Source of the DNA: Desulfuromonadales bacterium
Lineage (GTDB): Bacteria > Desulfobacterota > Desulfuromonadia > Desulfuromonadales > JAAXQG01
Direction of reading: 5' to 3'
DNA length: 38,472 nucleotides
Assembly (NCBI GenBank): GCA_012974445.1
Contig: JAAXQG010000182.1
Location: 1 to 38,472 of the forward strand
The notes below the pieces were generated by a model. The model was not told the origin of the DNA. It saw only the letters and a list, made by a program, of their open reading frames with translations, and ran no database searches. The position numbers were made by a program, and so were the translations under genes. Below, piece by piece: positions 1 through 38,472 of the stretch (within the stretch, counting starts at the first letter, position 1; every line of letters begins with the position of its first letter).

Positions 1-1338
1 GCCCAGTGCCGCAACGGCCCCACCGAGTTCGGTACCCAGCTTGCTGAAGAGAAATTGCTGGAGCTCGCCGGTGGTCGGGGTGGTCAAAGGAAGAGGGTCT
101 GCCTGGCAGTCGGTATAAATCCAGCTGCCTGTATCAACTTCGATGCAGGTTTCCGGGTAGACAATCAGGTCACTGTTCTCGCGATCAGCGGAGAAACCGA
201 AGGCATCCAGGATGTCCCCCAGATTATTCCGGCCGTTGTCCACCGCATCGGAATAGGGATCGGCCAGAGAAAGGATCTGAGCGACGGCGCCGAAGAAATA
301 GGCGGTGTCCTTGTCATTCTGTGTTGCCGCAGAGTCATACGGAACCTGGACTGCGGCGGCGCTGAAATACTTAACGGCGTCCAGAAGGTCGTCGGTGGTA
401 TTGGCCATAGGCTTGGCCGAGCTGGCCCTGTCAAATGCGGCAAAACCCTTCTCCAGAAGGGCCTCCACGGAAGTGGCTGGCGCAGCGGCCACAGGCAGAC
501 CGTTTTCATCGGCCTCAATCACGACCTGCCCGCCATTCTGAGCGGCACCGACAAATACGGCATTCACGAGTCCCGTTGTGACGATTCCCTTAACAGCATT
601 AGAATCTTCGGTTTCATCGATTTCATCGGCAACATAATCGGAGAGAGCGACGGCCGTCCCGATCCGATCGTCAAGATCCTTGTCGTCGTTTTCCTGGTTG
701 AAAACCTTGGTTTCCAGAACCTCGATAACAGCAGCAATAATGTCGCCGAGATTTGCCGAGGCCACATTATCTTCCAGAACCCTCAGGGCTACGTTGACGG
801 CAATAGCGGCAATCAGAAGTCTGTCATCACCACTCTCGATACTCTCCATGGGGTTGTTTTTGAGCTTGGACTTCAGCTCGGCTTTCTCCTCGGCCGAGGC
901 ATCGGCTGCGATCAGCTCCACAACCTGATCCTCATCCAGCCCCTCGGCCAGCAGGGTGGTCAGGGGAGAAGCGACCAGCTCTCCCGAACCGTCAACCTCG
1001 CGCTTCAGGGTCCCCTCAAAAGGAGCTCCGTTGTGCATCCCTTTCGTGGTCGTCATCACGATAAAGGAGCCTAGGGTAAAGGGGCTGGCAAAGGTAAACC
1101 GACCTTTTTCATCAGATGGGGTCGAGGTTTGCTGCACGGTTTCGACGCCAGCCACGACCTGAACTTCATTGAATACTGCCCCGACGATGTAGGGGTCTAC
1201 GGCGATCCCAACACCACCAGTTTGCGGTGTCTCACCGCCAGTTTGCTGCGTTCCGGGGTTGCTGCCCCCACCCCCGCCACAGGCAGAGAGGTAGAGCCCC
1301 ACGAGCAGAAGGGCCATCCATTTTTTCAACAATTTCAT
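1..1338 (-). CDS. Putative secreted lipoprotein, 3'-truncated by window edge (MKLLKKWMALLLVGLYLSACGGGGGS...)
   Basis: Minus-strand reading frame open from ATG at 1338 to base 1 with no in-frame stop (446 codons). Lipobox-like LSAC after a hydrophobic signal. Shine-Dalgarno GGAGG just upstream. Not in the supplied ORF track because it has no stop in the window. Confidence 0.85.
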   Translation of the reverse strand, partial: MKLLKKWMALLLVGLYLSACGGGGGSNPGTQQTGGETPQTGGVGIAVDPYIVGAVFNEVQVVAGVETVQQTSTPSDEKGRFTFASPFTLGSFIVMTTTKGMHNGAPFEGTLKREVDGSGELVASPLTTLLAEGLDEDQVVELIAADASAEEKAELKSKLKNNPMESIESGDDRLLIAAIAVNVALRVLEDNVASANLGDIIAAVIEVLETKVFNQENDDKDLDDRIGTAVALSDYVADEIDETEDSNAVKGIVTTGLVNAVFVGAAQNGGQVVIEADENGLPVAAAPATSVEALLEKGFAAFDRASSAKPMANTTDDLLDAVKYFSAAAVQVPYDSAATQNDKDTAYFFGAVAQILSLADPYSDAVDNGRNNLGDILDAFGFSADRENSDLIVYPETCIEVDTGSWIYTDCQADPLPLTTPTTGELQQFLFSKLGTELGGAVAALG

Positions 1339-1362
1339 CCACTTCCTCCTTACAAAAATTGA

Positions 1363-1387
1363 GGTCATGTCATTGATTGACATCACC
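1363..1387. repeat. Inverted repeat GGTCATGTCA-TTGAT-TGACATCACC (9/10 paired)
   Basis: Read directly. Lies between hrpB stop and the lipoprotein start. The minus strand continues TCAATTTTTG. Candidate terminator or operator. Confidence 0.55.
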
Positions 1388-1445
1388 AAAAAAAGAAGTG
1401 ACTTATTTACCATACTCCATGTGCTCTCATCAACCCCTGCGCTAC

Positions 1446-3947
1446 TCATCGCGACAGACGCTTTCTAGTATGCTTCGTCGCCGGGGCGCTCCAGGGGTCG
1501 TCGGGCCAGGGGTGCCTTGGGTAGCGTCCCTTGAGCTCTTTTTTCACCTGAGGGTAGATGGCATTCCAGAAATTGCGCAGATCCTGGGTGACCTGCAGGG
1601 GACGCCGGGCGGGGGAGAGCAGATGGAGCAGCACGCAGGCGCGCCCCCGGGCCAGCCTCGGGGTTTCGGCCAGACCGAAGAGCTCCTGCAGCTTGACGGC
1701 GAGCACGGGAGCCCCCTCCACCGCGTAGTCTAAGCGAACAGATGAGCCGCTGGGCACCTTGAGGCGCTCGGGCACCTCGGCCTCCAGGCACCGCTGTTGC
1801 TCATAGCTGAGCATCGACCGAAGTGCCTGAAGCAGGGGGAGGCGGCGCAGGTCCTGCTTGTTTTTCATGCCGGTGATCCAGGGGGGAATCCAATCTTCGA
1901 GTGTCTCAAGAAGGTGCTTCTGATCCAGATCGGGCCAGTCGAGCTCGGGCATGTAGAGGGCGGCAAAACGCACCCTGGCGCAATACTGTTGTGAGGGATC
2001 ATCCCAGGGCAAAGCTTCAAGCCCGCACGCACGGAGGCCCTGAATCATGGCGGCCTCCAGTTCATGGGCCTCGGGCTGCAACCGGCGGCTTTTGAGCACC
2101 AGGGCACCGAGTCGTTCCTCCCCGGTGGCCAGCACGCGTCCAAGTTCCTCATCCCAGACCAGACAACGCACCGATTCCACCTCATGGGCATAGAGCTCCC
2201 GGATCAGTTCTTCCGAAAGACAGAGGCAGGAGAGAATACGGTCCTGCTCCCGGGAATGCTCGGCAAGCCCGGTGGCCACCAGGTATCCGGGCGCGCTACC
2301 TGTGGTCGGACCGCTCAGCAGCGCTCCCCGTCCGGTAATGAGGCGATAGCCGCTGCCTTCGGCCTGACGCAGCTGTGCGATACGATCGGGGTAGGCCAGG
2401 GCGCAGAGCCGCGCCACCGCCTCATCCCGCGACAGAGAGCACCTGTCCTGTCTGCCATGGCCCAGGGCTTTGCGTAAATGACGTGCCGCACGGTCGGCGG
2501 CAAAGAATCCCTCCCCCTGCCCACTAGTGCGCCAGCGCTCCAGGGCCCGCAGCGCCTCCAGTGGATCGGCGGGGCCTTGAGATGGGCGCACCGAAATCAG
2601 CCGTTCCGACTCCCCGAGCAGCCCCGCAAGGTCTGCACCGAGCCCTGCGCAGCCCATTTTGCGGGACTCCAGCATAAGGCGCCCCAGACGAGGTGAAGCG
2701 GGAATCTGCGCCATCTGAAGCCCCAACTCCGTGATCCTCCCTCTTTTATCCAGCGCTCCAAGGCTCTTCAGGAGCGCCCTGGCCGCTTCCAGAGCGCCCG
2801 GCGCCGGGGCATCAAGCCAGCGAAGGCTGGAGGCATCGGCAACTCCCCACTGAGCCAGCTGCAGAGCGAGACCGGCCAGATCGGCGCTACGGATTTCAGG
2901 CGCGGAAAAAGGCAGCAGCTCCCCCTGCTCGGCCTCGGTCCAGAGACGAAAGCAGTGGCCTGGGCCGAGGCGCCCGGCGCGCCCGGTGCGCTGCTCCGCT
3001 GAAGCTCGGGAGATCCGGGAGGTCAGCAGGCGGGTGAGACCGCAGGCGACATCGAATCGGGGGACACGGGCCATCCCTGCGTCCACCACCACACTGACCC
3101 CTTCGATGGTCAGACTGGTTTCGGCCACATTGGTGGAAAGGACTATTTTGCGCTTGTCCGATGGCAGCAGCGCCCTGCGCTGCTCGGGCAGACTCAGGGA
3201 GCCATGGAGGGGATGGACACCAAGATCCTGCTCTCGAGCCAGAGATGAGAGCAGGGACTGGCAGCGCTGAATATCCCTCATGCCGGGCAAAAAAACCAGA
3301 AGGTCGCCATCGGTGCGGGGAAGAACCTTCTCGATGCACCGGGCCGCCTTCTCGGCCAGAGGTCGCTCGCTTCGCCGCTCCAGATAATTAACCTCCACGG
3401 GATAGCAGCGGCCCTGCGCCTGCACCAGAGGGGCCCCTTCGAGCAGATCGCACAGGGGAGCGGCATCCAGGGTCGCCGACATGACCAGCAACCGCAGATC
3501 CGGGCGCAGCGCCTGCTGGGCCTCCAGACAGAGGGCCAGGGCCAGATCGGCATCGAGATGACGCTCGTGGAACTCGTCGAAAATGACCAGCCCCACCCCT
3601 TCGAGTTCGGGATCGCCCTGAAGCCTGCGACTCAGAATCCCCTCGGTGATCACCTCGACGCGGGTACGCCTGGAGACGGCCTGCTCATACCGGATGCGGT
3701 AGCCGATGAGCCCCCCAGCCTCTTCCCCCAGCCTTGAGGCCATATAGTGTGCAGCGCTGGAGGCGGCAATGCGCCGGGGCTCCAGCATCAGGATGCTCTT
3801 GCCTCCCAGCCAGTCCTCCTCTAACAGAGCCAGGGGAACCCGCGTGGTCTTGCCGCTGCCCGGAGGGGCCTGAAGCACGACCCGGTTGTGGCTGGCAAGA
3901 GCCTGACGCAGTTCGGGCAACACCTCGACGATGGGCAGTTCGGTCAT
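1446..3947 (-). CDS. hrpB: ATP-dependent RNA helicase HrpB (DEAH-box)
   Basis: 833 aa. Walker A APPGSGKTTRVP, DEFHER box, SAT motif, QRTGRAGR motif VI, and HrpB-type C-terminus GRYPRHPWPDDPWSAPAT. Confidence 0.95.
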   Translation of the reverse strand: MTELPIVEVLPELRQALASHNRVVLQAPPGSGKTTRVPLALLEEDWLGGKSILMLEPRRIAASSAAHYMASRLGEEAGGLIGYRIRYEQAVSRRTRVEVITEGILSRRLQGDPELEGVGLVIFDEFHERHLDADLALALCLEAQQALRPDLRLLVMSATLDAAPLCDLLEGAPLVQAQGRCYPVEVNYLERRSERPLAEKAARCIEKVLPRTDGDLLVFLPGMRDIQRCQSLLSSLAREQDLGVHPLHGSLSLPEQRRALLPSDKRKIVLSTNVAETSLTIEGVSVVVDAGMARVPRFDVACGLTRLLTSRISRASAEQRTGRAGRLGPGHCFRLWTEAEQGELLPFSAPEIRSADLAGLALQLAQWGVADASSLRWLDAPAPGALEAARALLKSLGALDKRGRITELGLQMAQIPASPRLGRLMLESRKMGCAGLGADLAGLLGESERLISVRPSQGPADPLEALRALERWRTSGQGEGFFAADRAARHLRKALGHGRQDRCSLSRDEAVARLCALAYPDRIAQLRQAEGSGYRLITGRGALLSGPTTGSAPGYLVATGLAEHSREQDRILSCLCLSEELIRELYAHEVESVRCLVWDEELGRVLATGEERLGALVLKSRRLQPEAHELEAAMIQGLRACGLEALPWDDPSQQYCARVRFAALYMPELDWPDLDQKHLLETLEDWIPPWITGMKNKQDLRRLPLLQALRSMLSYEQQRCLEAEVPERLKVPSGSSVRLDYAVEGAPVLAVKLQELFGLAETPRLARGRACVLLHLLSPARRPLQVTQDLRNFWNAIYPQVKKELKGRYPRHPWPDDPWSAPATKHTRKRLSR

Positions 3948-3952
3948 GAGGT

Positions 3953-5095
3953 TCAGCTCCAGGCCCGGGAAAGGATTTCAACAAGATGGCGACTCACCGC
4001 CTCCATATCGGCAACAGACACCGACTCATCTACCGAATGGACCCTGGACATTCCCGTGGCCAAAATCAGGGTCTCGATTCCCCGAGCGTTGAATATGTTG
4101 GCATCGGAGCCCCCCCCTCCGGCACGGACCGACAGAGGGCGACCGATGGATGAAGCCGCCTGCTGAACCAGCGAGACCAGCGGGGAGTCCAGCGGCACAT
4201 GCATGGCTGGATAATCGCTGTTAAGCTCCATTTCGATTTCGGCCCGAACGGGCATCCCGTCGATGATCTTCTCGCTTTGCCGCGCAGCCTCTTCAAAGCA
4301 TTCACACATATGGGCCGTCTGGGCCGAGAGTTTTTCAGGATTGTGGCTGCGAACCTCCCCTTCCACCCAAAGTTCCCGCGGAACGATGTTACCCGCAAGC
4401 CCCCCTGCGATGGTGCCCAAATTGGCCGTTGTTTCTTCGTCGATACGCCCCAGGCGCATGGGCGCAATGGCGCGAGCCGCGACCTCAATAGCCGATATTC
4501 CGGTCTCCGGGGCAATGCCGGCGTGCGCCTCTCGTCCCAATACCCGAAACCTCATGCGGTTGGCCGCCGGAGCCCGATGAATCAGAATATCGACCCCCGT
4601 GGTATCCAACGCTAACCCCCTGCGCGCCCTGATAAGGGAAAAGTCCAACTCCTTGGCCCCAAGCAGCCCCACTTCCTCGCAGACGGTCAAGACCAGTTCG
4701 ATGGGACCATGGGGAATACCCTGTTCCTTAAGAATCCGCAGGGCCTCGAGAATCTCGACAATCCCCGATTTGTCGTCCGCCCCCAGCACCGTGGCTCCAG
4801 CGCTGCGAAAGACACCGTCCTCCAGCAGTGGGATCACCCCCTTTGCCGGGGACACCACATCCAGATGGGCGCTGAGCAGGAAGGGGGCGGCATCGGGGAT
4901 CGTCCCGACAAACCGGGCGATGAGGTTCCCTGTGTCGCTTCCGGTACGCTGCGCCGAGTCATCGAAGAGCACCTGAGCTCCCATGGTCTCCAGGCGCTCC
5001 CTGAGCAGCTCGGCAAAAGCCCCTTCGGAAAAGGAAGGACTCGAAGTTGACGCAAAAAGGGTGAAATCTTCAATCAGGCGCTGAGGTTTTACCAT
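3953..5095 (-). CDS. M20/M42-type metallopeptidase (PepT-like tripeptide aminopeptidase)
   Basis: Motifs SAHLDVV, GADDKSG, CEEVGLLGA, AGGGGSDANIFN, HSVDESV. Start chosen at ATG 5095 (MVKPQRLIEDF), with AAGGAG upstream; the ORF track extends to 5224. Confidence 0.88.
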   Translation of the reverse strand: MVKPQRLIEDFTLFASTSSPSFSEGAFAELLRERLETMGAQVLFDDSAQRTGSDTGNLIARFVGTIPDAAPFLLSAHLDVVSPAKGVIPLLEDGVFRSAGATVLGADDKSGIVEILEALRILKEQGIPHGPIELVLTVCEEVGLLGAKELDFSLIRARRGLALDTTGVDILIHRAPAANRMRFRVLGREAHAGIAPETGISAIEVAARAIAPMRLGRIDEETTANLGTIAGGLAGNIVPRELWVEGEVRSHNPEKLSAQTAHMCECFEEAARQSEKIIDGMPVRAEIEMELNSDYPAMHVPLDSPLVSLVQQAASSIGRPLSVRAGGGGSDANIFNARGIETLILATGMSRVHSVDESVSVADMEAVSRHLVEILSRAWS

Positions 5096-5203
5096 CCTGG
5101 GTTTGAACTCCTTATGGGGTAAATATGACTGTCCGTATGGCTCAGGGGCGACCATGGGTGGACAAAAACTGCAAAAACTGTTAGGGTGCAGACGTTTTGG
5201 GCC

Positions 5204-5219
5204 TGGTACGTTCCTTGCC
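5204..5219 (+). promoter_or_regulatory. Candidate sigma-54 (-24/-12) promoter TGGTACG-TTCC-TTGCC
   Basis: GG-N10-GC spacing is exact and it closely resembles TGGCACG-N4-TTGCW. Located about 44 bp upstream of the GTG start at 5263. Confidence 0.5.
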
Positions 5220-5262
5220 TTCAAAAGAGGGCACCACCCCAGACCATCAACGGGAGTAACGC

Positions 5263-6636
5263 GTGCTTAGAGACTACAACAGACCCAACTCATCTCTCAA
5301 CCGCGGAGCGAAGCGTCGCTCCCGTATTTTCTTTTTTGTCGGCATCCTGGCTCTTTGCCTGGGCGTGTTCACCCTGGTGAACCTACCTTCCCCTTCGGAT
5401 TCCAGCACTTCGGATGCAACGCCGTCCTTCAAGCCTACGACCATCGAGTTGCGCCCCCAGACTCCCGAGGCTGAGCCTGAGCCCGCGCAGCCCCCTCCCC
5501 CCGCGATCAGGGTATTTCGTGCCGAGATTCAGCCCGGCGACACCTTTGCGGCTCTGATGTCCGAGCACCTCGACGTCGGCGAGATCCACGAGATCTCCCG
5601 ACAGTGCCGTTCCGTCTTCTCACTGAATTCCCTGAAGGCCGGAAGAGCTTTTTCGGTCAGAACCCAGGATCAGGACTTCGACTGCTTCACCTACGAAATC
5701 GACAACGAAGAGCAGCTGGTCATAAAGAAGGAGGAGGAAAGCTTCAACATCTCACGTGAAAACATCCCCTACGAATCAAGTATCGAGCTGGTGGGAGGAG
5801 TCATCAACTCCAGTCTTTTCGGGGCCGTGGCCGAGATCGACGAAGAGATCGAACTGGCGGTGGCCCTCTCAGACATCTTCGGGTGGGACATCGACTTCAT
5901 CCGCGACATTCGCACAGGTGACCGCTTCAAGGCTCTGGTAGAAAAACGCAGCCGCGAGGGCAAATTCGTGGGTTACGGTCGCATTCTGGCGGCCGAGTTT
6001 TCCAATCAAGACGTCGATTACCAGGCGGTCCTCTACGGCAAAGATGGTGCAGAGCCGTCTTATTACCGCCCCGACGGCAGCAGCATGCGCCGGGCCTTCC
6101 TCAAGGCCCCCCTGTCCTTCACCCGCATTTCCTCAGGGTTTACCCTCAAGCGCTTCCACCCCATCCAGAAGACCTGGAAGGCGCACCCCGCTATCGACTA
6201 CGCCGCGCCCACCGGGACGCCTATCAAGACGGTCGGCGACGGGAAAATAGTTCAAATCGGCTACACCAAAGGCAACGGCAACTACATTCGTCTGAGGCAC
6301 AACAACGGCTATGAAACTATGTATCTACACATGAAGGGCTTCGCCAAGGGGATGCGCCGAGGAAAAAAGGTGGCCCAGGGACAGGTCATCGGCTACGTAG
6401 GCAGCACCGGCCTGGCTACCGGCCCCCATCTGTGCTTCCGGATGAAACGCGACGGACGACCCGTCAATCCCTACAAGGTCAAATCCTCTGCCGGCACCCC
6501 TGTGCCCCCTTCAGAGCTGGAGCAATTCCGCATCATTGCCGCCCCCCTTCTGGTTCAGTTTCAGGAACATGCGCAAAAGAACCGGCAGCTGGCCTCCTCC
6601 ACTCCTGCGCTTTCGCCCCCTCCCAACGTCAACTGA
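5263..6636 (+). CDS. M23 family (LytM/peptidase_M23) envelope protein with N-terminal TM
   Basis: 457 aa, GTG start with CGGGAG RBS. N-terminal TM, then HPAIDYAAPTGTPIKTVGDG and GSTGLATGPHLCFRM. Confidence 0.9.
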   Translation: MLRDYNRPNSSLNRGAKRRSRIFFFVGILALCLGVFTLVNLPSPSDSSTSDATPSFKPTTIELRPQTPEAEPEPAQPPPPAIRVFRAEIQPGDTFAALMSEHLDVGEIHEISRQCRSVFSLNSLKAGRAFSVRTQDQDFDCFTYEIDNEEQLVIKKEEESFNISRENIPYESSIELVGGVINSSLFGAVAEIDEEIELAVALSDIFGWDIDFIRDIRTGDRFKALVEKRSREGKFVGYGRILAAEFSNQDVDYQAVLYGKDGAEPSYYRPDGSSMRRAFLKAPLSFTRISSGFTLKRFHPIQKTWKAHPAIDYAAPTGTPIKTVGDGKIVQIGYTKGNGNYIRLRHNNGYETMYLHMKGFAKGMRRGKKVAQGQVIGYVGSTGLATGPHLCFRMKRDGRPVNPYKVKSSAGTPVPPSELEQFRIIAAPLLVQFQEHAQKNRQLASSTPALSPPPNVN

Positions 6637-6816
6637 ACTCATCGCAAAAACCAAGTTACACGACCTACTGACTCAACAAGCAATCCTGCATGGCTTACAA
6701 TGAAAAAAAACTTCCTACCCAAAGCTGCCCCCCTCCAGTAATATCCTGAAATAAACTGTCGTTTTACTGTTCAGCTTGAATTTATCTGCAACAGCGATGA
6801 GGGTGCTTAAAGGGAT

Positions 6817-8868
6817 ATGACTGTTTACTTCCCCCTGGCGTTTATCGCCCTGACTCTAGCTATGGCCTTTATTATAATGGCCAGGGCTTTGTCACGCCTG
6901 CGCACCCGAACCGCCATCATTCAACGGATCTCCGTTGCCATTTCTCCCGCCAGTGGAGAACTCTTTTTCGAGACTCTATGTCAAAATCTCAGGGGACAAC
7001 TGGGGTTTGATTTCGTCCTGACTGCAGAGCGGGATCCTGAACGACCCTCTCGCTGGAACTGCGTCACCCTTCTGGGGCCTTCCGGGCCGATTAAAGCCGG
7101 GGAACAGATAGCTGACTGTGAGAATTTCCCCCTGGCCTCAGCCCATTACAGAAACCGGGGAGCTCGCAAGCTTGGGAATGTGGCAATTTTCGATGATTTG
7201 AAAATCGAGGGTTTGATATCGGTGCCCTTGCTGGGGGACGATGGCAAGCCCATCGGCTTTCTGGCCGGGATGAGTCGGAGCCCCCTTCGAAACCGGCGCT
7301 TCACCCGGGCAGTGCTGGCGGGCTTTGCGCCCTGGACGGCCTGCGAACTGCGTCACCGTCACACCAGTGCTCAACTCTCACAGACTCGGCAGATGTCGGA
7401 CCTCATCCTGGAGGCCATCCCCATCCGGGTTTTTTGGAAGGACAACCAATCGCGCTTCCTGGGCTGCAACAGTCTTTTTGCCACGGAGCGTAAGCTGCAG
7501 AGCCCAGATGAGATTGCAGGCAAAGACGTTTTCGATCTTTACCCCGAGAAAGAAGCCCGGATCCATCGCTTTGAAGACAACAGGGTTCTGGAGGAGGGAT
7601 CGCCCTGCGGCCACTACCTGTCGCGTGAGCAACAGGGTGACGGCAGTGAGCGTCTGAAGTGGGTGAGCAAAGTCCCCCTGCTCAACAGCCGGGGCGAGGT
7701 GGCGGGGATTCTGGGCATAGCCAAAGACGTCACCGACCACATGCGGGCAGAAGACGCCCTGCGCGACAGCGAACGCAAACTACGGGACATCCTTGACAGC
7801 AGCCTCTTCGGCATCCTGGTCCATCGCGACGGTGAACCTCTCTTCGCCAACGAGACAGCCGTTGCGCAGTGCGGACTCAAGGAACTGGCCCAGTGGTTCG
7901 GCCAGGGAAGCATCGACCTGCTTATGGACGAGGAATACATAGCTTCGCTCCAGGGTGATTTTGAGAAACTGACCCGGGGAAGCATCCCTACCGCGTACGC
8001 CGTCTTCAGGGCCCGGCAAAAACAGCCTGCTGCCCTTTGGCTCGAATCCAGCTCCACCCTGGTCGACTGGGACGGGCACAAAGCCATACTGACGACGCTC
8101 ATCGACGTCAGTGCCCGCAAGGAAGCGGAAAACGAACTGATCAAGGCTAAAGATGAGCTCGAAGAGCGAGTCAATCAGCGCACCCTCCAGCTTCAGGATC
8201 TGAACCAACAGCTGTTGCAGTCCCTGCAGGCAACCCGGGACGCCCAGACCCAGCTGGTGGAAAAAGAAAAGTTCGCGGCCCTGGGGGCCCTGGTGGCCGG
8301 AGTGGCCCATGAAATCAACACCCCGGTGGGAATCGGCATCACCGCGGCAACCCATCTCATCGACAAGTCCACCCTCATCAAACAGCAGCTCGAGCAGGGA
8401 ACGCTCAAGCGTTCGGAGCTGGAACGGTTCATCCAAATCAGCGAAGAATCCGCTACGGCCATTCACGCAAACCTTCGTCGAGCGGCCGATTTGATCCACA
8501 GCTTCAAACAGGTAGCGGTAGATCAGTCCAGCGAGCGGCGTAGACGCTTTTTGCTGCTGAAATACCTTGAAGATGTACTTAAAAGCCTGGCCCCTCGGTT
8601 GCGCAAGGGGAACCACCGCATGCAAATCCACTGTGATCCAGAGCTGGAGATTGAAAGCCTGCCCAAGCTCTTTGAGCCCTTCTTCACCACCCGCCGGGGG
8701 CAGGGGGGAAGCGGCCTGGGTATGCACATCGTCTACAATCTGGTCACCCAGACCCTGGGAGGTAAAATCCGGTGTGACAGCACACCGGATAAGGGTGTAA
8801 GATTTCAAATTGAAATACCGATGAAAATTCCTGACTCAAGCTTTACGCAAAGCTGTATTTCCGCCTGA
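6817..8868 (+). CDS. Membrane-anchored GAF/PAS sensor histidine kinase with truncated HATPase domain
   Basis: 683 aa. N-terminal TM, GAF-like region, two PAS-like regions, H-box VAHEINTPVG, G2-like GQGGSGLGMHIVYNLV. N-box and G1 box absent (see findings). Confidence 0.85.
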   Translation: MTVYFPLAFIALTLAMAFIIMARALSRLRTRTAIIQRISVAISPASGELFFETLCQNLRGQLGFDFVLTAERDPERPSRWNCVTLLGPSGPIKAGEQIADCENFPLASAHYRNRGARKLGNVAIFDDLKIEGLISVPLLGDDGKPIGFLAGMSRSPLRNRRFTRAVLAGFAPWTACELRHRHTSAQLSQTRQMSDLILEAIPIRVFWKDNQSRFLGCNSLFATERKLQSPDEIAGKDVFDLYPEKEARIHRFEDNRVLEEGSPCGHYLSREQQGDGSERLKWVSKVPLLNSRGEVAGILGIAKDVTDHMRAEDALRDSERKLRDILDSSLFGILVHRDGEPLFANETAVAQCGLKELAQWFGQGSIDLLMDEEYIASLQGDFEKLTRGSIPTAYAVFRARQKQPAALWLESSSTLVDWDGHKAILTTLIDVSARKEAENELIKAKDELEERVNQRTLQLQDLNQQLLQSLQATRDAQTQLVEKEKFAALGALVAGVAHEINTPVGIGITAATHLIDKSTLIKQQLEQGTLKRSELERFIQISEESATAIHANLRRAADLIHSFKQVAVDQSSERRRRFLLLKYLEDVLKSLAPRLRKGNHRMQIHCDPELEIESLPKLFEPFFTTRRGQGGSGLGMHIVYNLVTQTLGGKIRCDSTPDKGVRFQIEIPMKIPDSSFTQSCISA

Positions 8869-8897
8869 TCCCCCACCATTGACGAAAGTTGGGAACC

Positions 8898-10790
8898 ATG
8901 GGCCCTGAAAATAGCCAGCCGATACAGAAACCGAACATAAGGTTCGTACTGTCTTTCCTGTTGCCACTAGGCGTATTTCTGACTCTGCTCATCGCGGGAC
9001 TTGCCCTGACTCATCAGGTCGAGATTCACCACAAAAATGAACAGCGTCACCGGACCGAGAGCTTTGCGGAGAATCAGGCAAAATCGATGGAACGCTTCAT
9101 CCATCGCTCCATGGCGGCAACCTACGCCCTGGGCGCCGTCGTTCGAGATCAGGAGCATGTCTTAGACAACCGGAAATTTGAAACCCTCAGCGAGGAATTA
9201 CTCAAAAGCTTCCCCGGAATTACCAATCTTCAACTGGCCCCAGGCGGAATCATCGGCAAGATTCATCCTCTTGCCGGCAACGAACCGGCCCTTGGACACA
9301 ACCTGCTCGCGGACCCGCTTCGCAACAAGGAAGCCCACCTGGCCGTAAACACCGGTAAGCTGACGCTGGCGGGCCCCTTTCCCCTGATTCAGGGGGGAGT
9401 CGCCGTCATCGGCCGCTATCCAGTCTTTGTGATCGACAACGACGGAATAGAAACCTTCTGGGGCTTCACAACGGCCGTGATGCAGCTCTCCGACCTGCTG
9501 GCAGGCAGTGGGCTGCCCCAGACGCTCGTTGATCGATACGCCTACGAGCTATGGCGACTGCTTCCCGACACGGGAGAAAAACAAATTTTTGCCCGCAGCC
9601 AGGCCCTGCCGATCAATCCAGTATCCGCCGACATTCTGGTGCCCAACGGCAACTGGACCCTCTCCATCTCCCCCCTGATCGGTTGGGAGTCTCCCCCGGA
9701 GGTCCTGCAAGGCAGGGCTCTGAGCATCGCCCTGGCCCTTCTTGGCACGGGATTCATCATTGCCCTGATGCGCCAGCCTCAGCATCTTCAACGTATCGTC
9801 GAGGAGCGCACCCGGGCCCTGGAAGAAACCAATGACGAACTGTTGATGGAAATTCACGAGCGCCAGCAAGCCGAAGAGTCCCTGGTGGCCGCCCGTAAGG
9901 AACTGGAACGGCGAGTGATTGAACGCACTGCAAAACTCAGCGCCGCCAACCTGGCTCTGACGGACGCTCTGGCCGCCACCGAAAATGCCATAGAGCAGCT
10001 TATCCAGTCGGAAAAACTCGCCGCTCTGGGCGGATTGGTCGCCGGGGTCGCCCATGAAATCAACACCCCGGTGGGAGTCGGGGTCACGGCTGTGAGCTAC
10101 CTTGAAGAGATGACCGGCAAGATCATCCGAGATCTCGAAGCCAACCGGCTGAAAAAATCCTCACTGGAGAAATATCTGAGCCTGGCCGCGGAGGCGACCC
10201 ACTCCATCCACTGCAACCTGCGCCGAGCCAGCGAAATGATCCACAGTTTCAAACAGGTGGCCGTTGACCAGTCCAGCGAGGGACGCAGGCGATTTGATTT
10301 CAATGAATATCTGGACGAAATACTGCTGAGCCTTCGCCCCAAGCTCAAAAAGTCCTCTCATCAGATTCGTATCGAATGCCCGCAGAAGCTGGAGATCGAC
10401 AGTTACCCCGGAGCCTTCTCCCAGATTCTAAGCAACCTGCTGTTCAACTCCTTCCATCATGCCTTCGATGAAGGGATCCAGGGGGAGATCCTGATCAGAG
10501 TCTCGCGGCACGATGAAATGCTGCAGCTCCATTATGGAGATAACGGGCGGGGAATGGACCGGGAGATGCTCGGCAGAATTTTCGACCCCTTCTACACCAC
10601 CAAACGAGGGCAGGGGGGAAGCGGCCTGGGGATGCACATCGTCTACAATCTGGTTACCCGGTCGCTGGGAGGCAAGATCTTCTCGACCAGCGCCCCGGGC
10701 AAAGGGACCTCCTTTGACATCATCATCCCCCTGACTGCCCCTGCCCCAGAAATCAAAACGGAGGAAAGCGCCAATGCTACTGCCTCATAA
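8898..10790 (+). CDS. CHASE-type sensor histidine kinase
   Basis: N-terminal TM plus CHASE-like extracellular region, second TM, H-box VAHEINTPVG, N-box NLLFNSFHHAF, G1 DNGRGM, F-box FDPFYTT, G2 GSGLGM. The ORF track starts at a TTG (8889); ATG at 8898 is preferred. Confidence 0.88.
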   Translation: MGPENSQPIQKPNIRFVLSFLLPLGVFLTLLIAGLALTHQVEIHHKNEQRHRTESFAENQAKSMERFIHRSMAATYALGAVVRDQEHVLDNRKFETLSEELLKSFPGITNLQLAPGGIIGKIHPLAGNEPALGHNLLADPLRNKEAHLAVNTGKLTLAGPFPLIQGGVAVIGRYPVFVIDNDGIETFWGFTTAVMQLSDLLAGSGLPQTLVDRYAYELWRLLPDTGEKQIFARSQALPINPVSADILVPNGNWTLSISPLIGWESPPEVLQGRALSIALALLGTGFIIALMRQPQHLQRIVEERTRALEETNDELLMEIHERQQAEESLVAARKELERRVIERTAKLSAANLALTDALAATENAIEQLIQSEKLAALGGLVAGVAHEINTPVGVGVTAVSYLEEMTGKIIRDLEANRLKKSSLEKYLSLAAEATHSIHCNLRRASEMIHSFKQVAVDQSSEGRRRFDFNEYLDEILLSLRPKLKKSSHQIRIECPQKLEIDSYPGAFSQILSNLLFNSFHHAFDEGIQGEILIRVSRHDEMLQLHYGDNGRGMDREMLGRIFDPFYTTKRGQGGSGLGMHIVYNLVTRSLGGKIFSTSAPGKGTSFDIIIPLTAPAPEIKTEESANATAS

Positions 10791-12339
10791 CTCCACCAGC
10801 ACGGACCGGGACGAGCTGTTTTTCGCAGCCGAAGAGGAGATCCCCTCCCCCTGCACAGCTGCCCCCTGGAAACTGCTGATTGTCGATGACGAAAAAGAGG
10901 TTCACAGCATCACCCGCCTGGTGCTGGAGGATTTCCGTTTCGATGACCGTGGGCTTGAATTTTACAGCGCCTACAGCGCCGCAGAGGCCAACAATCTGCT
11001 GGCAACCCACCCGGATCTGGCCGTCGTGCTGCTCGACGTGGTCATGGAAACGGACCACTCGGGGCTGGACGTGGTGCGCTACATCCGGGAGGAGCTCAAG
11101 AACCGCTTCCTTCGTATCATCCTGCGTACCGGCCAGCCCGGCCACGCCCCCGAAAGCCAGGTGGTGCTGGAATACGACATCAACGACTACAAGGAGAAAA
11201 CCGAGCTCACCTCCCAGAAACTCATCACCACGATCATCTCTTCCCTGCGGGCCTACCGGGATCTGCTCACCATCGAGCGAAGCCGACAGGGCCTGGAGCA
11301 TATCATGACCTCCTCCCGGCGGCTCTTTGAGCGCCCTGGACGGCAGCGTTTCATGGGAGAGCTGCTCAACCAGTTCGCCGAGCTGCTGAGTATCTCTCAC
11401 AACATGCTCCCGGGGGAACTCTCAGGGTTTGCCGCCTCGACGAGCGAAGGGACATCGGTGATCAGTTCGGCCATCGGATCCTTCAGTCCTCTGGTGGGAG
11501 AGCCCCTGGAGGCCATCGAAGACCCCCTGTGCCTCTATAACTGCCGCCAGGCGCTGGCGCGCAGAGAGAACCGGCTCTCCAGCCAGTCCTATACCGGCTT
11601 TTTCTGCAACCCCCTGGGGCAGAGCAACCTGATCCACCTCCAGACCCCCCGAGTGCTGGGAGAGCTGGACAGCGGACTGCTGAGGGTTTTTTCCTCCTAT
11701 ATGGGGGCGGCTATCGAGAATCGTTTTTTGACTCTGGAGATCGCCGACACTCAGAAAGAGCTGATCTGGACTCTCGGGGAGGTCGTTGAAAACCGATCCA
11801 AGGAAACGGCCCACCATGTTCGCCGTGTCGCTGAGTACTCGACCCTTCTGGGGCAGATTCATGGTCTCGGTGACGATGAGATCGAGACCCTGCGCCTGGC
11901 TTCTCCGATGCATGATGTCGGCAAGATCGGGGTACCTGACGCCATACTGAACAAACCCGGAGCCCTCACGGACGAGGAGTATCGGGTGATAACCAGTCAC
12001 ACGACCATCGGGCATGACATTCTCAAGAGCTCAAGACGGGGCGTCATGCAGGCCGCCGCCATCATCGCCCTGCAGCACCACGAGTACTGGAACGGTCGGG
12101 GCTATCCGAATCGGCTCTCCGGCGAGGATATTCATATCTACGGACGTATCACGGCCCTTGTGGATGTCTTCGATGCCCTGGGAACAAAACGGGTCTATCG
12201 CGGCGCCTGGGAACTTGAGCGCATTCTCGATCTGATCCGCAGCGAGCGGGGCAAGATGTTCGATCCCTTCCTGGTGGATCTCTTCTTCGATCATCTTGAC
12301 GATTTCCTGCTCATTCGCAGGGCCTACCCTGACGATTGA
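10774..12339 (+). CDS. Response regulator: REC + DUF3369-like + HD-GYP phosphodiesterase
   Basis: REC motif LLIVDDEKEV...VVLLDVVME...K. HD-GYP motifs MHDVGKIGVP and QHHEYWNGRGYP. Overlaps the upstream kinase by 17 nt. Confidence 0.93.
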   Translation: MLLPHNSTSTDRDELFFAAEEEIPSPCTAAPWKLLIVDDEKEVHSITRLVLEDFRFDDRGLEFYSAYSAAEANNLLATHPDLAVVLLDVVMETDHSGLDVVRYIREELKNRFLRIILRTGQPGHAPESQVVLEYDINDYKEKTELTSQKLITTIISSLRAYRDLLTIERSRQGLEHIMTSSRRLFERPGRQRFMGELLNQFAELLSISHNMLPGELSGFAASTSEGTSVISSAIGSFSPLVGEPLEAIEDPLCLYNCRQALARRENRLSSQSYTGFFCNPLGQSNLIHLQTPRVLGELDSGLLRVFSSYMGAAIENRFLTLEIADTQKELIWTLGEVVENRSKETAHHVRRVAEYSTLLGQIHGLGDDEIETLRLASPMHDVGKIGVPDAILNKPGALTDEEYRVITSHTTIGHDILKSSRRGVMQAAAIIALQHHEYWNGRGYPNRLSGEDIHIYGRITALVDVFDALGTKRVYRGAWELERILDLIRSERGKMFDPFLVDLFFDHLDDFLLIRRAYPDD

Positions 12340-12381
12340 TGCACCCTGGCCTCTTGCAAGTCGCGCCCTGAGAGACCGGTA

Positions 12382-12990
12382 ATGAATTATCTCTTTCACC
12401 TCTACCTCAGCGATGCTGGCGATGACCTGCTCCTGGGCACCCTGATGGGCGATTTCGTCAAGGGGCGGCTGCCCTCGCCCCTTCCTCCGGGCCCATTGCA
12501 GGGAGCGGCCCTGCACCGGGCGCAGGACGTCTTTGCCTCCTCTGACCCGAATTTCAACACAAGCAGACATCGCCTCCCTTCCTCCGTCGGACATTTCCGT
12601 GGTATCGTGGTTGATATTTTTTACGATCATCTGCTGGCCCGGCACTGGGATGAGCTCTACCCCTGCCCGCTGGAAAACTTCAGCCGTCGGATCTACCGCC
12701 TTCTGGAGCAACGCCATCCTGAGCTGCCACCGGCACTGCAGCGTCTGGCCCCCCGGATTATCGCGGAAGACTGGCTGTGCGGCTACGCCCGCACCGGAGC
12801 TGTGACCAGTGTTTTGGAACGGATGGCTCGACGCATCAACGGGGGGCATCGCCTCATCCTGTCCCCGGAGCAGCTGGCTCTGTGCGACCAGGGCATGGAG
12901 CAGGACTTCAGGGCCTTTGTACCCAAAGCCTTGGAGTTCTCCCGGCAATGGATCCGACAGAACCTTCAACCATCGAAACAGGGACCATGA
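12382..12990 (+). CDS. ACP phosphodiesterase-like protein (DUF479/AcpH family)
   Basis: MNYLFHLYLSDAGDDLLLGTLMGDFVKG...ALHRAQDVFAS, typical AcpH N-terminus and HRxxDxF-like motif. Confidence 0.85.
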   Translation: MNYLFHLYLSDAGDDLLLGTLMGDFVKGRLPSPLPPGPLQGAALHRAQDVFASSDPNFNTSRHRLPSSVGHFRGIVVDIFYDHLLARHWDELYPCPLENFSRRIYRLLEQRHPELPPALQRLAPRIIAEDWLCGYARTGAVTSVLERMARRINGGHRLILSPEQLALCDQGMEQDFRAFVPKALEFSRQWIRQNLQPSKQGP

Positions 12991-13958
12991 ACGAAGATCA
13001 GTCCATTGCGACCATAATCAAAACCGCACGCCAGAGACGCCCCGGGCAAATTCGCCTTTTTCACGGCCGTGGAGGCTGCTATCCAAATCTGGAACACTTC
13101 AATCTCGACTTTTACCCTCCGGCGCTGATGCTGACAGTCTACAAAGCGGTCGATGAGCCTTGGCTGTTGCAGCTTTCTCAGGCCCTGGCACTGGAGTTTG
13201 CCGGAGAACTCGAGACAATACTGGTTCAGGAGCGCCACCTCCAGGGAGCTCCGACAAGGCTGCTTCAGGGAGAGCTCCCCGACCAGTCCCAGGTCCGGGA
13301 AGAAGGCCTTTGTTTCCACCTCAACCTCATCGGCGCTCAGAACACCGGGTTTTTTCCCGACATGCAGACGGGGCGGACCCTGGTACGGGGCATAGCGCAG
13401 GGCAAAAAAGTACTCAACCTCTTTGCTTACAGCTGCTCCTTCTCCGTAGCCGCTCTGGCCGGAGGTGCATCGAGCGTCGTCAACCTGGATATGAGCCGAA
13501 GCGCCCTGGAGCTGGGCCGCCGCAATCACCAGCTCAACGCGCTACCGGAGCGCTCGGCAACCTTTTTGTGCCACGATCTATTCAAATCCTTTTCCAAGCT
13601 CAGAAACCTTGGTCCCTTCGACCTGATCATCCTGGATCCTCCGGCGGCCCAGGGCAGAAGCTTCCTTGCCGAGCGGGACTGGCCTAAACTCGTGGCCCGC
13701 CTCCCCGGTCTGCTTCGCCCCGACGGAGAAGTCGTCGCCTGCGTCAGTGCCCCCCATCTGGGGCGCAATTTTCTGCAACAGTGCTTCGCCACTCGGCTCC
13801 CCGAGGCCCAGCTGCTTAGCGCCCAGACCTCGGGGGAGGACTTTCCGGAGAGCTGCCCCGAGAAGGGGCTGCACATCCTGCACTACCGCTGGCCTGGCGC
13901 CGGAGCACTGCCAGAGACCCGCCCCCTGGAAGCCATGCCGGAGACACTGACATGTTAA
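12987..13958 (+). CDS. Class I SAM-dependent methyltransferase, RlmI/RlmK-like
   Basis: KVLNLFAYSCSFSVAAL (motif I) and LIILDPPAAQ (motif IV). Start ATG 12987 overlaps the acpH stop (ATGA). The ORF track extends upstream in frame to 12777. Confidence 0.85.
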   Translation: MNEDQSIATIIKTARQRRPGQIRLFHGRGGCYPNLEHFNLDFYPPALMLTVYKAVDEPWLLQLSQALALEFAGELETILVQERHLQGAPTRLLQGELPDQSQVREEGLCFHLNLIGAQNTGFFPDMQTGRTLVRGIAQGKKVLNLFAYSCSFSVAALAGGASSVVNLDMSRSALELGRRNHQLNALPERSATFLCHDLFKSFSKLRNLGPFDLIILDPPAAQGRSFLAERDWPKLVARLPGLLRPDGEVVACVSAPHLGRNFLQQCFATRLPEAQLLSAQTSGEDFPESCPEKGLHILHYRWPGAGALPETRPLEAMPETLTC

Positions 13959-15787
13959 AAATCCCTTTTTTGCGCAACATATTCCTGATTGCGCTGGTAA
14001 TCGCTCTGATCTTCCCACTGTACAACCAGCTGGTACTCTCTGTGGCCTACAGGGAGATACTGGTTGAGGAAACCGAGGATGAAGCTGCCCGCTACGCCAC
14101 TTACCTGATGCACAGCCTGAAGCTGACAGAGCTGGATCTTGAGCGCGATGCGGTTCCCGAAGCTATAGGCCAGGAGGTGGGCACCCTGATGAAAGACGCC
14201 CACCTGATTAAAATCAAGCTCTTTGCTCCTTCGGGCCGTACAGTCTATTCCAACAACAGCAGCGATCTGGGAGTACTCAATGAGAGCCCCTTTCTTCATG
14301 ATCAGGTTGCCAGGGGAATGCTCTACTCCAAAGCTGTCAACAAGGAACATCTCACCTCTGACGGGCTTCAATTAGATACCGATCTGGTAGAGACCTATGT
14401 GCCGATCATGAACGGGCAGCGCTACATGGGCGCCATCGAAATCTACTACGACATCACCGAGAGCAAGGCTCGCCTGGATCAGCTCCACCAACAGTCTCAA
14501 TGGATGCTCGGCTCAATCTCCGCCGCCCTGGTCCTTTTAACGCTGATGGGACTGGTGCGCGCGTCCCTTGCAATCAGAAGGAAAATAGCGGCTGAACAGG
14601 CTCTGAGGAAAATCAACGAGGAGCTCGAAGAACGCGTCAGGCAGAGGACCCTTGAAGTAGCGCAGTCGCTTGAGGTTTCAGAAACCATTCGTAAAAGGAT
14701 GAAGGCCATTCTGACGGCGGTGCCCGACGGCCTGCTGGCAACGGACGAACTGGGGCAGATCATTCTGGTCAATCAGAAAGCAGAAACCCTTCTGAAGAAC
14801 TCTCCAGAGGCTTGTCTCGGCCTAGCGCTACCGCATTGCATCAAAGACGCCGCTCTGGCCAAACGCCTGAATGAGGCTCTGAAAACCGGCGAATTAGGCG
14901 CCGCCTTTGACTGGACGCTAAGCCTGGAGGATGGGGCTCACCCCTTGATCTTTCAGATACGAATCTCTGATTTTATGGAGAAAAAAAATGACAATCCAGG
15001 TCGAATCATCCTGATCCAGGATGTGACCCGGGAGCGGGAAGTTGAACGGATGAAGTCGGAGTTTCTGGCCATGGCGACCCATGAACTCAATACTCCGCTC
15101 ACAGCGATCATGGGATATACTGAGCTGCTGAGCAACAAGCAGAGCTACGGGCTGAGCTCCGAGCAGGAAGAAGAATTTAATCAGCTGGTCATGGAAAAGA
15201 CCGACCATCTCTCGCGTATCGTCAGTGATCTGACGGACGCCAGCCGGTATGAAGCCGGACATCTCCTGGTGCTGGACCGGCAGCGGTTCTCGCCTGAGAC
15301 GCTTTTGGCCCCTCTGGTGGAGAGCTACCGCGAGCGTTACCCTCGCAGGCGATGGAATTACCTCTGCGAAACCGCTGGCATCGAGCTGCAAGCCGACCGG
15401 GAGCGCTTTGAGCAGGCAGTGGACTACCTTTTCAGCAATGCCTTGAAATATTCGAGGGATGAGACAGAAATCACCCTGTGCCAGAGAGTTTCGCAAAGGG
15501 GCTTTGAGCTCATTGTTTCAGACCAGGGGGTGGGGTTGGACTCCTCGGAGATCAACAATATTTTCGAGGCGTTTTATCGGGGCAATGCAAGTGATTCAGC
15601 CATTGGCGGCACGGGACTGGGGCTGACCACGGTCAGGGTCATCGTAGAAGCCCACGGGGGAGAGGTCCGGGCCGAGAGCCAGAAAGGCAAGGGAACCCAT
15701 ATCCATCTGCTCTTCCCCCTTGAAAAGCCGAACTCTCGGGGCGAGCAATACGACGCACCGCCCGCCCCGAGAGCAAAATATTCCTAG
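13952..15787 (+). CDS. Sensor histidine kinase (periplasmic sensor + PAS + HisKA + HATPase_c)
   Basis: Two TM segments, coiled coil, PAS region, ATHELNTPLTAIMGY H-box, NALKY N-box, DQGVGL G1, GGTGLGLTTV G2. Start overlaps the methyltransferase stop. Confidence 0.9.
   Translation: MLKIPFLRNIFLIALVIALIFPLYNQLVLSVAYREILVEETEDEAARYATYLMHSLKLTELDLERDAVPEAIGQEVGTLMKDAHLIKIKLFAPSGRTVYSNNSSDLGVLNESPFLHDQVARGMLYSKAVNKEHLTSDGLQLDTDLVETYVPIMNGQRYMGAIEIYYDITESKARLDQLHQQSQWMLGSISAALVLLTLMGLVRASLAIRRKIAAEQALRKINEELEERVRQRTLEVAQSLEVSETIRKRMKAILTAVPDGLLATDELGQIILVNQKAETLLKNSPEACLGLALPHCIKDAALAKRLNEALKTGELGAAFDWTLSLEDGAHPLIFQIRISDFMEKKNDNPGRIILIQDVTREREVERMKSEFLAMATHELNTPLTAIMGYTELLSNKQSYGLSSEQEEEFNQLVMEKTDHLSRIVSDLTDASRYEAGHLLVLDRQRFSPETLLAPLVESYRERYPRRRWNYLCETAGIELQADRERFEQAVDYLFSNALKYSRDETEITLCQRVSQRGFELIVSDQGVGLDSSEINNIFEAFYRGNASDSAIGGTGLGLTTVRVIVEAHGGEVRAESQKGKGTHIHLLFPLEKPNSRGEQYDAPPAPRAKYS
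15733..15773. repeat. Perfect 11-bp inverted repeat CTCTCGGGGCG / CGCCCCGAGAG, 19-nt loop
   Basis: Read directly. Lies inside the last codons of the kinase, at a tail-to-tail junction with the TPR gene. Confidence 0.6.
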
Positions 15788-15788
15788 T

Positions 15789-17059
15789 TCAGGGCGCAAG
15801 CTGCTGCTCAGCCCTTTGACGCAGCTGGGGATCCAACCCGGGAAAAGCCAGTACCCCCTCGAGCATCTTCCGCCCCTGGCGGGTCCAACCTTTAAGCAGA
15901 TAAGCCTCGGCCAGCTGAAGTAGCAGGGTTGGATTATGGGGATCACCCTTGAGCGCGTTGTTGAGTGCATCGACGACCTTGTCAGGATTTTTCCCCCGCC
16001 GCAGCCAGAACCCCGCCAGCGCTAGAGCGGTGGAGCCTCCACCGCAACCGCCTCCGGGAATCCTCATAAATAAAGCCTCGGCCTGGCCCAACTCTCCCTG
16101 CCCCTCCAGAATACTTCCCATCAGCTCCAGAAGCTCAGCATCTGCTGCGCCAAGTGCCAGAGCCTTCTGACCTTCGGCCAGGGCCTCCTCCAGCTTCCCG
16201 GCCTGCGCAAGCATATGAGCCAGACTCTGATGGCAGAAGGGAGCAAACTCAGGGCGCTGCTGCCCCTTGACAAGGAGCTCCCGAGCTCGTTCGTGCTCAC
16301 TGGCGTGACGCTCCAGATCGACAAGGGTCACAAAAGAAACCAGCGAGTCTGGATCACAGGCCAGTGCGGTCTCCACATCGACGCGCGCGGCCTCGATACG
16401 GCCGCAGCGCAGAAGAAGAGCACCCCGTTCAAAGAAAAACAGGTCGTCACGCTCTGAGGCGTCCAGGGCGTCGAAGGCCGCCAGGGCCGGATCATTCTCG
16501 CCGGCCTGAGCCAGCAGAAAAGCCGTGTGAAACCCGTCAGATTTAGCAAGGTAACGCTTCGCCGTCTCCGGCGAATAAGAGCTAAGCACCAGCTCCAGCT
16601 CGATATCTCTGTCCAGCGTCGGCGCACCATCCACAGAACTCGAATCTTGGGACTTCACGGGACCGCAACTGCCCGAACAACTCTTGGAAACGAGCGGTTT
16701 GGGGACATCAGGCAAAACCGTCTGAGCTTTTGCGGAAAGGGCCAGCCTCAGGGCATTGATGCGCGAAACCAGATCGGCTTGATCACCGGCAAGGGGCAGC
16801 GCAAGATCCAGATGCTCACGGGCCTTATCGAACTGCTGCCCGCGGACAAAAGCTTCGGCCTCATCAAGATTGAGTGCGGCAAGCTCTGCGGCTGCCTGCC
16901 GCAACAGCTGGTTGCGCTCCAGTCGGCTCTGCTCGTCCAGCTCAGAGTCCCCCAGCCCCTTGCTTCGCCCCAGAGCCCTGGCCCACTGACGAGTATTCAC
17001 ATCTGCCCTTAAGGCATCGAGTGCATCCTGTGACTTGAAAAGCCTACTCAAAAATTTCA
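15789..17059 (-). CDS. TPR-repeat protein
   Basis: ORF 15789..17084. Likely start is an internal Met (MKFLSRLFKSQDALDALRADVNTRQWARALG), near 17059-17060. Repeated helical TPR-like segments (LAQAGKLEEALAEGQKALALGAADAELLELMGSILEGQGELGQAEAL). Confidence 0.8.
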
Positions 17060-17110
17060 TCAGAATCTCCCTGAATGGGTTCAAGCGCCAGCGTTTATCC
17101 GGCTGAGAAA

Positions 17111-17126
17111 TGGCACATCAAGTGCA
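17111..17126 (+). promoter_or_regulatory. Candidate sigma-54 (-24/-12) promoter TGGCACA-TCAA-GTGCA
   Basis: TGGCAC -24 element and GTGCA -12 element with exact GG-N10-GC spacing, in the divergent intergenic region upstream of the ORF at 17168. Confidence 0.55.
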
Positions 17127-17167
17127 TGATTATGAAAGAAACAACTGCAACAACAAAGGAGGTAACC

Positions 17168-17398
17168 ATGAGTGCAACAAAAAAACTCTGTCGCCGCTTC
17201 GGCAAAGTAGCCGTTGATCTGGGATTCATCAGTGCGAGACAACTTCAGAACGCCATGAACGAGCAGGTGGAAGACAACCTGAACGAGCGCCCCCATCGGG
17301 TCATAGGTTCAATCCTCCTGGATCATGGCTGGATGACCCACGGGCAGATCGAAACGGTGCTGACCGCCATGTTTCAGGAAGAGCGAGGCAAGCTCTAA
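17168..17398 (+). CDS. 76-aa stand-alone MshEN-like (GspE_N-type) small protein
   Basis: ATG 17168 with GGAGG RBS at 17159. Two 24-residue motif copies: RFGKVAVDLGFISARQLQNAMNEQ and VIGSILLDHGWMTHGQIETVLTAM. Confidence 0.75.
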   Translation: MSATKKLCRRFGKVAVDLGFISARQLQNAMNEQVEDNLNERPHRVIGSILLDHGWMTHGQIETVLTAMFQEERGKL

Positions 17399-17418
17399 AG
17401 AGGGATACTCCCTAGCCC

Positions 17419-18525
17419 CTACCCTGAGCCCTGATACCTTTTCATGAATCGACGATCGATAAAATCCTTGAACCGAAAAGCCAGTCGCCCCTCATAGACC
17501 CGTTCCCCTTTCCAGGCAATAGCCCGGCCGCCACCCATATTGAGTATCAGCATATAGGCGCTCTGGGGGTCAAAGGTTCGAAGAGCTGTCCCTTTGAGGC
17601 TTGCCAGTAGATTGTGGCGCAGCACCGGATTCTGGCGCACCGCATACACCCCTACCTTATCCAACGAGCCGCAGGCGTGGTCTACGCAATCGCCCCCCCC
17701 GAAAATTTCACCATGCCCGAGGGATCTGAGATGAGCGTCGACCAGAAGCCCTCCACTGGCGCCGGTCTGCAGCCGCGCCTCGGAAAAGAGTGCCGGAGGC
17801 CTGACCCCGGTGGCATAAAGCGTCAGGTCGCTGCGGTGCCTGCGGCCGCTCTCCAGAACGACAGCGTTCGATTCCCTGACGAGAACCCCATCATTTTCCT
17901 GCACGTCGATTTGCCTGGCCTTCAGAGACTGGCGCACCAGTTGTCTGACTCTTGCCGGAGCCTGCCCCAGAAGTTCATGACGGCTGCGCAGACATATCCT
18001 AACCGGGCGCCGCTGATCCTGGGCGATTTGCCACAGGGCGCAGGCCAGTTCGACGGCGGCGGCCCCTCCCCCGGCCACGGTAAAGACCGGTGGGGTAGAG
18101 CCCCTGATCAGCTCAATGGCCCGATGCCGGGCCCGAAGCAGTTGTTCGATAGGTTTGACGGCAAATGAGTTTTCGTCGCAACGCAGCGCCGGGGTAAGAA
18201 CAACGGCACTGCCCAGATTGACCGAGAGCAGGTCGTAGGACTCTTCGCCCCCGGACTCCAGGCGGAGAATTCGCCGATGGGGGTCGATGGCAAGCACCCG
18301 ATCTGAAACAAAGACTCCCCCCTGCTGCTCCACCATGCTGCGCACATCGAAGCAGCACTGCTCTCTGGTGTAGCGCCCGGAGAGCAGTCCGGGCCCCATG
18401 CCGGAATAATAATGCAGATCGCCAGCACTGATGACCCGCACCTGCGCTCCGGCCTTGCGAAAGTCTTCAAGATGAAGCAAAGACTCCAGATGAGCATGTC
18501 CTGCACCGGCCAGTACCAATTTCAT
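17419..18525 (-). CDS. FAD/NAD(P)-dependent oxidoreductase, resembles the SelD-associated family (TIGR03169-like)
   Basis: LVLAGAGHAHLESL N-terminus, YYSGMGPGLLSGRYT, VAGGGAAAVELA second nucleotide-binding motif, GEIFGGGDCVD. Confidence 0.82.
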   Translation of the reverse strand: MKLVLAGAGHAHLESLLHLEDFRKAGAQVRVISAGDLHYYSGMGPGLLSGRYTREQCCFDVRSMVEQQGGVFVSDRVLAIDPHRRILRLESGGEESYDLLSVNLGSAVVLTPALRCDENSFAVKPIEQLLRARHRAIELIRGSTPPVFTVAGGGAAAVELACALWQIAQDQRRPVRICLRSRHELLGQAPARVRQLVRQSLKARQIDVQENDGVLVRESNAVVLESGRRHRSDLTLYATGVRPPALFSEARLQTGASGGLLVDAHLRSLGHGEIFGGGDCVDHACGSLDKVGVYAVRQNPVLRHNLLASLKGTALRTFDPQSAYMLILNMGGGRAIAWKGERVYEGRLAFRFKDFIDRRFMKRYQGSG

Positions 18526-18561
18526 CGGTATCGGTCCCCCCTGAAACGAACTTGCGCAGCC

Positions 18562-19890
18562 CTAATCCAGAGGCCAGTGCGTCTCAAAGCCTTCGGGGAA
18601 AAAGTTGTCCCGGGTCCGGTTGAAATAACCGTACTGCAACCCTGGCACCCGCGCCTTGACCTGCTCAAGCATCTGCCGCATGCCGATACCCTGCTCGCTT
18701 GCGCCCAGAGCGTCGAGATAGAGGGAGGGATCGATATTGAGGTTACGCATCTGCACCAGGTCGACCCCGGCACTCTCCACCAACTGAACCAGGGCGTCGA
18801 TTTCGCTCTGCCGGTCTGTTACTCCCGGGAAAACCAGATAATTGAGCATGGTGAAGAGGCCCTTTTTCTTGGCCCGGTGAACCGATTCGACGACATCGGA
18901 AAACTGATAACCCTGGGGACGATAGTAGGCGTTATACAGGGGCTCCTGGCAGGAGTTGAGAGAGACCCGGATCGAATCGATTCCCGCATCGGCCAGCTGA
19001 TCTACAGCGTCGGGAATCGAGGCGTTGGAGTTGAAATTGATGGTTCCGCGACTCGTCGCAAGACGCATGCGGCGCACTGACTCGGCAATGGTATCGGCCT
19101 GAAGGATCGGATCGCCCTCGCACCCCTGACCGAAGGAGACGATTGCATTTTCGGCCTGCGTAAGATGGGGAATGGCGATCTCGCAAAGCTCCTCGGGGGT
19201 GGGAACGAAGGTCAGGCGATCCTGGCTGGAAGGGCAGCACTCGGGCGCCTCCTGCAGGGAGATACATCCCAGGCAGCGCGAGTTGCAGACAGGGGAGCTG
19301 GGCAGCGGGGCTTCCCAGCGCTTAAAAAATAGATTTTTGGCGGCAAAACAATGATAGTCCAGAGCACAGCGCGAAAGCTGCTCCAGCAGACGATTTTCAG
19401 GATTATCCTTGAGCACTTGACGAACCAGGGGATCGAGCTTGCGGTCATCGAAATGGTCCGGCTCCCACTGCTGGTTGGCATCGACCTTGACCGCAGCGAC
19501 ATAGAATCGTTCTTCCTCAACGCACCAGCCAACGGCCGTGTAGGCCCAGAGAGGCAGGGTGATTTCTTTTCGGCCATAGTCCGCTGCAGGCAGCAGGGTT
19601 CGCATATAGGCCGGAGCGATAAAGGCAGAGACTGCCTGAGCCGCCCCTCCACCCCAGGAGCGTGGAAGCTCATCGACAGTCACCAGCTTTCCGCTGCGCT
19701 CATCGAATCCCATGGCAGGAGTGCCGGGGACGGAGAAGAGACGGCTGCCCTCGGGCAGCGCAATGAGCTCCGAGTCTAGCGGAGCCCTCACCTCGGAGCC
19801 GTTCATCCCGGCCATCAGCAGTCCGGGATATTCAAATGATTCACCACATTCATCGGCCACGACGGCCAGAATTGTTTTTTTCTTCGCCAT
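18562..19890 (-). CDS. Radical SAM protein
   Basis: CNSRCLGC (CxxxCxxC), FGQGCEGDP, NFNSNAS, RVSLNS. Start chosen at ATG 19890 (MAKKKTILAVVADE) rather than the 746-aa ORF. Confidence 0.88.
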   Translation of the reverse strand: MAKKKTILAVVADECGESFEYPGLLMAGMNGSEVRAPLDSELIALPEGSRLFSVPGTPAMGFDERSGKLVTVDELPRSWGGGAAQAVSAFIAPAYMRTLLPAADYGRKEITLPLWAYTAVGWCVEEERFYVAAVKVDANQQWEPDHFDDRKLDPLVRQVLKDNPENRLLEQLSRCALDYHCFAAKNLFFKRWEAPLPSSPVCNSRCLGCISLQEAPECCPSSQDRLTFVPTPEELCEIAIPHLTQAENAIVSFGQGCEGDPILQADTIAESVRRMRLATSRGTINFNSNASIPDAVDQLADAGIDSIRVSLNSCQEPLYNAYYRPQGYQFSDVVESVHRAKKKGLFTMLNYLVFPGVTDRQSEIDALVQLVESAGVDLVQMRNLNIDPSLYLDALGASEQGIGMRQMLEQVKARVPGLQYGYFNRTRDNFFPEGFETHWPLD

Positions 19891-20010
19891 AGTTATCACC
19901 CCAAAGATTCGTTCGTCGCACAAGCTATCACGAGACCCGCCCTGAAGCAATCCGGCGTTGGAAGGGCGAAATTCCTTTTCAGTCGTTGCAACCTTGGTTA
20001 TCTTGACCCC

Positions 20011-21768
20011 ATGCGAATTCTTTTTACGACCCTTCACAGCAAATACATCCACCCGAGCCTGGCCCTGCCCTGCCTCATGGCCTATGCCGGGGCCCACCTG
20101 CGGGGGGAGTTCCAGCTGCTGCGACACGAATACAGCGTTCATGAACCCAGGGAAAATGTGCTGGCGGCTCTGCTGGAGCAGCGGCCCTCTATCATCGCCT
20201 TTTCGGTTTATATCTGGAACCGCCGCGAGACCCTGGAGCTCTGCGAGAACCTCAAAAGGGTCGATCCGTCGCTCTTTATCGTCTTGGGGGGGCCGGAAGT
20301 CTCCTTTGAGCAGCAGTCCTTCTTCGAAGCCAATTCCGCGGTGGATGCCCTGATATGCGGCGAAGGGGAACAGGCTCTTAGCGACCTGGTGCAGGCCAGA
20401 ATAGATGGGAAAAGCTTCAGCGCCATCCCCGGAGTAACCTGCAAGAGCGAAGGCTCTGCGACCGTCGAAATAGGCAGTGAAGTTCTGGAGGATCTCGACC
20501 GCATCCCATCCCCCTTCAGGCAGGGACTGGTTGAGCTGGATAAGGGGTACGTCTACCTGGAGACGAGTCGAGGCTGCCCCTACAGCTGCATCTTCTGCAT
20601 GAGCGCCCTCGATAGCCGCGTGCGCTCCTTCAGCATGGAGCGCATCTGCTCGGACCTGGACCTGCTGATGGAGGCGGGAGTAAAGCAGATCAAACTCGTG
20701 GACCGGACCTTTAATTACAACCCCGGGCGGGCCAGAGAGATCTTTCGCTTCATCCTGGAGAAAAACCGGACAACGCACTTCCATTTCGAAATCGGAGCTC
20801 ATCTGCTCGATGAAGCAACCATCGAACTACTCGAAGAGGTACCGGAAGGACTGTTTCAGTTCGAGATCGGCGTCCAGTCCACATTAACCGAAACGCTCCA
20901 GCGCATGGGGCGAAACTGTTCACTGGAAAAAATCTACGAAAACGTCCGCCAACTTCGGCAGCGAACAAAAATCCATCTCCACCTGGATCTGATTGCCGGC
21001 TTGCCCGGCGAGGGTATCAGCTGCGTTCTGGAGTCTATCGACAAAGTGCTAGAGCTGAACCCTCACGAGCTGCAACTGGAGATCGTCAAGGTGCTGCCCG
21101 GCTCTCCCCTTCGCGCTCAGGCCGATGCTTTGGGACTGATTTACGCTCCGACGCCCCCCTACACTACGCTGAAAACAGCCGAAATGAGTTTTTCCGAATT
21201 GGAGCGACTGCGCCGAATCAGTCGCCTGCTCGATCTCACGGTCAACAGCTCGGCAATGAGATCTTTTACTTATGCGCTGGCCGAAAGCTTTGGGCGCCCC
21301 TCTGCAGCGCTGGTGGAGTTGGAGCGTTTCTGGAGCCAGCAGGACCTTTTTAGGGTGCCTATCGGGCGCAGGGAGCTCTTCGAGCAGCTGGGGCATTTCT
21401 CCGGACAGTGCCAGGAGCAGGAAACTGCCAATCGGTTGCAGGATGCTCTGGCGAGGGACTTTGCTTTGAGCGAAAAAGTCCAGCCGAACCGACTGCCTGA
21501 ATTTTTCCCGTCATCCTTGCCCCGGCAGGAGCTCGCGCTCTATCAGCAACAGATCAACGAGTGTCTCGCTTCGGGTGCAAGAGCCGAAACCCGTCAAAGC
21601 TGGCACCTGATGAAATACCGTACCCCCCTCGACAAACAGGGCAACAGGGTTGCCCTGTACCTCTACGGGTACCGCTCGGGGAAATCACCGTCCATCATCG
21701 AGCATATCCTTCATTCAAGACCGGCGGATGATGAGGCCCCCGATAAAGTCGGGATTCAGGTCCCGTAA
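20011..21768 (+). CDS. B12-binding-domain radical SAM protein (DUF4080-like)
   Basis: N-terminal cobalamin-binding-like domain (SIIAFSVYIWN, LGGPEVS), ETSRGCPYSCIFCMS cluster motif, QFEIGVQS. Confidence 0.9.
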   Translation: MRILFTTLHSKYIHPSLALPCLMAYAGAHLRGEFQLLRHEYSVHEPRENVLAALLEQRPSIIAFSVYIWNRRETLELCENLKRVDPSLFIVLGGPEVSFEQQSFFEANSAVDALICGEGEQALSDLVQARIDGKSFSAIPGVTCKSEGSATVEIGSEVLEDLDRIPSPFRQGLVELDKGYVYLETSRGCPYSCIFCMSALDSRVRSFSMERICSDLDLLMEAGVKQIKLVDRTFNYNPGRAREIFRFILEKNRTTHFHFEIGAHLLDEATIELLEEVPEGLFQFEIGVQSTLTETLQRMGRNCSLEKIYENVRQLRQRTKIHLHLDLIAGLPGEGISCVLESIDKVLELNPHELQLEIVKVLPGSPLRAQADALGLIYAPTPPYTTLKTAEMSFSELERLRRISRLLDLTVNSSAMRSFTYALAESFGRPSAALVELERFWSQQDLFRVPIGRRELFEQLGHFSGQCQEQETANRLQDALARDFALSEKVQPNRLPEFFPSSLPRQELALYQQQINECLASGARAETRQSWHLMKYRTPLDKQGNRVALYLYGYRSGKSPSIIEHILHSRPADDEAPDKVGIQVP

Positions 21769-23412
21769 GGCAACGGGACAAAACTCCTGCTCCCAGATAT
21801 CAAAACAATAGCTGGCAAAAGCGCCCGCACCGCACCGGGCTTCCTCGAGCCTTGACGCTGCGTCAGACCGGATCTCCTGCCGAAGTTTTCCCTGGTCCGA
21901 AACCAGGGCGTGGAGCTGGGCAAGCTCCTGTTCGGCAATGGGGACAGGAGCAAACTCCCTGCCCAAAAGCCTGTTGCCCAGGGCCGTAAGGAAAAATTCG
22001 GAGAGAGTAATATCTGAGGGATCCTCAGGCACCGTTGCCTCAAGCAGCAGATCTCCCGGGGCCTGAAGGCGAAAGGGGAAATGCTCCTCGAAGAGAAAAC
22101 GCTGCGTTTCTATGCGCAGGAGCCACTCATCAGCCAATTTCAGGTCATGTAGGGTCGCAAAAGCGCGATCTCCGGCCCTATCCTCCCGGTCCACGCCACA
22201 GAAGAGACGAGGATGCCTCAGGCAGATTGCCGCCAGGAAAGAACGGTAAGGACCGTCAAGATAGGGAGCAATCGTGGAGGCCCGAAGATCCATGGCCCGC
22301 TTGCGAAGATCCAGAGTCAGGCTGAGCCCCAGCCTGAAGAGCTGCTGAAGGTCAGAAGATTCAAAAAGCTCGTGAGCCCGCAGTGCATCGCCCTGCGCCA
22401 GATGTTCGAGGGACAGATTGAGATAGCGGTAGGTGGCCGTCATGGACTCACGCACCTGGCTCAGTTCGGGGATATCAACACCATCGGCGCTCATCACTCG
22501 GTTAAGCAGCAGAGTAAGACGATAGCGGGTATCGGCCGAGAGCCCCATAGCCAGCACTTCAGCAAGCAGAGCCTCTGCTGTGCCCAGCGCCAGAGGCAAA
22601 CCGCCCTGAAAACCGATGAGGTCCAATGCTGCGGCAGAGCGCTGAGATGTGGATGAAAAACTATCCGGAGCGACATAGGAATAGACACTCAGGGCCGAGG
22701 ATCGATCTTCGAAACCAAGATCGAGAAGTCGCCCGGTGCGAAACTGAAAACATTCCTCCTCCAGAATCATCCCCATCTCCGACCGGATTGTCTCCATGAT
22801 GGCCAGATAGCGCTCACAGTCCTGAGAATAGAGAATGGTCAGGAGCCTTCCGACAATTTTGGCCGCATCCTCAGTCCGGTACTCGACTTCGTAGATACCA
22901 GCCAATTTGTCAAGACTTGGAGGCTCCAGGTCGGGATCGAAAGCCTCCAGGCCCTGTACCACCGTGAGCTGACTGGCAAGCATCAGGGCCCAGAACTCCA
23001 GCTCCAGAGCCCTGCCCAGCTTCAGGACGCGCTCCTCCCCCAGCTCCAGCATTCGCCCCAGCCACTCAAGCCCCTTCGTGGCGTCAAACTGGTCCCCTTT
23101 CCAGGTATCCAGATCCAGCATCAACTCGATCTGGCCAGGACGGGCGTGGCGAATCAGATCGAGGGCATCGTCGTACCCCAGTTCCGAGACGAGAAGGTAG
23201 AGCTCCTGCGCTGCGAGCGTCCTGACAAGCACAGGCAGATCCGCGGACTCCAGCAGCAGGCGGTAAGCCGACTTCGATCCGGCGCTGCGGATTATTTCGA
23301 GGCGCTCTTCAAAATCCAGGGTCTTCCAGGTGGCCAGATGCTGCTGGGCGACACTCATCGGAAACATTGATGCAGGGCGGGAAATGGACTTCTGATCGCT
23401 ATCTGAATGCAC
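21715..23412 (-). CDS. DUF6178-like protein of unknown function
   Basis: 565-aa ORF downstream of rplQ. Family assignment is from remembered sequence character only. Confidence 0.65.
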   Translation of the reverse strand: MHSDSDQKSISRPASMFPMSVAQQHLATWKTLDFEERLEIIRSAGSKSAYRLLLESADLPVLVRTLAAQELYLLVSELGYDDALDLIRHARPGQIELMLDLDTWKGDQFDATKGLEWLGRMLELGEERVLKLGRALELEFWALMLASQLTVVQGLEAFDPDLEPPSLDKLAGIYEVEYRTEDAAKIVGRLLTILYSQDCERYLAIMETIRSEMGMILEEECFQFRTGRLLDLGFEDRSSALSVYSYVAPDSFSSTSQRSAAALDLIGFQGGLPLALGTAEALLAEVLAMGLSADTRYRLTLLLNRVMSADGVDIPELSQVRESMTATYRYLNLSLEHLAQGDALRAHELFESSDLQQLFRLGLSLTLDLRKRAMDLRASTIAPYLDGPYRSFLAAICLRHPRLFCGVDREDRAGDRAFATLHDLKLADEWLLRIETQRFLFEEHFPFRLQAPGDLLLEATVPEDPSDITLSEFFLTALGNRLLGREFAPVPIAEQELAQLHALVSDQGKLRQEIRSDAASRLEEARCGAGAFASYCFDIWEQEFCPVALRDLNPDFIGGLIIRRS

Positions 23413-23448
23413 GGATCAACCTTGTCTTGAAAAATGTGAAACAGCAAA

Positions 23449-23472
23449 GGGCAAGGAGAAAACTCCTTGCCC
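23449..23472 (-). terminator. Rho-independent terminator of the ribosomal protein operon
   Basis: Perfect 10-bp stem GGGCAAGGAG-AAAA-CTCCTTGCCC. The minus strand continues TTTGCTGTTTC. Located 34 nt past the rplQ stop. Confidence 0.75.
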
Positions 23473-23505
23473 TGAATACTGCACTTGCTATGGGAAAAAG
23501 ACAGA

Positions 23506-23895
23506 TCAGGCTTCGGCAGCAGCCTCAGTTGACACATCACCCTTTTCCACCAGTTGAATCACCGACATCTGAGCGTTGTCACCGGTACGGTTCCCGATTT
23601 TCACAATGCGGGTATAGCCACCGGGACGGTCCTGAAAACGGGGAGCAACACGCTCAAAGAGCCTTGCAACCACGTCTTTGCCCATGATGTAGCTCTGGGC
23701 CTGGCGGCGGGCATGAAGATCACCACGCTTGCCAAGAGTAATCATCTTGTCAGCCAGTTTTCTGACTTCTTTGGCGCGGGCATCTGTCGTTACAATCTGC
23801 TCTTTTTCGAGCAAAGAGGTCACGAGATTACGCAACATGGCTCTTCTGTGACTGCTGTTGCGGCCGAGCTTCCTTCCAGCCATTTTGTGACGCAT
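23506..23895 (-). CDS. rplQ: 50S ribosomal protein L17
   Basis: [45 protein letters not shown]. Confidence 0.97.
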
Positions 23896-23929
23896 ATTCT
23901 GCTACCTTTCCTGACTCGCGAGAAGAGAA

Positions 23930-24943
23930 CTACTCTTCCTCGGCTCCCTGCTGAATCATCTGCAGGATCTCCGGATCGGGGAAGTTCTCAATCTTCATCC
24001 CGAGAGTAAGTCCCATGTCGGCGAGAATGTCTTTAATCTCATTGAGCGATTTACGACCGAAGTTCTGGGTTTTCAGCATTTCGGCCTCGGATCTCTGCAC
24101 AAGATCGCCAATCAGTTTGATATCGGCATTCTTGAGACAGTTTGCGCTACGTACGGATAGTTCAAGCTCTTCAACACTGCGATACAGGTTGACATTGAAC
24201 TTGGACTCTTCCGCTACCTCTTGAGTTTCAGGCTCCTGAGTTTCATCGAAATTAATGAAAAGCTGAACCTGTTCCTTGAGGATTTTAGCCGCATAAGCAA
24301 CGGCCTCATCAGGGCGAACGCTTCCGTCAGAGTAGACCTCGAGGGTCAACTTGTCGTAGTCGGTAATCTGACCGACACGAGCATTACTGACGTTATAATT
24401 CACCTTGATAATCGGACTGAACACGGCGTCGATCGGAATGGTGCCAACAGGAGCCAGGGGGTCCCTGTTGCGATCAGCAGGGACATATCCCTTACCAATA
24501 CTAACCATCATTTCGATTTCGACGTCGGCATCCTTACCGCAAAAACAAATATGGTGATCGGGGTTGAGAACCTCAACATGAGAATCGGTAATCAGATCCC
24601 CAGCCTTGATCTCGCCAGCCCCTTTCTTCACAATGCGTATTTCACGGGACTCGTTACCATGCAGGCGAAGAAGAACACCCTTGAGGTTCAGAATGATGTC
24701 GGTGACATCTTCTGTAACACCGGTAACCGTAGAGAATTCGTGAAGAACCCCTTTGATTCGCACTGAGGTAATCGCTGCGCCCTGAAGAGAAGACAGGAGT
24801 ATACGGCGCAGTGAATTTCCGAGAGTTGTTCCGAACCCTCGCTCAAGCGGCTCGGCTACGAACTTTCCGTAACAAGCACTCAGAGTATCTTCATCGATCT
24901 GGAGTCTCTTCGGCTTGATCAGATCTCTCCAGTTTTTATACAT
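23930..24943 (-). CDS. rpoA: DNA-directed RNA polymerase subunit alpha
   Basis: [27 protein letters not shown] and alpha-[44 protein letters not shown]. Confidence 0.98.
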
Positions 24944-24982
24944 TCATACCCTCCATAGATGAGGAAGTACCCGTAGTTCCGG

Positions 24983-25612
24983 TTACTTGGAGTAAAGCTC
25001 GACAATCAGTCGCTCGTTGAACTCCGGAGTTGTCATCTCTGCACGCACAGGAAGAGTCTTGACGGTTCCCTCGAAGGCATCACGATTGAGTTCTACCCAG
25101 GAAGGAAGTCCGCGACGAAGAGCTCCGTCCAACGCTTCGTTGAAACGGGCCACCTTGCGGCTCTTTTCCTTGAGCGTGATCACATCACCGGGACGAACCA
25201 GGTAAGAAGGAATATTAACCTTACGCCCGTTCACCAGAAAGTGGTTCTGACGCGCCAGAGTTCTGGCCTCAGAGCGTGAGGAGGTGAAACCGAGTCGATA
25301 AAGAATGCTATCGAGGCGCCGCTCCAGCAGAACGAGTAGAGTCTCACCTGTAACACCCTTCATACGGTCGGCTTTAACGAAGTAGGAGCGGAACTGGTTT
25401 TCCAGCAGACCGTAGGTACGCTTGACGCGCTGCTTTTCACGGAGCTGTGTCCTGAAATCCGACACCTTGACACGAGCCTGACCATGCTGGCCGGGTGCGT
25501 AGTTTCTTCTCTCAACGCCGCACTTCTCGGTGTGGCATCTGTCCCCCTTGAGGAACAGTTTCATATTTTCTCTTCTGCAAAGGCGGCAGACAGGGCCTGT
25601 ATATCTAGCCAA
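24983..25612 (-). CDS. rpsD: 30S ribosomal protein S4 (Zn-binding, C+ type)
   Basis: [44 protein letters not shown]. Confidence 0.98.
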
Positions 25613-25633
25613 CGCGAATCCTCCTTAAAAAAA

Positions 25634-26029
25634 TTATACTCTTCTACGCTTGGGCGGACGGCAACCATTATGCGGAACAGGTGTGACATCCTTAATAAGG
25701 GTCACACGAAGTCCTGCAGCCTGGATAGCACGAAGAGCTGACTCGCGACCGGAACCAGGTCCCTTGACACGAACTTCTACTGCGCGCATTCCGTGTTCGG
25801 TAGCTTTTTTTGCAGCTTCTTCGGCAGCGATCTGAGCGGCAAAGGGAGTACTCTTACGAGAGCCCTTAAAGCCCTGACCACCAGCTGTCGCCCAGGAAAC
25901 AACATTACCGACGGGATCGGTAAAGGTCACAATGGTATTATTAAACGTTGCCTGGATGTGGGCAACACCATTGGGAATATTTTTTTTCTCTCTGCTCTTG
26001 CGAACGGTTTTCTTACCGGCCTTAGCCAT
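25634..26029 (-). CDS. rpsK: 30S ribosomal protein S11
   Basis: [30 protein letters not shown]...[13 protein letters not shown]. Confidence 0.98.
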
Positions 26030-26040
26030 TGTTCCTCCAA

Positions 26041-26409
26041 TTATTTCTTCTTACCAGCCACGGTCTTCTTGGGTCCCTTACGGGTCCGGGCATTGGTCTT
26101 GGTCTTCTGCCCACGAACGGGAAGCCCTCTACGATGACGAAGGCCGCGGTAACAACCGAGATCCATCAAACGCTTGAGATTCATGGACACTTCACGGCGA
26201 ACGTCGCCCTCGACCTTGTAATCACGATCGATAATTTCACGAATTTTCGTGATATCGACCTCAGTCAGGTTGTCCGTACGCGTATTGAAGTCAATAGCAG
26301 CTTTGGTCAGAATTTCTTTGGATGTCGTACGACCAATGCCATAAACATAGGTGAGAGCAATCTCCACCCGCTTGTTCCTTGGCAAGTCGATACCAGCAAT
26401 GCGTGCCAA
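26041..26409 (-). CDS. rpsM: 30S ribosomal protein S13
   Basis: [26 protein letters not shown]. Confidence 0.98.
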
Positions 26410-26427
26410 TTTGGTTCCTCCTGGTCT

Positions 26428-26541
26428 TTATCCCTGTCTCTGTTTATGCTTGGGATTATCGCAAATGATCCGGACTACTCCCCGGCGCTTAACAACTTTA
26501 CACTTATCACACATTTCTTTTACTGACGATCTAACTTTCAT
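26428..26541 (-). CDS. rpmJ: 50S ribosomal protein L36 (Zn-binding)
   Basis: 37-aa [40 protein letters not shown]. Too short for the supplied ORF track. Confidence 0.97.
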
Positions 26542-26584
26542 CGAACGTTCCTTTTGCTTGGGTAAAATCAAAACCTCTCATCCA

Positions 26585-27334
26585 TCAGGGAATCAAGGTC
26601 AAAATCTCAGGTCCGCTTTCGGTAATGGCAACCGTGTGTTCAAAATGAGCCGAAAGTTTATGATCTCCGGTCACCGCTGTCCATCCGTCCGGCAGGACAT
26701 ACACACCCGGAGCCCCAGCGTTGATCATCGGCTCGATAGCGAGAACCATTCCTGGCTTCAGTTTCGGACCACGTCCCGGCAAACCAAAGTTCGGGATCTG
26801 GGGATCCTCATGTAGCTGACGACCTATGCCGTGCCCGACAAATTCCCGGACAACACTAAAACCCTTGGCCTCGACATATGACTGTACCGCATGAGAGATA
26901 TCACCCAGCCTCCCTCCTGGCACAGCCGCGGCCACCGCCAGCTCAAGAGATCGAGAGGTTACCTCAAGCAGAGAGGTCGCCTCTTCGCTAACTGCACCCA
27001 CAGGGTAAGTCAGTGCGGCATCTCCGTAAAAACCGCCAACAAAGACCCCGAAATCAATACTCAGGATATCCCCCTCAATGAGAGGCTGATCGTTAGGAAA
27101 GCCGTGAACAACCCTGTCATTGGGAGAGGCACAAACAGAAAAAGGAAATCCGCCATACCCCTTAAATGCAGGACGCGCCTTACGCTTTAGCGCTTCGCTC
27201 TCAGCATAACTGTCCAGCTCCAGCGTCGTAACCCCTGGAACGATTCTCTCCCTGAGCAAAGAGAGAATTTCACCGACAATTTTTCCGGCATCCCGCATAC
27301 GAGAAAGATCTTGCGGGGTTTTAATCTGAATCAC
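26585..27334 (-). CDS. map: Type I methionyl aminopeptidase
   Basis: MIQIKTPQDLSRMRDAGKIVGE...GHGIGRQLHEDPQIPNFG. ATGA overlap with adk. Confidence 0.97.
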   Translation of the reverse strand: MIQIKTPQDLSRMRDAGKIVGEILSLLRERIVPGVTTLELDSYAESEALKRKARPAFKGYGGFPFSVCASPNDRVVHGFPNDQPLIEGDILSIDFGVFVGGFYGDAALTYPVGAVSEEATSLLEVTSRSLELAVAAAVPGGRLGDISHAVQSYVEAKGFSVVREFVGHGIGRQLHEDPQIPNFGLPGRGPKLKPGMVLAIEPMINAGAPGVYVLPDGWTAVTGDHKLSAHFEHTVAITESGPEILTLIP

Positions 27335-27978
27335 TTCGAAGCCTGAAGACAGTCAAGAACCAGAGCCTGAACCTGAGGTATCTCGCCCATACCATCAACT
27401 TGAACGAGAAGATCCTGCCCCAGATAATATTCAGTCAAAGGCAGGGTCTGCTCCAAATAAACATTCAGCCGATGGCGAATAGTGCTTTCATCATCATCCT
27501 GGCGCTGAAACAACTCACCGCCACAACGACAGAGCGCACCATCCACAGGGGGATCAAAGCGCAAATGATAACCGACCCCACAAACCTGACAGGTCCGACG
27601 TCCAGTCAAACGCTCCACAAGCGCCTCAGTATCGACAACGAGTTCGACAACGGCATCGAGCTCCTTGTCGAGAGAAGACAGTGTCGCCTTCAAAGCATCG
27701 GCCTGAGCAACTGTGCGCGGGAAACCATCAAGAATATATCCCGAAGCGCAGTCAGACTCGGCCAGCCGATCCTTGACAATACCTACAACGACCTCATCCG
27801 GGACAAGCCCTCCGGACTCCATGTACCTCTTTGCTTCAAGCCCAAGTGCGGTCTCAGCCTTCAGGGCGCTGCGAAGCATATCTCCCGTGGAAACTTGAGG
27901 GATTCCGAAGCGCTCAGAAAGCATCTTCGCCTGAGTCCCTTTCCCGGCACCAGGAGGTCCAAGCAGAATCATCTTCAT
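27331..27978 (-). CDS. adk: Adenylate kinase, Cys-containing lid
   Basis: MKMILLGPPGAGKGTQAKMLSERFGIPQVSTGDMLR, DGFPRT, Cys-rich lid CQVC...CRC. Confidence 0.97.
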   Translation of the reverse strand: MKMILLGPPGAGKGTQAKMLSERFGIPQVSTGDMLRSALKAETALGLEAKRYMESGGLVPDEVVVGIVKDRLAESDCASGYILDGFPRTVAQADALKATLSSLDKELDAVVELVVDTEALVERLTGRRTCQVCGVGYHLRFDPPVDGALCRCGGELFQRQDDDESTIRHRLNVYLEQTLPLTEYYLGQDLLVQVDGMGEIPQVQALVLDCLQASK

Positions 27979-28001
27979 AACAGAAACAACCTCTTGCTCA
28001 A

Positions 28002-29312
28002 CTAGCCCCTGCGCCCACGAATTTTGACTCCACTCATGAAGCCTTCATAGGAACGAGAGATAAGATGAGCCTCAATCTGACTGGCAAGATCCAGACCAAC
28101 ACCGACAATAATCAGCAAAGCTGTCCCCCCAAAGAAAAAGGGAACACCCAGCTGACCGATCAGAACAGTTGGAAGCACACAGATAGCCGAAACGTAGATG
28201 GCGCCGGCAAATGTGATTCTTGTCAGAACAGTATCCAGATATTCGGCAGTTTCAGTTCCTGGACGAATCCCGGGAACGTAACCACCCTGCCGCTTGACAT
28301 TTTCGGCCACATCAGTGGGGTTGAATGTCACAGCTGTATAGAAATAACAGAAGAAAATGATGCATGCAACATAAATAACGTTATAGACCCAGTGCGTCGG
28401 GGTCATCAGTGCCGCAAGGGACTGAACCCAGGAGACCTCAACGAAATTAGCAACAGTTGCAGGAAACATTATGATGGAGCTTGCAAAGATCGGAGGGATG
28501 ACGCCACTCATATTGATCTTCAAGGGCAGATGACTGCTTTGCTGCCCCATATTGCGCATCCCGACGACCCGCTTGGCGTAGTGAATAGGGACCCGGCGCT
28601 GCCCTCGCTCCATGAAAATGATAAACCAGATTACGGCAACCATCATCAAGGCGAGAATGATAAGAACAAAAGGCGACATGGCACCGGTACGAAGCAGACG
28701 GATGGTATTGATAATCGCTGAAGGAATGGTGGCGACAATCCCCGCAAAGATGATCAGCGAGATACCGTTACCGATACCTCGCTCCGTGATCTGCTCACCC
28801 AGCCACATAATGAAAGCCGTACCTGCCGTCAGGGTAATAATCGTCAGAACAACGAATCCCAAACCAGGATTCGAGACAACAGGTTCCCCTGTAGGGCCCG
28901 TCATACCCTGAAGACTCAGAGCAATGCCAGCCCCCTGAACAACGGCAAGGACAATGGTGCCATACCGGGTCCACTGGGTAATCTTCTTACGACCCTGCTC
29001 ACCATCCTTGGACATACGCTCAACAGGCTCAAAAACAACAGTCAGCAACTGCAGAATAATCGAGGCACTGATGTACGGCATGATGCCCAGAGCGAATACG
29101 GTCATTCGCTCAAGAGCACCACCGGTGAACGCACTGACAAGACCAAGGATTGTGCCTTGAGTTCCCTCAAAAAACCTCGACAACACCTGAGCATCAATAC
29201 CGGGAGTGGGGATATGACAGCCCACACGGTAAACGGCAAGCAGGGCCAGGGTAAAGAGAACCCTGCGACGCAACTCAGGAATACTGAATATATGCTGGAG
29301 GTTTTTGAGCAA
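28002..29312 (-). CDS. secY: Preprotein translocase subunit SecY
   Basis: 436 aa, multiple TMs. IPELRRRVLFTLALLAVYRVGCHIPTPGID and RGIGNGISLIIFAGI. Confidence 0.98.
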   Translation of the reverse strand: MLKNLQHIFSIPELRRRVLFTLALLAVYRVGCHIPTPGIDAQVLSRFFEGTQGTILGLVSAFTGGALERMTVFALGIMPYISASIILQLLTVVFEPVERMSKDGEQGRKKITQWTRYGTIVLAVVQGAGIALSLQGMTGPTGEPVVSNPGLGFVVLTIITLTAGTAFIMWLGEQITERGIGNGISLIIFAGIVATIPSAIINTIRLLRTGAMSPFVLIILALMMVAVIWFIIFMERGQRRVPIHYAKRVVGMRNMGQQSSHLPLKINMSGVIPPIFASSIIMFPATVANFVEVSWVQSLAALMTPTHWVYNVIYVACIIFFCYFYTAVTFNPTDVAENVKRQGGYVPGIRPGTETAEYLDTVLTRITFAGAIYVSAICVLPTVLIGQLGVPFFFGGTALLIIVGVGLDLASQIEAHLISRSYEGFMSGVKIRGRRG

Positions 29313-29313
29313 T

Positions 29314-29754
29314 TTAAATCACCTCAGCCTTTCCACCGGCTCCTTCAATTTTTTCGACGGCAGACTTGCTGAACTTGTGAGCCTGAATAGTCAAAGCTTT
29401 CGAAAGATCTCCATTACCGAGAATCTTGACCCCGTCAATAACCCTCCCAACAAGACCAGCCTTGCTCAGCTCTTCAATACTCACAAGGGCGCCAGCCTCA
29501 AAGATCTCCAGATCCTTGAGGTTGACCAGGGTGTAAACTTTTTTGTTCAGAGAAGTGAAACCACGCTTTGGAAGGCGGCGATGAAGGGGCATCTGACCAC
29601 CCTCAAAACCAGGCTTGACTCCACCACCGGAACGGGCGTTTTGCCCTTTATGTCCCTTACCGGATGTCTTGCCAGTCCCGGAACCGGGACCGCGACCAAT
29701 GCGCTTTCTATTTTTTGTTGAGCCTGGGGCAGGCTGCAAATTACTCAGATCCAT
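29314..29754 (-). CDS. rplO: 50S ribosomal protein L15
   Basis: [38 protein letters not shown]. Confidence 0.97.
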
Positions 29755-29778
29755 GATATCAACACCTTTAGAGCGCTA

Positions 29779-29955
29779 CTATTTGACAACGACCATGTGA
29801 GAGACCTTATTCACCATCCCACGGATCTCAGGGGTATCCTTCAAAACTACAGTCTTGTTCATCTTGACCAGACCGAGCCCCTTGAGGACCTTACGAAAAT
29901 AATCGGGGCGCCCGATGGGGCTCCGCTTTAATGTTACCGTGATTTCAGCGGCCAC
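29779..29955 (-). CDS. rpmD: 50S ribosomal protein L30
   Basis: GTG start at 29955 with AAGGAG RBS. AAEITVTLKRSPIGRPDYFRKVLKGLGLVKMNKTVVL. The ORF track start (30018) lies inside rpsE. Confidence 0.95.
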   Translation of the reverse strand: MAAEITVTLKRSPIGRPDYFRKVLKGLGLVKMNKTVVLKDTPEIRGMVNKVSHMVVVK

Positions 29956-29977
29956 AACAAACTCCTTGTTAGTCGGA

Positions 29978-30478
29978 TTAGTCCTCTGAACCCTCGCCGC
30001 CAAGACCTCGACGGGCAAGAATCTGCTCAGGACTCTTCAGCATTCTAAGAGCACTGAATGTCGCCTTGACGACATTATGAGGGTTGTTGGAGCCAAGGCA
30101 CTTGGACAGAACGTTGTTGACTCCAGCAGTCTCAAGAATAGCCCGGGTAGGCCCTCCGGCAATAACACCGGTGCCCTCGGAAGCAGGCTTCAGGAGAACC
30201 TTACCTGCGCCGAACTTTCCGAGAACATCGTAGGGAATGGTGCTGCCCTGAAGGGGAACGGAAACCAGATTTTTCTTGGCAGCCTCAACCCCTTTACGAA
30301 TCGCCTCAGGAACTTCCTTGGCTTTACCAAGACCATAGCCGACCAGACCTTCGCCGTTACCTACAACGACCAGAGCCGAGAAGCTAAAACGACGCCCACC
30401 CTTGACAACCTTGGCACAACGATTTATTGCAATGACCCGGTCCGTAAATTCTTTCTCATTCGTATCGATGCGAAGCAA
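29978..30478 (-). CDS. rpsE: 30S ribosomal protein S5
   Basis: [37 protein letters not shown]. Confidence 0.98.
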
Positions 30479-30493
30479 CGATCTCCTCCTTTA

Positions 30494-30862
30494 CTAGAAC
30501 GACAGACCAGCTTCTCTGGCAGCGTCAGCAAGAGCCTTTATACGGCCATGGTAAAGAAAACCATTGCGGTCAAAGACTACCTGTTTGATATTCTTTGCCA
30601 GGGCCTGCTCGGCGATTGCCTTGCCGACAGCCTTAGCAGACTCAATATTCCCACCATATTTTCCAGCTTCGAGAACATCTTTGGACAGGCTAGAAATTGC
30701 AACCAGGGTCGACCCGGTCTGATCTTCTATGATCTGTGCGTAGATATTCTTCGCGCTGCGAAAAACACAAAGCCTGGGCTGATCGACGGTTCCACGAACC
30801 TTACGACGAACCCGGCGTTGTCTCTTCAGCCTTGCTGTACGTCTTTTTTCAGCGACGCTCAC
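30494..30862 (-). CDS. rplR: 50S ribosomal protein L18
   Basis: RPRLCVFRS-like ([31 protein letters not shown]) and C-terminal [13 protein letters not shown]. Confidence 0.97.
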
Positions 30863-30889
30863 GTGAATTCTCCTTATTATTAAAACCGC

Positions 30890-31429
30890 TTATTTCTTAC
30901 CAGCTTTACCGGCCTTACGAACAATCCGCTCATCCGCATACTTGATTCCCTTGCCCTTGTAAGGCTCAGGCTTACGAAATGCGCGGATCTCGGAAGCCGC
31001 CATCCCGACGAGCTCCTTATCAATCCCCCTGATCGTCAGCTTAGTCTGCTTCTCGACCTCGGCAGAAATACCCGCGGGCAAAGAATACTCGACAGGGTGA
31101 GAGAAACCCAGAGAAAGGTTCAGAATCGATCCCTTAACTTCAGCACGGTAACCAACACCATTGATCTCGAGAACTTTCTCAAAACCCTTGGTTACGCCCT
31201 CGACCATATTGTTGATCAGGGTGCGGGTAAGTCCATGTAAGGAGCGATCAACTTTACTGTCACTGCGGCGCCTTACGACAACGGCGTCTGAAGCGACCTC
31301 GACATCAATGTTAGCATGCAGAGAGCGGGAAAGTGATCCCTTGGGCCCCTGAACAGCGATTACCTGACCGTTAAGGGTCAGCTTAACACCGGCGGGGATA
31401 ACAACAGGCAATTTACCAATACGTGACAT
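30890..31429 (-). CDS. rplF: 50S ribosomal protein L6
   Basis: [22 protein letters not shown]...[25 protein letters not shown]. Confidence 0.98.
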
Positions 31430-31441
31430 TTTATATCTCCC

Positions 31442-31840
31442 TTACCACACAGTGCAGAGGATTTCGCCGCCGACATTGGCTTCACGCGCCGCTACATCGT
31501 GGAGAACACCCTTGGGAGTAGAAAGAATGGAACAACCCAGCCCGTTCTTCACTACGGGGATGTCGCTTTTCCTGACATAAACACGTCGACCGGGCGTCGA
31601 AACCCTCTTGATCTCATGAATAACAAATTCACGAGCATCATCATACTTCAAATAGATTCGAAGAATGCCCTGCTGGTCATCGGTAATCGTTTTGAAATTT
31701 TTTATATAACCCTGCTCTTTGAGAACCGTGGCCAGAGCCACTTTCAACTTAGAGGAGGGGATATCCATTTTCGTGTGTTTCGCTGCCCCTGCGTTACGAA
31801 TACGCGTAAGAAGGTCAGCAATCGGATCGGTCATTGACAT
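31442..31840 (-). CDS. rpsH: 30S ribosomal protein S8
   Basis: [15 protein letters not shown]...[33 protein letters not shown]. Confidence 0.98.
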
Positions 31841-31863
31841 GGATGCGACTCCTAAATATTCTT

Positions 31864-32049
31864 CTACCAGCTCGACTTGGTGACGCCCGGAAGTTTACCT
31901 TCCGATGCCAGCTTACGCAGGCAGATACGACACATGTCGAATTTTCTGTAATAAGCCCTCGAACGACCACAGAGTGGGCACCGATTATATTCCCGGACCT
32001 TGAACTTGCCCGGTCGTTGCGACTTGGCTATAAGCGATTTTTTTGCCAC
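31864..32049 (-). CDS. rpsN: 30S ribosomal protein S14 (type Z, Zn-binding)
   Basis: 61 aa with [25 protein letters not shown]. Confidence 0.97.
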
Positions 32050-32071
32050 GGTATCCTCCGCCTGACTTCAA

Positions 32072-32611
32072 TTATTTTCTAAAAGGCATACCAAAACTTG
32101 CAAGCAGGGCGCGGCCCTCTTCGTCCGTTTTGGCAGAAGTGACGATGGTCACATTCAGTCCCTTGACCTTATCGATCTTGTCGATATCGATCTCGGGAAA
32201 AATAATCTGCTCTGTTACCCCAAGGGTATAATTTCCACGACCGTCAAATGCCTTGGATGAAATACCACGAAAATCGCGAACTCGGGGAAGAGCGACATTG
32301 ATAAGTCGGTCCAGAAACTCATACGCCTTGTCCTGGCGAAGGGTCACCCGACAACCGATGGGCATATCTTCACGGAGCTTAAATCCGGCAATCGATGTCT
32401 TTGCACGCGTGATAACAGCCTTTTGTCCTGCGATAGCAGTCAGTTCAATAACTGCAGACTCCAGGATTTTGCTGTTTTGAATAGCCTCACCCAACCCCAT
32501 GTTCAAGACAATTTTCTCGACACGGGGGATTTCCATTACATTCTTGTACTGAAAATCCTTTTTAAGGATGGGGGCCAGTTCGGTTTTAAACTGCTCTTTT
32601 AACCGGGCCAT
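32072..32611 (-). CDS. rplE: 50S ribosomal protein L5
   Basis: [20 protein letters not shown]...[17 protein letters not shown]. Confidence 0.98.
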
Positions 32612-32623
32612 GGAAATCCTCCG

Positions 32624-32953
32624 TTACTTATCCACAATTTCGTTGCATTTCTTACAGAAACGCGCTCTGCCACCATCCTCAAGAACCTTGATTCCGGTAC
32701 GGCTTGTTGTATCACAGGCGGGGCACACAAGCATCACGTTGGAGATATCGACAGATGCCTCCTTCACAACGATGCCACCTTCCTGGTTCGCCTGAGTCGG
32801 GCGAGTATGGCGCTTAACAAGATTCACATTCTCGACAACAACACGACCCTTAGCGGGGAGAACTTTTACTACTTTCCCGCTCTTGCCCTTGTCCTTGCCA
32901 ACTAGAACCTTGACGGTGTCTTCTTTTTTAATCTGAAGTTTAGTCGAAACCAT
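32624..32953 (-). CDS. rplX: 50S ribosomal protein L24
   Basis: [41 protein letters not shown]. Start at MVSTKLQ (32953) with GGGAG RBS. Confidence 0.97.
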
Positions 32954-32979
32954 TTTCAATCTATCTCCCAATATCCCGG

Positions 32980-33348
32980 TCAGAGTACTTCAGGTGCCAG
33001 GGAAACAATTTTCATAAATTGCTTAGCCCGCAACTCACGAGCAACAGGACCGAAGATTCGGGTTCCTACGGGCTCACCAGCGGCGTTAACAACGACACCG
33101 GAATTACCGTCAAATCGAATATAACTTCCGTCTTGGCGACGGATTTCCTTGGCTGTACGAACGATAACGGCGCGAACGACGTCACCTTTCTTAACCTTGG
33201 AGTTGGGCGTTGCCTCACGCACGGAGCAGATAACAATATCCGAAAGGCCAGCATACTTACGCTTCGATCCACCAATTACTTTGATGCAGCGAAGTTTCTT
33301 AGCCCCGGAATTGTCTGCGACGTCGAGGACTGTTTGCATTTGAATCAT
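32980..33348 (-). CDS. rplN: 50S ribosomal protein L14
   Basis: [33 protein letters not shown]. Confidence 0.98.
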
Positions 33349-33360
33349 TGCTAGTCTCTC

Positions 33361-33627
33361 CTACACAGAAGTGCTTTTTTCGATGATTTCTCGGACTCTC
33401 CACCGCTTGTCCTTTGACAGCGGTCTGGTCTCCACAAGCAGAACTTTATCTCCAGCAGCACAGACATTCGCTTCGTCATGTGCTTTGTACTTGGATGTTT
33501 TCTTAATATATTTTCCATAAGTAGGATGCTTGACAAGATCGTCAACGCGAACAACAACGGTTTTATCCATTTTGTCGCTGGTCACAATCCCTACCATAGT
33601 CTTACGCTGGCCACGCTGAGTTGTCAT
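33361..33627 (-). CDS. rpsQ: 30S ribosomal protein S17
   Basis: [45 protein letters not shown]. Confidence 0.97.
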
Positions 33628-33648
33628 CTGAGTCCTCTTACCTCTTAG

Positions 33649-33837
33649 TTATCCCAGTTTTTCCCGCAAAACGGTCTTAACTCGGGCAATTTCCTTCTTA
33701 ACCTGGGGAATACGTGCGCTGTTTTCAAGATGCCCGGTATGCAACTGAAAACGGAGGTTGAAAAGTTCTTCAGACAGGTCTCGCGCTTTGGTTTCCAGAT
33801 CTCCTGCTTCAAGAGCCCTGACTTCGCTGGTGTTCAT
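33649..33837 (-). CDS. rpmC: 50S ribosomal protein L29
   Basis: [37 protein letters not shown]. Confidence 0.96.
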
Positions 33838-34250
33838 GCTGCTTCCTCCCGCTTGACAAATTTCGTTTTCATGGGGAGCTTATGAGCAGCAAGACGAAGC
33901 GCTTCGCGAGCAACCTCTTCAGTGACTCCCTGCATTTCATAAAGCATGGAACCTGGACGGGCAACGGCAACCCACAGCTCCGTGGAGCCTTTACCCTTAC
34001 CCATACGAGTCTCTGCGGGCTTTCTGGTCAGAGGCTTATGTGGGAAAACGCGAATCCAGATCCTTCCGCCCCGCTTGATGTAACGGGTCATGGCACGACG
34101 AGCGGCTTCAATCTGACGTGCAGTCAGATAGCCGCATTCAAGAGCCTGCAGACCGAAATCACCGAAGTTAATTTCAGTACCACACATGGCCGCTCCGGTC
34201 ATGCGCCCCTTGAACTGCTTTCTATGTTTGACCTTCTTAGGCAATAACAT
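33834..34250 (-). CDS. rplP: 50S ribosomal protein L16
   Basis: [24 protein letters not shown]...[24 protein letters not shown]. Confidence 0.98.
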
Positions 34251-34266
34251 GAGGGGTTACTCCTGG

Positions 34267-34911
34267 CTAACCTTGTTGCTGCTCTTTGGAAAGGACTTCA
34301 CCTTTAAAGATGAGAACCTTGACTCCAATGATGCCGTAGGTGGTTTTTGCTTCGGCAAAACCGTAATCGATATCGGCACGAAGCGTATGAAGAGGTACCC
34401 GACCTTCGCGGTACCACTCGGTTCGGCTCATCTCGGCTCCGCCAAGACGACCGCTACAATTGATCTTGATGCCCTTAGCACCAAACTTGAGAGCCTGACC
34501 GACGCTGCGCTTCATCGCGCGGCGAAAGGCAACCCGACGCTCAAGCTGAAGAGTAATATTCTCTGCAACAAGCTGAGCATTGACCTCGGGCTTGCGCACC
34601 TCAAGGATATTGAGAAACACTTCCTTGTCGGTGAGCTTGGCCAGATCCTTCTTGAGAGTCTCAACCTCTGCACCTTTTTTCCCGATAATGATACCCGGGC
34701 GGGCGGCATAGATATTAAACTTCGCCTTGTTTGCAGCACGCTCTACTTCAATCTTGGCAATACCAGCATGGTAAAGACGTTTCTTCAGATAATTACGCAG
34801 CTTAATGTCTTCATGAAGCAACTTAGCATAATTAGCTTCCGCAAACCACTTGGACTCCCATGTACTGGTAATTCCCAGACGGAATCCTATAGGGTGTACT
34901 TTCTGACCCAA
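34267..34911 (-). CDS. rpsC: 30S ribosomal protein S3
   Basis: [25 protein letters not shown]...[15 protein letters not shown]. Confidence 0.98.
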
Positions 34912-34932
34912 AACACCACCTCCTTCTACAGT

Positions 34933-35268
34933 CTATTTTTCGTCAAGAACGACGGTGATGTGACAGGTGGGCTTACGAATTTTGCTCGCCCTGCCCATCG
35001 CTCTTGGAATAAAACGCTTGAGTGCGGGCCCCTGATCAACAGTGATCACCTTCACAAAGAGGCGATCGACATCAGAGACACCTTTTTGCTCCGCATTGGC
35101 AACAGCGGACTTTACCAGATCCGAAACGATTTCGGCAGATTTTTTTGGAGAAAAGGCAAGACTGTTTAACGCTTCCTGCACTCCCTTTCCACGAATCAAG
35201 TCGACAACCAGGCGAGCCTTACGAGGCGACACACGGGCCATCTTCAAATGTGCTTTGGCTTCCATCAC
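34933..35268 (-). CDS. rplV: 50S ribosomal protein L22
   Basis: KMARVSPRKARLVVDLIRGKGVQEAL...PRAMGRASKIRKPTCHITVVLDEK. Confidence 0.97.
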   Translation of the reverse strand: MMEAKAHLKMARVSPRKARLVVDLIRGKGVQEALNSLAFSPKKSAEIVSDLVKSAVANAEQKGVSDVDRLFVKVITVDQGPALKRFIPRAMGRASKIRKPTCHITVVLDEK

Positions 35269-35299
35269 TTAAACTCCTAAAGAGGACTAGGAAGATCGC

Positions 35300-35575
35300 T
35301 TAGCGCTTCTTCTTTTTGTCGACACCATGACCGTAATATGTACGGGTAGGTGAGAACTCCCCGAACTTGTGTCCTACCATGTTCTCAGTCACAAAAACAG
35401 GGAGAAACTTCCTTCCGTTATGCACGGCGAAGGTACAGCCGACAAACTCAGGGATAATTGTTGAGCGCCTGGACCAGGTCTTAATAACCTTTTTGTTGGC
35501 CTCAGCATTTTCCAAGTCAACCTTACGAAGGAGGCTCTCCTGGACATAAGGTCCTTTTTTTATCGATCTAGCCAC
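35300..35575 (-). CDS. rpsS: 30S ribosomal protein S19
   Basis: [19 protein letters not shown]...[18 protein letters not shown]. Confidence 0.98.
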
Positions 35576-35602
35576 TTCCTACTCCTCTATTCTTAAGAAA
35601 AG

Positions 35603-36424
35603 TTACTTTCTTTTGCGAACGATAAAACGATCAGTACGCTTATTCGAACGAGTTTTGTACCCCTTGGTCGGAACACCCCATGGCGTTACGGGATGACGAC
35701 CACCAGAGCTCTTACCCTCACCACCACCATGAGGGTGATCGACAGGGTTCATGACAACTCCGCGGGACTGCGGACGCTTGCCCAACCAGCGATTACGACC
35801 GGCTTTACCGATTTTCACATTCTCGTGATCGGCATTTCCGACCTGCCCCACGGTGGCAACACAGCCCTGAAGAACAAGACGAACCTCGCCGGAAGGAAGC
35901 TTCAATTGAGCGTACTTTCCTTCCTTGGCAGCGATGGACGCATAGGTTCCAGCCGAACGAGCAAGCTGCCCCCCCTTGCCAAGTTTGAGCTCAACATTGT
36001 GCACCCAGGTGCCTAGGGGAATATTGCGAATCGGCATCGCATTACCCGGCAGGATGTCCGCTTGAGCGCTGGCAACAACAGTTGCGCCAACCTCAAGACC
36101 GGCAGGAGCAAGAATATAGCGCTTTTCTCCGTCCGCGTAAACAATAAGTGCAATACGGGAAGAACGATTTGGATCATATTCGATAGTAGCAACGCGACCA
36201 GGGACTTCAGGCTTGTTGCGCTTGAAGTCGATGATGCGATATTGGCGCTTATGACCGCCGCCGGTTGCACGCTTTGTAATACGACCGTTGTTGTTTCGGC
36301 CGCCGCTGCTCTTAAGGGGAGCAAGCAAGCTTTTCTCAGGCTTCGAGGCGGTAATTTCCTCGAAGGTCGAAGCCGTCATATTTCTACGACCCGGGGAGGT
36401 CGGCTTAAATTTCTTAATTCCCAT
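35603..36424 (-). CDS. rplB: 50S ribosomal protein L2
   Basis: [19 protein letters not shown]...[19 protein letters not shown]. Confidence 0.98.
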
Positions 36425-36448
36425 AACTAAAACTCCGTATCTACGACG

Positions 36449-36736
36449 TTAAACACCGAAGAAGTCTACATCGCTTCCCTCTTCGAGAGTTACGTATGCT
36501 TTCTTCCAGTTGGACCGCTTGCCAAGATTGGTTCCGACGCGTTTCTTCTTGCCGGCAACTTGTACGGTGTTTACGTTCTTCACCTTGACGTTGAGGGCCT
36601 TCTGTATCGCCTGCTTAATTTCTATCTTATTGGCGGTACGAGCTACCTCAAAAACAACAACGCGGTTAGCGTCCTTCTGAAGACTGGTCTTCTCTGTAAT
36701 CAGAGGCCTGTTGAGAATCTGATGCAAAGGCTTCAT
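36449..36736 (-). CDS. rplW: 50S ribosomal protein L23
   Basis: [46 protein letters not shown]. Confidence 0.97.
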
Positions 36737-37356
36737 GGCTGAAGGACTCCTTCCAACTGCGATACGGCAGCCTCAGTCAAAACGATGTTGGGATATTTCA
36801 TAATGTCATAGACGTTGACGCCTTCGGCGCGCAGAACCTTGACACCCTTGATATTCTTTGCGGAAAGCTCAAGATTCGCATTGGGCTGATCAATAACGAC
36901 TAGAACCTTCTCGAGCTCGAAGCGGCCCAGAACCTCGACAACCCCTTTGGTCCTGATCGACTCAAGCTCAAAAGAGTTAAGCACCGTTATGCGGTTCTCC
37001 TTGAAGCGGTCAGAAAGTGCGCAGCGCAGAGCAGCTTTCTTCACCTTCTTATTGAGCTTGAAGCTGTACTCGCGAGGAGACGGGCCAAAAACGGTACCAC
37101 CACCCACAAAGTTAGGGGCGCGAATGGTACCCTGACGAGCATTACCGGTGCCCTTCTGCTTGTAGGGCTTCTTTCCGCCACCACGGACCTGTCCGCGGGT
37201 CTTGGTGCAGGCGGTCCCCTGACGACGGGCGGCCAACTGATAACGAACCATGTCGTGGATCAGGTAACCCTTCACCTCAGCATCAAAGACGACATCTGAC
37301 AGGTCCCTGTCGGAAACTTTATTTTTCTGGATATCGTAAACTGCGATTGTTGCCAT
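36733..37356 (-). CDS. rplD: 50S ribosomal protein L4
   Basis: [46 protein letters not shown]. Confidence 0.97.
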
Positions 37357-37386
37357 CTATATTCTCCCACTCGGTACCATCAAAAA

Positions 37387-38025
37387 TCAGGCCTTGGCCT
37401 TGACGGCTTTCTTAATTACCAGAACGCCATTCCTAGCCCCGGGGACCGCCCCCTTGATGAGGAGCAGGTTCTCGTCGGCACGAAAATCAACGATCTGAAG
37501 GTTCTGGGTAGTCGCGTTGGCATTTCCCATTTGACCCGGCATTTTCTTTCCTTTGAAAACGCGGCTCGGCCAGGCACTACAACCGATAGAGCCGGGACCA
37601 CGATGGAAAGTGGAGCCGTGAGTGCTACGACCACCGGCAAACCCCCAACGCTTGATAACGCCAGCAAAACCCTTACCTTTACTGACCCCGGAAACATCAA
37701 TGATGTCACCGATAGAGAATATATCCTGACAACGGATCTCATCCCCTACCTGAACATCACCCAGATCATCAGCACGGAACTCCTTCACATGATAGAAGGC
37801 ACCTTTTGCGGCGGCCTTGAAGTGACCCGCCATCGGCTTGTTCACACGCTGCATCTTCTTTTCGCCAATACCGAGCTGGAGTGCATTGTATCCGTCGGTT
37901 TCAACGGTCTTCTTCTGCAGAACGACGCAGGAATCCACCTGGACCACAGTCACAGGGATTCGCTTTCCATCCGCAGCAAATACTTGAGTCATCCCAAGCT
38001 TTTTGCCCATCAATCCTTTGATCAT
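37387..38025 (-). CDS. rplC: 50S ribosomal protein L3
   Basis: GLMGKKLGMTQVF...GFAGGRSTHGSTFHRGPGSIG...KMPGQMGN. Confidence 0.98.
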   Translation of the reverse strand: MIKGLMGKKLGMTQVFAADGKRIPVTVVQVDSCVVLQKKTVETDGYNALQLGIGEKKMQRVNKPMAGHFKAAAKGAFYHVKEFRADDLGDVQVGDEIRCQDIFSIGDIIDVSGVSKGKGFAGVIKRWGFAGGRSTHGSTFHRGPGSIGCSAWPSRVFKGKKMPGQMGNANATTQNLQIVDFRADENLLLIKGAVPGARNGVLVIKKAVKAKA

Positions 38026-38051
38026 CTCTGCTACCCTTATCTCAAGATCTG

Positions 38052-38360
38052 TTACAGCTTAATTTCAACATCGACGCCGGCGGAAAGGTCCAGCTTCATC
38101 AGCGAATCCACAGTCTGCTGAGTCGGCTCTACGATGTCGATGAGGCGCTTATGTGTGCGCATCTCGAACTGCTCGCGGCTTTTCTTGTCAACATGCGGCC
38201 CTCGAAGGACGCAATACTTGTTAATAATGGTCGGCAAGGGGATGGGACCCGCCACGCGGGACCCTGTGCGCTTTGCCGTTTCCACGATCTCGGTCACTGC
38301 CAGATCCAGCAGCTTGTGATCGTAGGCTTTCAAACGGATTCTTATTTTCTGACTCGACAT
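38052..38360 (-). CDS. rpsJ: 30S ribosomal protein S10
   Basis: [39 protein letters not shown]. Confidence 0.98.
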
Positions 38361-38375
38361 TCTATATTCCTCTTA

Positions 38376-38472
38376 TTACTCGACGACTTCGGCAACAACG
38401 CCAGCACCAACGGTGCGGCCACCCTCGCGGATAGCGAAGCGAAGTTCCTTGTCCATGGCGATGGGAGTGATC
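38376..38472 (-). CDS. tuf: Elongation factor Tu, C-terminal fragment at window edge
   Basis: Reverse complement reads ...[17 protein letters not shown]-stop, the EF-Tu C-terminus. Stop codon at 38376-38378. Confidence 0.95.

Follow-up and report, generated by a model that had tools for sequence, protein, structure and literature searches.

A short, free-standing MshEN_N-type protein from Desulfuromonadales, a putative c-di-GMP receptor and adaptor

We analyzed a 38,472-nucleotide stretch of contig JAAXQG010000182.1 from a Desulfuromonadales bacterium (referred to here as the window), which carries a stand-alone gene for an MshEN_N-type protein of 76 amino acids at positions 17168 to 17398 of the forward strand, stop codon included. 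The assignment draws on the sequence, the NCBIfam profile NF053729, 12 aligned homologues from the same order, and an AlphaFold2 model with its PDB matches. The open reading frame, its coordinates and length, and its two 24-residue stretches are exactly as an earlier interpretation made from the DNA letters (the sequence-only reading) had given them. From its N-terminal end, the protein has a short leading segment, motif I (residues 10 to 33), an 11-residue linker, motif II (residues 45 to 68) and eight further residues. A ribosome-binding site, visible in the sequence as an AGGAGGT region, precedes the ATG (17157 to 17163, forward strand). Two observations back the start at 17168, namely the GGAGGT shortly before it and the similar starting point of the homologues; a longer in-frame reading frame from 17075 is present, but homologues give it no support. 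By scan score, a possible sigma-54 (-24/-12) promoter (TGGCACATCAAGTGCA, 17111 to 17126, forward strand) lies 41 nt before the ATG. This site is the joint best among 13 sites in the window that score 13 or more, and sites of that score occur in 4 of 29 homologues from the order against 0.48 expected from shuffled sequences. High-scoring sigma-54-like sites are found in three f6 homologues. These counts are no more than suggestive of a sigma-54 promoter for the mini-MshEN gene. A sigma-70 promoter scan and an Rfam search gave no match.

On either side of the gene, which is not grouped with others, lie a divergent TPR gene (15789 to 17084) and a convergent oxidoreductase gene (17419 to 18525), and these neighbors are uninformative. 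The oxidoreductase (17419 to 18525, reverse strand) is of the TIGR03169 type, with a score of 252 bits that falls short of the 310 cut-off, and is encoded here as a separate protein; this type is usually found N-terminal to SelD.

The claim that the small protein is an MshEN-type domain proved correct. NF053729, a profile named for MshE-related c-di-GMP-binding domains, matches it with an E-value of 2.5e-13 and a score of 49.6 bits (cut-off, 38), which is far beyond chance, and all 12 aligned members match the same profile. Profile searching had been proposed as a check in the sequence-only reading. The Pfam profile PF05157 (MshEN) does not match the 76-residue protein, which is absent from the six PF05157 matches of the genome. 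NF053729 has 14 matches in the host genome, and the 76-residue protein is the sole one in a short frame (107 amino acids from stop to stop, against 291 or more for the others). A match to DUF4388 in the Pfam scan is weak (E-value of 9e-4) and below cut-off. The same scan gave no match to a PilZ domain, and the protein is absent from the seven PilZ matches of the genome.

Structure prediction, another check that had been proposed, found an MshEN fold. The AlphaFold2 model, run on the single sequence of the window protein alone, has a mean pLDDT of 83 and a pTM of 0.73, and its main helices (residues 3-17, 23-35, 46-53 and 58-74) follow the four-helix order of MshEN_N. When the model was compared with 350,542 PDB chains by Foldseek, the best six matches were MshE (5htl), PilF GSPII-B and PilF GSPII-A, with probabilities of 0.77 to 0.99; for 5htl the probability was 0.97 to 0.99 at an rmsd of 1.3 to 2.0 Å over about 60 columns. 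The E-values of these matches are weak, from 0.3 at best to 1.7, because the chain is so short; the predicted fold nevertheless points clearly and specifically to MshEN/GSPII structures. Furthermore, the sole match in a phmmer search of PDB sequences was 5htl, the N-domain of MshE, and PilF, MshE and PilB are recovered with the family profile. Assignment to the MshEN_N domain is therefore well supported by profile, fold and PDB matches together.

The sequence-only reading had also described the protein as free of an ATPase, and this is borne out: the Pfam scan found no T2SSE ATPase domain (PF00437) in the protein or its neighbors, the homologues are likewise stand-alone, and the T2SSE genes of the host genome sit on other contigs. 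A search of 58 relatives recovered stand-alone homologues (identity up to 58%, E-values down to 5e-25) from further families within the order. With a profile built from 12 sequences and a cut-off of E<=1e-9, matches came from 27 of the order's 136 genomes, all in short open frames and distributed over four lineages (families f1, f5, f6 and f8), and other families of the phylum also hold stand-alone copies. These homologues are about 69 to 122 amino acids long and occur in many genomes. In the four close pairs that could be scored by the Nei-Gojobori method, the other pairs being saturated at synonymous sites, dN/dS was 0.026, 0, 0.107 and 0.053; the stand-alone homologues are under purifying selection. 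Our data give good support to a conserved stand-alone MshEN_N family rather than the wreck of an ATPase. No relatives were found in phage records, plasmid records or viral contigs, and a mobile-element origin is not supported. A single-protein scan of genome contigs returned one locus only (in Stappia), which proved to be a false positive, since it lies within a longer reading frame of no relation. We found no description of a stand-alone MshEN family in the open-access article texts searched, and the free-standing family is apparently undescribed so far.

We aligned 56 sequences of the family, comprising 55 stand-alone proteins and one fusion. Motif I (RFGKVAVDLGFISARQLQNAMNEQ, 17195 to 17266, forward strand) retains its R, G and Q positions and follows the pattern RLGxx..LxxxLxxQ at R10, G12, L26, M30 and Q33, with a deviation from the consensus at position 2, where F replaces L. 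It is conserved across the family (R10 in 53 sequences, F11 in 55, G12 in 55 and Q33 in all 56). Motif II (VIGSILLDHGWMTHGQIETVLTAM, 17300 to 17371, forward strand) keeps Gly47 (55/56) and positions 46, 61 and 65 that are mostly hydrophobic, and has Val in place of Arg and Met in place of Gln. At position 45, the site of the motif-II Arg, V, I, L or M is found in 50 sequences and Arg in one; at position 68, the site of the motif-II Gln, M, L, I, V or F is found in 52 sequences and Gln in none. The linker (VEDNLNERPHR, V34 to R44, 17267 to 17299, forward strand) is 11 residues long, whereas the canonical MshEN linker has 5, and it ends in a near-invariant His-Arg pair (H43 in 56 of 56, R44 in 54). 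In canonical MshEN domains the linker is unconserved (PMC5013675), and the other MshEN domains of the same genome have short linkers. The long spacer and the loss of the leading R and the final Q from the second copy were thus rightly noticed in the sequence-only reading, but they are not the decay of one gene, being common to the whole stand-alone family. Conservation is focused on the ligand positions R10, G12, Q33 and G47, and the motif-II R/Q changes together with the linker His-Arg are a family signature. Since we looked for a canonical motif II (R and Q) behind a 5-residue linker and found V45, M68 and 11 residues instead, we class the protein as an MshEN variant rather than as a canonical member.

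We compared the protein with known MshEN systems. It shares with the MshEN_N of Vibrio cholerae MshE (5htl, NF053729) the two 24-residue motifs, the four-helix fold, the motif-I R, G and Q, the motif-II Gly and the hydrophobic clusters. It differs from MshE in lacking the ATPase and the MshEN_C subdomain, in its linker (11 against 5 residues, with the invariant His-Arg), in F at position 2, and in a motif II that has neither Arg nor Gln. GSPII-B of Thermus thermophilus PilF (8pdk) likewise has an aliphatic residue at the motif-II Arg site, but it keeps the motif-II Gln, has Lys instead of Arg in motif I and lies within an ATPase. The nearest fused ATPase relatives seen are the N-terminal domains of T2SSE ATPases in family f65 (L063-L067), which resemble the 76-residue protein in their long linker, a basic residue before motif II and replacement of the motif-II Gln. 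Unlike our protein, L064, the one member of f65 covered by the Pfam scan, has a second MshEN, of the canonical type, and a T2SSE domain fused behind its long-linker domain.

Each of the two MshE motifs binds one guanine, with the Gly and the residue after it contributing backbone amides, the Gln contacting ribose and phosphate, and the Arg stacking (PMC5013675). An isolated VcMshEN_N (residues 1-62) binds c-di-GMP with a KD of 0.35 µM (PMC5013675), and standing alone is therefore no obstacle to binding. The sequence-only reading had suggested that binding may be altered; a missing motif-II Arg by itself does not speak against binding, since PilF GSPII-B has Leu at this site and binds c-di-GMP at 6 nM, and its L196R variant binds 4-fold more weakly (PMC11731258). 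Changing the motif-II Gln of the same domain (Q218E) retained binding at 460 nM (PMC11731258), while PilF GSPII-A bound measurably only when each motif had its Gln and motif II its Arg (PMC12002112). An extended helix 1 impedes binding in PilF (PMC11731258, PMC12002112); the modelled helix 1 of the 76-residue protein spans residues 3 to 17. The helix, the GSPII-A result and the hydrophobic residue that nearly all members have at the motif-II Gln site count against binding. Because Leu is tolerated at the Arg site and an isolated MshEN_N binds, we consider c-di-GMP binding by the 76-residue protein plausible. Judging by conservation, His43-Arg44 may take over the lost Gln contact, and unless it compensates in this way, binding is predicted to be probably weaker than in canonical domains.

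We next considered candidate partners. The window does contain the HD-GYP gene that the sequence-only reading had mentioned as lying nearby (REC-DUF3369-HD-GYP, 10774 to 12339, 4.8 kb away, with four genes in between), but it is not conserved beside the homologues and is no evidence of a functional link. GGDEF domains are matched 31 times in the host genome, whose gene content points to a deltaproteobacterial lineage. In family f5 (four genomes) a HAMP-GGDEF cyclase gene comes before the mini-MshEN gene and a sensor kinase gene after it. In family f8 the mini-MshEN gene comes after a GDPD gene at 11 loci and faces a PBP1a-type gene at 11 loci. Families f31, f43 and f85 share a block beside the mini-MshEN gene at six loci; in L082 this block includes genes for a Ser/Thr kinase-TPR protein, a Cache-guanylate cyclase, a LysM-polysaccharide deacetylase and a TPR-LysM protein, and PP2C, FHA and VipA/VipB-like sheath genes lie close by. 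The sheath-like protein, of 522 amino acids, is a single chain that matches the profiles of both VipA and VipB of the type VI secretion sheath. In L080 (507 to 3398, reverse strand) a mini-MshEN domain forms the N-terminus of a 964-residue PAS-HisKA-HATPase-REC hybrid kinase. A pilus-type ATPase adjoins the gene in one case only among the neighbors scanned (L083, an MshEN-T2SSE-REC protein), and we rejected it as a partner by neighborhood. Neighbors vary by lineage and no partner is common to all; the theme of the neighborhoods is signal transduction, not a single machine. Such varied signaling neighbors therefore favor an adaptor with lineage-specific partners, keeping in mind that neighborhood does not imply interaction.

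With moderate confidence, we propose that the protein is a free-standing MshEN_N domain, a small receptor for c-di-GMP in the cytoplasm that also serves as an adaptor. The suggestion of a miniature receptor or adaptor in the sequence-only reading remains the best interpretation of its MshEN-type, stand-alone sequence. Motif I would hold one guanine, with R10 stacking, the backbone of G12 and K13 on the Hoogsteen edge, and Q33 on the ribose-phosphate. The other guanine would be held by G47 and a hydrophobic cluster of F11, I61 and L65. The second ribose-phosphate contact, made by the motif-II Gln in canonical domains, would be either lost or taken by H43-R44 of the linker. Depending on the ligand, the protein would dock on a partner that differs by lineage (i.e., a kinase, a cyclase or perhaps a motor ATPase), comparable to single-domain PilZ proteins. 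Those adaptors are an analogy in working only, being small free-standing c-di-GMP receptors that act via partners, with an unrelated fold and motif. More tentatively, and as a possibility rather than an expectation, the family might represent a new class of c-di-GMP receptor, in which an asymmetric MshEN site uses the linker His-Arg for the motif-II Gln and serves as a portable adaptor to lineage-specific kinases, cyclases and envelope enzymes.

We weighed this receptor and adaptor against three other explanations. A protein that keeps the MshEN fold, has lost c-di-GMP binding and acts only as a protein-protein adaptor is rather unlikely in our view, despite the absence of Gln and near-absence of Arg from motif II across the family and the precedent of the degenerate XpsE/GspE N-domains and PilF GSPII-A. 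XpsE (PMC5013675) and PilF GSPII-A (PMC12002112) do not bind, and their changes include the motif-II Arg/Gln positions; however, such degenerate domains also lose Gly or the motif-I Gln (G11V and G40L in XpsE, PMC5013675; H33 and A41 in PilF GSPII-A, PMC12002112), whereas R10, G12, Q33 and G47 are near-invariant across families of the phylum and would not obviously be needed by a scaffold.

A different ligand arrangement is improbable, whether a homodimer in which two chains each contribute an intact motif-I half-site to a single c-di-GMP or a motif I that binds a different guanine nucleotide. The consistent asymmetry between an intact motif I and an altered motif II would fit it, and MshEN_N is able to form an (MshEN_N)2 homodimer according to Wang et al. 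(PMC5013675), but the guanine clusters of MshEN draw on residues from the two motifs of a single chain, and the hydrophobic positions concerned (46, 61 and 65) are conserved here. We rejected as hardly credible an origin of the gene by chance or as a fragment or pseudogene derived from a PilB/GspE-type ATPase, which is contradicted by the existence of homologues and by the way they have diverged (dN/dS from 0 to 0.11). Its small size, the usual residence of MshEN domains on ATPases and the long-linker domains at the N-terminus of f65 T2SSE proteins might suggest such an origin, but the gene has its own ribosome-binding site and the Pfam scan found no T2SSE remnant beside it.

Most of what is known of MshEN domains concerns switches built into pilus and secretion motors, and into a few fused enzymes. 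If free-standing MshEN receptors prove true, c-di-GMP would gain a second kind of small diffusible adaptor besides the PilZ proteins. Furthermore, a site that retains one half and has its other half remodelled alike across families of the phylum would be a natural test of the contacts that MshEN binding needs.

Downstream in the window, two long reading frames on opposite strands (18562 to 20802, reverse, and 20011 to 21768, forward) overlap by about 790 bases, and the true start of the first, a radical SAM frame, is probably further in than listed. At 23930 to 26029 (reverse strand), rpoA, rpsD and rpsK lie in a row, probably the end of a ribosomal protein operon that is unrelated to the mini-MshEN gene.
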